64,000 nt of DNA from NCBI GenBank assembly GCA_024405735.1, contig JAKSOF010000006.1:1-64000 (forward strand). The letters run 5' to 3'. The translations under genes were made by a program, and so were the position numbers. This document shows, piece after piece, positions 1 to 64,000 of this stretch. Source of the stretch: Victivallaceae bacterium (lineage in GTDB: Bacteria > Verrucomicrobiota > Lentisphaeria > Victivallales > Victivallaceae). Each line of letters begins with the position of its first letter. Positions within the stretch are counted from its first letter, which is position 1. The notes beneath the pieces are model-generated. The model saw only the letters and a program-made list of their open reading frames with translations, had not been told where the DNA came from and did not search any database.

Positions 1-130
1 GCTTCACTTCGCTACGCTTCGTTCGCTCGCGGCTACCGTGCTCGTCTACGGTCGTTTGCGCAAAATTTTTTTTGCGCATTTCCGCATTGCATCCGCAATG
101 CGTAAAATCACTCCCATCCGACTGCGCGCT

Positions 131-470
131 CGTCGGCAACCGCCTCGCATCCGACAGTAAATGAAGCGCATGTGGTATTTCCCCGATTTCTTTCGCGGTG
201 GCATCCGCGACATTATCCCTTTGCGCAGGAGGCGCGCACATCAAGCAGTCGGGCGGACGAAGCGCGAAAGCGCGGAGTATTAGCCCGCGTGGGGCGCAGG
301 TCGTTTTTCGGTAACAAATATAGACGACCGCGGAGATTTGCGGTGACAGCCGTTCCGAGCGCGGGCAAAACGATCATCCGCAAATATCTGCGGCAAGAGC
401 AAAGTCCAGCCTGTGGCTGGTTGAGGGAGCCGCGAGGGGCGAAATCAGCCCCTCGCGTTCCCATTGCGTC
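131..470 (+). repeat. Long intergenic repeat, copy 1 (~340 bp)
   Basis: This stretch aligns by eye over its whole length, at roughly 75-80% identity, with the reverse complement of 25668-26010. Shared blocks include CAACCGCCTCGCATCCGAC, CGCAAATATCTGCGGCAA and TTAGCCCGCGTGGG. It ends in a palindrome (CGCGAGGGGC/GCCCCTCGCG, 431-457) followed by CCATTGCGT. Small indels shift all reading frames between the copies, so it is not coding. It is probably a dispersed non-coding element; no mobilising protein is visible. Confidence 0.75.
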
Positions 471-538
471 AAAGCGTGACGATGCAAAAATGGCTGTTGC
501 TTTGTCTTTGAAAGTTTTTGCAAGAGTCCCTTTTTTAT

Positions 539-567
539 TTGCAATCCGGAAACTTGATGACTATATT
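539..567 (+). promoter_or_regulatory. Promoter of argC
   Basis: TTGCAA at 539-544 and TATATT at 562-567 are separated by exactly 17 bp, the same arrangement seen before at least ten other genes or operons in this window. It lies just after repeat copy 1 and about 40 bp before the argC start. Confidence 0.7.
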
Positions 568-606
568 ATGCTTGCTTCATACAAAACGGAAAGAGAGGAA
601 TCTTTT

Positions 607-1638
607 ATGGATAAAAAAATCCGGGTCGCTATTTTCGGTGCCAGCGGATATGCGGGCGAGGAGTTGTTGCGTTTGCTTTTGCGTCATCCGATGGCGGAGA
701 TCGTCGCCGTGACGTCGCGCAAAAACGTGGGGGAGCCGGTCTCGTCGGTCTTTCCCCGTTTTACCGGTTTAAAGCTTCATTTCGTCGAGCCTGACGTGCA
801 GAAAATTTCCGCCGTCTGCGATGCCGCGATCCTCGCGTTGCCGCACGGGCTTGCGACCGAATATGCGGTGCCGCTTCTGGAAGCGGGGGTCAAAGTCTTC
901 GATATTTCCGCCGACTTCCGGCTTCGCAGTACGGTGAAATACAAGGAATATTACAAAGTCGATCATCCCGCGCCGCAACTTCTTTCCCGTGCGGTCTACG
1001 GTTTGCCGGAGCGTTATCGCGAGGAATTGAAACATTGCGATCTTGTCGCCTGTGCCGGATGCTACCCGACCAGTTCCATTTTGCCGACGGCGCCGCTTCT
1101 GGCGGCAAAGCTCGTCAAGCCGACCAATGTCGTCGTCTGCAGTTGCTCCGGCGTGACCGGAGCGGGGCGCAAGGTGGATCTGCCTTACATTTTCCCCGAA
1201 TGCAACGAGAGCCTCAAAGCCTACGGTGTTGTCGGACACCGTCATCTGCCGGAGATCGAGCAGGAAATGGCAGTCGCCGCCGGGGTTCCGGAAATGAAGA
1301 TCAATTTCATCCCGCACCTCGCGCCGATGAATCGTTGCATCAATTCGACGATTTTGCTCGATGCCGAAGAAGGGTGTACGCTCGAAAAAGTCGGCGAAGC
1401 GTTGGAAAAGGCCTACGGCAACGAGGAATTCATCCGCATTCTTCCGGCGAAGCGGCCCGCCGATACCAAGTATGTTTTTATGACCAATTGCTGTGAGATC
1501 GGGTACAACTTCGACGCGCACACCAACAAGGTGATCATCACTTCGGTGATCGACAATCTGACCAAAGGCGCGGCGGGGCAGGCGATCCAGTGTATGAATA
1601 TCCGCTTCGGCATCGACGAAGGCGCCGGATTGCGCTGA
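607..1638 (+). CDS. argC: N-acetyl-gamma-glutamyl-phosphate reductase
   Basis: ArgC catalyses the NADPH-dependent reduction of N-acetylglutamyl phosphate to the semialdehyde in arginine synthesis (cytoplasmic). The 343-residue product has the nucleotide-binding motif GASGYAGEE at 11-19, ALPHG at 77-81 and the catalytic cysteine in AGCYPTS (Cys152), with the conserved HRHLPEIEQE farther on. The ATG at 607 was chosen because it follows an AGAGAGGAA ribosome site and matches the normal family N-terminus; the open frame continues upstream only into repeat DNA. holA starts 16 bp downstream, so the two are probably cotranscribed. No other arg genes are in view. Confidence 0.95.
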   Translation: MDKKIRVAIFGASGYAGEELLRLLLRHPMAEIVAVTSRKNVGEPVSSVFPRFTGLKLHFVEPDVQKISAVCDAAILALPHGLATEYAVPLLEAGVKVFDISADFRLRSTVKYKEYYKVDHPAPQLLSRAVYGLPERYREELKHCDLVACAGCYPTSSILPTAPLLAAKLVKPTNVVVCSCSGVTGAGRKVDLPYIFPECNESLKAYGVVGHRHLPEIEQEMAVAAGVPEMKINFIPHLAPMNRCINSTILLDAEEGCTLEKVGEALEKAYGNEEFIRILPAKRPADTKYVFMTNCCEIGYNFDAHTNKVIITSVIDNLTKGAAGQAIQCMNIRFGIDEGAGLR

Positions 1639-1654
1639 TTTTCCGGAAACGGCG

Positions 1655-2740
1655 ATGGGGGAACTTTACATCCTTTCGGGCGACGATGATTTCGAGCGCA
1701 AACGCCGCTCGAAAAGTCTGGTGCTGAAACTTTCCGGTCTGCCGCCTGATGCGGAGGTCGAGGAAAACGACGCTCTGGAAATCGTTTCCGGCGATGCCGA
1801 CGATGTCAAGCCGCCGCAGATTGCCGGACGCTTCTTGGATGCGTTGCGCACGCCGCCTTTTTTGTGCGACCATAAACTTCTGTGGTTGCGCCACTTCCCC
1901 GATTTTGAACTTTTCAACGATGATGCCGAGCCATTCAAAACGCTGGTCAGGGAATTGTCGGAGCCGTTGCCGGACGAAGTGACGGTCGTCATCGACGCGC
2001 CCGGTTTCGATCAGCGCAAACAGTTTGCCCGTAAACTGAAAACTGCCGGAGCCAAAATCGACGTCTGCGGAAGTTCCGGTCGCGCTTCCGACAAAAACTG
2101 GGCGGAAAGCCGCCGTGCTTTGATCGACGCTTTCGCCCGCCGCGAAGGTCGCAGGATCGACTTCGATGCGATGCAGTTTCTCTGCGAGGCGATCGGCGGC
2201 GATACCGGGACGCTCACCAATGAACTGGAAAAAGTCGTCTGCTATGCGGGAAACGCTCCCGTCATCACGCTCGATATGTGCCGCAATGTCGTCAGCCGCA
2301 CGGCGGAAACGCTCGGCTGGGAATTCACCGCTGCGGTGATCGACGGCAATGCGGCGCGCGCGCTGACGCTTTTGCATCAGCTGATCGGCAAAAGCGGCGA
2401 CGAGTTGCGCATCCTTTATATGCTGAGCAAGGAATTCAAGCAAATGGTGCAAACGCATCTGGCGATGCGGCAACTGCATCTGACGCGGGTCAACGCGCGC
2501 ACCTTTGATGCGATCCCCGACGAGGTACGATCGGCGTCACCGGACAATGTGCTGTTGAAAATGCACCCCTACCGCGCTTTCAAAGTCTGCGAGGCGGCGA
2601 TGCGTCAGTCGCCGGAGGAACTGGCGGAAAAATTGACCTTGTTGCGCGATGCGGCGCGTCAATTGGTTTCCGGGGGCAATCCGACCTTTGTGATGGAGCA
2701 GTTGACGTTGCAGTTGTCGTCGCGCCGCAAACTTATCTGA
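1655..2740 (+). CDS. holA: DNA polymerase III delta subunit
   Basis: This is the clamp-loader delta subunit, which opens the beta sliding clamp during replication. The 361-residue protein has the usual HolA layout: an N-terminal start of the MGELYILSGDDDFERKR type, a degenerate AAA+ region, a middle segment GGDTGTLTNELEKVV typical of the family, and a helical C-terminal collar domain ending in a Lys/Arg-rich tail. It is cotranscribed with argC. Its last 8 bp overlap the 3' end of the convergent amidase gene. The delta family is divergent, so the call rests on overall pattern and length. Confidence 0.85.
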   Translation: MGELYILSGDDDFERKRRSKSLVLKLSGLPPDAEVEENDALEIVSGDADDVKPPQIAGRFLDALRTPPFLCDHKLLWLRHFPDFELFNDDAEPFKTLVRELSEPLPDEVTVVIDAPGFDQRKQFARKLKTAGAKIDVCGSSGRASDKNWAESRRALIDAFARREGRRIDFDAMQFLCEAIGGDTGTLTNELEKVVCYAGNAPVITLDMCRNVVSRTAETLGWEFTAAVIDGNAARALTLLHQLIGKSGDELRILYMLSKEFKQMVQTHLAMRQLHLTRVNARTFDAIPDEVRSASPDNVLLKMHPYRAFKVCEAAMRQSPEELAEKLTLLRDAARQLVSGGNPTFVMEQLTLQLSSRRKLI

Positions 2741-3692
2741 CGCTTTTGATGTATTCGACGATCCCGTCGGCGATCGCTCTGGCGAGTGTTTCGATATACG
2801 TATTGGAAAGCAGTCTTTTTTCCTCGTAGCGGTTGGAAAGAAACCCCGCTTCGATCAGGATCCCCGGAGAATCAAGGTCGCGCAATACCGCAAAGCGGGC
2901 GCGTTTCAATCCCCGGTCGGCAGCTCCCGTGCGCACCAGCAGACGCTGATGGACGTTTGCCGCGAGCAGAATATTGTTGGCATCCCAGCGGTTGCCGGGG
3001 CAAACACTTTGATTTCCCTTCCTTTTGGCGCGGTCGTTGCTCGACGGCACGCCCGCCGGGGTCAGACAGTAGGTCTCGATGCCGTGTACCGCCGGTTTTG
3101 CGGAGTTGAAATGGATCGAGGCGAAAAGGTCGGCGCGGTTGCGCTTGGCAAATGCCGCGCGGTCGGCGAGCGCGACCGTCCGGTCGGAACTGCGCGTCAG
3201 CAGGACGCGGTAGCCCTTGGCACGCAGGAGCGTCGCCACCCGGAGTGCCAGACGCAACGTCGTTTTTTTCTCGTTCACATAGCGTCCGGCGGCGCCGCGG
3301 TCGCGTCCGCCGTGTCCGGGGTCGAGGACGATGGTGCGCACTTTTTGCCGTCGGGCGAGGCGGGGCGCGAATAAGATCCGCAAAGTCGAATTCCAGTCGC
3401 TCGCGGTGATATAGGGCGATCCGTTGTGAAAAACGATTTGCGATGCGAGCGCGATGTCCATCCCGCGGAATCGTGCCGAGAGACTTTTGTTGTCGAGCTG
3501 AAGGATTTTCCGGTTGCCCAGAAAATACTGAAACGATTTCTCCGTCCGGGTGCGGCGCAGTTTCAAAGGAATGGATAAATCATTGAAATTGAAATAATTT
3601 TTTCCGTAGAATTTCGCCTGACGCGGCGCGGCGTCGAGCGTGACGGCGCCGACCGCGAAAAAAACGAAAAGCCAACGGAAAAATTTTTTCAT
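2733..3692 (-). CDS. N-acetylmuramoyl-L-alanine amidase (Amidase_3)
   Basis: This periplasmic zinc enzyme cuts the bond between N-acetylmuramic acid and the stem peptide of peptidoglycan, usually in cell separation. The 319-residue protein has an N-terminal hydrophobic signal segment (about residues 5-20). The catalytic domain carries DPGHGGRDRG (His127), a zinc-ligand glutamate at about 141, SIHFNSA (His194) and the C-terminal catalytic glutamate in LIEAGFLSN. The first ~115 residues form an extra N-terminal domain without a recognised fold. It is last in the purA-rodA-thiD-amidase operon and its ATG overlaps the thiD stop by 4 bp. Confidence 0.9.
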   Translation of the reverse strand: MKKFFRWLFVFFAVGAVTLDAAPRQAKFYGKNYFNFNDLSIPLKLRRTRTEKSFQYFLGNRKILQLDNKSLSARFRGMDIALASQIVFHNGSPYITASDWNSTLRILFAPRLARRQKVRTIVLDPGHGGRDRGAAGRYVNEKKTTLRLALRVATLLRAKGYRVLLTRSSDRTVALADRAAFAKRNRADLFASIHFNSAKPAVHGIETYCLTPAGVPSSNDRAKRKGNQSVCPGNRWDANNILLAANVHQRLLVRTGAADRGLKRARFAVLRDLDSPGILIEAGFLSNRYEEKRLLSNTYIETLARAIADGIVEYIKSVR

Positions 3693-4534
3693 CGGATCAT
3701 TTCCAGAGTGATGTCGTCGATCGCGTCGGCGGTCGGGGGATACATCGCTTCGATGCCCTTGCCGATTTTGACGCTTTCGTTGAGACTGCCGTAGGTGAAA
3801 TTCTTGGCTTCACAGAGTGATTGCTGCCACGTCATATCCAGTGCGAAGCCCGCAGTGATCGCGGCGGAGAGCGTACACCCCGTCCCGTGGGATGCGTGGT
3901 GCGCCGCTTCCGCGACGGGGGAGGAGAGCCGGTAACATTTGCCGTCGCAGACGATGAAATCCACCGCTTCCAGAGAATGGATGAGATGCCCTCCTTTAAG
4001 CAGCACGGAAACGCCGAATTTGTCGGCGAGCGCGCGCGCCCCGTCAAGTTGCGCCGCGCGGTCGGCAAGTTTACGGTCAAGCAGTAATTCCGCTTCCGGG
4101 ATGTTGGGGGTGATCCACGCCGCGCGCGGCAGAAGTTTTTGCGTCAGCGCCTGAATGGCGGATTTTTCGAGCAGACGCGCGCCGGAAGTCGCGACCATGA
4201 CCGGGTCGCAGACAAGTTTCAGCTGATAACGCTCGATCGCGTCGGCGACGACTTCGATGATCCCGGCGGAAAAGAGCATTCCCGTCTTTGCCGCTTTGAC
4301 CGGGATCGCCGTGAGGACGGCATCGATCTGACTTGCGACCGCTTCGGGAGAAAGCGCGTCGATGCGCGCAACGCCGAGCGGATTCTGACTGGTGACGGCG
4401 GTGATCGCGCTGCAGCCGAAAACGCCGAGGGCGTTAAAGGTGCGCAGATCCGCCTGGACCCCCGCGCCGCCGCCGGAATCGCTTCCGGCAATGGTGAGTG
4501 CGGAGGGATAAAATTTGTTTTTGCTTGTTGTCAT
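3689..4534 (-). CDS. thiD: Hydroxymethylpyrimidine/phosphomethylpyrimidine kinase
   Basis: ThiD phosphorylates HMP and then HMP-P to give HMP-PP for thiamine synthesis. The 281-residue ribokinase-fold protein has [15 protein letters not shown] near the N-terminus, [28 protein letters not shown] and the nucleotide-binding [12 protein letters not shown]. The ATG at 4534 lies 4 bp after the rodA stop; an upstream ATG at 4558 would overlap rodA and adds nothing conserved. No TPP riboswitch is visible, since the gene sits inside an operon with cell-wall genes. Confidence 0.93.
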
Positions 4535-4538
4535 AGCG

Positions 4539-5714
4539 TCAATAATTTCCTTCTTCAAGGTCGCGGAGCGTCTCGCGCCGGATCGCCTGCAGGATGCCGA
4601 GCATTGCCATCGCGGTCATCAAAAAGGAACCGCCGTAACTGACAAAGGGCAGCGACAAGCCGGTCACCGGCATTACGCCGAGACTCATTCCGATGTTAAT
4701 GAATATATGCGAAAAAAGCACCGTCGCCGTGCCGACGGCGAAATAGCGCCCGAAATCGTCGATGGAGCGGTAAGCCAGACGGAGGATCGAAAAGAGCAGT
4801 ACCGTGTAACACGCCAGCAATCCGACGATGCCGGTGAATCCGGTTTCCTCGGCGATCACCGAAAAGATGAAATCGTTGTTGGAAACCGTCTGCGGCAGGA
4901 AACCGAGTTCGTTTTGCGTACCTTCGCCGATGCCCTTGCCGAATTTGCCGCCGGAGCTGACGGCGATCTTTGCCTGATAGGCGTTGTAACCGCGGTTGAG
5001 GCGGTCGCGTTCGGGATTGAGAAAAACGAGGATGCGGTCGCGCTGATAATCGCGCAACAGCGGACGGATCTTCCAGACTTCGTTGAGGATGATGCCGCCC
5101 GCCGCGATGACGACGACGACGAAAATGAAAAGGATCTTTTTCCACTTCAAGTCGGCGACAAAGGCGACGGCGGCGTAGAGCGGCAAAAGGACGATCGCAC
5201 TGCCGAAATCCGGTTCCGCGGCGACGAGCAAAAAGGGAATGACGGTCGCGATGCTGCTGACGGTGATCCCGGCAAAGCCGTTGATGCCGAGACCGCGCAG
5301 GGAAAAGATCAAACCGAGCGCGAGCGCGAGCGCGAGTTTGGCGAATTCCGAGGGCTGAAGCCGGAATCCCCCGATGGCAAGCCAGCGGGTCGCTCCGTAG
5401 ACGCGCACTCCTGCCGCCAGTACGGCGACGAGCGCGATGAGAATGACGCCGTAAAAGGCGATGATCCCCGTTTTGAAAAGAACGGAACGGGTATTTAGAG
5501 TGCTTGCCGTAAAGTAAAACACCGAGCCGATGGCGATCCAGAGCAGTTGCCGCCGGAAGGAAAAAGAGGGGTCGCTTCCGCCGATCTGCATTCCGGTCGA
5601 GTAAATAAAAAGCAATCCGGTGCCGACAAGACAGAACATCGCGCCGAATTGCAGATAATCGAATGCGGCAAAGTAGCGACCGAGAGCGGTTCGCGGTTCG
5701 CGCTTCCCTGCCAT
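4539..5714 (-). CDS. rodA: RodA-type peptidoglycan glycosyltransferase (SEDS family)
   Basis: This is a polytopic inner-membrane SEDS protein that polymerises lipid II during side-wall growth. The 391-residue sequence shows about ten hydrophobic segments, an internal LQPSEFAKLALALALG segment, the loop NDFIFSVIAEETGF and the C-terminal LPFVSYGGSFL signature of RodA/FtsW/SpoVE proteins. RodA rather than FtsW is favoured because there is no division cluster and because of the sequence style around FRLQPSEFAK. It lies between purA (20 bp) and thiD (4 bp) on one transcript. Confidence 0.9.
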   Translation of the reverse strand: MAGKREPRTALGRYFAAFDYLQFGAMFCLVGTGLLFIYSTGMQIGGSDPSFSFRRQLLWIAIGSVFYFTASTLNTRSVLFKTGIIAFYGVILIALVAVLAAGVRVYGATRWLAIGGFRLQPSEFAKLALALALGLIFSLRGLGINGFAGITVSSIATVIPFLLVAAEPDFGSAIVLLPLYAAVAFVADLKWKKILFIFVVVVIAAGGIILNEVWKIRPLLRDYQRDRILVFLNPERDRLNRGYNAYQAKIAVSSGGKFGKGIGEGTQNELGFLPQTVSNNDFIFSVIAEETGFTGIVGLLACYTVLLFSILRLAYRSIDDFGRYFAVGTATVLFSHIFINIGMSLGVMPVTGLSLPFVSYGGSFLMTAMAMLGILQAIRRETLRDLEEGNY

Positions 5715-5734
5715 AAACGCGCCCTTTGCCTTGC

Positions 5735-7024
<1,290 letters not shown>

Positions 7025-7048
7025 TTAATCACGAAATATAACGCAGTT

Positions 7049-7077
7049 AATATACGGCATTTCCCTTGGAAATGCAA
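7049..7077 (-). promoter_or_regulatory. Promoter of the purA operon
   Basis: On the minus strand TTGCAT (7072-7077) and TATATT (7049-7054) are 17 bp apart, giving a leader of about 45 nt before the purA ATG. It should drive purA, rodA, thiD and the amidase. Confidence 0.7.
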
Positions 7078-7240
7078 GCATTCTGACGGAAAAAAGGGGA
7101 AAGAAATGGTTCTTCGACGGTTTATGATATAAACAATGTAGAAAATTGAAAATGTCCGGCAAGGTATCAGCGCAGGGCAATGGGAAGTTTCTGAGTGTTT
7201 TGCCCGGCTTCATCGGCTCCGCCACGGCTTGCCAAGGCGA

Positions 7241-7273
7241 AAAAAAATCCGGCAAATTATTGCCGGATTTTTT
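7241..7273 (-). terminator. Terminator after tRNA-Val
   Basis: AAATCCGGCA (7245-7254) pairs with TGCCGGATTT (7261-7270) around a 6-nt loop. On the minus strand the stem is followed by seven T residues, 7 nt past the tRNA 3' end. Confidence 0.85.
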
Positions 7274-7279
7274 GAAGAC

Positions 7280-7356
7280 TGGTGGGCGTAGTAGAACTCG
7301 AATCTACGACCTTCACGATGTCAACGTGACGCTCTAACCAACTGAGCTATACGCCC
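7280..7356 (-). tRNA. tRNA-Val (GAC anticodon)
   Basis: The 77-nt gene folds as a complete cloverleaf: acceptor GGGCGTA/TACGCCC, D stem GCTC/GAGC, anticodon stem TCACG/CGTGA around TTGACAT (anticodon GAC) and T stem GTAGA/TCTAC around TTCGAGT. The 3' CCA is encoded. It has its own promoter and terminator and is not part of a tRNA cluster. Confidence 0.97.
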
Positions 7357-7373
7357 TTCAAAGATTGTTTCAT

Positions 7374-7402
7374 AATATATCCCGGAAAAATCGCTTTGTC
7401 AA
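7374..7402 (-). promoter_or_regulatory. Promoter of tRNA-Val
   Basis: Minus-strand TTGACA (7397-7402) and TATATT (7374-7379) are 17 bp apart and end 17 bp before the mature tRNA 5' end. The consensus -35 box suits a strongly expressed stable RNA. Confidence 0.75.
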
Positions 7403-7452
7403 CCTTTTTCGCGGAAAAATATCGAATTTTCCCGGGGAATCTGCGGAAACCC

Positions 7453-7965
7453 TCAATCGCCGAGTACGCAGGAGACCATAAAAATCAGAAATCCGCGGGG
7501 GATATCGTAGGCGTCGGCAACGGTAAATACGGCACTGCCGCTTGCATAGTGTCCCGAGTAGATGCGCCAGAGCGAACTTTCCCGCTCGATAACGTAAGCC
7601 GCGCTTCCGCTTGCGTAATGCCCCCGGTAGATGCGCAACAAACTGCCGTCGCTCTCGGCGGTGAATGCCGCGCTGCCGTCCGGATAATGACCGCGGTAAA
7701 GGCGACGACAGCTTTCATCGTAAACGCAAACGGCAGTTCCGCTTGCGTAATGTCCCCGGTAAATGCGAATGAGATTGCCGCTTCGCTCCATCGTGTATAC
7801 GGCACTTCCGCTTATATAGTGCCCCTGATAGATGCGGTTTTCATTGGCGTCATAGGTAAAAAGCGCGCTTCCGCTCTCGTAATGCCCCGTATAAATTCTC
7901 GGATCGGCGCAAAGCGGCGAAATCGACAGCAAAATCAGCGCAAAAAGAAAACACTCCTTTTTCAT
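7453..7965 (-). CDS. Exported protein with six GHY-type repeats
   Basis: Function unknown. The 170-residue product has a signal peptide (about residues 1-20, ending SPLCA) and then six tandem units of alternating 21 and 23 residues with the pattern (R)(I/L)YxGHYxSGSAxxT, beginning at about residue 23. The last unit runs into a hydrophobic tail of about 20 residues. The regular Gly/Tyr/His spacing resembles short beta-hairpin repeats such as MORN or beta-flower types, but the match is not close enough to name. Its ATG overlaps the previous gene by 4 bp, so it is the last of a three-gene operon of exported proteins. Codon use differs among repeats, so the duplication is old. Confidence 0.75.
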   Translation of the reverse strand: MKKECFLFALILLSISPLCADPRIYTGHYESGSALFTYDANENRIYQGHYISGSAVYTMERSGNLIRIYRGHYASGTAVCVYDESCRRLYRGHYPDGSAAFTAESDGSLLRIYRGHYASGSAAYVIERESSLWRIYSGHYASGSAVFTVADAYDIPRGFLIFMVSCVLGD

Positions 7966-8300
7966 TTTTCGTCGACGTAATATTTGCCGTCGATCTCGAC
8001 GGCGCGGATCTTGGAGATGTCCTGCCGCATCTGGTCGGTCATCGCCTGCCAGGCGGAGTCGCCGAGGAGTTTGTAAGTTTCCTCCTGATCGGCTTTGAAA
8101 GCCTCAAAGGAGCCGCACTTGGCTTGTATTCTCGGGGAAAGACACTTCCACATTTTTTTATAATCGCGCTTGGCTTTGGCGTTGACATAGGCTTCGACGG
8201 AAATATCGCCTGCCGTTTTGTCGCCGCCGTCAGCCGTTGAAGTTTCGCCGCATCCGGCAAAAAGGAGCACCATGCCCAGAATCAGAAAGAACTTTTTCAT
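7962..8300 (-). CDS. Small lipoprotein, NTF2/DUF4878-like C-terminus
   Basis: The 112-residue product starts MKKFFLILGMVLLFAGCGE, a clear lipoprotein signal with the lipobox LFAGC (Cys16-17 region). After a Thr/Gly-rich linker it has a compact domain ending in AVEIDGKYYVDEK. That ending resembles the wnDGKWYi(D) ending of DUF4878/NTF2-like lipoproteins and the next gene upstream. The ATG at 8300 was preferred over a far upstream start, which would run through the neighbouring gene. It overlaps its neighbours by 4 bp on both sides. Function unknown. Confidence 0.75.
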   Translation of the reverse strand: MKKFFLILGMVLLFAGCGETSTADGGDKTAGDISVEAYVNAKAKRDYKKMWKCLSPRIQAKCGSFEAFKADQEETYKLLGDSAWQAMTDQMRQDISKIRAVEIDGKYYVDEK

Positions 8301-8671
8301 TGCTGACTTCCCATCAGTGTACCGGCGTCGAAATACCATTTGCCGTCGATCTGGACGGCGATTTTCTGGAATTGGGAGATCAAAAGCATATTGACGAGGG
8401 GGCGCTGTTCTTCGGGGACCTGCTCGAGAACTTTGCGGATGCCTTTGGAAAAATCCTTGAAAAGCCGTTGCGGATCTTCCTGTGCGGCGATGAAAGCCTG
8501 TGATTGCGGCGTAAAGGTATCGTTGAAACACTCGAAATCATCCGTTCTGATCGATTTGAGCAAACTGGTGGCGACACCCGTCGCCGAATTATGATCCGCC
8601 TTGGCGGCAAAAAGATTTGCCGTACCGGCAAACATCAACGCGGCAACCAACGAAAAAAGTTTCAATTTCAT
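8297..8671 (-). CDS. Small exported protein, paralogue of next gene
   Basis: The 124-residue product has a signal peptide (MKLKLFSLVAALMFAGTANLFA) without a lipobox cysteine, then a helical domain and a C-terminus KIAVQIDGKWYFDAGT. That ending matches AVEIDGKYYVDEK of the following lipoprotein, so the two are probably distant paralogues with an NTF2-like fold. It is first in a three-gene operon. The ribosome site AGGGGGA precedes the ATG. Function unknown; a periplasmic role is inferred only from the signal. Confidence 0.7.
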   Translation of the reverse strand: MKLKLFSLVAALMFAGTANLFAAKADHNSATGVATSLLKSIRTDDFECFNDTFTPQSQAFIAAQEDPQRLFKDFSKGIRKVLEQVPEEQRPLVNMLLISQFQKIAVQIDGKWYFDAGTLMGSQQ

Positions 8672-8700
8672 AAAAATCCCCCTAAAGTATTGAATAAATC

Positions 8701-8729
8701 AATATACACGCGCAAAAGAAAAGTTTCAA
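8701..8729 (-). promoter_or_regulatory. Promoter of the three-gene exported-protein operon
   Basis: Minus-strand TTGAAA (8724-8729), 17 bp spacer, TATATT (8701-8706). It lies immediately after the stop codon of the ABC transporter gene, so this operon can be expressed separately from the radical SAM cluster. Confidence 0.7.
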
Positions 8730-8730
8730 G

Positions 8731-10518
8731 TTATTTTTGCGGATGGGCGATATTCCACTCGGCGACCAACCGGGCGAAGCGGCTTTGAGGTGCGGTGAGA
8801 AGTTTCCGGCACGCGCCAGACTCCGCAATGTTTCCCCCTTCGAGCAAAAAAACATCGTCGGCGATGGAGGAAATGAAATTCAGATTGTGGTCGATCAGTA
8901 TCATGGTCATCGAGCCTTTCAGCGCGCGCAACGCGGGCAGTAAGTGCGATTGGATCATACTGCCGTCGATGCCGGCGGAGGGTTCGTCGATCAGCAAAAG
9001 TTCCGGTTTCATAAGGGACGCGCGGCTGAGTGCGAGAAGTTTTCTCTGCCCTCCGGAAAGATTGTCCGCGCCTAATGTAAGTTTGTGATCCGCAATGGTT
9101 TCCGGCTTGACGTCAAGCAGTTGCGGCAACCGGAATTTCTGACAGGCGGCGGTGATTTCCGCATCGGAGGCACCGGGGCATTGCAGATGGAAATTGTCGC
9201 GTATCGTCCCCTGAATAAAAAGAGGAAATTGCGAAATCATCACGCAACGGGCGCGGTAATCGCTCTCACGGATGGCGAAAACGTCTTTTCCCGCAACGCG
9301 GATGTTGCCGGATTGCGGCAGATAAAGACGGCAGAGCAGTTTGAAAATCGTCGATTTGCCGCCGCCGGAGGGGGAAACGAGCGCACCGCATTTCCCCGGC
9401 GCGAGAAAGAAAGTGATATGCTTCAAAACATTTTGTCCGGCGTCGTAGGCAAATGAAACATCCCGCAATTCGACGGAGGGGAGATTTCCGGCAGGGAAAG
9501 ACTTCTCCCCGTCGGGAAGCCGGGATTTCCGACGGAAAAGATCGACGATTTTCCGGATATAAGGCTCCTGATCCTTGATGTTGTTGTACATCTGCTGAAG
9601 TTTATTCAAGTGATTGAACATCAACGGGATCAGCAAAATCGCGGCGACGAGGTCGCGGACGACGGGACTTTGCGCGTCGTAGTGGCACAAAACCGAAACG
9701 ACGATCGCGAATTGAAAAAGGAGGATGAGAAGCGACATCGAATAGCGGCTCGCGATATGCAACAGCATCGCCTTGTCCATCCGGAGCGCCAATTGGTGCT
9801 GGATCTTGAACATCGCTTGCATCCGGCGTTTCAAAGCATCCATCAGATGCAGTTCGACGGGTGCGTGCAAGTCGTTGAGCGTTTCATCGTTGATCTCCTT
9901 GCAACTTTCGCGCACTTTGGTATAGGCGCGGGCGATGAGTTTGCCGAAATACCAGGTCAAAAACGGCTGAACCGCCATCCCGCCGACCAAAAGTAGCGTG
10001 AGCCAAAGCGGCAGATGGATGTTGTCAAGCGCGTCAAAGAGAAAGAGCAGTCCGACGGTCAATCCTCCGCCGTAATAAAGCGGAAACGCGATCAATTCCA
10101 GAATCGTGGCGGCGACGCCGCGCCCCGCATTGAGATTCAGCAAGTTTTCGCCGCCGGAATTCTCCTTGAAACAGTCGGGATCGAGCGACAGGATCGCTTC
10201 GTGCGTGAAACAAAAGGCGTCGCGGTCGAGGCGGTCTTTCAGCAAACGGTCTAAAACGTCGTTGACGACGGCAAAGAGAAACTGGACGACGCCGACGCCG
10301 AGAAAGAGCAATGCGGCACGGCGAAAGGTGTGCCATTCGCCGATCGTCCCGGCGAGATTGCCGGTCAATTGCGGCATCGCCATCGCGAGCGTTTCGGCGA
10401 AAAAGCCGAGAAGCAGCGTTACGGCGAGAAGTTTTTTCTGCCGCCGGAAATAAATTTTGGTCAGAAACCAGAGTTGTCTGAAAACCGCGAACTCATACCA
10501 AAAATGATTGGACTTCAT
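8731..10518 (-). CDS. ABC transporter, fused membrane and ATPase domains
   Basis: A half-size ABC exporter of 595 residues. The N-terminal half has the transmembrane helices of a type IV exporter (first around FRRQKKLLAVTLLLGFF, others around residues 80-120, 170-205 and 265-310). The C-terminal ATPase has Walker A SPSGGGKST, signature LSGGQRKLLALSRA, Walker B ELLLIDEPSAG and an H-loop in LIDHNL. There is no N-terminal C39 peptidase domain. The ATG at 10518 overlaps the GT9 gene by 26 bp; an earlier start would overlap it by 167 bp. As the last gene of the radical SAM cluster it may export the modified product; substrate unproven. Confidence 0.88.
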   Translation of the reverse strand: MKSNHFWYEFAVFRQLWFLTKIYFRRQKKLLAVTLLLGFFAETLAMAMPQLTGNLAGTIGEWHTFRRAALLFLGVGVVQFLFAVVNDVLDRLLKDRLDRDAFCFTHEAILSLDPDCFKENSGGENLLNLNAGRGVAATILELIAFPLYYGGGLTVGLLFLFDALDNIHLPLWLTLLLVGGMAVQPFLTWYFGKLIARAYTKVRESCKEINDETLNDLHAPVELHLMDALKRRMQAMFKIQHQLALRMDKAMLLHIASRYSMSLLILLFQFAIVVSVLCHYDAQSPVVRDLVAAILLIPLMFNHLNKLQQMYNNIKDQEPYIRKIVDLFRRKSRLPDGEKSFPAGNLPSVELRDVSFAYDAGQNVLKHITFFLAPGKCGALVSPSGGGKSTIFKLLCRLYLPQSGNIRVAGKDVFAIRESDYRARCVMISQFPLFIQGTIRDNFHLQCPGASDAEITAACQKFRLPQLLDVKPETIADHKLTLGADNLSGGQRKLLALSRASLMKPELLLIDEPSAGIDGSMIQSHLLPALRALKGSMTMILIDHNLNFISSIADDVFLLEGGNIAESGACRKLLTAPQSRFARLVAEWNIAHPQK

Positions 10519-12481
10519 ACCAAACCTTTTCGCAAGTAAAATCTTTCCGGCAATCCATCGCTTTGCATTGACGGCACGTTTCATAGGCGGCACAATCGGC
10601 GTGGATGACCTTGTGCCGTGCTCCGGCATAAGGCGCCCACGTGAGATGCGTGTCCTCAAAACAAATCGTCACACTGCGGCAGTCGCAGGCGCGGACAAGG
10701 TGCATCACGCCGGTATCGTTGCCGATGGCGAAGCCCCGGCGCTGACAGGAGAATGCAAGCGCGGCGATCGCAGTCAACGGCAAATTGACGGCAGTCCTGA
10801 ATCCGGCGGATTCCGCGGCAGAGCGATATAAATCTTTTTCCTGCGGACCAAGTACGAAAAGCGGTTGCTTTCCGGCATTTTTGAGTTTAACGGCAAGCTG
10901 AAGATAGTTTTCGACGCCCCAGTCTTTGAATTTACTGCTTGCGCCGGGGACGATCAATACCGTTTCGCGGGTGAAAAGGTCACGGACAAGGGCAAAATCG
11001 ACGCAAAGCGTGTTTTCGCCGAGCGAGATCGCATCGCAGTGATATTCCGGCTCGACGAGGCGGATCAGCGCCGCGCCCTGCTCGGTGACACTGGTGTAAC
11101 GGCGAAGTTTCACGTCATCCCACATCGTCAAAGGGAGATATTTGGTAAAGACTTTCTTGCAAACGGCTTCGGGGAAGTCGATCTGTTCGTAGCCGTAAGC
11201 CGCATCGTAGCGCATCTTGCGGAGCAATTCGAGAGACGCGGTATCATAGCGGTAATTGAAAACGGCGTCGTATCCGGCGTCGGGAAGCGCAGTATCTTTG
11301 CCTTTGAAGTCGATCACGCGGTCGGCAAAAGCGTACGCTTCAAAAAAAGGTTTCAGCGTTTCCGTTGCAAAAACGGTAATGTTGCAGGGAGCGTAGATTT
11401 TTGCCGCCGCTTCGATGGCATCGATGTTGACGATGGCGTCGCCGATGCGGTCCTGCATCAGAAAGGCGACATTTTTCATTTCCGGCATCGGCAGGGCAAG
11501 TTTTGCAAAAAGTTTGCGGACGACCGCTTCCACGGAAACGTGTCCGATGCAAGTTTTCTGGCAGGTGTTGCACTTTTCTTCACAAGCACAAGGAGGCATG
11601 ACAAGAGAATGGATCGGCTCCTCGTAGGGATACCAATTAAATGCCGAGCCGGTGGCGATAATGTGGATCGTCTTGCGGTGAAATGCCGATGCGAAGTGCA
11701 TGGGACCTGAATCGTTGCCGATGATGAGTTCCGCTTTATTGATAACGTACCCCAGTTGCGCAAAAGGCAGGGTGTCCAGCACAAGACAGCCGCAGTTTTG
11801 CAAATCGGGGACAAGCCGCCGGTCTTGCGGTCCGATGGCGAAAACGGCATCGATACCGGATTTTTTCAGCGTTTTGGCGACGGCGAGATATTTTGTGATT
11901 GGCCAGTATTTATACAAACCGCTGGTGCCGGGGAGGAAAAGAACGAATTTTTGCGGCAGTTTTTCTTTACATGGCTCCTGATGATACGTTTCCGGCGTGA
12001 GCACGGGATAGACAAAACTGAAACCGGGATCGACCAATCGTATCGGCTCCGCCATCTGCTCGCAGACGGTGCGGTATTTCTTGAGCGTGACGTTGTCCCA
12101 GTATTCCTGACTGACCCACTTGTCGAAATGCGTTTTGCACATTTCTTTGGTAATCATGCAACATTCCGAGCCGTAGCGGACTTTACACTTGAGTTTATCC
12201 TGCAACTCCAGATAAACGGGGCGGTACGTAAGATTGAAAATCACATCGAATTCCGTGTCGGGTGGTACAAAGCCGGAAAGATCGAGGTCGCCGTGGACGC
12301 CGCCTTTTAAAACGACTACTTCATCGACCCAGACGGAATTTTTCAGGAGTTCAGCAATCAAGGGGATCGCGAAAACGGTGATGCGGCAGGGCGCATAAAT
12401 TTTTTTGAGGTGTTCAATTTGATTGATACAGCAGATCACGTCGCCGAGCGGCGTGAGGGGAATGTAGGCGATGTTTTTCAT
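10493..12481 (-). CDS. Tandem GT9 (heptosyltransferase-like) glycosyltransferase
   Basis: A 662-residue protein made of two glycosyltransferase family 9 domains. Residues ~1-330 begin MKNIAYIPLTPLGDVI and contain GNDSGPMHFASA; residues ~335-662 begin MKNVAFLMQDRIGDAI and contain GNDTGVMHLVRA. Both halves share IYAPCxITVFA, so this is an internal duplication and fusion. GT9 enzymes use ADP-heptose or related nucleotide sugars and usually build LPS core; here the gene sits between an amidohydrolase and an ABC exporter in a cluster with radical SAM enzymes. A Cys-rich stretch (CACEEKCNTCQKTC) lies near the end of domain 1. Whether it glycosylates a lipid or the cluster peptide is open. Confidence 0.85.
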   Translation of the reverse strand: MKNIAYIPLTPLGDVICCINQIEHLKKIYAPCRITVFAIPLIAELLKNSVWVDEVVVLKGGVHGDLDLSGFVPPDTEFDVIFNLTYRPVYLELQDKLKCKVRYGSECCMITKEMCKTHFDKWVSQEYWDNVTLKKYRTVCEQMAEPIRLVDPGFSFVYPVLTPETYHQEPCKEKLPQKFVLFLPGTSGLYKYWPITKYLAVAKTLKKSGIDAVFAIGPQDRRLVPDLQNCGCLVLDTLPFAQLGYVINKAELIIGNDSGPMHFASAFHRKTIHIIATGSAFNWYPYEEPIHSLVMPPCACEEKCNTCQKTCIGHVSVEAVVRKLFAKLALPMPEMKNVAFLMQDRIGDAIVNIDAIEAAAKIYAPCNITVFATETLKPFFEAYAFADRVIDFKGKDTALPDAGYDAVFNYRYDTASLELLRKMRYDAAYGYEQIDFPEAVCKKVFTKYLPLTMWDDVKLRRYTSVTEQGAALIRLVEPEYHCDAISLGENTLCVDFALVRDLFTRETVLIVPGASSKFKDWGVENYLQLAVKLKNAGKQPLFVLGPQEKDLYRSAAESAGFRTAVNLPLTAIAALAFSCQRRGFAIGNDTGVMHLVRACDCRSVTICFEDTHLTWAPYAGARHKVIHADCAAYETCRQCKAMDCRKDFTCEKVWYEVQSFLV

Positions 12482-12500
12482 TTCATTAAACCTGTATTGG

Positions 12501-12622
12501 GAACCACGAATAAACGCGAATTTACGCGAATGTTTTGTATCAAGTTCCGACTTCGCACACGTTGACTCATGTTTCCCGTTTTCTTTTTTTATTTGTATTC
12601 ATTCGCGTCTATTCGCGGTTCT
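12501..12622. repeat. Inverted-repeat element with CGCGAAT heptamers
   Basis: GAACCACGAATAAACGCGAAT at the left (12501-12521, followed by another TTACGCGAAT) is the inverse of ATTCGCGTCTATTCGCGGTTC at the right (about 12601-12622), with 3 or fewer mismatches and a ~70-bp centre. Such CGAAT-heptamer repeats occur between genes in many bacterial genomes. The right arm supplies the last seven codons and stop of the upstream amidohydrolase gene, so the element is inserted inside the operon. Confidence 0.75.
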
Positions 12623-13360
12623 CAAAAACTCCATAAAATTGCGGTGCAACACCTTTTCCGAGGCGAAGCCTTTCAGCGTCCGCCGTAAATAATTTGTCAG
12701 CGAAACATTGAAAAGGCGTTGCTGAACGGGGATGTCGCTCCCGAAAAGGATCCTCTCCTCTCTTGCTCCGGCATCAATCCATTGCCGGACAACATCCGCA
12801 TGGCAGTAGGCGCAATCGACGAAAACGTTGTCGTAATGATTGACGGCATCGGGGACGGCGGCAGAAGGTTTGCCGTGGGCGAGATCGAATTTCACGGACG
12901 GAAATTTCCGGCAAAAGGGAAGATACGCCGTGATCGGATTTGCCTCGCCGTCATCGTCGCCTCCCGTATGGATTTGCACGGGGAATCGCCGCTCGCGGGC
13001 GATCGACAAAATACGGCGCAATAAATTCGGATGACGGAGCCACGGCGTTTCGCCGCCGTGAAGTTTGAAACCCTCATAAAAATCCGGCAATTTTTCAAGA
13101 TTCCGGTCGCGTTTCAGATATTCGTCGGTGATCCAAAAAAAGGCGTGCGCGCGGTTTCCGGCAAGCCGGATCACTTCCTCCGCTTCGCGGTGCATCACCT
13201 TGCCGTCAAAATCCCAAATGGCATTGGTCGAGGAAAAGATAAACTCCGTTACATTCGCCCGTTTCAGGATGCCGAAAATCCGGCAGGGCGAATAATAGAC
13301 GGGCTTTTCGAATCCCTTGCGGGGAAAGTAACCCACGTGAACGTGCGCGTCGCAGATCAT
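12599..13360 (-). CDS. Amidohydrolase_2-like TIM-barrel hydrolase
   Basis: A 253-residue metal-dependent hydrolase-like protein. The N-terminal metal motif HxH is in CDAHVHVGYF (His5, His7); later ligands are the His in VQIHTGGDD, the His in DLAHGKPS and the Asp in ILFGSDIPVQQ. This pattern fits the Amidohydro_2/TatD-like group, which includes decarboxylases and hydrolases; the substrate cannot be told. Its ATG overlaps the radical SAM gene stop by 4 bp. The C-terminal residues RTANRRE come from an inserted intergenic repeat, so the original terminus was probably slightly different. Confidence 0.8.
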   Translation of the reverse strand: MICDAHVHVGYFPRKGFEKPVYYSPCRIFGILKRANVTEFIFSSTNAIWDFDGKVMHREAEEVIRLAGNRAHAFFWITDEYLKRDRNLEKLPDFYEGFKLHGGETPWLRHPNLLRRILSIARERRFPVQIHTGGDDDGEANPITAYLPFCRKFPSVKFDLAHGKPSAAVPDAVNHYDNVFVDCAYCHADVVRQWIDAGAREERILFGSDIPVQQRLFNVSLTNYLRRTLKGFASEKVLHRNFMEFLRTANRRE

Positions 13361-14820
13361 TTTTTAGCGTGTTCCGCGCGGTACTCGCGTTCCAGTTTCG
13401 CGTGCAATTCATCGACGATCTCGTGGTTGAGGTGCGCGACCTTGCAGAAATGCGGTGCGACCTTGAGCATGTCGCCCGTCTCATTGAAATTGCGGACAAG
13501 ACACATCGAGCAGTAGTTGCGGTCTTCACAATGAATGCACTGCGGAATATCCTTGCCGCGCAGTCCGCGCAAGTATTTGATCTGCGGAGAGTTTTCCCAC
13601 ACGTCGCGGAGACTTTGCTTATAGCAGTTGCCGAGCGGGAAATCCTGAAATCCCGAACAGGCGTAATAATTGCCGTCGGCATTGAGACACATCTTGTCGG
13701 TCCCGGCGCCGCAAAGGTGATCTTCGGCGCGTTCTTCCGGGGGACGCAGTTCATCTTTGACGTCGGGGTTGAAATACTCTTTCATCATCGGCACGTCACG
13801 GAGAATAATGTCTTCCAAGAGACACTTCGTCTGCGGAAGCGTCAGCCGGTTGACGAGATTGCTGTCGTCGTGATCGGCTTTTGCCATCATGATGAAATCG
13901 GTCTGGGCAAACATATGCATCGATTCCGCATACTTCATCACGTCAAGGTATCCCTCGAAATTTTTCCGCATCGTAGGGCAACTGATGGTGACGGGTACGT
14001 TGGCTTTGTAGAGTTTTTCAATAGCGGTTTTGGTTTCCAGCCAAGAGCCTTTGCGTTGCGTGATGCTGTCGTGAATGGCGGGATCCATACTGTAAAGGGA
14101 AACTTGCACGGCGCAATCCATTTCTTTGAGGAGCGCGATTTTGGCATCATCGCAGAGCGTCAGATTGGAAAGCACCGCCACGGTGCAGTCTTTGCTCCGG
14201 ATATAGCGGACGATCTTGTCGAAATCGGGGTGAAGCATACACTCGCCGCCGGAAAGTCCGACATGCAAACCGCCCATCTCGCGGAATTCGTCGATCACTT
14301 CGCAAATTTTTTCATAGGGGAGAAAAAGCGGATTGTATTCCGGTACATAGCAATGGACGCAACGCTCGGTGCACGCTTGGGTGATGTCAAGTTGAATGTC
14401 AAAAAGCGTCGGGTTTTCCTCAAAATACTTTTTGAGGACGGTCTGCGGCATTTTTTCCGCTTCCTCTTGGGTGACGGGAGTGGTGTCGCGTTCCGTTTTG
14501 GGATTCGGCATATCGTAACGGAAAGAGACTTCCTGCGCGTCCAACTCGGCGGGGATATTTCCGGCGAGAACGGCGCCCGCCGCGATCATGGGGGCGATGA
14601 ATTCCTCAAAGTCCGCCGCGATCTCTGCGGGATCGGCGTCCGTATAAACGCCGCAAATGTTTTTGATGATTTCCGCTTTTTCGCGCGGTTCACGGGTGAT
14701 GAAGCGCATAAAAACTTCCGCACCGTCAAACATCTCATCATAGGAATTCAGTTTATGAAAGACGTAGGTGAAATCTCCATAGTTGCGGACGAATGTATTT
14801 TTAGAAAGACGGATCAGCAT
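13357..14820 (-). CDS. Radical SAM/SPASM protein with PqqD-like N-terminus (A)
   Basis: A 487-residue radical SAM enzyme of the peptide-maturase type. Residues ~1-90 look like a PqqD-type peptide-binding (RRE) domain. The AdoMet iron-sulfur motif is CTERCVHC (Cys150, 154, 157), followed by the GGE motif LSGGECMLHP. The SPASM region has about nine cysteines, including HLCGAGTDKMC, YACSGF, CIHCEDRNYCSMC and a final PHFC after NFNETGD, enough for two auxiliary clusters. The ATG at 14820 is inside the end of gene B (7-bp overlap), so the two are translationally coupled. A likely role is thioether or other side-chain crosslinking of the 46-aa peptide at 17426; substrate is inferred from location. 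Confidence 0.85.
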   Translation of the reverse strand: MLIRLSKNTFVRNYGDFTYVFHKLNSYDEMFDGAEVFMRFITREPREKAEIIKNICGVYTDADPAEIAADFEEFIAPMIAAGAVLAGNIPAELDAQEVSFRYDMPNPKTERDTTPVTQEEAEKMPQTVLKKYFEENPTLFDIQLDITQACTERCVHCYVPEYNPLFLPYEKICEVIDEFREMGGLHVGLSGGECMLHPDFDKIVRYIRSKDCTVAVLSNLTLCDDAKIALLKEMDCAVQVSLYSMDPAIHDSITQRKGSWLETKTAIEKLYKANVPVTISCPTMRKNFEGYLDVMKYAESMHMFAQTDFIMMAKADHDDSNLVNRLTLPQTKCLLEDIILRDVPMMKEYFNPDVKDELRPPEERAEDHLCGAGTDKMCLNADGNYYACSGFQDFPLGNCYKQSLRDVWENSPQIKYLRGLRGKDIPQCIHCEDRNYCSMCLVRNFNETGDMLKVAPHFCKVAHLNHEIVDELHAKLEREYRAEHAKK

Positions 14821-16205
14821 GATGATTTTCCCTTGCAAAGTTGATATTTGATTTTCGGTTCCATACAGTATACAGGTCGGTGTTTGTATAAATCACCTGT
14901 TTCATTGAAATTGGCGGCGGGACACGCCATGCAAAAACACCTGTTGGTACATTTGAAACACTCTGGGAAATCCCGCTGTTTAAGATCGCGGAGTTTTTCA
15001 GCAAGCTCACTGTGCCATGCTTCCTGCATCGTGTCGTGATAGCAATTACCGAGGATAAGTCCGCGACCGGCTGTACATGGATAATAATTTCCAGATGCAT
15101 CTAGGCGTAATTTTATTGTGCAGATTTCGCACATTGGATCATCAAGCTGTTTATCAAATTTTCCTGGGCCCCATGGATTGCTGCTTTGGCAATTAGAGAG
15201 ATAGTCGCGCATTTGTGCTGCATTCAAGCCGTGATCCAAATTGCCGCAGTCGTGATTGACTTTTGCCAGCAATGTGGCATTGCTACTGAATTTATAATTC
15301 TGATCCGCACAAAATTCTTCAACCATGTGCCATGAATCAAAATTCTTTTTCAGTACCGGAGTATTGATCTTCATAGGAACATTGTATTTTCGCATTAATT
15401 CAATCCCGCGCACAGTCTCCTTAAAAGAGCCGGGACGGCGGGTAATAGCGTCATGGATTTCCGGGATCATACTATAAACGCTGGTCTGCAGATATTTGAT
15501 GCGTACGTCCGCAAGCGTTTTTACAATTTCTTCATTCAGTAGCGTTAGATTGGATAAAACCGTAATCATTAGATCGCATTTCCGCGCATAGCGCAGGATC
15601 TCGCAAAATTGCGGATGACACATCGGTTCACCGCCGGAAAATTCCACTTCCAATCCGCCCATGGCACGGTATTCGTCAATGACCTTGCAGATGACATCAA
15701 AAGATAATGTGTTGGTTCCATATTCCGGAACGTAGCAATGAACGCAACGTTCTGTACACGTATCGGTTAAATCAATATGTAGAGAAGTAATTTGTTTACG
15801 CGCAATCAGAAAATCATTGATGAGTGAAAAATCATCGTTTTCTTCTTTTTTATCTGCTTTAGCGGGGGATGATCGTGTCATTTCCACTTCGGCTTCCGCT
15901 TCGGTATAATAGCGGAACTCCGGTTCTTGGGCGGTCAACTCTTCAGGTGTGTCGCCAGTCAACACAGCTCCCTGCAGTGATTGGATAAAATCGGCAAAAT
16001 CCGGCGCAATCTCTTCCTGAGTACAATCATAGAATTTGGCAATTTTGGCAACGATAGCTTTATCTGTCTGCGGTTTACAAGAAATGAAACGTAAGAATGG
16101 CTCTGCATCCTGCAAAAAGAATTTTGCATCATTACGTTGATTGACGATCTCCGACATATTGTCAAAGTGCCGGACAAAGGTGTGATTGGATAGTTGTAAA
16201 AACAT
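14814..16205 (-). CDS. Radical SAM/SPASM protein with PqqD-like N-terminus (B)
   Basis: A 463-residue paralogue of the neighbouring gene, with the AdoMet cluster cysteines at the same positions (150, 154, 157 in CTERCVHCYVPEY) and GGE in FSGGEPMCHP. It has the same PqqD-like N-terminal ~85 residues and a SPASM end with CEICTIK, YPCTAGR, CFKCTNRCFCMACPA, NFNETGD and VYC. Base composition is lower in GC than gene A, so the pair may have separate histories rather than being a recent duplication. It starts 3 bp after the AT-rich membrane protein gene ends. Two different maturases suggest either two chemistries or two substrates. Confidence 0.85.
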   Translation of the reverse strand: MFLQLSNHTFVRHFDNMSEIVNQRNDAKFFLQDAEPFLRFISCKPQTDKAIVAKIAKFYDCTQEEIAPDFADFIQSLQGAVLTGDTPEELTAQEPEFRYYTEAEAEVEMTRSSPAKADKKEENDDFSLINDFLIARKQITSLHIDLTDTCTERCVHCYVPEYGTNTLSFDVICKVIDEYRAMGGLEVEFSGGEPMCHPQFCEILRYARKCDLMITVLSNLTLLNEEIVKTLADVRIKYLQTSVYSMIPEIHDAITRRPGSFKETVRGIELMRKYNVPMKINTPVLKKNFDSWHMVEEFCADQNYKFSSNATLLAKVNHDCGNLDHGLNAAQMRDYLSNCQSSNPWGPGKFDKQLDDPMCEICTIKLRLDASGNYYPCTAGRGLILGNCYHDTMQEAWHSELAEKLRDLKQRDFPECFKCTNRCFCMACPAANFNETGDLYKHRPVYCMEPKIKYQLCKGKSSC

Positions 16206-16208
16206 AGT

Positions 16209-16994
16209 TCACCTTTTCCGTGGCTTGAATTTATGATGTGAAAAAAAGTAAGTAACAACACACAACAATATTATAATTACAAGAACCGCAATTGTTCTTT
16301 GTAAAGTGCTATCTGTACTAAAATAAATTCGGAATTCGTTTTCACAACAAAAAATTATATACGGAATGAAAATAAAAAATAAACCAATAAATACAATAAC
16401 GATTCCTATCCAACAATTTACCGTTGATGGTGATGTTGAATCAGCCTTAAAAAAACAGAACCAATGCTTTTTTACAAGCGATTTATCTTTGTGATATGTT
16501 TTGCCGTCTATTGCAATATCATATTCTTTTGCGACATAGTTTTCTTGTAAATATTTAAATTGCAATTCAACCGGTAGAATATTTTCCAAAATATCAATTT
16601 TTCTCTCGTAAATTTCTGTCCAATATTTAGACCCTTTAGACATTGCCAACCAAAGCGTCCCTGATATCATCAGTATACTTCCAAGGAGCAAACTTGTTAA
16701 ACTATCTTTCAGCGTAAATTGTGAAATCGGAGTACTCAGTATAGAATAAAAATAAAAAACTCCACTTCCGGTCAACAGCAAAATAATAAATGCGGAAAGA
16801 AAAATAGAGCGTTGCCACAGTGTGGTAATTTCCAGTTCACGACTATTATATAGTTGTTCCCAGATTTTCCAAGCGACAGCATTGGAATCAATGTGTATTT
16901 CCTTGCCGTCTGTTAAAATATTTACCGAGGAAGATGCATTTTCTGTTTTTGTCTGGACAACAATGCTCTGGTTATTTCCGCAGATATTACCCAT
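16209..16994 (-). CDS. AT-rich four-helix membrane protein
   Basis: Function unknown. The 261-residue product is strikingly AT-rich against its GC-rich neighbours. It has a soluble N-terminus of ~60 residues, hydrophobic segments at about 63-86 (SIFLSAFIILLLTGSG), 98-117, 192-215 and 232-252, and a soluble central stretch with YWTEIYERKIDILENILP. The layout of two membrane helices followed by an amphipathic Trp/Tyr-rich helix ending in a Leu-Pro resembles RipA-type membrane proteins, but this is only a tentative likeness. It is tightly packed (3-bp gaps on both sides) in the radical SAM operon. A self-immunity role would fit the context but is speculation. Confidence 0.7.
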   Translation of the reverse strand: MGNICGNNQSIVVQTKTENASSSVNILTDGKEIHIDSNAVAWKIWEQLYNSRELEITTLWQRSIFLSAFIILLLTGSGVFYFYSILSTPISQFTLKDSLTSLLLGSILMISGTLWLAMSKGSKYWTEIYERKIDILENILPVELQFKYLQENYVAKEYDIAIDGKTYHKDKSLVKKHWFCFFKADSTSPSTVNCWIGIVIVFIGLFFIFIPYIIFCCENEFRIYFSTDSTLQRTIAVLVIIILLCVVTYFFSHHKFKPRKR

Positions 16995-16997
16995 TTT

Positions 16998-17312
16998 TCA
17001 CCACTGATATTTTTTAATTTCAGCAAACCATATCGGATTGAAAACAATCATATTGCCCTTTCGCGATACAACATCTCCGTATTGTTGAGGCGCAGTACTG
17101 GTCATAGAGCGAAGCGTAGTCCTTGGTGAGGCTGCCGGGGCGGGAAGATTGCTCAATCCGACAAGGAATTGCTGTTCCGTCATAGTTTGATTGGGGGCAT
17201 TCAGCAACATAGCAATCGCTTGATGGATAGTAGAGGCAGGATTTGCAGCCCGACTTGCTGTTAATTCCGGGATGTCATATCGTGCAACCGTTTGTTTTTT
17301 TGTATGTGCCAT
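16998..17312 (-). CDS. Small basic protein, possible winged helix
   Basis: Function unknown. The 104-residue product has a Lys/Thr-rich start (MAHTKKQTVARYDIPEL), a helical region STIHQAIAMLLNAPN, a TMTEQQFLVGL segment and an aromatic end (NMIVFNPIWFAEIKKYQW). The order helix, helix-turn-helix-like, then beta strands resembles a small winged-helix domain, which is inference. It has no cysteine, so it is unlikely to be a second Cys-crosslinked substrate, but its leader-like N-terminus keeps that possibility open for another modification. The ATG at 17312 follows AGAGAGAA; an in-frame start upstream at 17396 lies across a hairpin. Confidence 0.6.
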   Translation of the reverse strand: MAHTKKQTVARYDIPELTASRAANPASTIHQAIAMLLNAPNQTMTEQQFLVGLSNLPAPAASPRTTLRSMTSTAPQQYGDVVSRKGNMIVFNPIWFAEIKKYQW

Positions 17313-17347
17313 AACTGTATTCTCTCTGATCGGTTTTTGAGGGAAAT

Positions 17348-17382
17348 CCCCTCTTTCGCCCGTTTTGTGGGAGGAAGAGGGG
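17348..17382 (-). other. Hairpin between peptide gene and operon genes
   Basis: CCCCTCTT (17348-17355) and AAGAGGGG (17375-17382) form an 8-bp stem around a 19-nt loop. There is no T-run after it on the minus strand, so it is not a standard terminator. It sits between the 46-codon gene and the rest of the operon, where a stability or partial-termination hairpin would raise peptide output over enzyme output. Confidence 0.5.
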
Positions 17383-17425
17383 TGTCTTGTCATCAAATCA
17401 ACAACAAGCCTGATGGTTACGTGCC

Positions 17426-17566
17426 TTTAGTCGTGTCGTCCCACTTCACACCTGGAATTATAAGTACACACATAATTATTAGTGTTACTTAGCTGCGACG
17501 GGCAACCGGCGACGTAGGACTTCTTCGCGGAAGATTTCGCGACCATCTGGGGTTTCTTGTAAGCCA
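17426..17566 (-). CDS. 46-aa Cys-containing peptide, candidate RiPP precursor
   Basis: A short gene with an AAAGGAG ribosome site 7 nt before its ATG. The product starts MAYKKPQMVAKSSAKKSYV, then AGCPSQLSNTNNYVC and TYNSRCEVGRHD. The first ~20 residues are Lys/Ala/Ser-rich like a leader; cysteines are at 22, 34 and 40, amid Asn, Tyr, Ser and Thr, typical of crosslinked cores. It lies upstream of, and on the same strand as, two PqqD-domain radical SAM/SPASM enzymes and an ABC exporter. The ribosome site, frame and context all support a real gene; that it is the substrate is inference. A GG-type cleavage site is not obvious, the nearest being AG before Cys22. Confidence 0.75.
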
Positions 17567-17637
17567 TAATAAGGCTCCTTTCCGAGGGATTTTTCCTCAT
17601 TTGACCGCACCGCTCATCGGCACGGTCATGGTTTATT

Positions 17638-17663
17638 TTCCGCCGGCGGAACGACTCCGCCGG
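17638..17663. other. Hairpin upstream of the peptide gene
   Basis: CCGCCGGCGGAA (17639-17650) and CCGCCGG (17657-17663) give a strong GC stem between the Cys-rich exported protein gene and the peptide gene. No T-run follows on the minus strand, so processing or attenuation is more likely than full termination. Confidence 0.4.
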
Positions 17664-17673
17664 ATTACGGACT

Positions 17674-17994
17674 CTACTCTTTGATCAAACGGATATTGCG
17701 CCCCGCCATGCCCGAACGGGTCCACTTGTCCTTTGCGCCGCATTCGGGACAGATGACGACGATGCCGTTTGTCATCGCATGCATATTGAACATCAAATCA
17801 TTCAAGGCGTCCATTTCGCGCAAACCGCTCTTTTGCGTCTTTTCGCCTTCGCGGCAGTTCGCGCAAAAAAAGGTCCGGCACTTGTTACAGCGGTACACGG
17901 CGCAATCGTCCGTTTTTGACCCGCAATTTTTACAATCTCCAGCCGTCAGCAATGCCGTGGCGGAAAAAACGGCAAAAAACATCAGCTTTTTCAT
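17674..17994 (-). CDS. Cys-rich exported protein, zinc-ribbon-like
   Basis: Function unknown. The 106-residue product has a signal peptide (MKKLMFFAVFSATALLTAG) and then CKNC, a spaced Cys, CNKC, CANC and, near the end, CPEC: four CxxC knuckles plus one or two extra cysteines, suggesting two zinc sites or disulfides. Zinc ribbons are rare outside the cytoplasm, so periplasmic location is odd. The ATG at 17994 follows AGAAAGGAAT. It is the first gene after the strong promoter at 18263 and probably shares the transcript of the radical SAM cluster. It might be a metal or redox partner or have no link to the cluster. Confidence 0.7.
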   Translation of the reverse strand: MKKLMFFAVFSATALLTAGDCKNCGSKTDDCAVYRCNKCRTFFCANCREGEKTQKSGLREMDALNDLMFNMHAMTNGIVVICPECGAKDKWTRSGMAGRNIRLIKE

Positions 17995-18035
17995 TTTTTT
18001 TATTCCTTTCTTCCCGAAAAAAGACAACAAAAAAG

Positions 18036-18131
18036 GCATACCCCGTTGCGCATTGCATCTGAGGTACGCCAATACACCCAACACCAAACGCGAACGAGGT
18101 ATGCCGGCACTGCATCGTGCATGCATACCTT
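18036..18131. repeat. Nested inverted repeats (GGTATGC/GCATACC)
   Basis: GGCATACC, GGTACGCC, GGTATGCC and GCATACCT occur in turn at about 18039, 18062, 18099 and 18123, so two hairpins can form, each enclosing a GCAxTGCAT core. A related inverted copy (CACCTCGGATGCAGTGCG) lies at about 18331-18349. In RNA from the minus-strand promoter these would make a structured leader. Confidence 0.5.
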
Positions 18132-18262
18132 CATCGGCTTCGGGCGGTGTCTCGTGAAATTGGCGTTTTCAGATGCACCCTTGTCCGTGAAGACAGGCTA
18201 TTTAATTGTCAAATCCAACTTTTTCCTGTGAAAAAATCCTCCGAAATTCAAGATTCTTTCAC

Positions 18263-18291
18263 AATATAGCCGGAATCCGGTCAATTGTCAA
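18263..18291 (-). promoter_or_regulatory. Promoter of the radical SAM cluster
   Basis: Minus-strand TTGACA (18286-18291) and TATATT (18263-18268) with a 17-bp spacer: the only protein-gene promoter in the window with a perfect -35 box. It precedes a ~260-nt leader and then the Cys-rich protein, the 46-aa peptide and the enzyme genes. Confidence 0.75.
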
Positions 18292-18544
18292 GCCCTTGTC
18301 GTCCGCAAAAAAGGAAAATGTATTGACGCACCTCGGATGCAGTGCGCCTTTCGCCCCTTCTGCTTAACCACACATATAATAATCGGATTTCAAAGCGTCA
18401 TCTTGCAGTGATCGGGGCAAAAAAGCGTTTTTTCTTTTAAGAGCAAATTTTTCCGGAGAAATTAAAATAAAGCGGCTTGTTATTTCAAAAAAAGATGTTA
18501 TCTTAAAATAAGAGTGTTTGTAGTTTTGAAGTTGCGACGGTAAA

Positions 18545-19696
18545 ATGAAACGGGGATTACAAGGGAGTTTCGAAACCATCAGTACTGTGGGAGAAACGGT
18601 GCGGGCGTTCGTGCCGGCTCCGTTGCCGCCTTGTCCCGCGTTGGCGATGGATGGCGCGCTGCAGAATAAAATGGAGCGCGCGGTTTTTGCGCTCGGCCGC
18701 TTGGACGGGATGACGAATTTATTGCCTGATCCCGCGATCTTCCTTTATATGTTCATCCGCAAGGAAGCCGTATTGTCTTCGATGATCGAGGGAACGCAGT
18801 CCTCTCTCTCCGATCTCCTGCTTTTTGAGGCGGACGGAGCCCCCGGAGTTCCGGTTTGTGATGTCCAGGCGGTCAGCAGTTATGTGCACGCCATTGAATA
18901 TGGCATGGAGCGTATAGCCGGAGGCTTTCCGCTTTCACTGCGTCTCTTAAAGGAAATCCACGCCGTTTTGCTTGAGCACGGCAGAGGGAGCGGAAAAAAT
19001 CCGGGGGAATTCCGCCGCAGTCAGAATTGGATCGGCGGCACGCGTCCGGGAAATGCCGCTTTTGTCCCGCCGCCGCCGGAAAAGATGAATGAGGCGATCT
19101 GTCAACTGGAGCTTTTTCTTCATCAGTCGGAAATGCCGGTATTGATCAAAGCGGCTCTCGGGCATTTGCAATTTGAAACCATCCATCCTTTTCTGGACGG
19201 CAACGGTCGTATCGGGCGACTGATGATTTCATTGCTTTTGTGCAACGCCGGCATATTGCATCAGCCGTTGCTTTATTTGAGTTATTACTTTAAAAAACAC
19301 CGTGCCGCGTATTACGAATTACTGAATTCCACCAGGGAAAACGGCGATTGGGAGCGTTGGCTTGATTTCTTTTTTGATGCGGTCGCGGAAACGGCGACGC
19401 AAAGTTGCACGATCATTCAGCAGTTGAATCGGCAAATGGAAATGGACCGCGCCGCCATTGCCCGGATCGGAAAAGCCCGGACGACGGTGCTCGCCGTCCA
19501 TCAGGCGATGTTGCGGCATCCGATCGCCGACATCAGGAAGATCCGGGATTTGACGGGATTTTCCATCGCGACCGTTGGCAGTGCCGTGCGGCGGTTGTGT
19601 GAATTGTCGATATTGGAGGAAATGACGAAAAATAAACGCAATCGCCTTTTCTGTTACCGCAAATATCTGAAAACCTTAACCCCCGGGGAGTTTTGA
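18545..19696 (+). CDS. Fic-domain protein (class II)
   Basis: Fic proteins transfer AMP (or related groups) to hydroxyl side chains of target proteins. The 383-residue product has the full active motif HPFLDGNGRIGR (214-225) with catalytic His214, and an N-terminal inhibitory helix SSMIEG (78-83, SxxxEG), which defines class II, where the glutamate blocks ATP binding. The N-terminus (Fic_N-like) and a C-terminal winged-helix (about 310-375, with IADIRKIRDLTGFSIATVGSAVRRL) complete the usual layout. It ends 3 bp before the ECF sigma gene, so the three downstream signalling genes are probably cotranscribed. No antitoxin-like partner is next to it. Confidence 0.9.
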   Translation: MKRGLQGSFETISTVGETVRAFVPAPLPPCPALAMDGALQNKMERAVFALGRLDGMTNLLPDPAIFLYMFIRKEAVLSSMIEGTQSSLSDLLLFEADGAPGVPVCDVQAVSSYVHAIEYGMERIAGGFPLSLRLLKEIHAVLLEHGRGSGKNPGEFRRSQNWIGGTRPGNAAFVPPPPEKMNEAICQLELFLHQSEMPVLIKAALGHLQFETIHPFLDGNGRIGRLMISLLLCNAGILHQPLLYLSYYFKKHRAAYYELLNSTRENGDWERWLDFFFDAVAETATQSCTIIQQLNRQMEMDRAAIARIGKARTTVLAVHQAMLRHPIADIRKIRDLTGFSIATVGSAVRRLCELSILEEMTKNKRNRLFCYRKYLKTLTPGEF

Positions 19697-19699
19697 TGT

Positions 19700-20302
19700 A
19701 TGGGCGTTTACCCTGAAACCGACCGCACGATGCTGGAGCGCATTATTTCCGGCAACGACATCGCGTGGCAGGATTTTTATGATACGTATGCCGGCGTCGT
19801 CGAAGCGATCTGCCGCGCTTCGGGTGTGCCGGCAAGCGCCGTCGACGACATCGTTCAGGAAGCGATGCGCCGCTTTGCCGACCGTTCGTCGCACTTTATT
19901 TATATGCCCGAGCGCGCGAAGTTCCGCACCTATTTCAACCGGATCGTTCACGGCGCGATCGCCGATTTTTTCCGCAATGAAGCCAAGGGGATCGTCCCCT
20001 GCGGCGAAATTCCCGACGTCGCCGACGATTCCCTCGCTGACGCCGAGCTGGAGATCTGGCGCCGCGCCGTGCTCGACGACGCGCTGGGGGAGTTGGCAAA
20101 ACGTGTCAGCGGCAAAAATTATCTCGCCTTTACGATGAGCGTACTGGAAGATCATCCGATTTCCGAAACGGCGGAATTTCTCGGCATTTCCACCGCGCAA
20201 GTCCATCTCGCCCGCAGCCGTTGCGCGGCGCATCTGCACAAGATCATTGCCGGTTGCAATGAAGCCGATCCCGAACTTCATCTGGTTTATCCCGGGAAAT
20301 AG
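19700..20302 (+). CDS. ECF-type RNA polymerase sigma factor
   Basis: A 200-residue sigma-70 family protein with region 2 (about 20-90, including VDDIVQEAMRRFADR and FRTYFNRIVHGAIADFFR) and region 4 (about 135-185, with helix-turn-helix AEFLGISTAQVHLARSRC). Its region 2 is atypical, as often seen in PVC ECF groups. The ATG follows the fic stop by 3 bp and a Ser/Thr kinase gene starts 2 bp after it. In several ECF groups the partner is a Ser/Thr kinase rather than an anti-sigma factor; no anti-sigma gene is present here, so control by phosphorylation is a reasonable inference. Confidence 0.85.
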   Translation: MGVYPETDRTMLERIISGNDIAWQDFYDTYAGVVEAICRASGVPASAVDDIVQEAMRRFADRSSHFIYMPERAKFRTYFNRIVHGAIADFFRNEAKGIVPCGEIPDVADDSLADAELEIWRRAVLDDALGELAKRVSGKNYLAFTMSVLEDHPISETAEFLGISTAQVHLARSRCAAHLHKIIAGCNEADPELHLVYPGK

Positions 20303-20304
20303 CG

Positions 20305-21348
20305 ATGTTTCAAGTCGGCGACATCCTCGATCAGTACCGTTTGACGGCGGAGATCGGTATCGGTTCCTACGGCTGTGTTTTCTCCGCTGAAAACATGGTG
20401 ACGCATCAATGTTTCGCGCTGAAAATCGTGCCGCTTGTCGGCAATGCCGGACGCCGGGAAATGCACGCGCTGGAGCTTTACCGGGATCTCGATCACCCGA
20501 ATTTACTGAAAATCCATCACGTCGGGACGACGGCAGATTTCCTCTACTACACGATGGATCTCGCCGACGGGAAGCTCGCGGAGCAGAAACTTGCCGCTCC
20601 CGCTTTGCTTGAAGCGGCGGCAAAAATCGCCGATGCGTTGTCGGTGCTTCACGGCGCGGGATTGCTTCACCGCGACATCAAGCCCGACAATCTGCTCTGG
20701 CGGCGCGGTGAACCGCTTCTCGGCGATCTCGGACTGCTCACGACCGAATCACAGGCGACTTTTACCGGGACCGCCGGATTTCTTTCGCCCCGCATTTTGA
20801 ATGCGGCACTGCCGCCGGACGAAACGACCGATCTCTATGCTTTCGCCAAAAGTTTTTACTGCCTTTTGTCCGGCAATCCGCCGCGCCGCTATCCCCGTTA
20901 TCAGGGGGAAATGTCGCCGGAAGCTTCGCGTTTGCTCCGGATGGCTCTTTTTGTCTGCGACGGTGAAAAAGTTTTGTCCACCGCAAGCGAAGTCCGCGAT
21001 TTTCTGCTTCAGGGCAGGGCGAAGCGCATCGTTCCCCGCCGGATCCTCCTGGGGCGTGCTTGGAAAACCGCAGTCGCTCTTCTGTTTGCTGTCGGCGTGG
21101 CAACGGGGGCGTATTTCGGGATATACCGCCCGTTGAAAGCGCGTTCTTTGCGATTGCAGGAGGAGCAGAAACGCCTCGCGGCGCAGGCGGAATTCGACCG
21201 CTGGATGGCGCGGAAAAAAGCCGCCCGGGAGTATGCGCTGAAAAAAATTCCGCTCCGTCGCCACTCCGACGGCTCCACCTATACCAGCATGGATGACGTG
21301 ATCGAACGCAGTCGCCTTGAGCGCGAGTATCTTGAAAAAAATCCGTAA
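20305..21348 (+). CDS. Transmembrane Ser/Thr protein kinase
   Basis: A 347-residue Hanks-type kinase with a glycine loop GIGSYG (18-23), ATP-binding Lys40, helix-C Glu, HRDIKPDN (122-129) and the metal-binding DLG (141-143, the DFG equivalent), so it should be active. One membrane helix (about 252-274) separates the cytoplasmic kinase from a ~70-residue charged, probably coiled-coil tail (LRLQEEQKRLAAQAEF) that lacks a known sensor domain. It starts 2 bp after the ECF sigma gene, and the pair is a likely sensor-regulator unit. Confidence 0.9.
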   Translation: MFQVGDILDQYRLTAEIGIGSYGCVFSAENMVTHQCFALKIVPLVGNAGRREMHALELYRDLDHPNLLKIHHVGTTADFLYYTMDLADGKLAEQKLAAPALLEAAAKIADALSVLHGAGLLHRDIKPDNLLWRRGEPLLGDLGLLTTESQATFTGTAGFLSPRILNAALPPDETTDLYAFAKSFYCLLSGNPPRRYPRYQGEMSPEASRLLRMALFVCDGEKVLSTASEVRDFLLQGRAKRIVPRRILLGRAWKTAVALLFAVGVATGAYFGIYRPLKARSLRLQEEQKRLAAQAEFDRWMARKKAAREYALKKIPLRRHSDGSTYTSMDDVIERSRLEREYLEKNP

Positions 21349-21378
21349 AAACGTTTTTTTATGTATGAAACAACCGGT

Positions 21379-21407
21379 TTGCAATCGTCCGAAGACGGAT
21401 ATATATT
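21379..21407 (+). promoter_or_regulatory. Promoter of the SDR-flavoprotein-OYE operon
   Basis: TTGCAA (21379-21384), 17-bp spacer, TATATT (21402-21407), 58 bp before the SDR start. Confidence 0.75.
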
Positions 21408-21464
21408 ATAGGAAGATGTAGGTTTTTTCATTCAACCCACCAAATTAAGGTAAGGAGATTGGTT

Positions 21465-22223
21465 ATGGGCAACGTTATGGTCACCGGTGGCGCGCGCGGT
21501 ATCGGCGCGGGAATCGTCGAGAAACTCTTGAGTGAAGGACACAATGTCGCGTTTTGCGACCTCGCCGACGAAGACAAGATGGTCGAGCAGTGCCAGACCC
21601 TTGCCGCGAAATATCCCGGCAAGCCGCTCTACGTCAAATGCGACATCACCAAAAAAGATCAGCGCGAGAACTTCCTCGCTTCTGTTGTCAAGGCTTTCGG
21701 CAGTGTGACCGCGCTCGTCAACAACGCGGGCGTCGCTCCGCTTGAACGCAAAGACGTCCTCGAAGCCAGCGAGGAAAGTTTTGAACGCCTCATCCGCATC
21801 AACTTGCAGGGACCCTACTTCCTCACGCAGCTTGTCGCCAACTATATGGCGAAGCATCAGGAACCCGGTCAGTGCATCGTCAATATGAGCAGTTGCTCCG
21901 CCGAAGTCGCCAGCGTCAGCCGCGGCGAATACTGCATCAGCAAAGCCGGCGTCAGCATGGCGACCAAACTCTGGGCGGTGCGCCTCGCCGAATTCGGCAT
22001 CAACGTCTACGAGATCCGTCCCGGCGTCATCAAGAGCGATATGACCGCCGTCGTCACCGCCAAGTACGATAAACTGATTGCCGAAGGTCTGACGCTCACT
22101 CCGCGCTGGGGTTTCCCCGAAGACATCGCCAAGGCGGTCGCCACTTTCCTCCGCGGCGATCTCGCCTACTCGACCGGACAGGTCGTTTTCGTCGACGGCG
22201 GCATGCAGATCCAGAAACTGTAA
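21465..22223 (+). CDS. Short-chain dehydrogenase/reductase
   Basis: A 252-residue NAD(P)-dependent SDR with the cofactor motif TGGARGIG (7-14), NNAG (86-89), catalytic Ser (about 142-143) and YxxxK (Tyr156, Lys160). The ATG at 21465 follows AAGGAG by 7 nt; a TTG two codons earlier lies within the ribosome site. The closest style is the FabG/sugar-dehydrogenase group. It is first in a three-gene operon with two flavoenzymes. The substrate is unknown; a sugar acid or its keto form would fit the aldolase and kinase genes that follow. Confidence 0.88.
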   Translation: MGNVMVTGGARGIGAGIVEKLLSEGHNVAFCDLADEDKMVEQCQTLAAKYPGKPLYVKCDITKKDQRENFLASVVKAFGSVTALVNNAGVAPLERKDVLEASEESFERLIRINLQGPYFLTQLVANYMAKHQEPGQCIVNMSSCSAEVASVSRGEYCISKAGVSMATKLWAVRLAEFGINVYEIRPGVIKSDMTAVVTAKYDKLIAEGLTLTPRWGFPEDIAKAVATFLRGDLAYSTGQVVFVDGGMQIQKL

Positions 22224-22230
22224 TTTCACT

Positions 22231-24132
22231 ATGATTACGCGGAAATTCCATACCGTTGTGCTCGGCAGCGGCGCCGCCGGTCTGGCGGCGGCGCTCCGGC
22301 TTCGCGCCGAAGGCATCGAGAATGTCGCGATCGTGACCGAAGGTCTGGACAAAGGCACTTCGATCAACACCGGCAGCGACAAGCAGACCTATTACAAACT
22401 CGGTATTTGCGGCAAAGACCTCGATTCTCCCGTGAGTCTGGCGGAATCGCTGCGCGGCAGCAGCGCCCACGGCGACATCGCGCTCGTCGAAGCGGTGACT
22501 TCGGTGCGCGCGTTTTCCAATCTGGTCAACATCGGCGTGCCGTTTCCGCGCGACGCCTACGGGCAGTTTGCCGGGTACAAGACCGACCACGACCCGCTCC
22601 GCCGGGCGACGAGCTGCGGTCCTTACACCTCGCGCGAAATGTGCCGCGCATTGATCAAGGAAGTCCAGGTCCGGCAGATCCCCGTCTTTGAACGCCGCGT
22701 CGCGGTGAAACTGGTGATGGTCGACGGTCGCGCCGCTGGCTTGATCGCGGTGGACATCGACGCCGATCAGGACAAGATGTTCGAGTACTATATGGCGGAC
22801 AACGTCGTCTTCGCGGTCGGCGGTCCCGGCGGTCTTTACGACTGCAGTGTCTACCCCGCCGTCCACACCGGAGCGATCGGTCTTGCGCTGCAACTCGGTG
22901 CCGAAGCGGCAGGTCTGCCCGAATCGCAGTTCGGGCTTGCCTCGATCAAGTTCCGCTGGAACGTTTCCGGCACCTACATGCAGGTGTTGCCGCGTTTCAT
23001 TTCGACCGACGCCGACGGCAACGACGCGCGCGAATTTCTGCGTCCCTATTTCCCCGACGCGGGCACGATGAATTCGATGGTCTTTTTGAAAGGCTATCAG
23101 TGGCCCTTTGACACGCGCAAGATCCCCGACGGTTCGTCGATCGTCGACATCCTCGTCTACGAGGAAACCGCGATCCGCGGCCGCCGCGTCTGGCTCGATT
23201 TCCGCACCAATCCGGAAGGTTTCGATTTCGCCGCGCTCTCGGAAGAGGCGCGCACCTATCTCGAAAAGTCCGGCGCCGCTTTCGGCACGCCGTTGGAAAG
23301 ACTTCTCCATATGAATCCCGGCGCGGTCGAGCTTTACAAGGAGCACGACATCGACCTTGAAAAAGAACCGCTTGAGATCGCCGTATGCAGTCAGCACAAC
23401 AACGGCGGTCTTTCCGGCAACATCTGGTACGAGTCGACCAATATCAAGCACCTTTTCCCGATCGGCGAAGTCAACGGTTCGCACGGCGTCACCCGTCCGG
23501 GCGGCTCCGCGCTCAACGCCGGACAGGTCGGCGCTTTCCGCTCGGCGGAATACATCGCCAACGTCTACACGACGCCGACGCTCGATGAAGTCAAGGCCGC
23601 CGCGGAAGCGGAAAAGCTCGTTTCCGCGCTCGCCGACCAGGCGAAACGCCCCGCCGAACGCACGTTCCGCGAAGAGCGTCAGGAATTTCAGCACCGCATG
23701 AGCACCTTTGGCGCGCACATCCGCGACCCCAAAAAGATCGCCGTCGCCGCCAAGGACGCGTGGGCGCAATACCGCAGAATGGAAAAATCCGGCGTCGGCG
23801 CCAAGTCGACGCGCGAAGTCGCGGAAGCGTTGCGCAATTTGCAACTTTGCTACGCGCACGCCGTCTATCTGGATGCGATCGAATTTCAGCTTTCCTCCGG
23901 CGTGGGTTCGCGCGGTTCGGCGATGGCGGCGGATCCCGACGGCATCGCGATCCACCCGATGCTCGGCAACGAGTGGCGCTTCAAGCCGGAAGATGAATCT
24001 TTCCGCAGCAAGCAGTTGATCACCGTCGCCGAAAAGGGGTCGAAGTGGATCGATTGCCGCCCGATCCCCGAATCGGATGACTGGTTCGAGAATGTCTGGG
24101 CGGATTTCCGCAACAAGAAAATTTACCGGTAA
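22231..24132 (+). CDS. FAD-dependent oxidoreductase, fumarate-reductase-like
   Basis: A 633-residue flavoprotein of the FrdA/SdhA/NadB group. It starts with the FAD motif VVLGSGAAGLAAALRLRAEG, has a middle NVVFAVGGPGGLY, and near residue 400 the FAD-binding end IKHLFPIGEVNGSHGVTRPGGSALNAG. The usual histidine flavinylation segment is replaced (INTGSDKQTYY), so covalent FAD is unlikely. The C-terminal ~150 residues form a helical capping domain. It starts 7 bp after the SDR gene and 6 bp before an Old Yellow Enzyme gene. Family members reduce or oxidise C=C bonds next to carboxylates; the actual substrate is unknown. Confidence 0.85.
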   Translation: MITRKFHTVVLGSGAAGLAAALRLRAEGIENVAIVTEGLDKGTSINTGSDKQTYYKLGICGKDLDSPVSLAESLRGSSAHGDIALVEAVTSVRAFSNLVNIGVPFPRDAYGQFAGYKTDHDPLRRATSCGPYTSREMCRALIKEVQVRQIPVFERRVAVKLVMVDGRAAGLIAVDIDADQDKMFEYYMADNVVFAVGGPGGLYDCSVYPAVHTGAIGLALQLGAEAAGLPESQFGLASIKFRWNVSGTYMQVLPRFISTDADGNDAREFLRPYFPDAGTMNSMVFLKGYQWPFDTRKIPDGSSIVDILVYEETAIRGRRVWLDFRTNPEGFDFAALSEEARTYLEKSGAAFGTPLERLLHMNPGAVELYKEHDIDLEKEPLEIAVCSQHNNGGLSGNIWYESTNIKHLFPIGEVNGSHGVTRPGGSALNAGQVGAFRSAEYIANVYTTPTLDEVKAAAEAEKLVSALADQAKRPAERTFREERQEFQHRMSTFGAHIRDPKKIAVAAKDAWAQYRRMEKSGVGAKSTREVAEALRNLQLCYAHAVYLDAIEFQLSSGVGSRGSAMAADPDGIAIHPMLGNEWRFKPEDESFRSKQLITVAEKGSKWIDCRPIPESDDWFENVWADFRNKKIYR

Positions 24133-24138
24133 AACAAG

Positions 24139-25581
24139 ATGGCATACGAAAAAATTGCCGCCTTTCACAGCGCGGCGGAGTTTCAGGATTTCCTGAAACG
24201 CGAAAATTACGAGATCCCGATCCTGACGGAAATGCCGTCGGAGCTGAAACTCGCCGAAAAGGTGATGCACCGCGGCAAAACGATCGGCAACCGCTGGTCG
24301 ATCCTCCCGATGGAGGGATGGGATTGTCTGCCTGACGGAAGCCCCAGTGAACTTACCCGCCGCCGTTGGCTCAATTTCGCCAAAAGCGGAGCGAAACTGC
24401 TCTACGGCACCGAAGCGTGCGCCGTGATGCACTCCGGCAAGAGCAATACGCGCCAGTTGACGATGAATGAAAAAAGCTACGACAAGATCGCCGCTTTGCT
24501 CGCCGAAATGCGGCAATTGCACGCCGAGAAATTCGGCACTGCCGACGATCTCGTCATCGGCTTGCAGCTCACTCACTCCGGGCGTTTTGCGCATCCCAAC
24601 GACGATCACAAACTGGAATCGCGCACGGCGTATGCGCATCCGCTGCTGGACAAAAAGTTCCACAGCGATGCTTCCTGCATCGTTTCCGACGGGGAAGCGC
24701 GCGACATCATCGAGCATTACCACAAGGCGGCGAAAATGGCGCTTCGCGCCGGTTTCGATTTCGTCGACGTCAAACAGGCGCACGGTTATCTCGGGCACGA
24801 ATTTTTGAGCGCGGTCGACCGTCCGGGGGATTACGGCGGGAGTTTTGAAAACCGCACCCGCTTTTTCCGCGAGATCGTCGAAGGGATCAAAAGCGAAGCG
24901 CCGGGACTGGAGATCTCGATGCGCCTGTCGCTCGCCGATTTCTTCCCCTTCATCAAAAATGAAGCGGGGCAGGGCGTCGCGATGCAGTGGGAGGGATTTT
25001 ATCCCTACGCTTTCGGCGGCGACGGCACCGGAGCCGGATGGAATCTCGACGAGCCGGTCCGTTTCGTCAAAATGGCGCAGGAGATCTGCGGCTTGGATAT
25101 GGTCTGCGCCACGATCGGCAGTCCTTATTACAACGTCCATATCCAGCGGCCCGCGTATTTCGCGGTCGCCGACGGTTATCCGCCGCCGGTGCATCCGTTG
25201 CGCAATGTCGAAAAGCACCTCAAGATCGTCGCCGAATTCAAGAAACGCTGTCCCGACGTCCTCATCGTCGGCAGCGGTTACACCTGTTTGCAGGATTACT
25301 TGCCCAACGTCGGCGAAGCGGTCTTGCGTCAGGGCGGCGCCGATTTCATCGGCATCGGCCGCATGGTGCTCTCTTATCCCGAACTTTGCGACGACGTTTT
25401 GCAGAAACGCCCGATCGACCATTGCCGCATTTGCCGCACCATCGGCGATTGCACCAATGCGCCGCGTCACGGATTGGTTTCCGGATGTTATCCGCTGGAT
25501 GATTTCTACAAGAAACATCCCCACGCCCCGATGCTGAAAGCGGCAAAAGCCGCGCAAGCCAAGGCGGCGGTGAAAAAATAA
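24139..25581 (+). CDS. Old Yellow Enzyme family NAD(P)H:flavin oxidoreductase
   Basis: A 480-residue FMN TIM-barrel protein, long for the family. Recognised blocks are QLTHSGRF (substrate-binding His/Ser), FDFVDVKQAHGYLGHEFLS, YGGSFENRTRFFREIVEGI and a late glycine-rich phosphate site (FIGIGRMVLSYPEL). A Cys-rich segment HCRICRTIGDC followed by another Cys resembles the iron-sulfur site of 2,4-dienoyl-CoA reductase-type members. Last gene of the operon with SDR and FAD enzymes; an intrinsic terminator follows. The three could carry out a coupled redox conversion of one substrate. Confidence 0.85.
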   Translation: MAYEKIAAFHSAAEFQDFLKRENYEIPILTEMPSELKLAEKVMHRGKTIGNRWSILPMEGWDCLPDGSPSELTRRRWLNFAKSGAKLLYGTEACAVMHSGKSNTRQLTMNEKSYDKIAALLAEMRQLHAEKFGTADDLVIGLQLTHSGRFAHPNDDHKLESRTAYAHPLLDKKFHSDASCIVSDGEARDIIEHYHKAAKMALRAGFDFVDVKQAHGYLGHEFLSAVDRPGDYGGSFENRTRFFREIVEGIKSEAPGLEISMRLSLADFFPFIKNEAGQGVAMQWEGFYPYAFGGDGTGAGWNLDEPVRFVKMAQEICGLDMVCATIGSPYYNVHIQRPAYFAVADGYPPPVHPLRNVEKHLKIVAEFKKRCPDVLIVGSGYTCLQDYLPNVGEAVLRQGGADFIGIGRMVLSYPELCDDVLQKRPIDHCRICRTIGDCTNAPRHGLVSGCYPLDDFYKKHPHAPMLKAAKAAQAKAAVKK

Positions 25582-25614
25582 CCGATTAAATCGGTCGTCG
25601 CAAATACGACCCGA

Positions 25615-25649
25615 AGGCTGTTGCAGGATATTGCGACAGCCTTTTTTTT
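25615..25649 (+). terminator. Terminator of the SDR-OYE operon
   Basis: AGGCTGTTGCA (25615-25625) pairs with TGCGACAGCCT (25632-25642) and is followed by a run of eight T. The arm GGCTGTTGC recurs at the other repeat-linked terminators in the window. Confidence 0.88.
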
Positions 25650-25664
25650 GTGAGTTTCATTTTA

Positions 25665-26010
25665 ACGCAATGGGCGCAAGAGGGCGCTCACGCCGCGCCC
25701 TCTTGACTCCCCAAGCGCCCGCCACAGGCGGGATCTGTAGTTGCCGCAGATATTTGCGGATGAGCGTTTTGTCCGCGTTCAAAGCAATGGTTCCCGCAAA
25801 TCTCCGCGGTCTCGTCTGTTTTGTTACTGCAAAAAAAGATGCGTCCCACGCGGGCTAATGCTCCGCTCTGCCGCTTCGCCCGCCCGACTGCCCGATGTGC
25901 GATACACCCCACGCCGATGTTTGTATCGCGAATGCCATCGCGAAAGAAACTGGAGAAATACTCCATACGTTTCATTTGCCGTCGGATGCGAGGCGGTTGC
26001 CGTCGCACGG
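25665..26010 (-). repeat. Long intergenic repeat, copy 2 (inverted)
   Basis: Reverse complement of copy 1 (131-470) with several long shared blocks and many small indels. It starts at ACGCAATGGG and the palindrome CAAGAGGGCGC/GCGCCCTCTTG (25677-25705), and ends at GTCGGATGCGAGGCGGTTG (25981-25999). Confidence 0.75.
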
Positions 26011-26049
26011 GAAAAATCTGTGCGGCACAAATTCTTGTTGTTAGAGCGT

Positions 26050-26078
26050 TTGCTTTTTATCTTCCAATGGAGTATATT
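26050..26078 (+). promoter_or_regulatory. Promoter of eda-kdgK
   Basis: TTGCTT (26050-26055), 17 bp, TATATT (26073-26078), 39 bp before the eda ATG. Confidence 0.72.
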
Positions 26079-26116
26079 ACACACGGTTTTCACCCAAAAT
26101 ACAAGGAGAGGTTAAG

Positions 26117-26728
26117 ATGACGCTCGTGGAAAAACTGGAAAAGATCAAGATCGTACCGGTGCTGGTGCTCAATTCGCTTGAGGAGGGAATGGCGGTCTGT
26201 ACCGATTTGTACAACAACGGCTTGCGCGCGGCGGAGATCACGTTCCGCACGAGCGCGGCGGAGGACGTGATCCGCGAAGCGAGCAAGCGTTTTCCCGATA
26301 TGATCATCGGCGCCGGTACGGTGCTCAATGTCGCGGATTTGCACCGTGCCTTTGATGCCGGCGCGAAATTCGCGGTGGCGCCGGGATTCAATCCGACGGT
26401 GGTCAAGGAAGCGGTCAAATGCGGTTTTGATTTCGCGCCGGGCGTCTGTACTCCGAGCGAAGCGGAGCAGGCGATGGAGCTCGGCTGCAAATTCCTCAAG
26501 TTTTTCCCGGCGGAAGCGGCGGGCGGCACGGCGATGCTCAAATCGCTGATCGCCCCCTACAAGCATCTCGGCATCCGTTTCATGCCGACGGGCGGCGTCA
26601 AACCGGCGAATGTCGAGAGTTACCTTGAGATCCCCGAAGTCGCCGCAGTCGGCGGCACCTGGCTCAACAAGTGCCCGGTCGAAACGATCCGCGCCGCCGC
26701 CGAAATCGCCCAAAAATACGCCAAGTAA
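26117..26728 (+). CDS. eda: KDPG/KHG aldolase
   Basis: This class I aldolase cleaves 2-keto-3-deoxy-6-phosphogluconate to pyruvate and glyceraldehyde-3-phosphate. The 203-residue product has the catalytic Glu in AEITFRT, GAGTVLN, the phosphate-loop segment, the Schiff-base lysine in FLKFFPAEAAGG and MPTGGV. The gene is followed 20 bp later by a KDG kinase-like gene, so together they make the lower part of the Entner-Doudoroff or hexuronate route. AAGGAGAGG precedes the ATG. Confidence 0.95.
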   Translation: MTLVEKLEKIKIVPVLVLNSLEEGMAVCTDLYNNGLRAAEITFRTSAAEDVIREASKRFPDMIIGAGTVLNVADLHRAFDAGAKFAVAPGFNPTVVKEAVKCGFDFAPGVCTPSEAEQAMELGCKFLKFFPAEAAGGTAMLKSLIAPYKHLGIRFMPTGGVKPANVESYLEIPEVAAVGGTWLNKCPVETIRAAAEIAQKYAK

Positions 26729-26748
26729 TCAAATAAGGGATTTACATT

Positions 26749-27843
26749 ATGGGTCTGCAATATTTGCCTGCTGAAGAGTGCCGTTACGATATTCTTTCTC
26801 TCGGGGAGATCATGCTCCGGCTTGATCCCGGTCCGGGACGCATCCACACCGCCCGCAGTTTTACCGCGTGGGAAGGCGGCGGCGAATACAACGTCGCGCG
26901 CGGCCTGCGCCGCTGTTTCGGCTTGCGTGCCGCTGTCGTCACCGCGTTTGCCGACAATCCGGTCGGCCGTCTCGTCGAGGATTTCATCCTGCAAGGCGGT
27001 GTCGATACCAGCCTCATCAAGTGGGTCCCCTACGACGGCATCGGCCGCAGCGTCCGCAACGGCTTGAATTTCACCGAGCGCGGCTTCGGCATCCGCGGTG
27101 CCGTCGGTTGCTCCGACCGCGGAAACACGGCGGTTTCGCAACTGAAATCCGGCGACATCGACTGGGATATGATTTTCGGCAAACTCAAAGTCCGCCACTT
27201 CCATACCGGAGGTATCTTTGCCGCATTGAGCGACACCACTCCCGGCGTCGTCATCGAAGCGCTCAAAGCCGCCAAAAAGTACGGCACCGTCACCAGTTAC
27301 GATCTCAACTACCGTCCGAGCCTCTGGAAGAGCATCGGCGGTTTGGAACGCGCCCGCGAAGTCAACCGCGAAATGGCGAAATACGTCGATGTGATGATCG
27401 GCAACGAGGAAGACTTCACCGCCTGCCTCGGTTTTGAGGTCGAGGGCGTCGACAAGAGCCTTTCCAACATCAAAGTCGAGAGTTTCAAGAAAATGATCGG
27501 CAACGTCGTCAAGGCGTATCCTTTCAAGGTCGTCGCCAATACGCTCCGCACCGTCAAGACCGCGACGGTCAACGACTGGGGCGCCATCGCCTGGCAGGAC
27601 GGGGAATTCTTTGAAGCGACCTACCGCCCCGGACTTGAGATTTTCGACCGCGTCGGCGGCGGCGACAGTTTCGCTTCCGGCTTGATCTACGGGCTTCTCA
27701 AAACCGGCAAGGCTTCCGTCGCCGTGGAATACGGCGCCGCTCACGGTGCGCTTGCGATGACGACCCCCGGCGATACGTCGATGGCGCGTCTCGCCGAAGT
27801 CGAAAAACTCATCGGCGGCGGTTCCGCCCGCGTCGAACGCTGA
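26749..27843 (+). CDS. kdgK: PfkB-family sugar kinase, KDG kinase-like
   Basis: A 364-residue PfkB/ribokinase-fold kinase. It has the N-terminal GEIMLRLDPGPGR, a GGGEYNVARGL sugar-binding motif, and the catalytic Asp in VGGGDSFASGLIYGL (anion hole and base). Position next to KDPG aldolase favours 2-keto-3-deoxygluconate as the substrate, giving KDPG; sequence alone would not rule out another sugar acid. Strong terminator follows. Confidence 0.85.
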   Translation: MGLQYLPAEECRYDILSLGEIMLRLDPGPGRIHTARSFTAWEGGGEYNVARGLRRCFGLRAAVVTAFADNPVGRLVEDFILQGGVDTSLIKWVPYDGIGRSVRNGLNFTERGFGIRGAVGCSDRGNTAVSQLKSGDIDWDMIFGKLKVRHFHTGGIFAALSDTTPGVVIEALKAAKKYGTVTSYDLNYRPSLWKSIGGLERAREVNREMAKYVDVMIGNEEDFTACLGFEVEGVDKSLSNIKVESFKKMIGNVVKAYPFKVVANTLRTVKTATVNDWGAIAWQDGEFFEATYRPGLEIFDRVGGGDSFASGLIYGLLKTGKASVAVEYGAAHGALAMTTPGDTSMARLAEVEKLIGGGSARVER

Positions 27844-27864
27844 CCGGGTTGTTCTTTTTACGGT

Positions 27865-27907
27865 GGCTGTTGCAAAACCATACTGGTATGCAACAGCCCT
27901 TTTTTTA
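27865..27907 (+). terminator. Terminator of eda-kdgK
   Basis: GGCTGTTGCA (27865-27874) pairs with TGCAACAGCC (27889-27898), followed by a run of eight T. Confidence 0.9.
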
Positions 27908-27922
27908 TTTCATCACACTTTG

Positions 27923-27971
27923 ACGCAATGGGCGCGCGAGGGGCTGATTTCGCCCCCCGCGTCCATCGCAT
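27923..27971. repeat. Palindromic repeat, short copy
   Basis: ACGCAATGGGCGCGCGAGGGG, a short loop GCTGATTTC, then GCCCCCCGCGTCCATCGCAT form an imperfect palindrome. It matches the end of the long intergenic repeat and the copy at 61279-61329. Confidence 0.75.
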
Positions 27972-27975
27972 GAAA

Positions 27976-28587
27976 TCATTTCAGACGGTGTAAACGCTCT
28001 AAAAGATGTTCGCGGATCTGCAATAACTGCTCGCGGTGGGCATCGGCGAGGACGCCGAGTGCGGGTTGGCAATCCGCACATTCATCGAGCAAAATCAGCA
28101 ATTCGTTGAGGTCGGCGAGGGAACGTTTGCCCAATGTGCGCATCAGCGGTTTTTCGGTTTCGGGATCGCTTTCGAGGAAGTCGATCAGGCGCGCGAGAAA
28201 TTTGGCGTAGCCGCAACTGACGCCCAATGCCGGCATCAGCAATGCGCTGTCGGCGACGCTGCAGACTTCGATATTCCATTCGGCGGCGAGGCGGTCGACA
28301 CGGTCGCTTTCCTCCGAACCTTCGCGGTGGGGAAAATTTTCATCGCGTTCGTCGTCGTCGCCGCAGTCGGAATAGCACCAACTGTGGATGGCATCGGGCG
28401 TACTGCCGACGGGGAGAAGATCGCTTCCCGTGCGCATTTGCTCAAAGATAAGATCCTCTTCTCCGGGCAAGTCCAGACAATTGGGCAATTCCCAAAAATA
28501 GCGGGCGATGCGCGCCTCGTCGCGGCGGATCGCCGCTTCCCATTGGAACTCCGTCCAGTTGCGGTGACGGAAATCGGAATTATTCAT
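27976..28587 (-). CDS. Hypothetical acidic protein downstream of rsfS
   Basis: Function unknown. The 203-residue product is acidic, with a Cys/Asp stretch (SWCYSDCGDDDERDENF) in the first half and a helical C-terminal half rich in Leu and Glu. It has no signal peptide or membrane segment. The ATG at 28587 was chosen over one farther upstream because it falls just after the rsfS stop (6 bp). It is last in the leuS-nadD-rsfS operon, which suggests but does not prove a link to ribosome or translation processes. Confidence 0.65.
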   Translation of the reverse strand: MNNSDFRHRNWTEFQWEAAIRRDEARIARYFWELPNCLDLPGEEDLIFEQMRTGSDLLPVGSTPDAIHSWCYSDCGDDDERDENFPHREGSEESDRVDRLAAEWNIEVCSVADSALLMPALGVSCGYAKFLARLIDFLESDPETEKPLMRTLGKRSLADLNELLILLDECADCQPALGVLADAHREQLLQIREHLLERLHRLK

Positions 28588-28592
28588 TTTCT

Positions 28593-28985
28593 TTACTGAT
28601 TGCGTTTGGAAAGGCGTTTCAGCGGTTCTTCCGGAGTTTCGCCCCACAAACCCTCTAAATTGTATTTACTGCGCGCTTCCTGCGTCATCAAGTGGACGAG
28701 GACGTTGCCGAAGTCGATCAGCACCCAGCCGGAAAGGCTGTCGCTCGGACGCGAAAGCGGTCGTTTCGCGAGTTTTTCCCGGACACTGCGTTCGACGTTG
28801 GAGGCCAGCGCGCGCAATTGCGGTTCCGATTCGGCGGTCGCGATGACGAAATGATCGGCGACGCTCGACGCGGCGCCCGGTGAAAGGACGATCAGATCGA
28901 CGCCCTGTTTCTCCTCGATGCTCTGACGGCAGACTTCAAGCAAAGCAAGATCGGCTTCGTTGATTTTCGTTTGCTTTTTCGGCAT
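28593..28985 (-). CDS. rsfS: Ribosome silencing factor RsfS
   Basis: RsfS binds ribosomal protein L14 and blocks subunit joining in slow growth. The 130-residue protein has the family core: KQGVDLIVLSPGAASSVADHFVIATAES, followed by GWVLIDFGNVLVHLMTQEARSKYNLEGLWG, ending with a basic tail. It is on one transcript with nadD, as in many bacteria. Confidence 0.93.
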   Translation of the reverse strand: MPKKQTKINEADLALLEVCRQSIEEKQGVDLIVLSPGAASSVADHFVIATAESEPQLRALASNVERSVREKLAKRPLSRPSDSLSGWVLIDFGNVLVHLMTQEARSKYNLEGLWGETPEEPLKRLSKRNQ

Positions 28986-28996
28986 AGTTTTCTCCT

Positions 28997-29599
28997 TTAA
29001 CGGTAAAGGCGGTGCGCGGCGATGTAGTCGCGCACGGCGGCATTTTCATCTTTTTCGGCGCATTCCGCTTTGATGTCTTTGCGGAACTGCGTCGACGACA
29101 TATCCCATAATTCTCCCGGCAACACGCCGGAAAGCAATTTTTCCACCTCGCGGTCGCCCCAATTGGCGGCGAGCGTCATTTCCGACACCCGGCAACCGGG
29201 GCGCTGATAAGTCAAAATCTCGTATTCGCACACCAGGCGGTACGCTTCGCGCCAGGTGTGCAATTCCAACAGCGAATCGGCGCCGATCAAAAGCGCCGGT
29301 CTTTCACCGTAGAGCGTTTCATAAAGCGCGAGCGCGTCGATCGTATAACTCGGCGCGTCCGGCGGCAAATGCGTTTCCAGATCGGATGCCGCCATCGCTT
29401 TTTCTTCCCCGATCAGAAGTTCCACCATCGCCATCCGGTCCGCGAACGGAGCGCGTTTCGCGGCGAGTTTGTGCGGCGGAGTCCTTCCGACGACCCAGCG
29501 GACGAAATCGCATTTGCCGGAGATGAGTGCGCCGCGCGCCACCGCGAGGTGTCCTGCGTGCGGAGGATCGAAACTCCCGCCGAAAAATGCGCTTTTCAT
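28997..29599 (-). CDS. nadD: Nicotinate-nucleotide adenylyltransferase
   Basis: NadD adenylates nicotinate mononucleotide in NAD synthesis. The 200-residue product has GGSFDPPHAGHLAVAR (nucleotidyltransferase motif with HxGH), the loop FVRWVVGRTPPHK and the later SSTQFRKDI, the ISSTxIR-like site. The ATG at 29599 gives the normal start just before FFGGSF; a GTG two codons earlier overlaps the leuS stop closely and is possible. Cotranscribed with leuS and rsfS. Confidence 0.93.
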   Translation of the reverse strand: MKSAFFGGSFDPPHAGHLAVARGALISGKCDFVRWVVGRTPPHKLAAKRAPFADRMAMVELLIGEEKAMAASDLETHLPPDAPSYTIDALALYETLYGERPALLIGADSLLELHTWREAYRLVCEYEILTYQRPGCRVSEMTLAANWGDREVEKLLSGVLPGELWDMSSTQFRKDIKAECAEKDENAAVRDYIAAHRLYR

Positions 29600-29605
29600 C
29601 CGCAC

Positions 29606-32164
29606 CTACTTGACGACGATATTGACGAGCCGCCCCGGCACGTAAATCAGTTTGACCACGGTTTTTCCGGCGATCGCCGACTGCACCAGAGGCGAATCGA
29701 GCGCGATTTTCTGCGCCGTCGCCTGATCGCAGCCGACCGGCATCATCAGCCGCGCCTTGGGCTTGCCGAGCACCTGAACGAGCACTTCGACTTCGCTTTC
29801 GACAAGTTTCGATTCATCAAAAGCGGGCCACGGCTCGTAGGCGAGCGTCTCCTTGTGCCCGAGTTGCTCCCACAATTCTTCGGCGAGGTGCGGCGCAAAC
29901 GGAGCGAGCAAAAGGACAAACGTTTCCGCGACATCGCGCGGCATCGCCTTGAGTTTCGCCATTTCGTTGAGCATCACCATCAGTTGGCTGATCGCCGTGT
30001 TGAAACCGAAATTGTCGAGATCTTCGGTCACTTTGCGGATCGAAGCGTGGCAGAGTTTTTCCAACTCGCCCGCCGCTTTTTCCCCGGCGACGGGGATCTC
30101 CTGATAGACGCGGAACGCGCGCTTGAGGAAGCGGAAAACGCCTTCGACACCGGTGGTATTCCACGGCTTCGTCGCTTCCAGCGGGCCCATGAACATTTCA
30201 TAAAGACGCATCCCGTCCGCGCCGTAACTGGCAATGACGTCGTCGGGGTTGACCACGTTGCGCAGACTTTTGGACATCTTGGCGGGGAATTCGACGAGTT
30301 TCTCGCCGTCGCTCTTGCGGACGGGACCTTCCGGCGTGAAATCGACCTGATCGGTCGGCACGAGGACGCCGCGGCTGTCCTTGTAGGAAATGCCGAGGAT
30401 CATCCCCTGATTGACGAGTTTTTGGAAAGGTTCGGGTGTCGAAACAAGACCGAGGTCGAAAAGCACCTTGTGCCAGAAACGGGCGTAGAGCAAATGGAGC
30501 ACGGCGTGTTCCGCGCCGCCGACGTAAAGGTCGACCGGCATCCAGTAGCGTTCCTTTTCGGGATCCCAGGCAATGGTGTCGTTTTGGGGATCGATGTACC
30601 GCAGATAATACCAGCAGGAACCCGCCCATTGCGGCATCGTATTGGTCTCGCGGCGGCCGCGGCGACCGTCGCGCGGATTGACGTAAACCGAAAATTCGGG
30701 GGAGCGCGCCAGCGGCGGCTCGCCTGTTCCCGTCGGTTTGAAATCGCTCATTTCCGGCAACGCGACGGGCAGTTCGCTCTCGTCGACCAGTTCGATGGAG
30801 CCATCCTCGTAATGAATGATCGGGAAAGGCTCGCCCCAGTAACGCTGACGGCTGAAAAGCCAGTCGCGGAGTTTGTATTTGACGCTTTGTTTCCCGCAAC
30901 CGCGTGCGGCAAGCCACGCCGTCGCCGCCGGTTTGGATTGCCCGACGCTCATCCCATTGAGGTCAAGTCCCTCGTCGTTGGCGGAATTCATCAGTTTGCC
31001 TTCGCCCGTCCAGCAGGCGCGCCCCGCGAGCACCGCTTCAACGTCGCATTTGGCGGCGGCGGCTTCGGCGGGATCGGGCTGGATGATGCACTTGATCGGC
31101 AGACCGAATTTCACCGCGAAGTCAAAGTCGCGCGTATCGTGTGCCGGGACCGCCATGATGGCGCCGGTACCGTAACTGGTCAGGACGTAATCGGCGATCC
31201 AGATCGGGATCCTGGCGCCGTTGACGGGGTCGATCGCGTAACTCCCGGTAAAAGCGCCGGTCTTTTCGGTCGAATTGTCGGTGCGGTCGAGTTCGCTCTT
31301 GTGCGATGCGGCGACGCGGTAGGCTTCGACGGCTTCTTTCTGCTCCGGCGTCGTCAGTTTGCCGACCAGAGGATGCTCCGGCGACAAAACCATATAAGTC
31401 GCGCCGAAAAGGGTGTCGGGGCGCGTCGTGTAGACGGTCACATCGCATCCGGCGTCGGTCTTGAAGATCACTTCGGCGCCGACCGATTTGCCGATCCAGT
31501 TGCGCTGCATTTCCTTGACGCCCTCGGGCCAGTCGAGGAGATCGAGGTCTTTCAGCAGCCGCTCGGCGTATTCGGTGATCTTGAACATCCACTGTTTCAT
31601 CGGGCGGCGTTCCACCGGGTGATTGCCGCGCTCACTGCGCCCGTTGATCACTTCCTCGTTGGCGAGCACGGTACCGAGCGCGGGGCACCAGTTGACCGGC
31701 ACTTCGTCGAGATAGGCAAGCCCTTTTTTGTAGAGTTGCATAAAGATCCACTGCGTCCACTTGTAGTAACGCTTGTCCGTCGTGTTGATCTCGCGCTCCC
31801 AGTCGTAGCTGAAACCGAGCGCCTTGATCTGCGCGCGGAAGTGATCGACGTTTTTCTGCGTCGTGATCGCGGGATGCGTTCCCGTTTCGACGGCGTACTG
31901 CTCGGCGGGCAGTCCGAAAGCGTCCCACCCCATCGGATGCAGGACGTTGAAGCCTTTCATGCGTTTGTAACGGCAGATGATGTCGGTCGCGGTGTAGCCT
32001 TCCGGATGCCCGACGTGAAGCCCCGCCCCGGAGGGATAGGGAAACATATCCAGACAGTAAAACTTGGGTTTCGGGCTGTTGTCGACGGCGCGGAAAGTGT
32101 GATGCTCCTCCCAGTAACGCTGCCATTTGCCTTCGATGCGGCTGAATTCATATTCGGCGGTCAT
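29606..32164 (-). CDS. leuS: Leucyl-tRNA synthetase
   Basis: Charges tRNA-Leu. The 852-residue class I synthetase has the HIGH-type [13 protein letters not shown] near 50, a CP1 editing domain ([20 protein letters not shown] and the later [20 protein letters not shown]), the insertion domain, and KMSKS in [17 protein letters not shown]. Length fits the bacterial family. First gene of the operon, with its own promoter. Confidence 0.97.
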
Positions 32165-32207
32165 AAGAAATCTCCAAAAAAGTGAAAAAATACCGTTTCC
32201 GTTTCAT

Positions 32208-32236
32208 AATATACACGCGCTCGCGCAGGATTTCAA
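32208..32236 (-). promoter_or_regulatory. Promoter of leuS operon
   Basis: Minus-strand TTGAAA (32231-32236), 17 bp, TATATT (32208-32213), about 44 bp before the leuS start. Confidence 0.72.
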
Positions 32237-32292
32237 TCCGCTTCCGGCACGAAATCCTTTTCAAAACGCGTAAGTGAGGTGTAAAAAACGAC

Positions 32293-32321
32293 TTGCAATT
32301 TCCGGCAAAAGGGATTATATT
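32293..32321 (+). promoter_or_regulatory. Promoter of rpsP operon
   Basis: TTGCAA (32293-32298), 17 bp, TATATT (32316-32321). It leaves a ~180-nt leader before rpsP, room for translational control. Confidence 0.72.
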
Positions 32322-32502
32322 AAGAGCTGTTTCACGCTGTGACGGCATTTCGCCGCCTATGGTCGCATCCTCTTTGACCTGTGGGCGGAGCGTTTTGACG
32401 TCGCCGCGCAACGGGTGTGCGATAACGTGGCTGTGAACCGCCCGAAGCACGGCATCAAGGCGGATTTTTTGATCGGTTTGAACAAAAAAGAAGGTAGTAT
32501 TT

Positions 32503-32925
32503 ATGGTCAGAATCAGATTGAAACGCACCGGGACCCGCAACGTCGCGTGTTTCCGCGTGGTGGTGATGGATCAGCGTTCCAGCCGGGACGGCAAGGCGAT
32601 CGAGGAACTCGGTTACTACGATCCCTGCAAAAAAGAGGAAAAGCTCAACCTCGAGCGTACGCTTTATTGGAAAAACAACGGCGCGGTCATTTCCGAGACC
32701 GTGCTTGACATTATGGACCGCGTCCAGAAAGGCATCAGCCTCAAGGATCGCGTCCGTCCGGTGAAACCCTCGAAACGCGCGCAGGAAAAAGCCAAGGCGG
32801 AAGCCGAAGCCAAAGCCGCCGCGGAAGCCAAAGCGGCGGAAGAAAAAGCCGCTGCCGAAGCTGCGGCTGCGGAAGCCGCCGCCGCTGAAGCCGCGCCTGC
32901 CGCGGATGCCGCTCCGCAGGCGTAA
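32503..32925 (+). CDS. rpsP: Ribosomal protein S16 with Ala/Glu/Lys tail
   Basis: Small-subunit protein S16. Residues 1-85 are the conserved domain (MVRIRLKRTGTRNVACFRVVVMD at the start, then GYYDPCKKEEKLNLE). A further ~55 residues are an alanine-rich charged tail with repeats such as AKAAAEAKAAEEKAAAEAA, longer than usual. Such low-complexity tails occur in some phyla. First gene of the rpsP-khpA-trmD-rplS-rnhB operon. Confidence 0.95.
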   Translation: MVRIRLKRTGTRNVACFRVVVMDQRSSRDGKAIEELGYYDPCKKEEKLNLERTLYWKNNGAVISETVLDIMDRVQKGISLKDRVRPVKPSKRAQEKAKAEAEAKAAAEAKAAEEKAAAEAAAAEAAAAEAAPAADAAPQA

Positions 32926-32951
32926 GTTGCGCAAGATAAGGGAGGTTTCCC

Positions 32952-33263
32952 ATGTTCGGTTTCATCAAAAAACTTTTCGGCGGGGAATCCGCCGCTAACG
33001 GTTGCGCCGCCAAAGCGGGCGACTTGCACGACCTCGAGGAATTCGTCGAGTACGTCGTCAAATCGCTCGTCGACAGCCCCGACGAGGTGAAAATCACCAC
33101 CGTCAACGGCAAGGAAGGCGCGACGATCCAGGTGCGTTGCCGCAAGGAAGACATCGGCAAGATCGTCGGCAAGCGCGGCAAGATCATCATGGCAATCCGT
33201 TCGCTGGTCAGCGGTGCCGCCGGTCGCCGGCGTCAGCGCGTTTCGGTGGACGTGCTTGATTAA
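32952..33263 (+). CDS. khpA: KH-domain RNA-binding protein
   Basis: A 103-residue protein with one KH domain carrying the GxxG loop in IGKIVGKRGKIIMAIRSLV. The N-terminal ~25 residues (FGFIKKLFGGESAANGCAAKAGD) are an extra stretch not typical of KhpA. KhpA proteins bind RNA and affect cell size and ribosome-related processes. The place between S16 and TrmD is conserved in many bacteria. Confidence 0.88.
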   Translation: MFGFIKKLFGGESAANGCAAKAGDLHDLEEFVEYVVKSLVDSPDEVKITTVNGKEGATIQVRCRKEDIGKIVGKRGKIIMAIRSLVSGAAGRRRQRVSVDVLD

Positions 33264-33268
33264 ATAAA

Positions 33269-33976
33269 ATGCACATCGACGTGCTGACGCTTTTTCCGGA
33301 AGTGTTTCCGGGGCCGTTGGGCGAAAGCGTCATCGGACGCGCCGCCAGACGCGATCTGGCGACCGTTTCGGCAGTCGATTTGAGAAAATGGGCGTCCGAC
33401 GCCCGGGGTACGGTCGATGACAAACCCTACGGCGGCGGACCGGGAATGTTGATGATGGCGGAGCCGCTTGCGGCGGCCGTCGAAACGCTCCGGAAGCCGG
33501 AAACGCTGGTCGTGCTGACCTCTCCGCGGGGAGAAGTTTTCAACCAGAGTCTGGCGCTGGAGTTGGCAAAAGAAAGCCATATCGTGCTGATCTGCGGCCA
33601 CTACGAGGGCGTCGATCAGCGGGCGATCGACCAGTTGGTCGACCGGGAGATCTCGCTGGGGGATTTCGTTCTTTCCAGCGGCGTGATCCCGGCGATGGCG
33701 ATCTGCGACGCGGTGATCCGGCTTCTGCCGGGAGTTCTGGGGGACGACGAATCCTCGAAAGGGGAGTCTCACATGGACTCGCTGCTCGAGTATCCGCAGT
33801 ACACGCGGCCGCCGGTTTTCCGGGGCGCGCAGGTGCCGCCGGTACTGTTGAGCGGCGACCACGGAAAAATCGAGGCGTTCCGCCGGGAGGAAATGGAACG
33901 CATCACCCGGGAAAGACGCCCGGATTTATGGGAAAAGTATTTGTCTGGAAACAGCAGGAAAGGATTTGAAAAATGA
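33269..33976 (+). CDS. trmD: tRNA (guanine37-N1)-methyltransferase
   Basis: TrmD methylates G37 next to the anticodon. The 235-residue SPOUT protein begins MHIDVLTLFPEVFPGPL and has the knotted AdoMet site LICGHYEGVDQR, the LGDFVLSSGVIPAM segment, and YTRPPVFRG. It overlaps the rplS ATG by 4 bp. Confidence 0.96.
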   Translation: MHIDVLTLFPEVFPGPLGESVIGRAARRDLATVSAVDLRKWASDARGTVDDKPYGGGPGMLMMAEPLAAAVETLRKPETLVVLTSPRGEVFNQSLALELAKESHIVLICGHYEGVDQRAIDQLVDREISLGDFVLSSGVIPAMAICDAVIRLLPGVLGDDESSKGESHMDSLLEYPQYTRPPVFRGAQVPPVLLSGDHGKIEAFRREEMERITRERRPDLWEKYLSGNSRKGFEK

Positions 33977-34320
33977 ACGTTTTGGATAAGATCCGCAAGG
34001 AGCAGGTGCGGCCGGAGCGCCACGCCTTCGAAATCGGCGACACCGTCCGTCTTTACGTCAAGATCGTGGAAGGCGAAAACGAGCGCATTCAGCAGTTTCA
34101 GGGCACGGTGATCGCGCGCCGCGGCACCGGTATCGAGGAAACTTTCACCGTCCGCCGGGTTCAGGCCGGTCAGGGCGTGGAACGTGTTTTCCCGATCAAC
34201 AGCCCCCGTCTGGAGCGCGTCGAAGTCGTCCGCAGAGGCTCTGTCCGCCGCGCGAAACTTTACTACTTGCGCAACAAGATCGGCAAGGATGCCCGCGTCA
34301 AAGAACTCCGGACCAAGTAA
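33973..34320 (+). CDS. rplS: Ribosomal protein L19
   Basis: A large-subunit protein at the 30S-50S interface. The 115-residue sequence has the family pattern GDTVRLYVKIVEGENERIQQFQG, IARRGTGIEETFTVRR and ERVFPINSPRLERVEVVRRG. Cotranscribed with trmD, with overlapping stop and start. Confidence 0.97.
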   Translation: MNVLDKIRKEQVRPERHAFEIGDTVRLYVKIVEGENERIQQFQGTVIARRGTGIEETFTVRRVQAGQGVERVFPINSPRLERVEVVRRGSVRRAKLYYLRNKIGKDARVKELRTK

Positions 34321-34990
34321 GTCCGAATCGCGTCGGCCGCTTCTCGCGACCGATGACGAACTCCTCCGGCCGGAGCGCGAGCTTTGGGCGGAGGGGTTTT
34401 CTTCCATTGCGGGGGTCGATGAAGCGGGGCGCGGCTGTCTTGCCGGTCCCGTGGTGGCGGCGGCGGTGATCCTGCCGCGCTACGTCGATCTGCCGGGCGT
34501 TTACGATTCCAAGCAATTGAGCGATCGCGAACGCCGGAAACTTTATCACGATCTGCTCTCGCAAAAAGGGATCTTTTTTGCGTGGGGGATCATCGGCAAT
34601 GAGGAAATCGATGAAGTGAATATCCTCAACGCCACCCACCGGGCGATGCGGAATGCGGTCAAAAGCCTTTCCCAAAAGCCCGATGTCGTTTTAGTCGACG
34701 GTCTGCCGGTGCGCGACTTTATCGCGCCCTCGCGGAATTTGGTCGGCGGCGATGCGCTTTCCGCCAGCATTGCGGCGGCGAGCATCCTCGCCAAGGTCAA
34801 ACGTGACGATCTGATGATCGAACTTGATAAGAAATATCCCGGTTACGGCTTTGCCGGAAACAAGGGGTACGGCACGGCGAAGCATCTCGCCGCGCTGAAA
34901 CAACTGGGGCCTTGCGACGCCCACCGGAAAACGTTTCATCCGGTATGGGAATTCGTCGAGGGCGCCCCGAAACAACTGGAATTGTTATGA
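34289..34990 (+). CDS. rnhB: Ribonuclease HII
   Basis: Cuts RNA in RNA-DNA hybrids and at single ribonucleotides. The 233-residue form has catalytic Asp/Glu in GVDEAGRGCLAGPV, the Asp in VLVDGLP and the Asp in AKVKRDDLM, plus YPGYGFAGNKGYGTAKH. The start is uncertain: the ATG at 34289 overlaps rplS by 32 bp and is the only plausible start between the rplS end and the catalytic core; earlier ATGs would read even farther into rplS. Confidence 0.9.
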   Translation: MPASKNSGPSKSESRRPLLATDDELLRPERELWAEGFSSIAGVDEAGRGCLAGPVVAAAVILPRYVDLPGVYDSKQLSDRERRKLYHDLLSQKGIFFAWGIIGNEEIDEVNILNATHRAMRNAVKSLSQKPDVVLVDGLPVRDFIAPSRNLVGGDALSASIAAASILAKVKRDDLMIELDKKYPGYGFAGNKGYGTAKHLAALKQLGPCDAHRKTFHPVWEFVEGAPKQLELL

Positions 34991-35138
34991 TTCGCCATAG
35001 AATTTTTTCAGGAGGGATTGCCCGCGTTACCAACGCGGGGCGAACTTACTGATTGATACCGCTCCCGGCAAAGGAACGGACGATCCGGCGTTTTGAATTT
35101 TTCATATTTTATTTTTTATTTTTTTAGGACAACATATC
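34991..35138 (+). other. thrS leader with GC hairpin
   Basis: CCCGCGTT (35021-35028) and AACGCGGG (35032-35039) form a tight hairpin after an AGGAGG sequence, then a T-rich tract (35101-35127) leads to AGGACA and the thrS ATG. No T-box is seen and no promoter of the usual form is obvious. A tiny open frame inside has too short a ribosome-site spacing to be called. Confidence 0.4.
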
Positions 35139-36863
35139 ATGGCAAACTTTGATCTTTCGACGATCCGCCACAGCGCCGCGCACGTGATGGCGGCGGCGGT
35201 CAAACAACTTTATCCCGATGCCAAATTCGACATCGGTCCGGCGACCGAAAACGGTTTTTATTACGATTTCGACATGGAGCATCATCTCGTCACCGAGGAT
35301 CTCAAGGCGATCGAGAAACTGATGAAAAAACTGATCGGCCGCAAGATCGCTTTCGAGCGTTTCGAGACCAGCCGCGACGAGGCGAAAAAACTGCTTGAGG
35401 GACAGACCTACAAACTGGAGCGTCTTTCCGACATTGAGGAAGGCAGTCCCATCAGTTTCTACCGCACGGGCGATTATCTCGACCTCTGCCGCGGTCCCCA
35501 CGTCGACAACACGGGCGACATCGGCGCGGTCAAACTGATGAGCGTCGCGGGCAGTTATTTCCGCGGCGATGAAAAAAATCCGATGCTTCAGCGCGTCTAC
35601 GGCACCGCCTTTGCGACGCAGGAGGAATTGGATTCCTACCTCAAGCAGATGGAGGAAGCCGCCAAGCGCGATCACCGCAAACTCGGCACCGAACTGGATC
35701 TTTTCGGTTTCTCCGACAACGTCGGTCCCGGTCTCGTTTTGTGGCATCCGAAAGGCGCGCTGATCCGCCACCTGATCGAAACTTACTGGAAAGACGAGCA
35801 CTACAAAAACGGCTATCAGTTGCTCTACACTCCCCACATCGGGCAGAGCCTCCTCTGGGAAACCAGCGGGCATCTCGATTTCTACCGCGAGAGCATGTAC
35901 TCCTCGATGGAGATCGACGAGCGCAACTACTACGTCAAACCGATGAACTGCCCCTTCCACATCGAAGTTTACCGCTCCAAACTGCGCAGTTACCGCGAAC
36001 TGCCGCTGCGCTGGGCGGAGCTCGGCACCGTCTACCGCTATGAAAAATCGGGCGCGCTCCACGGTCTGATGCGCGTGCGCGGCTTCACGCAGGACGATTC
36101 GCACATCATCTGCACGCCGGAGTCGATCGAGGAGGAGATCGCCGAAGTGCTCCGTTTCAGTCTGGCGATCAACCGCGCTTTCGGCTTCACCGACATCAAG
36201 CCCTACCTCTCGACCCGCCCCGCCAAGGCGGTCGGCGAGCCCGAGCGTTGGGAAAAGGCGATCGATTCGCTCCGCAAGGCGGTCGACAAGTGCGGTCTGC
36301 AATGCGAGGTCGACGAGGGCGGCGGCGCATTCTACGGTCCTAAGATCGACCTCAAGATCAAAGACGCGATCGGGCGCGAATGGCAGACGACGACGATCCA
36401 GTTCGATTTCAATCTGCCCGAACGCTTCGATATGACCTACATCGGCAAGGACGGACAGAAGCACCGTCCCTATATGGTGCACCGCGCGTTGCTCGGCTCG
36501 CTTGAGCGTTTCTTCGGCATCCTGATCGAGCATTACGCCGGGGCTTTCCCGCTCTGGCTGGCGCCGGAGCAGGCGCGCATCCTGCCGGTTTCCGAAGCGC
36601 AGCTGGACAAGGCGATGGCGATGCGCGATGCGATGCGCAAACAGGGTTTCCGCGTCGAGGTCGACGATCAGTCCGCCGGGCTGGGCGCCAAGATCCGCGC
36701 CGCGCGTCAGGAGCGTCTGCCCTACATCCTCGTGCTCGGCGAACGCGAAGCGGCGACCGATGAGATCGCCGTCCGCAGCCGCCGCGAGGGCGAACTCGGC
36801 GCGATGAAACTGGATGCGCTGTTGAAAAAAATGTCCGAAGAGCTTGCAAACAAGAGCATTTAG
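35139..36863 (+). CDS. thrS: Threonyl-tRNA synthetase lacking the TGS domain
   Basis: Charges tRNA-Thr. The 574-residue protein is ~65 residues shorter than E. coli ThrS because the N-terminal TGS domain is absent; it starts directly at the editing domain with the zinc motif RHSAAHVM (HxxxH) and YLDLCRGPHV. The class II catalytic core has VKPMNCPFHIEVYRS, LHGLMRVRGFTQDD and LLGSLERFFGILIEHYAGAFPLWLAPEQ, then an anticodon-binding domain. No TGS fragment is seen upstream in any frame. Confidence 0.95.
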   Translation: MANFDLSTIRHSAAHVMAAAVKQLYPDAKFDIGPATENGFYYDFDMEHHLVTEDLKAIEKLMKKLIGRKIAFERFETSRDEAKKLLEGQTYKLERLSDIEEGSPISFYRTGDYLDLCRGPHVDNTGDIGAVKLMSVAGSYFRGDEKNPMLQRVYGTAFATQEELDSYLKQMEEAAKRDHRKLGTELDLFGFSDNVGPGLVLWHPKGALIRHLIETYWKDEHYKNGYQLLYTPHIGQSLLWETSGHLDFYRESMYSSMEIDERNYYVKPMNCPFHIEVYRSKLRSYRELPLRWAELGTVYRYEKSGALHGLMRVRGFTQDDSHIICTPESIEEEIAEVLRFSLAINRAFGFTDIKPYLSTRPAKAVGEPERWEKAIDSLRKAVDKCGLQCEVDEGGGAFYGPKIDLKIKDAIGREWQTTTIQFDFNLPERFDMTYIGKDGQKHRPYMVHRALLGSLERFFGILIEHYAGAFPLWLAPEQARILPVSEAQLDKAMAMRDAMRKQGFRVEVDDQSAGLGAKIRAARQERLPYILVLGEREAATDEIAVRSRREGELGAMKLDALLKKMSEELANKSI

Positions 36864-36880
36864 CAGTATGTTATAAACAC

Positions 36881-36903
36881 GGCGCGGCGGAAATTGCCGC
36901 GCC
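36881..36903 (+). other. Hairpin between thrS and infC
   Basis: GGCGCGGC (36881-36888) pairs with GCCGCGCC (36896-36903) around a 7-nt loop. It is followed by an A-rich stretch rather than a T-run, so it may be a weak terminator of thrS or part of the infC leader. Confidence 0.4.
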
Positions 36904-36975
36904 AAAATAAAATAAAAACAATTTTTTGCGCAATGCCGACGGATTTTTCCGGCGGCGAAAAAGGAGGGTAGTCTT

Positions 36976-37488
36976 ATAGCTAAGTTACTGAAACCGAACG
37001 ATCGCAGCATCCAGCTCACCGACGTGCGTCTGATCGGCGCCAATGGCGAGCAAATGGGTGTCGTCCCCTATTCCCGTGCCAAGGAATTGGCGGCGGAAGC
37101 GCGACTGGATCTGATGCTGGTATCCGACCACTCGGTGCCCCCCGTGGTGCGGATCATGGATTTCGGCAAACTTCGCTATGAGCAGAAAAAGAACCTCAAG
37201 GCGCAGCGCAAAAACACGATCGCGCAGAAACTCAAGGAAGTCAAGTTTCATATCAACATCGATCAGCACGATTATGAGACAAAAATGAAAAAAGCGCTTG
37301 ACTTTTTGGAAAAAAAGTGTAAATTAAAGATCACGCTCGCGATGAGAGGTCGTGAAATGGCGCATCAGGATATGGGATTCCAGTTGATCAATCAGGTCAT
37401 GACGGATCTCGCTCCTTACGGCGACGCCAGCGGCGCTCCCAAGTTGGAAGGGCGTAATATCAGTGTCAATTTCGCACCCAAAGCGTAG
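36976..37488 (+). CDS. infC: Translation initiation factor IF-3 (AUA start)
   Basis: IF-3 checks start codons and keeps 30S subunits free. From the AUA at 36976 the 170-residue product begins with a lysine/leucine-rich KLLKPNDRSIQLTDVRLIGANGE segment, the normal IF-3 N-terminus; a GTG at 37024 would drop 16 conserved residues. An AAGGAGGG site lies 8 nt before the AUA. Non-AUG starts are the rule for infC and serve its own repression, since IF-3 rejects weak codons. The conserved middle (VVRIMDFGKLRYEQKK) and C-terminal half (MRGREMAHQDMGF) are intact. rpmI and rplT follow. Confidence 0.93.
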   Translation: MAKLLKPNDRSIQLTDVRLIGANGEQMGVVPYSRAKELAAEARLDLMLVSDHSVPPVVRIMDFGKLRYEQKKNLKAQRKNTIAQKLKEVKFHINIDQHDYETKMKKALDFLEKKCKLKITLAMRGREMAHQDMGFQLINQVMTDLAPYGDASGAPKLEGRNISVNFAPKA

Positions 37489-37571
37489 TGCGGAGATCAC
37501 GCCGCAGTCCGGTAGCATTGACCGGCTCGGTTCAACCAGTGCAAAAGCACAAAAAGTAAGGAAAAGTAACA

Positions 37572-37772
37572 ATGCCGAAACTCAAAACGAGAAAATGTGC
37601 CGCCAAGCGGCTCAAGGAAACCGGTACCGGTAAATTCCGGCACCACAAGGCGGGTGCCCGTCACCTCAAGAGCAGCAAGAATGCCAAGCGCAAGATGAAT
37701 CTGCGTCAGGACGCGCCGGTCTCCTCCGCCGAGAAGAGCCGCATCAAGTCCGCGCTTCCGTACGGTCTGTAA
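37572..37772 (+). CDS. rpmI: Ribosomal protein L35
   Basis: A 66-residue basic large-subunit protein: MPKLKTRKCAAKRLKETGTGK at the start, HHKAGARHL in the middle and an end rich in Arg/Lys. 83 bp after infC; standard infC-rpmI-rplT order. Confidence 0.96.
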   Translation: MPKLKTRKCAAKRLKETGTGKFRHHKAGARHLKSSKNAKRKMNLRQDAPVSSAEKSRIKSALPYGL

Positions 37773-37791
37773 TTAAAGGGAGGATTTCATT

Positions 37792-38142
37792 ATGTCTCGA
37801 GTCACTTTTGCAGTTCCCTCCCGCAAGCGTCGCAAGCGCGTGCTGGAGCGTGCCAAGGGTTTTTACGGCAACAGCAGCCGCAACATCCGTACCGCGTATG
37901 ATGCCGTCGACAAGGCGTTGACCCATTCCTACGAGGGCCGCAAGCAGAAAAAACGGCAGTACCGCGGTTTGTGGATCGTGCGTATCAACGCCGCCTGCCG
38001 CGAATTGAACGTCAACTACAGCCGATTTATGAACGCCCTGAAAAAAGCCAATATCGAGTTGAACCGCAAGGTCTTGGCCGATTTGGCGGTGCGCGAGCCC
38101 GCCCAGTTCAAGGCGCTGGTGGAAAAAGTCACGCAGGCTTAA
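37792..38142 (+). CDS. rplT: Ribosomal protein L20
   Basis: A 116-residue basic protein needed early in 50S assembly; in several bacteria it represses rpmI-rplT. The sequence has [31 protein letters not shown] and [26 protein letters not shown] terminator follows. Confidence 0.97.
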
Positions 38143-38169
38143 TCCGCCCCGGCTTTGTTCACGATTGAG

Positions 38170-38217
38170 ACAGCTTGATATTGGCGCAAATGCCAATTTC
38201 AAGCTGTTTTATCTTTT
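38170..38217 (+). terminator. Terminator after rplT
   Basis: ACAGCTTGA (38170-38178) pairs with TCAAGCTGT (38199-38207); an inner ATTGGC/GCCAAT stem extends it. TTTTATCTTTTT follows. pheS starts 17 bp later, so some read-through is likely. Confidence 0.8.
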
Positions 38218-38233
38218 TATCAGGTAAAAGGTT

Positions 38234-39253
38234 ATGAATAAGATCATCGAAGCAATCAACGAGGCCGTCGAAAAAGCGCAACTGCGCGCTTCCGGTGCCG
38301 CCGCCGTCGCGGACTTGGAGCAGATCCGGATCGACTATCTCGGGCGCAACGGGCTTTTCCCCGAATTGTCGCGCCAGATGGGGAGCGTCCCCCCCGAAGA
38401 ACGCAAGGAAACGGGCCGCGCTTTCAATGCCGGACGGGAAGCCATCCAGAAGGCGATGGACGACGCCGGAAAACGGCTCAACGCCGGAAAAAGCGAAACG
38501 TTTACCGGCATCGACGTCACGTTGCCGGGCCGTACGCCCCGCACCGGACACCGTCACCCGATCAGCCAGCTCGCCGACGAATGCGTCGCCATTTTCAGCC
38601 GTCTCGGCTTCACGGCGATGGAGGGGCCGGAGCTGGAGGACATTTACCACAATTTCGATGCCCTCAACACCCCGGCGGATCACCCATCCAGGGATATGCA
38701 GGACACCTTTTACCTCACCGACGGCAGGATCTTGCGTTCGCAGACCTCTCCCGTCCAGATCCGCGTGATGGAAACTCACGAACCCCCGGTGCGCATCGTC
38801 GCTCCCGGCCGCGTTTTCCGCCGCGACACGCCCGATGCGACCCACGGGATGAATTTCCACCAGATCGAAGGGCTTTACATCGACCGCGACGTTTCGCTCG
38901 CCGATCTCAAAAGCGTTTTGCAGTATTTCGCCCGCGAGATGTTCGGCAAGGATGTCAAGATCCGTCTGCGTCCCCACTTTTTCCCTTTCACCGAGCCGAG
39001 CGTCGAATATGATTTCTCCTGCGTCGTCTGCGGGGGCAAAGGGTGCAATGTCTGCAAAAATTCCGGTTGGATCGAGATCGCCGGCGCCGGCATGGTCGAT
39101 CCCAACGTCCTGAAAACCGTCGGTTACGATCCCGAGGTGTGGAGCGGTTACGCTTTCGGTCTCGGCATCGAAAGGCTCGCGATGCTCCGCAATCACATTC
39201 CAGATCTGCGTCTGCTCTACGACAACGACGTCCGTTTCCTGCAACAATTTTAA
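38234..39253 (+). CDS. pheS: Phenylalanyl-tRNA synthetase alpha chain
   Basis: The catalytic chain of the alpha2-beta2 enzyme. The 339-residue class II protein has a helical N-terminus, LPGRTPRTGHRHPISQ, AFTVGLD-like core blocks (DATHGMNFHQIEGLYID, RLRPHFFPFTEPSVEYDFSC) and the end YAFGLGIERLAMLRN. A CxxC pair in VVCGGKGCNVC lies in the catalytic domain. pheT follows at 18 bp. Confidence 0.97.
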   Translation: MNKIIEAINEAVEKAQLRASGAAAVADLEQIRIDYLGRNGLFPELSRQMGSVPPEERKETGRAFNAGREAIQKAMDDAGKRLNAGKSETFTGIDVTLPGRTPRTGHRHPISQLADECVAIFSRLGFTAMEGPELEDIYHNFDALNTPADHPSRDMQDTFYLTDGRILRSQTSPVQIRVMETHEPPVRIVAPGRVFRRDTPDATHGMNFHQIEGLYIDRDVSLADLKSVLQYFAREMFGKDVKIRLRPHFFPFTEPSVEYDFSCVVCGGKGCNVCKNSGWIEIAGAGMVDPNVLKTVGYDPEVWSGYAFGLGIERLAMLRNHIPDLRLLYDNDVRFLQQF

Positions 39254-39271
39254 GGCAGTGAGGTCTCTTTT

Positions 39272-41671
39272 ATGAATATCTCCCGTGAATGGCTCAGTCA
39301 ATACGTCGCGCTCAACTGCGACGATGCGACGCTCTGCCGCAAATTGACGACTGCCGGTATCGAAGTCGAAAAAGTCGAGAGCGATTCGACCGTTCCCGCC
39401 GGGGTCGTCGCCGCCAGGATCCTCGACCGGCAAACCCATCCCAATTCCGATCACCTCTCGGTCTGTCAGGTGACGGACGGCACGGAAACGCTTCAGATCG
39501 TCTGCGGCGCGCCCAACTGTGACGCGGGCAAAATCGTACCGCTCGCCAAGATCGGTACGGTTTTTCACACGCCGGAAGGCGACTTCAAGATCAAGAAATC
39601 GAAACTCCGCGGCGTGGAATCCAGCGGTATGATGTGTAGCGCCGCCGAACTCGGCATTTCCGACGACAATTCGGGATTGATGATCCTCGACGAATCGGTC
39701 GCCCCCGGTACATCGGTCGCCGATCTCTACCGCGGCGACACCCGCATCGAAGTCGAAGTGACCCCCAACCGTCCCGACTGGCTCTCGATGTACGGCATCG
39801 CCCGCGACGTCAGTTGTCTGCTGAATGAAAAAGCGCGTCTGCCCGAAGTGAAACTTGAGGAAAGCTCCGTCGAAAACAACGCTCTTGTCACCGTCGAAGC
39901 GCCGGATCTCTGTCCGCGCTACATCGGCAGGCTGATCCGAAACGTCAAAATCGCGCCGTCCCCCGCGTGGCTCGTCCGCCGTCTGGAGAGCGTGGGGTTG
40001 CGCGCGATCAACAATGTCGTCGATGTCACCAACTTCGTGATGATGGAGCTGGGACAGCCGCTTCACGCATTCGACCTTGCGAAACTTTCCGGCGGGCGCG
40101 TTATCGCGCGCCGCGCCAAAGCGGGAGAAAAGATCACAACGCTCGACGGCAGGGAATTCACGCTCTCAAGCGACAATCTCGTCATCGCCGACGACACCAA
40201 ACCGATGGCGCTCGCCGGGATCATGGGCGGCGAAAATTCCTGCGTTTCCGACACAACGACCGATATTCTGCTTGAAAGCGCCGTTTTCAACGCCTCCAAC
40301 ATCCGTTTCTCGTCGCGTCGGCTCGGGATCTCGACCGATGCAAGTTACCGCTATGAGCGCGGCGTCGATTTCGATATGGCGGAATTCGCCAGCCGCCGCG
40401 CGGCGCAGTTGATCCTCGAAACGGCGGGCGGAAGCGAAGTGTGCGCGCCCTGTGAAAAGAGCGCAGGGCGTCCGGAGGAACCGGTCATTGTCTGCCGCTT
40501 TGAACGCATCCGCAAACTCATCGGCACACCGACGACGAATGAAGAAATGGTCGATATTTTCCGCAAGCTCCATCTGAAAGTCGATGAGATTTCGGAAAAC
40601 AGCTGCCGCGTCACCGCGCCGCTTTTCCGCCTCGACCTCACCCGCGAAGCCGACCTCGCCGAAGAAGTCGCGCGCATCAACGGGCTCGATCAGGTGCCGG
40701 AGATCCCGGTCAAAGGCACGGTCTGCCATCCGGTGACGGAAGACGCCTACCGTAAACTCAAAAGCATCCGCGACGCGGTGATCGACGCCGGTTTCACCGA
40801 ATGCGTCAATTACAGCATCATCGGCAACGCGACCGCGCTCAGCGACGGCCGCTTTGAGGAAAGCGACCTCGTCAAACTCGCCAATCCGCTCAGTCCCGAA
40901 GTCGCCGTGATGCGTCCGAGCCTTTTCGGCACGATGCTCGGCACCGTCGAGCGCAACATCGCGCACGGCAACCGGGAACTCGCGCTTTTTGAATTCGGCA
41001 AGGCGTTTTGCGCCAACGCGCAAAAGTTTCCGGAGGAGCGGTTCGAATTGATGCTCCTTTTGTCGGGGCATCCCCATGCGGAGCGTTTCTCCGCCGAGGC
41101 GAAAGTCGAGTACGACTTTTTCGACATCAAGGGCGAGATCGAAGCGCTTTTCGCGCGTTTCGGCATCACCCGTTACCGTTTCGTCAAACTTGAAAACGAC
41201 AACCGCTTTGAAAAGGGTTTCGCCGCCAAAATCGAAATCGACGGCAAAACGGTCGGCGCAGTCGGCAAACTGGCGGAAAAATTCGTCACCTGGCGCAATG
41301 CTTCCGGAGTTTATTTCGCCCAGATCGAAGCGCAGGCTTTCTTTGACGCGGAGCGTTATGTGCGCCGCGCATTCAAGGCGTTGCCGCAATTTCCGGCGTC
41401 GAACCGCGACATCGCGATGCTCGCCCCGGCGGCGCTCAGCCACGCCGAGATCACGGATTTCATCCGCCGTTGTCGCGTCGAAAATCTCGAATCGGTGAAA
41501 CTCTTTGATATTTTCAGCGATGAGAAACTTGCCAGGGAAAATCTTTGCAGTATGGCGTACACGCTGACTTTCCGCCGCAGTGACCGTACCTTGACCGACG
41601 CCGAGATCAATCAGGCGGTCGACAAGTTGCGCGAAAGATTGGAAAAAGAACTGAAACTCACGTTAAGATAA
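39272..41671 (+). CDS. pheT: Phenylalanyl-tRNA synthetase beta chain
   Basis: The 799-residue partner of PheS with the expected domain order: N-terminal tRNA-binding-like fold (40-150, with LSVCQVTDGTETLQIVCGAPN), B3/B4 editing domain (200-380, with NNVVDVTNFVMMELGQPLHAFD), B5 domain (~400-470), catalytic-like core and C-terminal ferredoxin-fold anticodon domain (last ~90 residues, RRAFKALPQFPASNRDIA). Length is normal. Confidence 0.97.
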   Translation: MNISREWLSQYVALNCDDATLCRKLTTAGIEVEKVESDSTVPAGVVAARILDRQTHPNSDHLSVCQVTDGTETLQIVCGAPNCDAGKIVPLAKIGTVFHTPEGDFKIKKSKLRGVESSGMMCSAAELGISDDNSGLMILDESVAPGTSVADLYRGDTRIEVEVTPNRPDWLSMYGIARDVSCLLNEKARLPEVKLEESSVENNALVTVEAPDLCPRYIGRLIRNVKIAPSPAWLVRRLESVGLRAINNVVDVTNFVMMELGQPLHAFDLAKLSGGRVIARRAKAGEKITTLDGREFTLSSDNLVIADDTKPMALAGIMGGENSCVSDTTTDILLESAVFNASNIRFSSRRLGISTDASYRYERGVDFDMAEFASRRAAQLILETAGGSEVCAPCEKSAGRPEEPVIVCRFERIRKLIGTPTTNEEMVDIFRKLHLKVDEISENSCRVTAPLFRLDLTREADLAEEVARINGLDQVPEIPVKGTVCHPVTEDAYRKLKSIRDAVIDAGFTECVNYSIIGNATALSDGRFEESDLVKLANPLSPEVAVMRPSLFGTMLGTVERNIAHGNRELALFEFGKAFCANAQKFPEERFELMLLLSGHPHAERFSAEAKVEYDFFDIKGEIEALFARFGITRYRFVKLENDNRFEKGFAAKIEIDGKTVGAVGKLAEKFVTWRNASGVYFAQIEAQAFFDAERYVRRAFKALPQFPASNRDIAMLAPAALSHAEITDFIRRCRVENLESVKLFDIFSDEKLARENLCSMAYTLTFRRSDRTLTDAEINQAVDKLRERLEKELKLTLR

Positions 41672-41682
41672 GGAGTTCCATT

Positions 41683-42168
41683 ATGATCGACAAAGGCGTT
41701 ACCAAGGTTTTTGAAGGCGTTCTCGAAGCCAAAGGACTCAAATTCGGCATCGTCTGTGCCCGCTTCAACGAATTTTTCGTCAGCAAACTGCTGTCGGGGG
41801 CGGTGGATTGCATCACCCGGCACGGCGGCAAGGCGGACGACATCGCGGTCGCTTACGTGCCCGGTTCCTACGAGATCCCCTTCGCCGTCAAAAAGATGCT
41901 TCAGCTCAAGAAATTCGACGCCGTCATCGCGCTCGGCGTCGTCATTCAGGGTGCGACGCCCCACGCAAGTTACATCAACAACGAAGTCGCCAAGGGGCTG
42001 GCACAGCTTTCGCTTGAATTCGGCACCCCCGTCACTTACGGCATGATCACTGCGGAAAATCTCGATCAGGCGATCGAGCGCAGCGGCACCAAACAGGGCA
42101 ACAAGGGCGTCGACGCGGCGATGGCGGCGATCGAAATGGCGAATCTCTCGCGGGCGATCGGCAAATGA
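41683..42168 (+). CDS. ribH: 6,7-dimethyl-8-ribityllumazine synthase
   Basis: Makes lumazine, the last intermediate of riboflavin. The 161-residue protein has CARFNEFFVSKLLSGAVD, VPGSYEIPFAVKKM, ALGVVIQGATPHASYINNEVA and the late ITAENLDQAIERSGTKQGNKG. It overlaps nusB by 4 bp, the common ribH-nusB pairing. Confidence 0.97.
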   Translation: MIDKGVTKVFEGVLEAKGLKFGIVCARFNEFFVSKLLSGAVDCITRHGGKADDIAVAYVPGSYEIPFAVKKMLQLKKFDAVIALGVVIQGATPHASYINNEVAKGLAQLSLEFGTPVTYGMITAENLDQAIERSGTKQGNKGVDAAMAAIEMANLSRAIGK

Positions 42169-42644
42169 GCGGAGATCTTCAGGAGCACGACAACGAGATC
42201 CGGCCCCATTCCAAGCGGATGGGGCGGGAGATCGCGATGCAGTTTCTTTTTGCCTGCGAAATGAAAGAGGAGATCGCCGGAGCGGCGGCGTTCGACGATT
42301 TTTTTGAAACGGCGGGCAGTGTCTTTCAACTCAAGGATGACCGCCTGATGCGGCGCGCCAGGGAGTATGCGACGCATTTGTATCAGCAGGTGGAGCTTCA
42401 CCGCGAAGAGATCGACAAAATCATTGGCGCGCACTGTAAAAACTGGGATTTCGACCGGCTTTCCGGCGTCGACCGCAACTTGTTGCGCGTTGCCGTCGCC
42501 GAGATGAAATACTTTGAGGAAGTCCCCGCCGTCGTCAGCATCGACGAAGCGGTCGGCATCGCCCGCGACTATTCCGGCGCGGATTCCGGCAACTTCATCA
42601 ACGGGATGCTCAACGCGGTCAAAGACGCGGAAACGAAAGCGTAG
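42165..42644 (+). CDS. nusB: Transcription antitermination factor NusB
   Basis: NusB binds boxA RNA with S10 in rRNA antitermination. The 159-residue helical protein begins with RMGREIAMQFLFACEM and has RLSGVDRNLLRVAVAEMKYF, VSIDEAVGIARDYSGADSGNFINGMLNAV, both family signatures. Starts inside the ribH stop. Confidence 0.95.
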   Translation: MSGDLQEHDNEIRPHSKRMGREIAMQFLFACEMKEEIAGAAAFDDFFETAGSVFQLKDDRLMRRAREYATHLYQQVELHREEIDKIIGAHCKNWDFDRLSGVDRNLLRVAVAEMKYFEEVPAVVSIDEAVGIARDYSGADSGNFINGMLNAVKDAETKA

Positions 42645-42646
42645 AC

Positions 42647-43576
42647 ATGGGGCTTTTTGACTTATTCAAGCGCGGATTGCAAAAAAGCGCGACCAAGATC
42701 AGCCGCACTTTTGCCTCTCTGCTCGGCGGGATCAAAGTGAAATGCGCTTCCGATTTCGATGAATGGGAAGCGGCTCTCGTTTCCGCCGATTTCGGCGTCA
42801 AGGCGGCGCAGGCGCTCGTTTTCGATTTGCGCGACCGCTACGAACGCGGTTTGCTTCAGACCGACGTCGATCTCAAAGGCGCCTTGCGCGATGAAGTCTG
42901 CAAGCGTCTGCAAAAAAATATGCGTCCGATCCGCCACGCCGCCGAAGGGGAGCCTACCGTCATCCTTTTCGTCGGCGTCAACGGCAGCGGCAAGACGACT
43001 TCGATCGGCAAACTCGCCGCGAATCTCGTCGGCAAAGGTCACAAAGTCATCCTCGGCGCCTGCGACACCTTTCGCGCGGCGGCGGTCGAGCAACTCCAGC
43101 TCTGGGGCGAACGCTCCGGCGCCGAAGTCGTTGCCGCCCGTCACGGCGCCGATCCGGCAAGCGTCGCGTTTGATGCGACGCAGGCGGCGTTGAGCCGCAA
43201 AGCCGATTATCTGCTGATCGACACCGCCGGACGTCAGCAAAATCAGAAAGCGTTGATGGAGGAACTTGCCAAGATCCGCCGCTCCATCGCCAAACTTTAT
43301 CCCGCGGCGCCGCAGGAAGTGCTGATGACGGTCGATTCGACGCTCGGCGCCAACGTTTTGAGTCAGGCGCGGGAATTTTCCAAAAGTTGCGGTGTGACCG
43401 GACTTGTCCTTACTAAAATCGACGGTACGGGGCGCGGCGGAATGGCGCTCGCGCTCAACGAGGAATTCGATTTGCCGACCTTTTTCGTCGGTCTCGGCGA
43501 AGCGCCGGAGGATCTGCAGGAATTTTCTCCGCAAGCCTACGCCGACGCGCTCTTTGCGGAGGAGGAAGACCAATGA
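42647..43576 (+). CDS. ftsY: Signal recognition particle receptor FtsY
   Basis: The SRP receptor GTPase, which delivers translating ribosomes to the membrane. The 309-residue NG-domain form has GVNGSGKTTSIGKLAANL (G1), DTFRAAAVEQL, DTAGRQQNQKALMEEL (G3) and TKIDGTGRGGMALAL (G4/G5). The N-terminal acidic domain of E. coli FtsY is lacking, as in many bacteria. It starts 3 bp after nusB and overlaps ribD by 4 bp. Confidence 0.97.
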   Translation: MGLFDLFKRGLQKSATKISRTFASLLGGIKVKCASDFDEWEAALVSADFGVKAAQALVFDLRDRYERGLLQTDVDLKGALRDEVCKRLQKNMRPIRHAAEGEPTVILFVGVNGSGKTTSIGKLAANLVGKGHKVILGACDTFRAAAVEQLQLWGERSGAEVVAARHGADPASVAFDATQAALSRKADYLLIDTAGRQQNQKALMEELAKIRRSIAKLYPAAPQEVLMTVDSTLGANVLSQAREFSKSCGVTGLVLTKIDGTGRGGMALALNEEFDLPTFFVGLGEAPEDLQEFSPQAYADALFAEEEDQ

Positions 43577-44613
43577 CCTTGCTTGAGCACGATACCCAAA
43601 GGATGCGCGAAGCGCTCGCTCTCGCCGAAATGGGATGGGGATTGACCACGCCCAATCCGATGGTCGGCGCGATTCTGGAAAAAGACGGCGAAATCATCGG
43701 CCGCGGTTATCATCACGCCGCCGGAGAGGCGCACGCCGAGATCAATGCGATCCGCGACGCGCTCAACAGCAAAATCGATCCGGCGGGAAGTACGCTGTAC
43801 GTCACGCTGGAGCCCTGTTCGACCTACGGTCGCACGCCGCCTTGCACCGAAGCGATATTGCAAGTTAAGATCCGCCGCGTCGTCGTCGCGCTGACCGACC
43901 CCAATCCGAAACACGCGGGACGCGGCATCGAAATTCTGCGCAATTCGGGCGTCGAAGTGACGACGGGAGTGCTTTCCGCGGAATGCGGCAGATTGAACGC
44001 CGCTTTTTTCAAGCACATCACGACGGGGTTGCCTTTTGTGATGTTGAAACTGGCAACGACGCTCGACGGCAAGATCGCGACGGCGTCGGGGGACTCCAAA
44101 TACGTAACGGGAGTGGAAGCGCGGCGACGCGTTCAGAAACTGCGCCGGCTCGCCGATGCCGTTTTAGTCGGCGCGACGACGGCAAGATGCGATCATCCGC
44201 AACTGACTGTGCGTGAACCGGAAAACTGGAAACATCAGCCGTTGCGCCTGATCGCCAGCAATTCGATGGATGAAGCGGAATTGAATGACCTTTTCCCGGA
44301 GGGCAACGCCGAAATCGTCGACGTCGATTCCGGGGAAAAATGGCAGACCTTACTGGAAACGCTCGCCCGTCGCAACGTGATGACGCTTCTGATCGAGGGC
44401 GGCGGGGAAATCGCCGCTTCGGCGATCCAATCCGGCATCGTCGATTACGTCGAATTTCACATCGCCCCGAAACTTCTCGGCGGCCGCGACAGCCGCGCCG
44501 CGCTCGGCGGAGATTCCCCCGCTTTGATGGCGGAGGCTCTGCCACTGAAAAACGTCCGGCACTTTACGCTCGGCGACGATTTCATCGTCACCGGATATTT
44601 GAAGGAGCAATAA
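43573..44613 (+). CDS. ribD: Bifunctional riboflavin deaminase/reductase RibD
   Basis: The N-terminal deaminase (1-150) carries the zinc motif HAEINAI and the later CSTYGRTPPC; the C-terminal reductase (150-346) has LKLATTLDGKIATASGDSKYVTG, the NADPH-binding LLIEGGGEIAASA and PKLLGG. Together they make two steps of riboflavin synthesis. 346 residues is a normal length. ribE follows at 2 bp. Confidence 0.96.
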   Translation: MTLLEHDTQRMREALALAEMGWGLTTPNPMVGAILEKDGEIIGRGYHHAAGEAHAEINAIRDALNSKIDPAGSTLYVTLEPCSTYGRTPPCTEAILQVKIRRVVVALTDPNPKHAGRGIEILRNSGVEVTTGVLSAECGRLNAAFFKHITTGLPFVMLKLATTLDGKIATASGDSKYVTGVEARRRVQKLRRLADAVLVGATTARCDHPQLTVREPENWKHQPLRLIASNSMDEAELNDLFPEGNAEIVDVDSGEKWQTLLETLARRNVMTLLIEGGGEIAASAIQSGIVDYVEFHIAPKLLGGRDSRAALGGDSPALMAEALPLKNVRHFTLGDDFIVTGYLKEQ

Positions 44614-44615
44614 AG

Positions 44616-45254
44616 ATGTTCACGGGACTGGTGGAATCTTGCGCGACTCTCGTCGAACGCCGCAACTCGGCGCTCGTCGTCGAAAGCGCCGTCGCCATTG
44701 CCGCTCCCGAAACCGGAGAAAGCATCGCCGTCAACGGCTGTTGTCTGACGCTGGAAAAAGCCGACGGCAGACGGCTGAGTTTTCACACGCTCGCCGAAAC
44801 GCTCAAGCGCACCAATTTATCGCAACTTGAAATCGGCGAAACGCTCCATCTCGAGCGCGCGTTGCGCGTCGGCGACCGTCTGGGCGGTCATCTCGTGCAA
44901 GGGCACGTCGATACGACGGCAAAAGTGCGTAAAATAGTCGAAATGCCAGACGGCGACTGGGAAATGGAAATCGAACTTCCTGCAATGTTGGCGCCGGAAA
45001 TCATTTTAAAAGGCAGTATCGCCGTCGACGGCGTGTCGCTGACGGTCTGCCGTCTGGACAAAAGTTGTTTCGCCGTCCGCCTGATCCCGGAAACGCGCAA
45101 ACGCACCGCGCTTGTTTCGCGCGTCGGCAAATGCGTCAATCTTGAAAGCGACGTCATCGGGAAATACGTCCATCACTTGCTTCGTCCGGAGGAAGGAAAC
45201 GCTTCTTCGCGTCCGATCACGATGGAGCGGCTTGCCGAAGCGGGATTGCTATGA
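44616..45254 (+). CDS. ribE: Riboflavin synthase alpha chain
   Basis: Dismutates two lumazines to riboflavin. The 212-residue protein has the diagnostic start MFTGLVE, two similar lumazine-binding repeats (ESIAVNGCCLTLEK and GSIAVDGVSLTVCR), and GGHLVQGHVDTTAKV. The ATG at 44616 was chosen; the frame is open upstream only by chance through ribD. It overlaps the next gene by 4 bp. ribBA is not in this window. Confidence 0.95.
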   Translation: MFTGLVESCATLVERRNSALVVESAVAIAAPETGESIAVNGCCLTLEKADGRRLSFHTLAETLKRTNLSQLEIGETLHLERALRVGDRLGGHLVQGHVDTTAKVRKIVEMPDGDWEMEIELPAMLAPEIILKGSIAVDGVSLTVCRLDKSCFAVRLIPETRKRTALVSRVGKCVNLESDVIGKYVHHLLRPEEGNASSRPITMERLAEAGLL

Positions 45255-46012
45255 AAAAAGTTTTTCGTTTCAGCTTTGCCCGTCCGGAGCAGTTTCACGC
45301 CCTCGGCCGCAGGAAACTTGCCGCTTTTTCCGGCTGTGAATTGCCGGGGGAACTGCTGACGGACGATCTGCGTCTTGCCGCCGCGCCGGATTTTTATTGC
45401 GGGGTGCGCGATCTTGCCGCGCCGCAACTGGCGCGGCTCATCCCTTATGAAAATCTCATTATGCGCAGTGAATTTTCCCGCTTTTTCGCCAAACGCTGCC
45501 GCACCGCCGCCAAACTCGGCGCGACCTATGTCACGGCGGATTTCGATCTCGCGCACGCGCTCGGAAATGCCGGAATGCGCCAAAAATTACAGCTTTTCCT
45601 CAAAGGGCTTTTCGGTATTTTGGCGGAAAATCACCTGATGTTGCTCGTCCCGGTGCGGCTTCCCGCCGTCGCGGACGGAGTTTCCGCCCGGGAGATCCGG
45701 GATTTCTGCCGCACCTTGCTCTATCCCGGGATCGGGATATTTCTGGATTTTCACCCGCACGAGCCCGGGGCATTCGACTTCGCAAGGACGCTCCGTGAAC
45801 TGCGTTTCGACGCGCAGTACTGGCGGATCTTTTTCGAGCCCGAAAGAAGCAATCAACTGACCGTCCCGCTGTTGGAAAAACTCTTTGCGGCGCTTGAGGA
45901 AACGGAAACGCGGCAAGTTGAAATTTCCATTGCGCCGGGGAACACCATCCCCGACAGCGTCGCCCTTGCTTCGCTGTCGGAAACGATCGCTCATTTTACG
46001 GGAGAAGCGTAA
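45251..46012 (+). CDS. Unknown cytoplasmic protein between ribE and murJ
   Basis: Function unknown. The 253-residue product has no signal or membrane segment. Alternating beta-like hydrophobic runs (LMLLVPVRLP, IGIFLDFHPHEP, YWRIFFEPER, RQVEISIAPG) suggest a TIM barrel, perhaps of the sugar-isomerase type, but no metal motif can be assigned securely. It is translationally coupled to ribE (4-bp overlap) and ends at murJ's ATG, which implies cotranscription but not a shared role. Confidence 0.7.
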   Translation: MKKVFRFSFARPEQFHALGRRKLAAFSGCELPGELLTDDLRLAAAPDFYCGVRDLAAPQLARLIPYENLIMRSEFSRFFAKRCRTAAKLGATYVTADFDLAHALGNAGMRQKLQLFLKGLFGILAENHLMLLVPVRLPAVADGVSAREIRDFCRTLLYPGIGIFLDFHPHEPGAFDFARTLRELRFDAQYWRIFFEPERSNQLTVPLLEKLFAALEETETRQVEISIAPGNTIPDSVALASLSETIAHFTGEA

Positions 46013-47608
46013 ATGGAACGCCGTTCGCTTTTGCGTCACAGTTTCAACATCTCACTGATCACGTTGCTCAGCCGGTTGCTCGGACTTGTCCGGGTGCGGC
46101 TCGAAGCCGTCGTCATCGGCGGCGGCGCGGTCGCTTCCGGATGGTTTTTCGCTTTCAGTCTGCCCAATTTATTCCGCCGTCTGCTCGGCGAAGGCGCGCT
46201 CGGTCAGGCGCTGATCCCGCTCGTCGCGGAAGCGGAAGCAAAGGGGGGGATCCGTCAAGTCAAACGCGAACTTGCCGTCATTTTCGCCTGGTTGGGCGCC
46301 ATTCTCGGCGCCATCGTCGTTGTCCTTTCCGTGGCGGCATATCTGGTGCGCGCGCTGACACAGGATGCGACGACGGGTTACTTTGCTCAATCCCACGTGC
46401 AGATCTTTCTTTATTTCGTCCCGCTTCTGATGCCCTACGCCTTTTTTATGTGCTTTACGGGGGCGATCACTTCGGTGCTCAACTACGCCAAAGTTTTCGT
46501 ACTGCCCGCGCTCGGGTCGCTGCTGCTCAATTTCTTTATGATCGGCGGACTTTACGCGATCCTGCGCGGGAAATTTCAATCAGACGATCTTATCGTGAAT
46601 TTGCGATTGCTCAGTCACCTTGTCCTCCTTTCCGGTGCGGTGCAACTGACGATGATGGCGGTGATTTTGATCCGTTACCGCCGTTTCCCCGCCTGGAAAG
46701 AGCGGCATCTGGTCAACGGCAAAGAAGTGCTCCGCAAACTTTTCAAAATTCTCCTGCCGGGACTGGGAAGCGGCGCGCTCATCCAGTTGAGTTTTCTCGT
46801 CGACCGCGCCATCGCCACCGCCGTCGGACCGCAGGCGGTTCCCGCGCTGACTTACGTCGACCGGCTGATCGATGTGCCGATCGGCATTTTCGCCGTGTCG
46901 CTGAGTTCCGTGCTGATGGCGTCGATGTCGCGCGCCGCCGCCCGGGGCGACCACGGGGAGATCGTTTCGGAATTGATCTACTCGTTGCGGCAGGTTTTTT
47001 TCATCAGCATTCCGATGGCGGTCGTCGTCATTTTCTTTCACGACACGATGCTGCGGTTGCTCTGTTTCGGCGGACGCTATCGCGCGGCAGATCTTGCGGC
47101 GGCGCAAACGGTCGCCTATTTCTACGGAGCGGCGATCCCCCTTTTCTGCGCGATGAAAGTGATCGTCCCGGTCTTTCTTGCGCGCAAAAAGATGCTGACG
47201 ACGTTTTACGTGTCGCTGATCGCCATTACGCTGAACATCATTCTCAATCTCATTTTGATGCACCCCCTGAAGCAGGGCGGGATCGCGTTGGCGACGCTCG
47301 GTTCGACGATGATTTCCCTTGTGATCCTCGTGATTTTGCTTGTGCGCGAAGGCTTTGAGATCCCCTTCGGGCAAATCGCGTTAAGTTTCTGCCGCACCAC
47401 GCTGATCGCGGTCGCGGTGGCGTTTATCGTTCTTTCGACCGGATGGATGCGCTGTCATCTGGAATGGTCCTGGAGCCGCCAATTCGGCTTGTTTCTGGCA
47501 TCCGGCGTCCTTTTCGGCATCCTCTACCTTGTTTTCGCCGTGATCGCGCGCTCACCGGAAATACGGGAACTCGGCTCTGTCCTCAAGCGCAAAAACGCCG
47601 CGAAATAA
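46013..47608 (+). CDS. murJ: Lipid II flippase MurJ
   Basis: Flips lipid II across the inner membrane. The 531-residue protein has 13-14 membrane helices and family marks: RHSFNISLITLLSRLLGLVR at the start, SGWFFAFSLPNLFRRLLGEGALGQALIPLV, and PVGIFAVSLSSVLMASMSR-like PIGIFAVSLSSVL in the middle. Directly after the unknown gene; its 3' end overlaps the convergent membrane peptidase-like gene by 26 bp. Confidence 0.95.
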   Translation: MERRSLLRHSFNISLITLLSRLLGLVRVRLEAVVIGGGAVASGWFFAFSLPNLFRRLLGEGALGQALIPLVAEAEAKGGIRQVKRELAVIFAWLGAILGAIVVVLSVAAYLVRALTQDATTGYFAQSHVQIFLYFVPLLMPYAFFMCFTGAITSVLNYAKVFVLPALGSLLLNFFMIGGLYAILRGKFQSDDLIVNLRLLSHLVLLSGAVQLTMMAVILIRYRRFPAWKERHLVNGKEVLRKLFKILLPGLGSGALIQLSFLVDRAIATAVGPQAVPALTYVDRLIDVPIGIFAVSLSSVLMASMSRAAARGDHGEIVSELIYSLRQVFFISIPMAVVVIFFHDTMLRLLCFGGRYRAADLAAAQTVAYFYGAAIPLFCAMKVIVPVFLARKKMLTTFYVSLIAITLNIILNLILMHPLKQGGIALATLGSTMISLVILVILLVREGFEIPFGQIALSFCRTTLIAVAVAFIVLSTGWMRCHLEWSWSRQFGLFLASGVLFGILYLVFAVIARSPEIRELGSVLKRKNAAK

Positions 47609-48425
47609 TCCCCCAGCGGAGGGATTTTGCGCTTTTTTCCTCCAGCCATTTTTGCCACTCCGCAAGACCGGACAAAGCGGAAATTTCTTTCATCTCCTTT
47701 TGTGTCGAGCGGAAAAGTACGGCAAGCGGTTGTCTGACGCCGAATTTTGACAATTTCCGCATGGCGCGTGAAATCAATCGGCGGCGCAACCGGGAGCGGA
47801 TGGCAAAAAATCCCATTACGGCGCCGAGTAAAAGATAAAAGCACCACAATGGCAGGTGCGGAAACCACATCAATTTGGCAAAAGACGCCGCCGGCAAAAG
47901 CAATGTCGGGATCAGAAAAAAAATGGCGTCATACGGCGAGGAAAAGAAATCGCCGATCGCGCGGCGCAAGCAACTGAAACTGGTCTGATACGCGAAAAAT
48001 TCCTCCATCGCCGGATCATCGACCGTTGCGCGCGCGACGTGGCAAAGTTCGTGCGCGAGCAATTCGTCGCGGCGGTAACAAAACCACTTTTTCCGGCGGG
48101 CAAATGGCGCGCGAAGGAGAAAAAAACACCGTTTGCTTTCTAAATCACATACGGTACAGCCGCCGCCGAGAAGCCCGACGCCGCGGGTGAAAAAAAATCC
48201 CCGGTCGCCCGTGCGGCAAAAAGCGTAGAGTTTTTCCGTCAAATTTCCGCCTTCCCGGATCACTTCGGGAGGGATCGGCTTGGCATCATGAAATTCTGCG
48301 GGCACAAAGTCCGGAGGAAAGGTTTCTTTCGCCCGGAGCAGAAAAGCGTCAACATTTTCCGTTTCGTACGGAAAGATCCCCCGCTTGTCCAGCGCGATCA
48401 GCGACGTGAAATCAATGCCGTTCAT
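47583..48425 (-). CDS. Membrane protein with HExxH-like metallopeptidase motif
   Basis: Function unknown. The 280-residue product has HELCHVARA (about residue 125; HELCH fits HExxH), preceded by a hydrophobic-basic stretch, and two membrane helices (about 165-182 and 192-212), with a basic cytoplasmic-like C-terminus. This may be a zinc-dependent peptidase, yet a third zinc ligand is not evident. It overlaps the ricT-like gene by 4 bp and so is translationally coupled to it. Confidence 0.65.
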   Translation of the reverse strand: MNGIDFTSLIALDKRGIFPYETENVDAFLLRAKETFPPDFVPAEFHDAKPIPPEVIREGGNLTEKLYAFCRTGDRGFFFTRGVGLLGGGCTVCDLESKRCFFLLRAPFARRKKWFCYRRDELLAHELCHVARATVDDPAMEEFFAYQTSFSCLRRAIGDFFSSPYDAIFFLIPTLLLPAASFAKLMWFPHLPLWCFYLLLGAVMGFFAIRSRLRRRLISRAMRKLSKFGVRQPLAVLFRSTQKEMKEISALSGLAEWQKWLEEKSAKSLRWGIISRRFCA

Positions 48426-49387
48426 TCCTTTTCCGGAGTATGATGCTCTTGATTGCGTTGCAAATGATCGTGCTTGGCGCCGTCGCTGTTTTTGCGTTCG
48501 CCTTTCCGGTTCTGATCGCGGTTGCGGTCGCGTTTGGGCGCACCGCCGTCATTGCCGTTTTTCGGGCGGTTCTCGTTTCCGGCGCGGCGGGGCAGGATCC
48601 TGATGTCGTCCCGCGTAAAAGTGACGAGATTTCCGCTTTCCGTCGCCACGGTCACACGGCGCGTCAGCAAATTGCGGTCGACGACCTTGCCGTTGCCGGA
48701 GGGGGTTTCACAAAAATCGCCCTTGCGCGGCATATCGCGCTCCATTTCGCGGTAGCCTTCGTACTCGTATTTCAGACAGCACTTCAAGCGGCCGCAAACG
48801 CCGGAAATCGAACTCGGCGTCAACGCGAGATCCTGCTCCTTTGCCATTTTGACATTGATACTGGAAAATTCATGCAGGAAACGGCAACAGCAAAGCGGTT
48901 GTCCGCAGACGGCGATCCCGCCGTACATCGCGGTCTCGTCGCGCACGCCGATCTGACGCAATTCGATGCGGGTCGAGAGCGCACGCGAAAGTTCCTTGAC
49001 CAATTCGCGGAAATCGACCCGTCCGTCCGCGCAGAACTGTACTGTGACCAACTTCCCGTCCAGCGAATAATGGGCATTGACCAGTTTCATCGGCAACGCG
49101 AGTTTGTCGACCCACTCCTGCGCCTGTTTGAGCGCGGAGCGGTTGCGCGACGAGGAACGGGTCGCTTCGGCGAGGTCTTCATAAGTCGCGCGCCGCTGGA
49201 CTTCCGGCAGTTCGCGCGCATTGGCGGTCATCGTCGGCGCGTCGAGCAAACGGACGACTTCTCCGAGATCGTGATAGAAATCACGGACGAAAAAACAAGT
49301 ATCGCCGACGGCAAACGTTTCCGTGCATTCCGCACGCGCTTCCAGCGTGATCCCGTTTTCGATTTTAAGCAAGAGTATCTGCTCCAT
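48422..49387 (-). CDS. ricT: PSP1/RicT-family protein
   Basis: A 321-residue member of the PSP1 (YaaT/RicT) family. In Bacillus the RicAFT complex with iron-sulfur clusters affects mRNA maturation; in other phyla the role is less clear. The core (about 60-245) has VQFCADGRVDFRELVKELSRALSTRIELRQIGVRDE, CGQPLCCCRFL, SGVCGRLKCCLKYE: the cysteine set typical of the family. The last ~70 residues are a charged, low-complexity tail (RDRNRDQNRKGERKN), a local addition. The symbol is given by family only. Confidence 0.88.
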   Translation of the reverse strand: MEQILLLKIENGITLEARAECTETFAVGDTCFFVRDFYHDLGEVVRLLDAPTMTANARELPEVQRRATYEDLAEATRSSSRNRSALKQAQEWVDKLALPMKLVNAHYSLDGKLVTVQFCADGRVDFRELVKELSRALSTRIELRQIGVRDETAMYGGIAVCGQPLCCCRFLHEFSSINVKMAKEQDLALTPSSISGVCGRLKCCLKYEYEGYREMERDMPRKGDFCETPSGNGKVVDRNLLTRRVTVATESGNLVTFTRDDIRILPRRAGNENRPKNGNDGGAPKRDRNRDQNRKGERKNSDGAKHDHLQRNQEHHTPEKE

Positions 49388-49440
49388 TGCAAGGAATCCT
49401 TTATCCTGTTTTTCCCGCCTTTTTCAAGGGGGAAATGATG

Positions 49441-50187
49441 TTACCAATACTTGAGTTTCCAACGCCGCAGTTTCTGCTTCCAGTTGCCGCCGGGCAGACA
49501 GGAAAGCAACGGCAGATCCCGCAACACCCGTTGCGGATTTACTTCCATCCACAATTTGACGACTCCTTCATCGAATGCCGTCAACAAGGCTTCCCGGCAT
49601 CCGGCAAAGCGGAAACCGGAGGCGCGATGCGCGTCATCCGCGATAAGACAACGCGGGAATTCTTCCAATATCCGCCACGCCGCGCGGCGGACATTTCTGC
49701 CGTAGCATCCCAAAAGACTTCCCGAATTGATCTGCAATGAGATCGAAGCCTGCGGCAATGCGGCAAGACAATCGCGGTAATTCAACCGCCACAATCTTTC
49801 CGGATGCGCGATGAGAATGCTTTTCCCCTTGAGCCCGAGATCGAAAAGCAATGCGCTCACCCCGCTTGTGACGTAGGATTCTTTCAGATCCAGCAACAGC
49901 GTCTGACTGCCGCCGACCCCCCGCAGTTTTTCCGGCGGGATCTCGGTCAGACGGTCGTAATCGTACTCCATTCCCGGCACCAGCGTGATGTTTTCCCGCT
50001 TCGCCAATTCCTGGATTTGCGCAAAGACGCGATCGTAATTTTCCTCGGCAAAACGGGAATAATGGCTTGTCGCCGCCAACACGTCCACGCCGGAAGCGGC
50101 AGCCGATCGCAACATCGCAGAGGCGGAATTTTCATTTTCCGCCCCGTCATCCAACGCGGGCAGAATATGACAGTGGAGATCGATCAC
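49441..50187 (-). CDS. PHP-type tyrosine-protein phosphatase (CpsB/YwqE-like)
   Basis: Removes phosphate from tyrosine autokinases in Gram-positive systems, using a metal-bound PHP domain. The 248-residue protein has the metal motif MIDLHCHILPALDDGAE, TSHYSRF, a middle GMEYD and ILIAHPERLWRL, and late LIADDAHR. Its ATG overlaps the stop of the tyrosine kinase gene by 4 bp, so the two form a kinase-phosphatase pair. It is more often seen in Firmicutes. Confidence 0.9.
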   Translation of the reverse strand: MIDLHCHILPALDDGAENENSASAMLRSAAASGVDVLAATSHYSRFAEENYDRVFAQIQELAKRENITLVPGMEYDYDRLTEIPPEKLRGVGGSQTLLLDLKESYVTSGVSALLFDLGLKGKSILIAHPERLWRLNYRDCLAALPQASISLQINSGSLLGCYGRNVRRAAWRILEEFPRCLIADDAHRASGFRFAGCREALLTAFDEGVVKLWMEVNPQRVLRDLPLLSCLPGGNWKQKLRRWKLKYW

Positions 50188-51722
50188 TTCTTCTTTCTCC
50201 GTCCCCGGAAAAACGCAAGCAATGCGGAAAGATACGGTATTTTAGCGGATTTCGGCTTCTCTTTGCCGTATCCGTACCCGTAACCATATCCGTAGCCGTA
50301 GCCATATCCGTACCCGTAGCCGTAACCATATCCATATCCGTAGCCGTAACCCGCGCGGTGGATCTCAAATTTGTTGAGCACGATCCCGCAAACGGTGAGA
50401 TTCAACTGCTGGAATTGCTCCAGCACCTGCCGAACGACTTCGGCGCGCGCCAATCCCGCCTGTACGACCAGAAGAATGCCGTTCGCCATCCCGCCGATCA
50501 CGGCGGCATCGGAGATCCCGAGGCTCGGCGGAGCGTCGATCAGGATATAATCGTACATCGTCTGCAATTTCCGGAGCAAATCGCTGAATTCCGGACTCTG
50601 GAGCAAGCGCGACGGCGTCGGCGGCACCGGACCGCAAAGCAAGGCGTCCAGCGGCAGATCCATCACGTTGCGGCAGACGACATCCTCGAAACTCTTTTCT
50701 CCGACGAGCACGTTGACCAGACCCTCCCGCGAAGAAATGCCCAACGTCCAGCTCAATGCGGGTTTGCGCAAATCGCAGTTGATGATCAATGTTTTTTTGC
50801 CCGCTTCGGCAAGACTCGCCGCGACGTTGGCGGATACGAACGTCTTGCCTTCATTGGGGAAAACGCTCGTCAAAACAAAGGTGCGGCACCCCGTTTTGCC
50901 CGGGGCGATCCCCGCGTAGAGGATATTCGTCCGCAATGTCCGGAATGCCTCGGAAGTATCAAAACGCGAGTCGCTTCCCTCCAGACTGACGATCCGGTTG
51001 CCGGAGTTTCCGGAATCGCCGTCGAGCAATGCCGAGATCACGCGGTCGTACGGGATGTTGCCCATCACCGGCATCTCCAATTCGGTCACGACGTTTTCCG
51101 GCGAACGGAGCCGCGTATCCAGAAGTTTGTACGCCACGAGCAAACCGTAGACGATCGCGAACAAAATCAACGCTCCGAAAATGGCGGAACGCCGCAGATT
51201 GGGGCGGATCGGGAACTTCGGCACGGTCGCTTCATCGACGACCTGACCGTTTTCCAATTTCAGCAGCGTGCGGACTTCTTCGATGAAAACCTGCGAAAGC
51301 GTCCGCGCGATGACTGCGGCGTATTCGGGGTCGCGGCACTCCACCTTGATGGAGAGGAAACGGGTCTCGTGGATCACCGAAACATTGACGTGAAACCATT
51401 CGTTGAAATCGGGATTTTCCTTTTTAACTTCCCGGTAGGTCTTTTCCAGCACGCGGCGGCTGTTGATCAATGTCTGATAGTCGTTCGCCAGCTCCATACC
51501 GAGCCGCAGGTCGCGGCTGGCGTTGCGGTATTCGTCGGTCGTATCGGAGGAATCCATACTGCGGCCGATGTACAAAGTGCCTTCGGACTGATAAACCGGC
51601 GTCACCAGAGCGCGGCAAAGCAGATAATTTGCCACGCCGCCGCAGAGGAGCGCAAAAAGCAAAAGCAGCCAGTTATGCCGGGCGACGTTGACGAAGAACC
51701 ATAAATTGACTTCCCGAACCAT
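50184..51722 (-). CDS. Tyrosine autokinase (Wzz + BY-kinase) with (Gly-Tyr)14 tail
   Basis: A polysaccharide co-polymerase fused to a bacterial tyrosine kinase, as in Wzc/CpsCD. The 512-residue protein has an N-terminal Wzz domain with flanking membrane helices (about 18-36 and 180-200). The kinase has Walker A VFPNEGKTFVSANVA, Walker A' IINCDLRKP and Walker B ILIDAPPS. The C-terminal tyrosine cluster, which is autophosphorylated in the family, is here 14 perfect Gly-Tyr pairs (about residues 459-486) before a basic tail. The partner phosphatase overlaps the stop. No polymerase or flippase genes for a polysaccharide are next to it. Confidence 0.9.
   Translation of the reverse strand: MVREVNLWFFVNVARHNWLLLLFALLCGGVANYLLCRALVTPVYQSEGTLYIGRSMDSSDTTDEYRNASRDLRLGMELANDYQTLINSRRVLEKTYREVKKENPDFNEWFHVNVSVIHETRFLSIKVECRDPEYAAVIARTLSQVFIEEVRTLLKLENGQVVDEATVPKFPIRPNLRRSAIFGALILFAIVYGLLVAYKLLDTRLRSPENVVTELEMPVMGNIPYDRVISALLDGDSGNSGNRIVSLEGSDSRFDTSEAFRTLRTNILYAGIAPGKTGCRTFVLTSVFPNEGKTFVSANVAASLAEAGKKTLIINCDLRKPALSWTLGISSREGLVNVLVGEKSFEDVVCRNVMDLPLDALLCGPVPPTPSRLLQSPEFSDLLRKLQTMYDYILIDAPPSLGISDAAVIGGMANGILLVVQAGLARAEVVRQVLEQFQQLNLTVCGIVLNKFEIHRAGYGYGYGYGYGYGYGYGYGYGYGYGYGYGKEKPKSAKIPYLSALLAFFRGRRKKK
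50265..50348. repeat. (Gly-Tyr)14 coding hexamer repeat
   Basis: Fourteen hexamers of the form NCCGTA or NCCATA, read on the minus strand as TAYGGN (Tyr-Gly). Third bases and the Tyr codon vary, arranged partly as 18-bp units, so the array is not a pure microsatellite, but tandem copies could change number by slippage in steps that keep the frame. Confidence 0.9.
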
Positions 51723-51788
51723 AAAATCCTCCGTTGAGGGTTAATATTTTCGCCGAAAACTTTTTATCGCGATTTCCGCGACTAATCT

Positions 51789-51816
51789 AATATACATCGA
51801 TTTTCCGGCATTGCAA
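51789..51816 (-). promoter_or_regulatory. Promoter of the tyrosine kinase operon
   Basis: Minus-strand TTGCAA (51811-51816) and TATATT (51789-51794), here with 16 bp between. It gives a leader of about 60 nt before the kinase ATG. Confidence 0.6.
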
Positions 51817-51842
51817 TATATTTTAATATATTGTTTGCCATT

Positions 51843-52637
51843 TTACCGGGCGGGGAGCAGATCTTCCGCCAGCAATGCCCGGTAAAATTCGTCGCCGGAA
51901 AGGTACGGGAGAAACTTCCGCACCGCTTCCGGCGCGGAAGCGGTGACCGCCCAGACGTACCGCCGGCGCAAAGGATATTTGCCGTTTTCGATATTCTGCC
52001 GGGAAGGCGGAATCCCTTCGACGGACAGCATCCGCACCGATTCGCCGGGAAACTCCTCCTGATAGCGCGCAAGCGCAAGCGCCGCCGGATCGCGGCTGAC
52101 GTAGAGAATGGCCTCTGCGGTGTCATTGAGCCCGACGATCCCTCTGCCCGGAGTGCGTATTTTTAGAAAAGACTCTATCATTTCACTCCCGTTTTTACCG
52201 GAAGATATCCCGTACCGGTGGATGTCGCTGGCATTGCCGCCCAGCGCGCTCCATCCGGGGCGCACGCCGCGCCAGACTTCGGAGATCCCGGCTTGCCGGA
52301 CATCGGTGACGGCATTGGAAAGATGAACATAACCGACCAGCACTTCATAAAACGCGGGAATGATCTTGCCGCCGAAGTCAGCGCCGATCACCGCTTCATC
52401 GACCAGCGCGATATGAAATTTGCCCGCTTCCAGACCGCGGAGGGCATTGGCGCCGTCGCAACGGGTCAGCGAAACGCTTCCGCCGTCACCGCCGTAACGC
52501 AATGCGGCGAAATTCAGAGAGACACAGCCGAAATTCGTCGCATCGACGATCTGCAGATCCGTATCCGGCATATCCATCGTTTCCGCAGAAACCAGGATCG
52601 CCAGAAAAAAAAGGATCACTCCGGAAAAACGCTTCAT
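51843..52637 (-). CDS. Periplasmic solute-binding-like protein (PstS-like fold)
   Basis: A 264-residue protein with a signal peptide (MKRFSGVILFFLAILVSA) and the two-lobe periplasmic-binding pattern: LRGLEAGKFHIALVDEAV, NAVTDVRQAGISEVWRG (a PstS-like segment), SSGKNGSEMIESFL and GIVGLNDTAEAILY. It resembles phosphate-binding PstS-like proteins without a transporter next to it. Its ATG overlaps the hisC stop by 4 bp. Probably a binding protein or receptor whose partner lies elsewhere. Confidence 0.7.
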   Translation of the reverse strand: MKRFSGVILFFLAILVSAETMDMPDTDLQIVDATNFGCVSLNFAALRYGGDGGSVSLTRCDGANALRGLEAGKFHIALVDEAVIGADFGGKIIPAFYEVLVGYVHLSNAVTDVRQAGISEVWRGVRPGWSALGGNASDIHRYGISSGKNGSEMIESFLKIRTPGRGIVGLNDTAEAILYVSRDPAALALARYQEEFPGESVRMLSVEGIPPSRQNIENGKYPLRRRYVWAVTASAPEAVRKFLPYLSGDEFYRALLAEDLLPAR

Positions 52638-53704
52638 CCGCCGTAGATCTCGTGTAAAAAGTCAAGCAGTTTCCGGTTTTCCCCGGCGGTGCCGACGGTG
52701 ATGCGCACATATTCCCCCGTCGCTTCACCGGGGAAATAACGCACGATGACGGCGCGGCGGCGAAGTTCTTCAAAACAGCGTTTGCCGTCTCCGTCCGGCG
52801 GCGCGGCAAAAAGGAAATTCGCGGCGGAATCGGCGACAAAAAACCCCATTTTTTTCAACCCGCCGGACAAAAAGGCGCGCCCTTCGCAGACATCGCGGCA
52901 ATGCCGTTCAAGCGTTTCGACGTCGGCAAACGCCGCTTCGCCAACCAGTTGCGCCAGACGGTCGACGTTGTAGGAATCCTTGAGTTTCATCAACCCCGCG
53001 ATCAATGTTTCATCGGCGACGGCATAACCGAGACGCACTCCCGCGAGCGAGAAACTTTTGGAAAACGTCCGCATCACGATCACGTTGGCATATTTCAACG
53101 CCAAATCCATACAATTGTCCGGCGCGAAATCGGCGTAGGCTTCGTCGATGACAACGATGCCGTCGAAACTTGCACAGATTTTCTCGACTGCGGCGCGCGG
53201 GAAAAGCGTCCCCGTCGGCGCATTGGGGCGCGTCAGCATCAGAAGATTGCAGTTTTTTACGCGTTCCAAAAGATCGCAGGGCAAGGAAAAAGTCCTTTTT
53301 TCAAGCGGCAACTGCACGACTCGGGCACCCTGCATCGCCGCCAGTTCCGCGTAGAGCGAATAACTCGGATAAAGCATCGCCATCGGCAACTTCGGGGATG
53401 TGAATGCGCGGAAAATCATCGTCAGAAGATCGTCCGAGCCGTTGCCGATGATGACGTTGTCGCGGTGTGCGCCGAAACGAGCCGCCACGGCGTCGCGCAG
53501 ACGGTTCGCCATCGGGTCGGGGTAGCGGCGGAGCGTTTCCGCAGAAAAGCCGCGCAACGCCTGCGCCACTTTCTCCGACGGCGGATAAGGATTTTCATTG
53601 GTGTTGAGTTTGATCAGATTTTCCATCACCGGCTGTTCGCCGGGGACATATCCCGCCATCGCGTCGATCTCGGGACGAAAGTAGGATTTTTTCATCGTCG
53701 TCAT
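52634..53704 (-). CDS. hisC: Histidinol-phosphate aminotransferase
   Basis: PLP enzyme that makes histidinol phosphate. The 356-residue fold I protein has KLNTNENPYPPS, GNGSDDLLTMIFRAF, LMLTRPNAPTG, VVIDEAYADF and the PLP-lysine motif RTFSKSFSLAGVRLGYAV. The ATG at 53704 overlaps the mgtC stop in an ATGA; an ATG at 53695 is an alternative. No other his genes are here. Confidence 0.93.
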   Translation of the reverse strand: MTTMKKSYFRPEIDAMAGYVPGEQPVMENLIKLNTNENPYPPSEKVAQALRGFSAETLRRYPDPMANRLRDAVAARFGAHRDNVIIGNGSDDLLTMIFRAFTSPKLPMAMLYPSYSLYAELAAMQGARVVQLPLEKRTFSLPCDLLERVKNCNLLMLTRPNAPTGTLFPRAAVEKICASFDGIVVIDEAYADFAPDNCMDLALKYANVIVMRTFSKSFSLAGVRLGYAVADETLIAGLMKLKDSYNVDRLAQLVGEAAFADVETLERHCRDVCEGRAFLSGGLKKMGFFVADSAANFLFAAPPDGDGKRCFEELRRRAVIVRYFPGEATGEYVRITVGTAGENRKLLDFLHEIYGG

Positions 53705-54378
53705 TCCTGATTTTCCAGGTGGAAGTCTCCGGCGGAGCGAAAAATTTCCACGATTTTTCCTTCTTTGACCGCCTGCAGATTGCAACGGATGAAAACCTGA
53801 ACTTTCAAGACTTGGTCTTCCTCGTTGTGCTGATAGTCCAGCACCCGCACTCCGAGACGGTGCAATTCCGTCAGGATCCCGGCAAGTTCATCCCGGTTTT
53901 TCAAACTGCAGGAAATTTTCAGATTCTCGACGGTGATCCAACTCCGGGCGCACCGGCGGAGCAACTCCAGTCCGAAAAGCGTCAGCAGTGTCGCCGCGAT
54001 GCTGACGGCGTACATCCCGCCGCCGACCGCCATCCCGATCCCCGCCGCCGTCCACAATCCGGCGGCGGTCGTCAACCCGGAAACGAATTTTTTCTGAAAA
54101 ATGATCATTCCGGCGCCGAGGAAACCGATCCCGCTGACGATCTGCGCCGCGATCCGGCTCGGATCCAGTTTCACCATCGAATCCGCCCCCGCAAAAACGA
54201 AATCGCCGAAGCCGTGCTGGGAAACGATCATAATGAGCGCACTGCCCAGCGCGACGAGAAAGTGCGTCCGCAATCCCGCCTCTTTGGCGCGGTAGGAGCG
54301 GTCAAAACCGATCACGCCGCCGAGAATGCCCGCCAGAGCGAGCCGTCCGATCAATTCCAGTAATTTCCAGTCCATCAT
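53701..54378 (-). CDS. MgtC/SapB family membrane protein
   Basis: A 225-residue membrane protein of the MgtC family, linked to growth at low magnesium and stress. It has four to five helices with the family core: ALAGILGGVIGFDRSYRAKEAGLRTHFLVALGSALIM, VSGIGFLGAGMIIF and GLTTAAGLWTAAGIGMAVGGGMY. The C-terminal ~80 residues form an ACT-like soluble domain. The ATG at 54378 has a GGAGA site 5 nt upstream. First gene of the mgtC-hisC-binding-protein operon. Confidence 0.9.
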   Translation of the reverse strand: MMDWKLLELIGRLALAGILGGVIGFDRSYRAKEAGLRTHFLVALGSALIMIVSQHGFGDFVFAGADSMVKLDPSRIAAQIVSGIGFLGAGMIIFQKKFVSGLTTAAGLWTAAGIGMAVGGGMYAVSIAATLLTLFGLELLRRCARSWITVENLKISCSLKNRDELAGILTELHRLGVRVLDYQHNEEDQVLKVQVFIRCNLQAVKEGKIVEIFRSAGDFHLENQE

Positions 54379-54408
54379 AAAAATCTCCGAAAAGTCCATC
54401 TTTTGCAT

Positions 54409-54437
54409 AATATACCGCAATGGCGGAAATTTTACAA
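54409..54437 (-). promoter_or_regulatory. Promoter of the mgtC operon
   Basis: Minus-strand TTGTAA (54432-54437), 17 bp, TATATT (54409-54414). It points away from the Nudix promoter 17 bp beyond it. Confidence 0.7.
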
Positions 54438-54453
54438 ATCGCGCGCGCACCAC

Positions 54454-54482
54454 TTGCGCGATGCCGTCGGCGAAAGTATATT
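54454..54482 (+). promoter_or_regulatory. Promoter of the Nudix gene
   Basis: TTGCGC (54454-54459), 17 bp, TATATT (54477-54482). The -35 boxes of the divergent promoters lie only 16 bp apart, so the two units may affect each other. Confidence 0.68.
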
Positions 54483-54519
54483 ATAGAAGAGGACTTCAAT
54501 TTTACGGGAAAATCGTTTT

Positions 54520-55080
54520 ATGAGACCGGAAATCTGCGGCGAAACACCGCTTGCTTCAGCAAAATTTCTCAAATTGCGGGAGATCTCCTTTTGCGACGAC
54601 AAGGGAAAAATGCGCAAATGGGAGAGCGCCGACCGCGTTGCCGATGCAAAAGCGGTGATGATCGTCCCCCATATTTCGCCCGACGATGAATACCTTTTCA
54701 TCCGCCAGTTCCGCCCGCCGACGGGGAAAATGATGATCGAATTCCCCGCCGGACTGGTCGAACCCGGAGAAACGCCGGAAGCAAGTGCGATGCGCGAACT
54801 CTACGAGGAAACCGGATACTCCGGGAAATTGACGGAATTGACGAATTTCGGTTTTTCCTCCCCCGGTATGAGCGGCGAACCGATCGCCGTCGCTTTTGTC
54901 GAGATCGACGGAAACGCTTATCGCGACAGCGTTGTTTCCGCCCATATGGAAGAGTGTGAATCCATTGAAACGTTTCGCGTCAAACGCCGCGACATCAAAG
55001 GATTCATCCGCCGTTGCGAAGCGCAAGGCGACGGGATCGACACAAAAATCTATTTATTTGCCGCGGCATTGCAAAAGTAG
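54520..55080 (+). CDS. Nudix hydrolase, ADP-ribose pyrophosphatase-like
   Basis: A 186-residue hydrolase with the Nudix box GLVEPGETPEASAMRELYEETGY (GX5EX7REUXEEXGU), preceded by FIRQFRPPTGKMMIEFPAG, which is the ADP-ribose pyrophosphatase pattern. It cleaves nucleoside diphosphates linked to another moiety. Its own promoter precedes it, and the next promoter lies right after its stop. Confidence 0.9.
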   Translation: MRPEICGETPLASAKFLKLREISFCDDKGKMRKWESADRVADAKAVMIVPHISPDDEYLFIRQFRPPTGKMMIEFPAGLVEPGETPEASAMRELYEETGYSGKLTELTNFGFSSPGMSGEPIAVAFVEIDGNAYRDSVVSAHMEECESIETFRVKRRDIKGFIRRCEAQGDGIDTKIYLFAAALQK

Positions 55081-55092
55081 ATGTTTTTTCAT

Positions 55093-55121
55093 TTGAAAAA
55101 AAGCACTTCCCGCGTTATATT
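55093..55121 (+). promoter_or_regulatory. Promoter of the TPR-dnaG-metH operon
   Basis: TTGAAA (55093-55098), 17 bp, TATATT (55116-55121), 49 bp before the TPR lipoprotein ATG. Confidence 0.72.
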
Positions 55122-55170
55122 TTCCTGTGATTTCAAAAAACCTTTCAAATACGAATTGAGGATCCGTCCG

Positions 55171-55905
55171 ATGAAACATTTTTTATGCGCATTGCTTGGC
55201 GTTTCCCTGCTCTCTCTGATTGCGGGTTGCGGCAATAACAGTCCATTTAAGGCGGCGGAAAAAGCCGCCGATGCCGGCAACTGGAAAATGGCGATGGCGA
55301 GTGCCGAGCAGGCGGTCAAAAATCATCCGCAGGACGTCAAGGGGCTGTTGCTCCTCGCCGTCGCCGCCGACAAGTGCAATCAGCGCGAGATCGCGCTCCA
55401 TGCCGCCTTGCGTGCCGTGAAACTCAATGAAAAGGATTTCACCGCGCAATATACGCTCGGCAGACTGTGCGTCGCCAACGAAGCCGACCGCGCCGAAGGA
55501 TTGAAGCATCTCATCGCCGCGCACGAATTGAATCCCAACGCCGTGGAACCGCTGATCTTGATCTGCAATACGATGCAGAAAATGAATCATCAGCAAGCGG
55601 CAAGTTTTCTGTTGAAACTTCAGAATTTCGAGGGCTACAACGCCAATGCGGATCTCTGCAACAACCTCGCGATCGCCTATATGAAAAAAGGACAGACCGC
55701 CGGAGCGAAATTCATCTTTATGAAAGCGTACAACCTCGACCCCAACAATCCCGACATCCTGCTCAATATGGCGCGCTTTTTTGAAACGACCAAATGGTGG
55801 CGGCTTTCCGGCAATTACTACCGTTTTTTCCTGCAAAAAGCGGCGAACCGTCCGGAATACCGCGACGAAGTTTCGGCAGTCCAACAGCGCCTCAACCGGA
55901 AATGA
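55171..55905 (+). CDS. TPR-repeat lipoprotein
   Basis: Function unknown. The 244-residue product has a lipobox at LIAGC (Cys20 region: LLSLIAGCGNN) and then about five tetratricopeptide-like helix pairs (WKMAMASAEQAVKNHPQ; LHAALRAVKLNEKDF; GLKHLIAAHELNPNA; TAGAKFIFMKAYNLDPNNPDIL). The true start is the ATG at 55171 after GAGGA; the open frame before it is not signal-like. It is 10 bp upstream of dnaG. Confidence 0.85.
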   Translation: MKHFLCALLGVSLLSLIAGCGNNSPFKAAEKAADAGNWKMAMASAEQAVKNHPQDVKGLLLLAVAADKCNQREIALHAALRAVKLNEKDFTAQYTLGRLCVANEADRAEGLKHLIAAHELNPNAVEPLILICNTMQKMNHQQAASFLLKLQNFEGYNANADLCNNLAIAYMKKGQTAGAKFIFMKAYNLDPNNPDILLNMARFFETTKWWRLSGNYYRFFLQKAANRPEYRDEVSAVQQRLNRK

Positions 55906-55915
55906 GCCTCTGGCT

Positions 55916-57712
55916 ATGCCCGGAATCCCCGATGAGGTTATCGAAGAGATCCGTTCGCGGAGCAATATCGCCGATGTGATCGGCGGTTTTGTCCAACTGC
56001 GCAAGGCGGGCAACAACGCGTTCAAGGGGCTCTGTCCATTTCATCAGGAAAAGACCCCCTCCTTTTTTGTCGACGGCGCGCGGCAAAGTTACCATTGTTT
56101 CGGGTGCGGCAAGGGGGGCGACGTTTTCCGCTTCTTTATGGACAAGGACAATCTCACTTTTGTCGATGCCGTCAAAATGCTCGCCAACCGAGCCGGCGTC
56201 GTCATCCCGGAAAACGTTTCCGGCGATCCCGCCAAAAGCCGGAAAAAAGCCGACGAGCGCGAAAGAGTCTACCAGATCCACGCGGAACTTGCATCGCTCT
56301 TTCAGAAAATTTTGCGCGACAATCCGCAGGGCCCCGTCGCCCGCTATCTCAAGGGACGCGGACTGCCGCCTGAAATCATCGAAAAATTCAAGATCGGCGC
56401 CGCTCCGGCGGGATGGACGACGGGAGTCGATTATCTGCGCGGTCTGGGGTTCCGCGACGATGAAATGGTGACGGCGGGCGTCGCTTTGCGCGGTCAGCGC
56501 GACGCGTCGCGCATTTTCGACCTTTTTCACGACCGGCTCGCCTTTACGATCGAAAACGAGATCGCCCGTCCCGTGGGTTTCAGCGCACGTTCGCTCGAAG
56601 CAAAACCTGCCGACGGCCGCAAATATGTCAATTCTCCGGAAACGCCGATTTTTAAGAAAAGCCGGTTGCTCTACGCATTGTCGCAGGCGCGTCAGTCGAT
56701 CGGCAAAATGAATATGGCGATCCTCTGTGAAGGACAGATGGATGCGATCGCCTTTCACCGCGCCGGATTTTCCTGCGCCGTCGCGCCGCTCGGATCGGCT
56801 TTCACGCCGGAGCAAGCGCAGATCCTCAAACGCTATACCAATCACATCATCCTCGCCTTTGACGCCGATCAGGCGGGACAAAAGGCGTTTCTCCACGCCG
56901 CCGAAATTCTGCTGCCGCTCTCGATGGAACTTAAAGTAATGCGTATCCCGGGCGGCAAGGACCCCGATGAACTTTATCAAAATGGCGGCGCCGAAGCGGT
57001 CGCCAGTGCGGTCAAATCTTCGCGTTCATGGCTGGAGATCCTCGTTGACGTGCTTAAAAGCCGTTATGATTTCACGACCCCCGTCGGGCGCGGCGAAGCC
57101 GCCGGTGTCGTCGCCGGATACCTCGAAAAAGTCCCCGATCAGGTCGAGTTGGAAGTCTACGTCGCCGACAGCGCAAAACTCCTTCAGGTCAGCGAAAGTG
57201 CGATCTACTCCAAACTCTCGGCGCGGCACGCTCAAAACCGCCGCCGCGAAGAATTCCGCAATCCCGCTCCGAAACCGGAAACGGCGCCGGCGCGACGCCG
57301 TTACAACGCGGCGATGCTGACGTTACTGGAAGTCGCCATTTCTTCCGCCGCCGCCGCCCGCAAAATCGCGGAACTCCTTCCCGGCGATGAACTTCCGGAT
57401 AACGACCCCGTTGCCGAAGCGATCAATTTCGCCATCGGCGCCGCCCTCAACGGCGAGGAGGATGGCGGCATTGCCCGGATCCGCGAACTTCTGATCGAAA
57501 ATCCGGTACCGGAAATCAGCCGCATCCTCGTCGAACACACGGTTTATCAAAATGCCGTCAAAGCGGCGCAGGACGCCGTCAACGATTACCGCCGTACCCG
57601 CCGCGAAGAAAAACGCAAAGATTTGACGGCAAAACTCGCGGTGACGCGGGACCCCGCCGAAGTGACCGCGTTATTGCAGGAAATCCAAAACCTTTCCCGG
57701 AGGTCATTATGA
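55916..57712 (+). CDS. dnaG: DNA primase
   Basis: Makes RNA primers at the fork. The 598-residue protein has the zinc site CPFHQEKTPSF with YHCFGCGKGGD (Cys40, His43, Cys61, Cys64), the RNA polymerase-like core (FHDRLAFTIENEIARPVGFSAR), a Toprim region (AILCEGQMDAIAFHRAG, FDADQAGQKA) and a shorter C-terminal helicase-binding domain. The ATG at 55916 is preceded by the usual MPGIPDEVIEEI start. Confidence 0.95.
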   Translation: MPGIPDEVIEEIRSRSNIADVIGGFVQLRKAGNNAFKGLCPFHQEKTPSFFVDGARQSYHCFGCGKGGDVFRFFMDKDNLTFVDAVKMLANRAGVVIPENVSGDPAKSRKKADERERVYQIHAELASLFQKILRDNPQGPVARYLKGRGLPPEIIEKFKIGAAPAGWTTGVDYLRGLGFRDDEMVTAGVALRGQRDASRIFDLFHDRLAFTIENEIARPVGFSARSLEAKPADGRKYVNSPETPIFKKSRLLYALSQARQSIGKMNMAILCEGQMDAIAFHRAGFSCAVAPLGSAFTPEQAQILKRYTNHIILAFDADQAGQKAFLHAAEILLPLSMELKVMRIPGGKDPDELYQNGGAEAVASAVKSSRSWLEILVDVLKSRYDFTTPVGRGEAAGVVAGYLEKVPDQVELEVYVADSAKLLQVSESAIYSKLSARHAQNRRREEFRNPAPKPETAPARRRYNAAMLTLLEVAISSAAAARKIAELLPGDELPDNDPVAEAINFAIGAALNGEEDGGIARIRELLIENPVPEISRILVEHTVYQNAVKAAQDAVNDYRRTRREEKRKDLTAKLAVTRDPAEVTALLQEIQNLSRRSL

Positions 57713-58239
57713 AATATCTTTTTTTGGCATTCTGCGCTTTTTTGCTTGCCGGATGCGTCAGTGAAAGCGTCCAGGCAAAACAGCGCGCGGGCTTGACCAT
57801 GCTTCAAAAGGCGGCGAAAATCAAACGTCACGATCTCAAACTGTCGTTAGTCGGCAAGCGCGAGAAACTTTGCGGCAAAGAGGAAAAGTTGACATTCAAA
57901 CTGCAAAACAACGGCACCGATTCAATCACGCTCATCGACTGGCGACTTGATGCCGCAAGCAATCTGCGCGTCGAGTGTCAGGTGTGGTTTCCCGGTACCG
58001 ATCAGCCCGATGAAAATGCGTGGCTCACCATCAATGAACCGCCGGAAGGCAGTGCCCGCCGTTATCCTCTGACGCTTGATCCGCAGAATCTCATCACGAT
58101 CGACGTGCCGCTGGAATTCGTTCAGCGGCTTCGGATCTCACAAGGCGCGGAACGGCGTTATTTCGTGCGGGCGACGGTGGAACTGGACTCCGTTTCCGTG
58201 CGTTCCGATGTCGCGGCGTTTACCGTACGCAATCCGTAG
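57709..58239 (+). CDS. Lipoprotein, DUF1425/YcfL-like
   Basis: A 176-residue lipoprotein (lipobox LLAGC, Cys16) with an immunoglobulin-like beta domain: LTFKLQNNGTDSITLIDWRLDAAS and YPLTLDPQNLITIDVPL. This resembles the YcfL/DUF1425 family. It overlaps dnaG by 4 bp. Function unknown. Confidence 0.65.
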   Translation: MKYLFLAFCAFLLAGCVSESVQAKQRAGLTMLQKAAKIKRHDLKLSLVGKREKLCGKEEKLTFKLQNNGTDSITLIDWRLDAASNLRVECQVWFPGTDQPDENAWLTINEPPEGSARRYPLTLDPQNLITIDVPLEFVQRLRISQGAERRYFVRATVELDSVSVRSDVAAFTVRNP

Positions 58240-58247
58240 AGGGGACG

Positions 58248-58880
58248 ATGGCAGAACGCATTTCGGATTTTCCGCAAATCAGTTTCCCGGTACCGGAAAA
58301 GGAAATTTTTTTCCGGCTCGGCGGACACGCCGGCAAAAAAGGGATGTCGGAATCTTTTTCCGAAGAATATAAATCATTGATACACAAGGCTTTTACGCTT
58401 TGCACTCCCTGCGGCCGCACCCGTGTGCTCGACATCGTGGAGATTCTGCCGCAGGGCGTCCTGTTAAGCGGCGGGGAATTATTGATCGGCAGTCAGTTTG
58501 CCGCCACGCTCGCCGGGTGCCGCAAACTCTGGTGCGCGGCGGCGACCGTCGGCAAAAAACTGGTCGAGGCGCGCGACGCGCAGACTTCCGTCAGCGCCAA
58601 AAGCATTTACGACGCCGTCGGCAGCGAATGCGCGGAAAAAACAATCCGCTTTCTTCACGAAAAAGCCGTCCGCGACCATTTCCGGCGCGGCGAACTCGTT
58701 TCGCTGAAACGCTATTCCCCCGGATATGGCGATATGCCTATCGAAACACAGAAAATGTTTTTTAACTTTTTGAAATTGAATGATTTAGGATTATCGTTAA
58801 CGGAAGAAAATTTCATCGTTCCGGAAAAAACCGTAACGGCGTGGGCGGGGATCACCGTTTTAGGAGAAAATCTGCAATGA
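58248..58880 (+). CDS. Methionine synthase reactivation-domain protein
   Basis: A stand-alone version of the C-terminal activation domain of MetH, which reductively remethylates inactive cob(II)alamin with AdoMet. The 210-residue protein has the family motif KRYSPGYGDMPIETQK (RxSPGYGD) near residues 155-170. Its stop overlaps the ATG of metH, which lacks this domain, so the two make the complete enzyme. Confidence 0.88.
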   Translation: MAERISDFPQISFPVPEKEIFFRLGGHAGKKGMSESFSEEYKSLIHKAFTLCTPCGRTRVLDIVEILPQGVLLSGGELLIGSQFAATLAGCRKLWCAAATVGKKLVEARDAQTSVSAKSIYDAVGSECAEKTIRFLHEKAVRDHFRRGELVSLKRYSPGYGDMPIETQKMFFNFLKLNDLGLSLTEENFIVPEKTVTAWAGITVLGENLQ

Positions 58881-61279
58881 CGAGAAACGACTTTAGAAAT
58901 TTCGCCTTTTCCGGCGTCCTGCTTGACGGCGCTTTCGGCACGGAACTGGCAAAACGCGGGATGCCGGAAGGGGTTTCCCCCGAACTTTGGGCATTGGAAA
59001 ATTTCGACGCGACGGCGGAAATCCTGCGCGCCTACCGCGCGGCGGGAAGCCAACTGCTTTACGCCCCGACCTTTGGCGGCAACCGGATCAAACTCGCCAA
59101 TTTCCATTTGGAGGATCGCGTCGCGGAAATCAATCGCGAACTGGTACGGTGCGCCAAGGAAACGATCCCCGACGCGCTGATTTTCGGCGACGTTTCCTCG
59201 ACCGGAAACTTCATCGACCCTTACGGCAAACTGGATTTCAATGAAGCCGTCGCCATTTTCCGCGAGGAGATCGCCGCACTCGTTTCAGGCGGCGCCGACG
59301 GCATCGTCATCGAAACGATGATGGATCTGCAGGAGGCGCGCGCCGCATTGATCGCGCTCCGCGAGGAAGCGCCCGATCTTCCCGGGATCGTCACGATGAC
59401 CTTTGAAAGTTCGATGAAAAGCCTCACCGGAGTCGATCCCGTCTGCGCACTCGTCACCTTGCAATCGCTGGGCGCGGACGCTTTCGGCTGCAACTGCTCG
59501 ACGGGACCGCAGGATATGGTGAAAGTGCTGACGAAATTGAAACCGTATGCGCAGATCCCGCTTGTCGCCAAACCCAACGCGGGCGTCCCGACGTTGCGCG
59601 ACGATCAAACCTTTTTCCCGATGGACGCCGCAGAATTTGCTTCGTATGCGACCGCGCTTGTCGAAGCGGGCGCCGCCTTGCTCGGCGGCTGTTGCGGCAC
59701 GACGCCGGAGCATATTCGGTCACTCGGCAACGAAATGAAAAAAACGACCGTTTTTTTCCGTAATTTGCATCCGCTTCGCGGCGTCGTCGCCTCGCCGTCG
59801 CAATTCTGCCGTCTTGCCCCGGATGAACCTTTTGCCGTCATCGGCGAACGCATCAATCCGACCGGAAAAAAGGCGTTGCAGGCGCAGTTGCGCGAGGGAA
59901 AAACCGAAATGGTTTTCGATTTCGCGCTCCAGCAGACGCAGGCGGGCGCGGCGATCCTCGACGTCAATATGGGACTTGCCGGGATCGACGAAAAAACGAT
60001 GATGACACAATCGCTCCGGCAAGTCGTCAAAGCGTCGCCGCTGCCCGTTTCCATCGACTCGACCGACCCCGAAACCGTCGAAGCCGCCCTCCGGCTCTAC
60101 CCCGGCAGAGCGTTGCTCAATTCCATCTCGGCGGAAAAAAGCCGCCTGGAAAAAATCCTGCCCGTCGCGGCGAAATACGGCGCGATGCTGATTTTACTGC
60201 CGCTCACCGACGAGGGGATCCCGGCTGCGCTTGACGAACGCATTTCGGTCGTCGAAAAACTGCTCGGCGAAGTCCGAAAATACGGTTATACGCCGCAGGA
60301 TATCGTACTGGACGCCCTCATTATGACGATCTCCGCCAATCCGGAAGCGGCGGCACTTTCGCTCGGTTTGATCGCGTGGGCAAAAGAGCACAAAATCAAT
60401 ACCGTATGCGGTTTGTCCAACGTGAGTTTCGGTTTGCCGGAGCGGCAACTGGTCAACCGCACCTTTCTCGCGATGGCGATCGGGTGCGGACTCAATGCCG
60501 CGATCGCCAACGTGCTTTTTTCCGAAACGGTCGATCTTATCTATGCCGCCAATGCGTTGACAGGTCGCGACTTACACCAAAAGCAATTCCTTGCGCGCTT
60601 CGCCGGACGCGACAATGTCGCCGCCATTTCCCAAGCCGGAAATCTTTCCGCAAAGGAAAAAGTCCGCCGCGCCATTCTCGACGGCAACACCGACGGCATT
60701 CTCCCCGCGCTCGAAACCGCCCTCGCGGAAAATACGCCTGCGGCGGAATTGCTCAACGGGATCCTCATCCCCGCGATCAACGAAGTCGGCGCAAAGTATG
60801 AAAAACAGGAATACTTTTTGCCGCAACTTATCGCAAGCGCCGAAGCCATGCAAAAAGGCGCGGCTTTCCTTGAACCGAAACTTGCCGTGCAATGCGAAAA
60901 AAATCCCAAAGCGCGCATCGTTTTCGCCACGGTCAAAGGCGACATCCACGACATCGGCAAAAACATCGTCATCGTAATGCTGAAAAATTACGGTTTCGAC
61001 GTGATCGACCTCGGCAAGGACGTGCCGCCCGAAGTCATTCTCGATACGGCAGTCCGGGAAAACATCGAGATCATCGCGCTCTCGGCTCTGATGACGACGA
61101 CGATGAAATCCATGCGTCAAACCATTGCTCTCGCCCGTCAGCGCGGCTTGGATCATCTCAAGTTTTTAGTGGGCGGCGCCGTCGTCGATCAACTTTTCGC
61201 CGACGAGATCGGCGCATATTACACGGCAGACCCGATGGCGACCGTCCGCGCCGCACAGAAATTACTGAAAGTAAATTAA
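58877..61279 (+). CDS. metH: Cobalamin-dependent methionine synthase, three-domain form
   Basis: Transfers the methyl of methyltetrahydrofolate to homocysteine. The 800-residue protein has the homocysteine domain (1-290, zinc cysteines in CNCSTGP and GGCCGTTPEH), the pterin domain (310-590, FAVIGERINPTGKKALQ, DVNMGLAGIDEKTMM) and cap plus B12 domains (620-800, with DIHDIGKNIVIVMLKNYGFDV and SALMTTTMKSM). The reactivation domain is the previous gene. The ATG at 58877 overlaps that stop by 4 bp. Confidence 0.95.
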   Translation: MTRNDFRNFAFSGVLLDGAFGTELAKRGMPEGVSPELWALENFDATAEILRAYRAAGSQLLYAPTFGGNRIKLANFHLEDRVAEINRELVRCAKETIPDALIFGDVSSTGNFIDPYGKLDFNEAVAIFREEIAALVSGGADGIVIETMMDLQEARAALIALREEAPDLPGIVTMTFESSMKSLTGVDPVCALVTLQSLGADAFGCNCSTGPQDMVKVLTKLKPYAQIPLVAKPNAGVPTLRDDQTFFPMDAAEFASYATALVEAGAALLGGCCGTTPEHIRSLGNEMKKTTVFFRNLHPLRGVVASPSQFCRLAPDEPFAVIGERINPTGKKALQAQLREGKTEMVFDFALQQTQAGAAILDVNMGLAGIDEKTMMTQSLRQVVKASPLPVSIDSTDPETVEAALRLYPGRALLNSISAEKSRLEKILPVAAKYGAMLILLPLTDEGIPAALDERISVVEKLLGEVRKYGYTPQDIVLDALIMTISANPEAAALSLGLIAWAKEHKINTVCGLSNVSFGLPERQLVNRTFLAMAIGCGLNAAIANVLFSETVDLIYAANALTGRDLHQKQFLARFAGRDNVAAISQAGNLSAKEKVRRAILDGNTDGILPALETALAENTPAAELLNGILIPAINEVGAKYEKQEYFLPQLIASAEAMQKGAAFLEPKLAVQCEKNPKARIVFATVKGDIHDIGKNIVIVMLKNYGFDVIDLGKDVPPEVILDTAVRENIEIIALSALMTTTMKSMRQTIALARQRGLDHLKFLVGGAVVDQLFADEIGAYYTADPMATVRAAQKLLKVN

Positions 61280-61329
61280 CGCAATGGGCGCACGAGGGGC
61301 GAAATCAGCCCCTCGCGCGCCCATTGCAT
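61279..61329. repeat. Palindromic repeat, short copy, near-perfect
   Basis: ACGCAATGGGCGCACGAGGGGC and GCCCCTCGCGCGCCCATTGCAT are inverses around AAATCA, giving a ~22-bp stem with few mismatches. The same arms appear at 431-469, 25665-25705 and 27923-27971. Confidence 0.85.
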
Positions 61330-61330
61330 A

Positions 61331-61368
61331 AAAAAAGGGACTGTCGCTTTACTGCAACAGTCCTTTTT
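61331..61368. terminator. Bidirectional terminator, metH and pckG
   Basis: GGACTGT (61338-61344) pairs with ACAGTCC (61357-61363). A run of A on the left and T on the right give a T-run for both strands, between convergent metH and pckG. Confidence 0.85.
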
Positions 61369-61384
61369 GATGTGATCGGGAAAC

Positions 61385-63229
61385 TTATGCGAGACGCGCT
61401 TTGAGAGCGTCGAGCTGTTTCTTGAGCGCATCCGGCAGATGCGAGCCGAATTTCGCGTAATGCTCGTCGATCATCGCGAGTTCCTTTTTCCAGCCTTCGA
61501 CGTCGACCTTGAGCAATTCCTTGAGGTCGTCGGCGCTGACTTCATCTTCAATGCCGGTGAGGTCGATCGCCGCTTCGGTCGGCATATAGCCGATCGCGGT
61601 GTCGCGATATTCACCCTCGCCCGCGCAACGGGCGAAAACCCACGCGAGGACGCGGCTGTTGTCGCCGAAGCCGGGCCACATGAATTTGCCCTCGGCGCTC
61701 TTGCGGAACCAGTTCACGCAGAAAATCTTGGGCAGATTGCCTTTGGCGGCGCCGGTTTTGCCGATGTCGAGCCAGTGCTGGAAGTAATCGCCCATATGAT
61801 AGCCGCAGAAAGGCAGCATCGCAAAGGGATCGCGGCGGACGGTGCCCGCTTTGACGTCGAGCGCGGCGGCGGTGACTTCACTGCCGACGGTCGAACCGAT
61901 GAAAACACCGTGCTCCCAGTCTTTCGACTGATAGACGAGCGGCAGAGTGCTGGGACGGCGTCCGCCGAAAAGGAACGCGGAAACCGGCACGCCCTGCGGA
62001 TCTTCCCACTCGGCGGCGATCGCCGGGCAGTTGCAGGCGCGGGCGGTGAAACGGGCGTTGGGGTGCGCCGCCTTGACGGGCTTGCCGTCGGCGTCGACCT
62101 GACCGGGTTTCCAGTCGTTGCCTTTCCAGTCGATCAGATGCGCGGGGGCATCGTAGCCGATGCCTTCCCACCAGACGTCGCCGTCATCGGTGAGCGCGAC
62201 GTTGGTGAAAATCGTGTCCTTGGAGCAGGAAAGCATCGCGTTTTTGTTGGATTTCATGCTGGTGCCGGGCGCGACGCCGAAGAAACCGGCTTCGGGGTTG
62301 ATGGCGCGCAAATGACCTTCGTTGTCGAACTTCATCCACGCGATGTCGTCGCCGACGGTCTCGACTTTCCAGCCGGGCAGAGTCGGAATGAGCATGGCGA
62401 GGTTGGTCTTGCCGCAGGCGGAGGGGAATGCGCCGGTGACGTATTTGACTTCGCCCTTGGGGTTGGTCAACTTCAAAATGAGCATATGCTCCGCCATCCA
62501 GCCCTCGTCGCGCGCCTGGACGGTCGCGATACGGAGCGCGAGGCACTTTTTGCCGAGGAGCGCGTTGCCGCCGTAACCGGAGCCGAACGACCAGATCTCA
62601 CGGGTTTCGGGGAATTGCGCGATGTATTTCTTTTCGATCGGGGCGCAGGGCCAGACGCCGTTGTCGGAAGCGCCGTTTTCGAGCGGTTTGCCGACCGAGT
62701 GGACGCAGGGAACGAATTCGCCGTTGCCGAGCACTTCAAGCACTTTGGTGCCGACGCGGGTCATCACTTCCATATTGATGACGACGTAGGCACTGTCGGT
62801 GATCTCGACGCCGATCTTGGCGATCGGACTGCCGACGGGACCCATCGAGAAGGGGATCACGTACATCGTGCGGCCGTGCATACAGCCCTTGTAAAGACCG
62901 AGCATCGTCTTTTTGAGTTCCTTGGGGTCGATCCAGTTGTTGGTCGGACCCGCATCTTCCTGTTTCTCGCTGGCGATGAAAGTACGCGCTTCGACGCGCG
63001 CCACGTCGGAGGGATCGGAGCGGAAAAGCAGACTGTTGGGACGCTTTGCCGGATTGAGCCGGGTCGCCAGACCGCAGTCGACCAATTCGTTGCAGAGGCG
63101 GTCGTATTCCTCTTTGCTGCCGTTGCACCAGTAAACGGCATCGGGTTCGCAGATCGCGACCCACTCGTTGACCCACTTGACCAGCGCCGCGTTGTCAGTC
63201 GGCGCCGCATTGAGTTGTTTTGTCATCAT
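61385..63229 (-). CDS. pckG: Phosphoenolpyruvate carboxykinase (GTP)
   Basis: Converts oxaloacetate and GTP to PEP for gluconeogenesis, or runs in reverse to fix CO2 in fermenters. The 614-residue protein has the P-loop [16 protein letters not shown], with the reactive cysteine of GTP-type enzymes, [35 protein letters not shown] and the GTP-site [15 protein letters not shown]. The ATG at 63229 was chosen; an earlier ATG at 63337 is not preceded by a good site. Confidence 0.95.
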
Positions 63230-63403
63230 CTTGCCCTTTTTGTTGATTGGGGAGAGCGTATTTTTCCGCCCGCCCGCGTGAATAACATTCTTGGCATATA
63301 ATATATCACTTTTTTTCCGATTATAAAAGGGCGGCAATGTGGATTTTTCGACAAAAAAGATGAAAAAATCAAGAAAAAAGGATATTTTGAGTTTTAAGTT
63401 ATA

Positions 63404-63654
63404 AGTTTAAAGTTTTAAGTGCTTGGTCGGGGGCTCTGCCCCCGCACCCCTGAATGCGCCGATACATCCCCCTTCGCCAAGGCTACGGCGGGACAAGTCG
63501 CATCGGCTTACAGAGCGATACAAAACGGCAGTACGCGATTTATTTGGTCAATGCGTACTGCCGTTTGCTTTTTTTAAGCCGGCACGATGTGCTGGCGCTG
63601 TCGGAGGGTCAGGGAGCCGAAAAGCTCCCTGCATAGCACTTAAAACTTTAAACT
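63404..63654. repeat. 251-bp element with perfect 20-bp inverted repeats
   Basis: AGTTTAAAGTTTTAAGTGCT (63404-63423) and its exact inverse AGCACTTAAAACTTTAAACT (63635-63654) bound a region with further hairpins: GGGGGC/GCCCCC near 63427-63441, AACGGCAGTACGC/GCGTACTGCCGTT (63523-63565) and AGGGAGC/GCTCCCT (63611-63630). No target-site duplication can be judged with certainty, and no coding sequence is inside. It resembles a MITE-type element. Confidence 0.75.
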
Positions 63655-63655
63655 G

Positions 63656-63688
63656 CAAAAACTGTCGCCTCGCGGCGACAGCTTTTTG
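63656..63688. terminator. Terminator of the aldolase gene
   Basis: CTGTCGCC (63662-63669) pairs with GGCGACAG (63674-63681) around TCGC; on the minus strand the stem is followed by TTTTTG. It lies 3 bp from the aldolase stop and has T-runs on both sides. Confidence 0.88.
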
Positions 63689-63690
63689 CT

Positions 63691-64000
63691 TTATTTTTCG
63701 CAGCGGAACTGACGGATGAGTTCTTCCGTCTTTTTCTGCAGCGACGCGACGGCGGGGCGGTAGAAGTAACCGGCGAGGCTCGGCGTCTTGGTTGCGCGGG
63801 CTTCTTCGATACCGGCGAGAAACGCCTTGTTGATGTCCGTGCAGATGTTGATTTTGGCAATGCCGAGTTTGATCGCCGCCTGAAGCAGATCGATCGGAGT
63901 GCCGCTGCCGCCGTGGAGGACGAGCGGTTCTTCAACGGTGGCGGCGATCTCGGCGAGACGGTCGAGTTTGAGTTCGGGTTTGCCCTTGTATTCACCGTGG
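63691..64000 (-). CDS. Class II fructose-bisphosphate aldolase (3' part)
   Basis: Partial: the C-terminal ~103 residues are here and the gene continues past the window edge. The frame reads HGEYKGKPELKLDRL, PLVLHGGSGTP (zinc-ligand His and phosphate-binding GGSGTP), IKLGIAKINICTDINKAF and a family-like end. This is the FbaA/GatY group; a fructose-bisphosphate role is favoured by the C-terminal NICTDIN, but tagatose-bisphosphate aldolase remains possible. Next to pckG it suggests a gluconeogenic or glycolytic context. Confidence 0.85.
   Translation of the reverse strand, partial: HGEYKGKPELKLDRLAEIAATVEEPLVLHGGSGTPIDLLQAAIKLGIAKINICTDINKAFLAGIEEARATKTPSLAGYFYRPAVASLQKKTEELIRQFRCEK

What the first reader, a model, noticed from the sequence alone, without database searches (positions are those of the whole stretch)
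8731..18291. Candidate undescribed RiPP cluster
On one strand, with gaps or overlaps of only a few bases, lie an uncalled 46-aa Cys peptide, two PqqD-domain radical SAM/SPASM enzymes, an amidohydrolase, a double GT9 glycosyltransferase and an ABC exporter, all behind one strong promoter. Radical SAM/SPASM enzymes with PqqD-like domains are known to modify small peptides, and exporters commonly follow them. Two maturases plus a glycosyltransferase is an unusual combination that I cannot match to a named class (established knowledge for the families; the cluster reading is inference).
Basis: partly seen in the sequence, partly recalled or inferred. Interest (0 to 1): 0.88.

Follow-up and report, generated by a model that had tools for sequence, protein, structure and literature searches.

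The report
Unnamed radical-SAM peptide cluster, widely distributed
This is a real gene cluster for making a small, heavily modified cysteine peptide; its core of a peptide, a radical-SAM enzyme and an amidohydrolase recurs in about ten bacterial phyla, matches no family in the curated libraries searched, and here carries a second radical-SAM enzyme that goes with a different cysteine pattern in the peptide.

Summary
The cluster is real. The 46-aa ORF (17427-17567, -) belongs to a conserved precursor family, M.Y[KQSR]KP...A.[SN].....[FY].AGC, found by exact pattern in 62 genome stretches; about 58 are genuine, in some ten phyla, including Fibrobacter intestinalis ATCC 43854. The leader is nearly invariant (92-98% identity), the core hypervariable (21-52%). 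The conserved unit is precursor + radical SAM/SPASM maturase with an RRE-like N-terminus + metal-dependent amidohydrolase (present in 43 of 46 testable loci). No NCBIfam or Pfam model covers the peptide or reaches cut-off on the maturases; FibroRumin was tested and not met.

The double GT9 and ABC exporter are lineage additions. A duplicated, faster-evolving second maturase (rSAM1) goes with loss of the core's C-terminal CxxC (19/21 versus 1/28), though this is only one or two evolutionary events.

Corrections: two ORFs (104 aa; an 8xMP membrane protein) sit between precursor and rSAM1; two gaps exceed 100 nt; a terminator-like hairpin separates the "strong promoter" from the cluster. New: the precursor is preceded by a covarying RNA leader, and an ECF sigma/Ser-Thr kinase pair neighbours most same-genus cassettes. 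Product chemistry and biological role are unknown.

The parts
17427..17567 (-). Precursor peptide, 46 aa: MAYKKPQMVAKSSAKKSYVAGCPSQLSNTNNYVCTYNSRCEVGRHD; conserved leader up to AGC, variable Cys core after it
17502..17561 (-). Leader motif Y-K-K-P...A-K-S...Y-V-A-G-C that defines the family (pattern used for the scan)
17565..17671 (-). Structured 5' leader of the precursor: UCCG-UAAU-[8-bp hairpin]-CGGA, a second long hairpin, a GAGG/CCTC hairpin, then the ribosome-binding site; compensatory changes among relatives
16998..17312 (-). 104-aa ORF of unknown function in the slot between precursor and rSAM1; homologue only in the same-genus locus L034
16209..16994 (-). 8xMP-family (PF24838) membrane protein, 261 aa, in the same slot; homologue in the same slot of L152
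14814..16205 (-). rSAM1: second, lineage-specific radical SAM/SPASM maturase with RRE-like N-terminus
13357..14820 (-). rSAM2: radical SAM/SPASM maturase, orthologous to the single maturase of other phyla
12599..13360 (-). Amidohydro_2 / ACMSD-fold metal-dependent hydrolase, the conserved companion
10493..12481 (-). Double GT9 glycosyltransferase
8731..10518 (-). ABC permease/ATPase (MsbA/CydC-like, too short for an N-terminal C39 peptidase), overlapping the end of the GT9 gene
19700..20302 (+). ECF-type sigma factor; closest same-genus homologues sit beside RiPP cassettes
20305..21348 (+). Ser/Thr protein kinase with one predicted transmembrane segment, paired with the sigma factor

Best explanation
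A RiPP biosynthetic operon of a so far unnamed radical-SAM family. The ribosome makes a peptide of about 46 aa. Its leader (YKKPxxxAKS...) is bound by the RRE-like N-terminal domain of the radical SAM/SPASM enzymes (inferred from family features and the structure model). rSAM2, the maturase shared by all phyla, modifies the core around the invariant AGC cysteine and the later cysteines, most likely forming Cys-based crosslinks as in sactipeptides and ranthipeptides (inferred; chemistry not shown). rSAM1, a duplicate found only in Lentisphaerota, Kiritimatiellota and Verrucomicrobiota loci, adds a second modification, and the core has changed with it from ...CxxC[ED]R to spacings such as C-x5/6-C (association shown; causality inferred). 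The amidohydrolase then acts on the modified peptide, most likely hydrolysing a peptide bond to remove the leader, because it is the only conserved hydrolase and the exporter is too short to carry a C39 peptidase (inferred; about 40%). In the window's lineage the double GT9 probably glycosylates the product and the ABC protein exports it (inferred). The product is probably an antagonistic or signalling peptide: the core is hypervariable, the cassette is patchy (7 of 34 genomes of the genus), and it sits beside an ECF sigma/kinase pair.
For: Precursor family in about ten phyla; maturase directly downstream at nearly all loci; amidohydrolase in 43 of 46 testable loci, usually within about 50 nt, with invariant D4, H6, H8, K99, H101, H131, H162, D209 and an ACMSD/amidohydrolase_2 fold (pLDDT 93.9; 3cjp Z 21.6, rmsd 2.8, 218 aligned). 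rSAM1 model (pLDDT 89.5) aligns with SuiB over residues 3-451 including the N-terminal domain (Z 25.5, rmsd 5.5, 374 aligned), and with CteB and SkfB. All SPASM cysteines are kept. Leader 92-98% identical, core 21-52%. rSAM count versus C-terminal CxxC: 27/28 with one rSAM, 2/21 with two, Fisher 2e-10. rSAM1 and rSAM2 form separate supported groups. No other recurrent neighbour family in a broad comparison.
Against: No product has been observed. The two-rSAM/core association rests on one or two events in the tree, so the Fisher value overstates it. The amidohydrolase fold also holds decarboxylases, so peptide-bond hydrolysis is a guess. GT9 and ABC are absent from most loci, so they may serve something else. 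Many loci carry unrelated genes, including a nuclease, in the slot after the precursor, which a simple antimicrobial-peptide model does not predict. Most sequences are metagenome-assembled and taxon labels may be wrong.
Confidence: 0.85

Rival explanations
1. The cassette is a biological-conflict (for example anti-phage) module: the maturated peptide keeps in check, senses for, or assists an exchangeable effector encoded in the slot between precursor and maturase.
For: Slot genes are mutually unrelated between otherwise near-identical cassettes. Akkermansia-type cassettes L156 and L157 carry a PDDEXK_4 nuclease (E 1.7e-20) that L042 and L158 lack. Window and L152 carry an 8xMP membrane protein. 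One cassette (L034) lies a few kb from type I-C Cas genes. Distribution is patchy.
Against: None of the seven proteins scanned, the window's two among them, matches PADLOC-DB. Many cassettes have an empty slot. The SIR2-like guess for the L160 protein was not confirmed by Pfam, PADLOC or PDB sequences. No match to the precursor pattern in viral contigs.
Confidence: 0.1
2. Bacteriocin-type antagonism with slot genes as immunity proteins: hypervariable core and hypervariable adjacent gene evolve as a pair.
For: Core and slot both vary while leader and maturases do not; several slot proteins are small or membrane-spanning; window's lineage has an ABC exporter.
Against: Slot genes of nuclease type or of about 580 aa do not look like immunity proteins; cassettes with an empty slot exist; a conserved exporter is missing from most loci.
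Confidence: 0.4
3. The modified peptide is a precursor of a small cofactor or redox carrier (as for PQQ or mycofactocin), with the amidohydrolase releasing it; not an antimicrobial.
For: In single-maturase loci the end of the core is fairly constant (AGCP...CxxC[ED]R[TAS]); no conserved exporter; the maturases also resemble PqqE and mycofactocin models at sub-threshold level.
Against: Core residues and lengths vary strongly even within Fibrobacter, which a fixed cofactor would not allow; no partner dehydrogenase recurs.
Confidence: 0.12
4. The GT9-ABC part belongs to cell-envelope glycan export and is only co-located with the RiPP genes.
For: GT9 family is typical of LPS heptosyltransferases; ABC resembles MsbA/CydC; both are absent from most cassettes.
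Against: GT9 follows the maturases or the amidohydrolase in at least seven loci (window, L034, L035, L036, L039, L152, L163) and also lies beside the L040 maturase; in L034 and L036 it overlaps the amidohydrolase stop, and GT9 and ABC overlap.
Confidence: 0.25

Closest known systems
Sactipeptide and ranthipeptide systems (SkfB, AlbA, SuiB, CteB, PapB maturases)
   Same: RRE-like N-terminus + radical SAM + SPASM with two auxiliary-cluster cysteine sets; short Cys precursor encoded just upstream; SkfB is the closest solved sequence (E 8.7e-29), SuiB, CteB and SkfB among the closest folds
   Different: No equivalog model reaches its cut-off; precursor motif is unlike any NCBIfam or Pfam family; constant amidohydrolase companion; linkage chemistry unknown
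FibroRumin radical SAM system (TIGR04136)
   Same: Radical SAM/SPASM peptide system named after Fibrobacter (from memory); the present family is also common in Fibrobacter
   Different: TIGR04136 finds nothing in the window's genome or three related genomes that carry this cassette and is not among the best models for the Fibrobacter maturase next to the present peptide
Bottromycin amidohydrolase PurAH/BotAH
   Same: A metal-dependent amidohydrolase in a RiPP pathway, there removing the follower peptide (PMC10885120)
   Different: Different pathway without SPASM maturases of this kind; here the enzyme has the Amidohydro_2/ACMSD-type fold and its substrate is unknown
[quoted passage not shown]
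   Same: Two radical SAM enzymes in one sactipeptide pathway (PMC8188230)
   Different: Precursor and core unrelated by motif; here the two maturases are clearly separate clades with the second one added to an ancestral single-maturase system
GT9 heptosyltransferases
   Same: Two Glyco_transf_9 domains; 3tov is the only solved sequence relative found
   Different: Fused double domain, encoded within a RiPP cassette; acceptor unknown

Membership tests
RiPP (broad sense) | Short gene-encoded precursor with conserved leader and variable core | tested here: met
RiPP (broad sense) | Modifying enzymes encoded with the precursor across independent lineages | tested here: met
RiPP (broad sense) | A post-translationally modified peptide product | not testable with these tools
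   needs expression and mass spectrometry
Radical SAM/SPASM peptide maturases | CxxxCxxC motif and SPASM cysteines | tested here: met
Radical SAM/SPASM peptide maturases | N-terminal RRE (PqqD-like) domain | tested here: met
   Pfam PqqD below cut-off, but the rSAM1 model aligns with SuiB from residue 3 onward; only rSAM1 was modelled
Sactipeptides / ranthipeptides | Cys thioether to alpha, beta or gamma carbon | not testable with these tools
   chemistry not visible in sequence
Sactipeptides / ranthipeptides | Maturase above cut-off of a curated sactipeptide or ranthipeptide model (AlbA, SkfB, StsB, PapB) | tested here: not met
   scores 49-74 bits against cut-offs 300-850
FibroRumin (TIGR04136) | Maturase over the TIGR04136 cut-off (400 bits) | tested here: not met
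   0 of 4 genomes; Fibrobacter maturase not listed
Bottromycin-type RiPP amidohydrolase | Cleaves a precursor peptide bond | not testable with these tools
   fold and metal ligands only
Amidohydrolase superfamily, Amidohydro_2 | TIM barrel with HxH, H, H, D metal ligands | tested here: met
GT9 glycosyltransferases | Glyco_transf_9 domain above cut-off | tested here: met
   two domains, 127.7 bits
Known anti-phage defence systems | Slot proteins match PADLOC-DB | tested here: not met
   0 of 7 proteins

The most novel reading that the evidence does not exclude
A widespread peptide-based conflict system: a radical-SAM-matured, hypervariable peptide is paired with an exchangeable effector gene (nuclease, membrane protein and others) inserted between precursor and maturase, under an ECF sigma/Ser-Thr kinase switch, with an amidohydrolase releasing the active peptide and a recruited second maturase rewiring the crosslink pattern.
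Probability: 0.1. Interest if true: 0.87.

Novelty: new variant of a known kind. Interest (0 to 1): 0.64.

Why it matters
A radical-SAM peptide family spread over about ten phyla, present in a type-strain genome (Fibrobacter intestinalis ATCC 43854) yet matched by no model in NCBIfam or Pfam, is a direct entry to new peptide chemistry from gut, rumen and sediment bacteria. It pairs every maturase with a possible new type of RiPP amidohydrolase. It also offers a natural experiment: one ancestral maturase versus a pair, with the core's cysteine spacing changed to match, which makes it testable how a second radical SAM enzyme is recruited to alter a product.

Tried and rejected
FibroRumin: rejected by TIGR04136. 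Named NCBIfam target peptides: 18 precursors scanned, only stray weak hits; Pfam likewise. Phage origin: no precursor pattern in viral contigs; in phage records only remote rSAM similarity of 22-27%. Known defence genes in the slot: PADLOC and PHROGs gave none. SIR2 identity of the 583-aa L160 slot protein: suggested by eye, not confirmed by Pfam, PADLOC or PDB sequence search, so not claimed. Known RNA family upstream: Rfam none. A conserved exporter or peptidase across the family: not found. Three pattern hits (L080, L091, L106) lack a start codon or a proper core and are treated as chance. Open-literature searches returned no description of the motif or cassette; subscription papers such as the Clark and Seyedsayamdost 2022 atlas of radical-SAM RiPPs (cited in PMC10885120) could not be read, so an earlier listing of some members cannot be excluded. 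My first sequence alignment of the 5' leaders misplaced the hairpins; single-sequence folds and hand-paired stems were used instead.
Full report
What is there. All genes of the finding lie on the minus strand between 17567 and 8731. They are a 46-aa peptide (17427-17567), radical SAM/SPASM proteins rSAM1 (14814-16205) and rSAM2 (13357-14820), an Amidohydro_2 protein (12599-13360), a 662-aa double GT9 protein (10493-12481) and an ABC permease/ATPase (8731-10518). rSAM1/rSAM2, rSAM2/amidohydrolase and GT9/ABC overlap; gaps of 111 and 117 nt follow the peptide and the amidohydrolase.

The peptide is a gene. A search of 289 genomes of the phylum with rSAM1 gave 14 with relatives, often as tandem pairs. 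Short ORFs upstream of them share Y-K-K-P...A-K-S...[FY]-x-A-G-C with the window peptide. That motif as an IUPAC pattern never occurs in shuffles of the window. In one genome per species it hits 62 stretches, of which about 58 are intact small ORFs. By record titles they come from Lentisphaerota, Kiritimatiellota, Verrucomicrobiota (Akkermansia-labelled MAGs), Fibrobacterota, Spirochaetota, Bacteroidota, Synergistota, Bacillota, Pseudomonadota and Hydrogenedentota. Most are metagenome bins, so some labels may be wrong; Fibrobacter intestinalis ATCC 43854 carries a precursor and a family maturase on two contigs. Viral contigs gave none. Leader codon differences are 64% synonymous against 21% for random changes. 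Leaders are 92-98% identical and cores 21-52%, while first maturases are 83-88% identical within Fibrobacter, Akkermansia-type and window-genus sets. Conserved leader with hypervariable core is the signature of a RiPP precursor.

The conserved unit. An all-against-all comparison of genes around 50-odd precursors found two broadly recurrent families: the radical SAM/SPASM maturase (54 loci) and the amidohydrolase (33 loci). With longer flanks the amidohydrolase is present in 43 of 46 loci that have enough sequence, usually within about 50 nt of the maturase; L046, L164 and L173 lack it. The GT9 follows the maturases or the amidohydrolase in the window, L034-L036, L039, L152 and L163 and also lies beside the L040 maturase. 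The ABC protein is in this position only in the window's close relatives.

Enzymes. Both maturases of the window have CTERCVHC and the SPASM cysteines C-C-CxxCx5CxxC-C, conserved in the family. The rSAM1 model (mean pLDDT 89.5) aligns with SuiB over residues 3-451, N-terminal domain included (Z 25.5, rmsd 5.5, 374 residues), and with CteB, SkfB and PqqE. SkfB is the closest solved sequence (E 8.7e-29). NCBIfam models hit only far below cut-off. The amidohydrolase keeps D4, H6, H8, K99, H101, H131, H162 and D209 in all 22 aligned sequences. Its model (pLDDT 93.9) has the ACMSD/amidohydrolase_2 fold (3cjp Z 21.6, rmsd 2.8, 218 aligned). That fold holds hydrolases and decarboxylases, so its reaction is open. 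A RiPP amidohydrolase that cuts its peptide is known from bottromycin (PMC10885120), and the ABC protein is too short to carry a C39 peptidase, so leader removal is my first guess, not a result.

Two maturases and a changed core. In the maturase tree, first-position enzymes (rSAM1) form one group of 17. All second-position enzymes and all single ones form the other; several long branches make details unsure. Between the window and L034, rSAM1 is 83% identical and rSAM2 93%. With one maturase the core ends in CxxC in 27 of 28 loci; with two, in 2 of 21 (Fisher 2e-10). Because the two-maturase state arose once or twice, this is a strong association but weak evidence of cause. The simplest reading is that rSAM2 is ancestral and rSAM1 was added to make a second modification on a re-spaced core.

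Control region. The site TTGACA-17-TATATT at 18291-18263 exists. About 160 nt downstream a long hairpin with a U-run (about 18105-18029; -56.5 kcal/mol for the stretch, z -4.4) and a 106-aa ORF with no homologue in related loci separate it from the peptide. Directly before the peptide (17565-17671) lies a structured leader. In all six Lentisphaerae sequences the minimum-energy fold begins with the same element, UCCG, four unpaired bases, a hairpin of 8-10 pairs, CGGA (L034 is shifted by two bases), although the stem letters differ. By hand pairing, 7 of the 8 shared H1 stem pairs vary between sequences while staying paired; for H2 the arms I listed were not verified by the script in WIN and L035, so there the folds are the evidence. 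A scan expects 0.006 such elements per 260 bases. A covariance model finds one strong copy in each of the window's genome, G031, G092 and G162, always before the precursor, and copies before the precursors of G322; the model was built from these sequences, so the informative part is that no other strong copy exists. Rfam has no match. A precursor promoter just upstream of 17671 is therefore likelier than the distant one.

Regulatory neighbours. The ECF sigma factor (19700-20302) and Ser/Thr kinase (20305-21348) near the window's cassette have their closest homologues beside the cassettes in G092 (both cassettes), G162 and G141, although these genomes hold two to seven such sigma factors each; only G031 has none nearby. 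From those counts, chance adjacency within 10 kb at five of six cassettes is of the order of 1e-7 (my rough estimate; the genomes are related). Weaker kinase similarity also occurs near L153, L155, L156, L157, L158 and L160.

The slot. Between precursor and first maturase, near-identical cassettes differ in content: nothing (L042, L158), a PDDEXK_4 nuclease (L156, L157; E 1.7e-20), 8xMP membrane proteins (window, L152), a further radical SAM protein (L147), or unknown ORFs. None of the seven proteins tested is in PADLOC-DB. These could be immunity genes, effectors or passengers. This is the most interesting loose end.

Verdict. As radical-SAM RiPPs are a known kind, I file it as a new variant of that kind. 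Steps shown: gene family, gene order, conserved catalytic residues, folds by prediction, rSAM/core association, RNA leader. Steps inferred: leader binding, crosslink chemistry, amidohydrolase reaction, glycosylation, export, biological role.

Noticed in passing
window 17565-17671 (-); L034 7600-7705; L035 6930-7039; L036 8801-8905; L151 5837-5915; L152 11854-11931: Covarying multi-hairpin RNA leader before the precursor gene, one strong copy per genome (two cassettes in G322), no Rfam match.
   Followed up: partly
window 19700-21348 (+); near the cassettes L035, L036, L041, L043: ECF sigma factor plus Ser/Thr kinase pair whose nearest same-genus homologues sit beside RiPP cassettes; possible dedicated switch.
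   Followed up: partly
window about 18105-18029 (-): Very stable terminator-like hairpin with U-run downstream of the promoter-like site at 18291; possible attenuator or small RNA.
   Followed up: no
slot between precursor and rSAM in L156, L157, L152, L147, L142, L145, L160: Non-homologous cargo genes (PDDEXK_4 nuclease, 8xMP, extra radical SAM, unknown proteins) in otherwise similar cassettes.
   Followed up: partly
window 12482-12598 (-): 117-bp stretch between amidohydrolase and GT9, absent in L034 and L036 where the genes overlap; 34-36 bp of it recur three times elsewhere in the genome.
   Followed up: partly
L034 1241-3837: Type I-C Cas genes (Csd1, Cas7) a few kb upstream of a same-genus cassette.
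   Followed up: no
L144 5023-5154: Fibrobacteraceae MAG with a precursor but no maturase within 7.6 kb downstream and only a distant rSAM in the genome; orphan or incomplete assembly.
   Followed up: partly
window ABC protein, ATP-binding loop SPSGGGKST: First glycine of the Walker A motif is Ser in the window protein.
   Followed up: no
window 18545-19696 (+): Fic-family protein (Fic_N + Fic) next to the upstream end of the cluster.
   Followed up: no

Follow-up and report, generated by a model that had tools for sequence, protein, structure and literature searches.

A candidate radical-SAM-matured RiPP precursor family with a conserved leader and a variable, cysteine-containing core in Victivallaceae and related bacteria

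A 46-codon gene in the window (the whole 64,000-nucleotide stretch of Victivallaceae bacterium contig JAKSOF010000006.1 analysed here) very probably encodes the precursor of a radical-SAM-matured RiPP, judging from sequence comparisons and predicted models. Its most likely fate is conversion into a finished natural product by two neighbouring radical-SAM enzymes, with a core that would probably carry thioethers through its cysteines. The kind of precursor is known; the family, the make-up of its cassette and the conservation of its leader DNA are new, and the family is undescribed as far as searched. No literature describing it was found, in a search whose thin coverage of subscription papers leaves absence unproven. 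None of the 19 peptides of the family convincingly matched a known precursor family in NCBIfam or Pfam; FdhE_central (E 0.009), GBP_PSP (0.48) and lasso_cyano (0.13) gave one match each, all judged to be chance.

The peptide gene and its relatives

The gene lies on the minus strand, from an ATG at 17567 to a stop codon ending at 17427, and is present as a single copy in the window's genome. A preliminary description of this DNA had placed it at 17426–17566, which is off by one, and had given no strand. The encoded peptide (MAYKKPQMVAKSSAKKSYVAGCPSQLSNTNNYVCTYNSRCEVGRHD, 46 aa) has its cysteines at positions 22, 34 and 40, as described, and the good ribosome site claimed earlier corresponds to a strong site, GGAAAGGAGCC, 5' of the ATG. 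The gene is indeed upstream of the enzyme genes, but not directly so, as a 104-aa ORF and a 261-aa 8xMP membrane protein separate it from the first radical-SAM gene in this genome. The features of the locus are as follows:

17568..17590, minus strand: 5' UTR with ribosome-binding site, ccctcggaaaggagcc; conserved, one copy in the window's genome
17427..17567, minus strand: precursor peptide gene, 46 codons plus stop (ORF, homologues, codon comparison)
17499..17567, minus strand: leader-coding part, codons 1–23; conserved, DNA nearly frozen
17430..17498, minus strand: core-coding part with Cys34 and Cys40; variable
17348..17382, minus strand: hairpin 3' of the peptide gene (folding), with a putative attenuator- or terminator-like role
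16998..17312, minus strand: 104-aa ORF, found here and in L026 only
16209..16994, minus strand: 8xMP (PF24838) membrane protein, 261 aa, with a relative in L071; possibly an immunity protein
14814..16205, minus strand: rSAM1, radical SAM/SPASM maturase; N-terminal region resembles that of rSAM2
13357..14820, minus strand: rSAM2, radical SAM/SPASM maturase with an N-terminal RRE-like domain (Pfam, profile, predicted model)
12599..13360, minus strand: amidohydrolase_2 with ACMSD-like fold; metal-site residues invariant
10493..12481, minus strand: glycosyltransferase with two GT9 (heptosyltransferase) stretches (Pfam)
8731..10659, minus strand: ABC exporter (Pfam), true start uncertain

A search of 60 relatives with the peptide returned clear matches (E<=1e-5) in six genomes, all of the same genus, with homologues at E 4e-12 to 3e-6; matches in 15 further genomes (E 0.04–1) were treated as chance. 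A profile of eight peptides, applied to 197 genomes from this class, further identified G175, which belongs to another genus and has three copies, and more weakly G139 (0.0023), which was kept because a maturase adjoins its peptide. The E 0.04–1 matches of the single-peptide search and weak rows of the profile searches, such as G175:C62 (no maturase was found in L072), were excluded from the counts. Among 387 genomes of the phylum, 15 matched rSAM2 at E<=1e-40. Eighteen loci were examined, L021 being left out as a duplicate of L026 with an identical peptide (G026 belongs to the window's genus). The peptide was present in 16 of them, giving 19 distinct sequences; none was seen at L093, where the contig begins at rSAM1, or at L098, where the radical-SAM protein is ~35% identical. 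Every relative peptide gene adjoins one or two radical-SAM/SPASM genes.

Peptide and maturase also occur together across genomes. The 19-peptide profile matched 13 of the same 387 genomes at E<=0.001, all within the 15 with rSAM2 (Fisher p 1.8e-22), a comparison that is partly circular, the profile (A3) including peptides found by looking beside rSAM2. Less circular is the search of the 60 relatives, where the six peptide-positive genomes (E<=1e-5) were exactly the six with rSAM2 (p 2e-8). Within the 97 genomes of the family of G287, the peptide was matched in G287 alone.

Codon comparisons agree with a translated gene. Leader changes between near relatives are mostly synonymous (two synonymous and no nonsynonymous changes relative to L024), and pN/pS over the leader is 0.37 across 153 pairs; L097_0, whose leader is two residues longer, was omitted from these counts. 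Together with the same-genus homologues and the 19 distinct relatives, this bias indicates that the 46-codon ORF proposed in the preliminary description is real rather than a product of chance. Two findings had been named that would speak against it, the lack of a conserved frame among relatives and substitutions like those of non-coding DNA. Neither was seen; frame, stop codon and cysteine positions are kept in divergent relatives.

The peptide divides into two halves of different character. It had been suggested to compare the first 20 residues, expected to stay alike, with a varying Cys-containing half; in the 19 peptides, similarity extends over the first 23 residues, with a mean column entropy of 0.92 bits for residues 1–23 against 2.34 bits for residues 24–46 (2.56 bits without C34 and C40). 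Seven columns are invariant in all 19 (M1, Y3, P6, A10, A20, C22 and C34), Cys22-Pro23 is almost invariant, and C40 is present in 18, the exception being G139, whose peptide stops before it. The loops between the cysteines vary in both sequence and length, and a single genome can contain as many as three copies, each with its own core. Peptides from single-maturase loci are shorter (33–42 aa versus 44–53 aa). The leader/core reading is thus upheld and can be refined to a border at about residue 20–23, with varying loops and retained cysteines. A short encoded peptide with a conserved leader, a variable core and adjacent maturase genes corresponds to what is expected of a RiPP precursor.

All 19 peptide genes are followed, within 130 nt of the stop codon, by a stable hairpin (z -2.5 to -8.5), the sequence of which differs in each case; for L022_0 the stretch extends into the next peptide gene. 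Such a hairpin could act as an attenuator that yields more precursor than enzyme. On the other side of the gene, just upstream on the minus strand (17674–18000), lies a probable secreted Cys-pair protein, in which inspection by eye shows a signal-like start followed by CxxC motifs; it has no family match above cut-off. Positions 18046–18077 and 18321–18350 form an imperfect repeat in opposite orientation, also read by eye and absent from the repeat search at seed 9.

The maturases and the cassette

Both rSAM1 and rSAM2 match PF04055 and PF13186 above the Pfam cut-offs. All 30 sequences compared retain the cysteines of the CxxxCxxC SAM-cluster motif (C150, C154 and C157) and those of the SPASM domain (C370, C388, C428, C431, C437 and C440). 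The predicted model of rSAM2 (mean pLDDT 88.5) was most similar in Foldseek to CteB (5wgg, E 1.2e-14), the best matches being CteB, TigE, SkfB and SuiB. Most rows of a second structural comparison span only rSAM2 residues 122–462; SuiB aligns from residue 2 of the model (Z 22.2) and SkfB from residue 8 (Z 21.7). These N-terminal alignments, along with a profile match of residues 3–85 to the lasso RRE protein TbiB1 (E 2.9e-4), support a putative N-terminal RRE on rSAM2; the Pfam PqqD match was below its cut-off. The curated sactipeptide and ranthipeptide maturase models AlbA, StsB, SkfB and PapB scored rSAM2 at 60–74 bits, against cut-offs of 300–850. As all NCBIfam matches of rSAM2 lie far below the curated cut-offs shown, the enzymes are unclassified and their chemistry cannot be read off. 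PADLOC matches of both radical-SAM proteins to viperin reflect the generic radical-SAM core.

The peptide might alternatively remain unmodified, or form disulfides or bind metal through its cysteines, for example as a bacteriocin, with the radical-SAM neighbours acting on something else. The conserved cysteines and the ABC exporter of some loci would suit this, but the linkage of peptide and maturase in 16 of 18 loci, their strict co-occurrence and the RRE-like N-terminal domain of the maturase speak against it, and we consider it improbable.

Searching the loci by tblastn with the window's proteins showed that the cassette varies in its further genes. The second radical-SAM gene, rSAM1, is found in 13 of 18 loci and the amidohydrolase in 14, two of the four loci without it (L070 and L081) being at contig ends. 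The GT9 gene occurs in eight loci, a close ABC exporter in four, and the 8xMP protein and the 104-aa ORF in two each. Structurally, the modelled amidohydrolase (pLDDT 93.5) resembles ACMSD-type decarboxylases and related hydrolases, and all 14 sequences compared share D4, H6, H8, K99, H131, H162 and D209. The cassette showed no dedicated leader peptidase, and the ABC exporter (8731..10659) gave no Pfam match to a C39 peptidase. One RiPP precedent for an amidohydrolase was found: PurAH/BotAH of bottromycin removes a follower peptide (PMC10885120).

Radical-SAM enzymes also build peptide-derived redox cofactors such as PQQ and mycofactocin, and a Cys-containing precursor could in principle serve such a pathway. 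Among the enzymes similar to the two radical-SAM proteins are PqqE and the mycofactocin maturase, and an accessory hydrolase is usually present. In precursors of PQQ and mycofactocin, however, the excised residues should be invariant; here the core is hypervariable, up to three different cores share one genome, and the peptide has a patchy distribution, in 13 of 387 genomes. We give a cofactor very little probability.

For the preferred reading, a radical-SAM-matured RiPP, the fold and the conservation suggest that residues 1 to ~21 would be the leader, bound by the RRE-like N-terminal domains of rSAM1 and rSAM2. The two SPASM enzymes would then cross-link core residues, most likely through Cys22, Cys34 and Cys40 as thioethers, and the amidohydrolase, glycosyltransferase and ABC protein may provide further processing, perhaps glycosylation, and export. 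Changing targets of the product, for instance if it is a bacteriocin, may explain the variation of the loops.

The ends of the cores were compared with a tree of 31 maturases. Cores end in CE(V/I/L) in the window, L026 and L022, in CELN in L023 and L027, and in CxCG-type tails in L024, L025, L070, L071, L094 and L095, with one ECMKGPL and one HCMVV core in L092; L096, L081, L097, L073 and L098 are single-maturase loci. Each of these four groups (L092 counted with the CxCG type) clusters in rSAM2, and the first three also cluster in rSAM1. This fits a C-terminal core motif that follows the maturase clade, either because enzymes are matched to cores or through common descent alone.

Further observations concern the surroundings and history of the cassette. 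Between the window's genome (G000) and G032 (L022), rSAM2 has a pN of 0.05, lower than the 0.108 of five ribosomal proteins from the same genomes, a hint that the cassette may have moved horizontally. A Fic protein, an ECF sigma factor and a Ser/Thr kinase form a divergent set beside the cassette (18545–21348). Relatives of the kinase (28–33% identity) lie near three other peptide cassettes (L023 6865–8427, L025 1076–2662 and L027 10743–13395), once with the sigma factor too; such kinases are common, so that their linkage to the cassette is unproven. Two peptide cassettes have beside them a small protein in which CxxCGSxxxGxGCPY...H motifs recur (L094 6713–6970 and L097 6956–7210).

Conservation of the leader DNA

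From the 5' UTR to codon 23, a block of ~95 nt in the window is 95–96% identical to G032, G026 and G009, and 87% identical to G175 of another genus. DNA identity ends at the leader/core border; the core and most of the flanking DNA do not align, with L024 also showing weaker similarity further upstream. In the close set, leader pS is 0–0.13, compared with 0.58–0.76 for rSAM2 in the same pairs, where rSAM2 is near saturation. Genome pairs are not independent, and binomial values are descriptive. Setting aside comparisons between G175 paralogues, each of the seven remaining pairs had at most one 22-codon window, out of 1,715–1,771 in four cassette genes, with a value as low as that of the leader; in the two G175 paralogue pairs 58 of 812 windows were as low, and these pairs therefore show nothing.

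Ribosomal genes (5–6 genes; windows with at least 20 of 22 identical residues) served as a control. No window was as low as the leader for G000–G032 (0/186), G026–G032 (0/183), G026–G009 (0/237) or G032–G175 (0/58), and few were for G000–G009 (5/238) and G009–G175 (1/56), whereas the leader was unexceptional for G000–G026 (66/493), G032–G009 (14/238), G000–G175 (9/61) and G026–G175 (9/69). For G024, leader and ribosomal genes have diverged to a similar degree, and in the distant members L023, L027, L092 and L095 the leader is not frozen. As this control lowers the surprise for some pairs, high expression may account for part of the freezing, the remainder being attributable to nucleotide-level constraint or to exchange of leader DNA.

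Several simpler causes were discarded. Lys codons alternate between AAG and AAA at fixed positions, at odds with a single-residue codon bias. The first 22 codons of the four enzyme genes have a pS of 0.34–1.17, at odds with a generic gene-start effect. The folding of the block is not unusual (z -2.4 to +1.0), and the 5' UTR motif is not a genome-wide element (one genome copy, against 1 and 2 for a reversed control pattern). Conservation of ~95 nt at the nucleotide level, synonymous sites included, might suggest a regulatory RNA or DNA element made up of the 5' UTR and first codons, the ORF being incidental. This has hardly any probability given the frame, stop and cysteines kept in divergent relatives, the synonymous bias of leader changes, the ordinary folding and the lack of an Rfam match in the block at the gathering threshold, at which the window's only match was a tRNA (7283–7356).

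Tentatively, and on balance we think it unlikely, the 5' UTR and leader DNA could form a recombination module in which the frozen leader serves as a homology arm and precursor genes acquire new cores, exchanged or replaced at the leader/core border. If true, core exchange would re-target a fixed enzyme set between strains.

Comparison with known systems

This candidate radical-SAM RiPP family spans several families within a single phylum (Lentisphaeria and others), and its 19 natural cores, preceded by leaders that closely resemble one another, are a ready substrate library for probing the tolerance of the two maturases. It is most comparable to two-enzyme sactipeptide and ranthipeptide systems (ruminococcin C, thuricin CD; SCIFF/CteB, SkfB), which likewise have a short Cys-bearing precursor and SPASM radical-SAM maturases with an RRE, two per cluster. 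To our knowledge, those systems lack ACMSD-like amidohydrolase and GT9 genes, and no precursor sequence similarity was detected. Cys-to-carbon thioether bridges like those of sactipeptides and ranthipeptides would be in line with the conserved cysteines and the CteB/SkfB-like predicted fold. Two maturases per cluster are described for ruminococcin C (RumC; PMC8188230) and thuricin CD (PMC12093266).

The streptide maturase SuiB shares the RRE, radical SAM and SPASM layout, aligned over rSAM2 model residues 2–461, at only 14–15% identity. Streptide contains a Lys-Trp cross-link, whereas the conserved core residues here are cysteines. The SSH-motif RaS-RiPP peptide NF050043, of streptococci, weakly resembles the leader of one member over residues 3–14; two of 19 members matched it at E<=1 (best 0.025), and the 11.1 bits of the member shown, against a cut-off of 45, place it outside that family.

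As an evolutionary analogy only, conotoxin precursors likewise combine a conserved precursor region and cysteines with hypervariable inter-Cys loops and site-specific codon conservation (PMC3823881). Conotoxins are unrelated eukaryotic venom peptides, and no enzymatic cross-linking is implied. Near-frozen leader DNA among near relatives, combined with a hypervariable core, is more familiar from venom genes; its occurrence in a bacterial precursor makes the diversification of such peptides testable.
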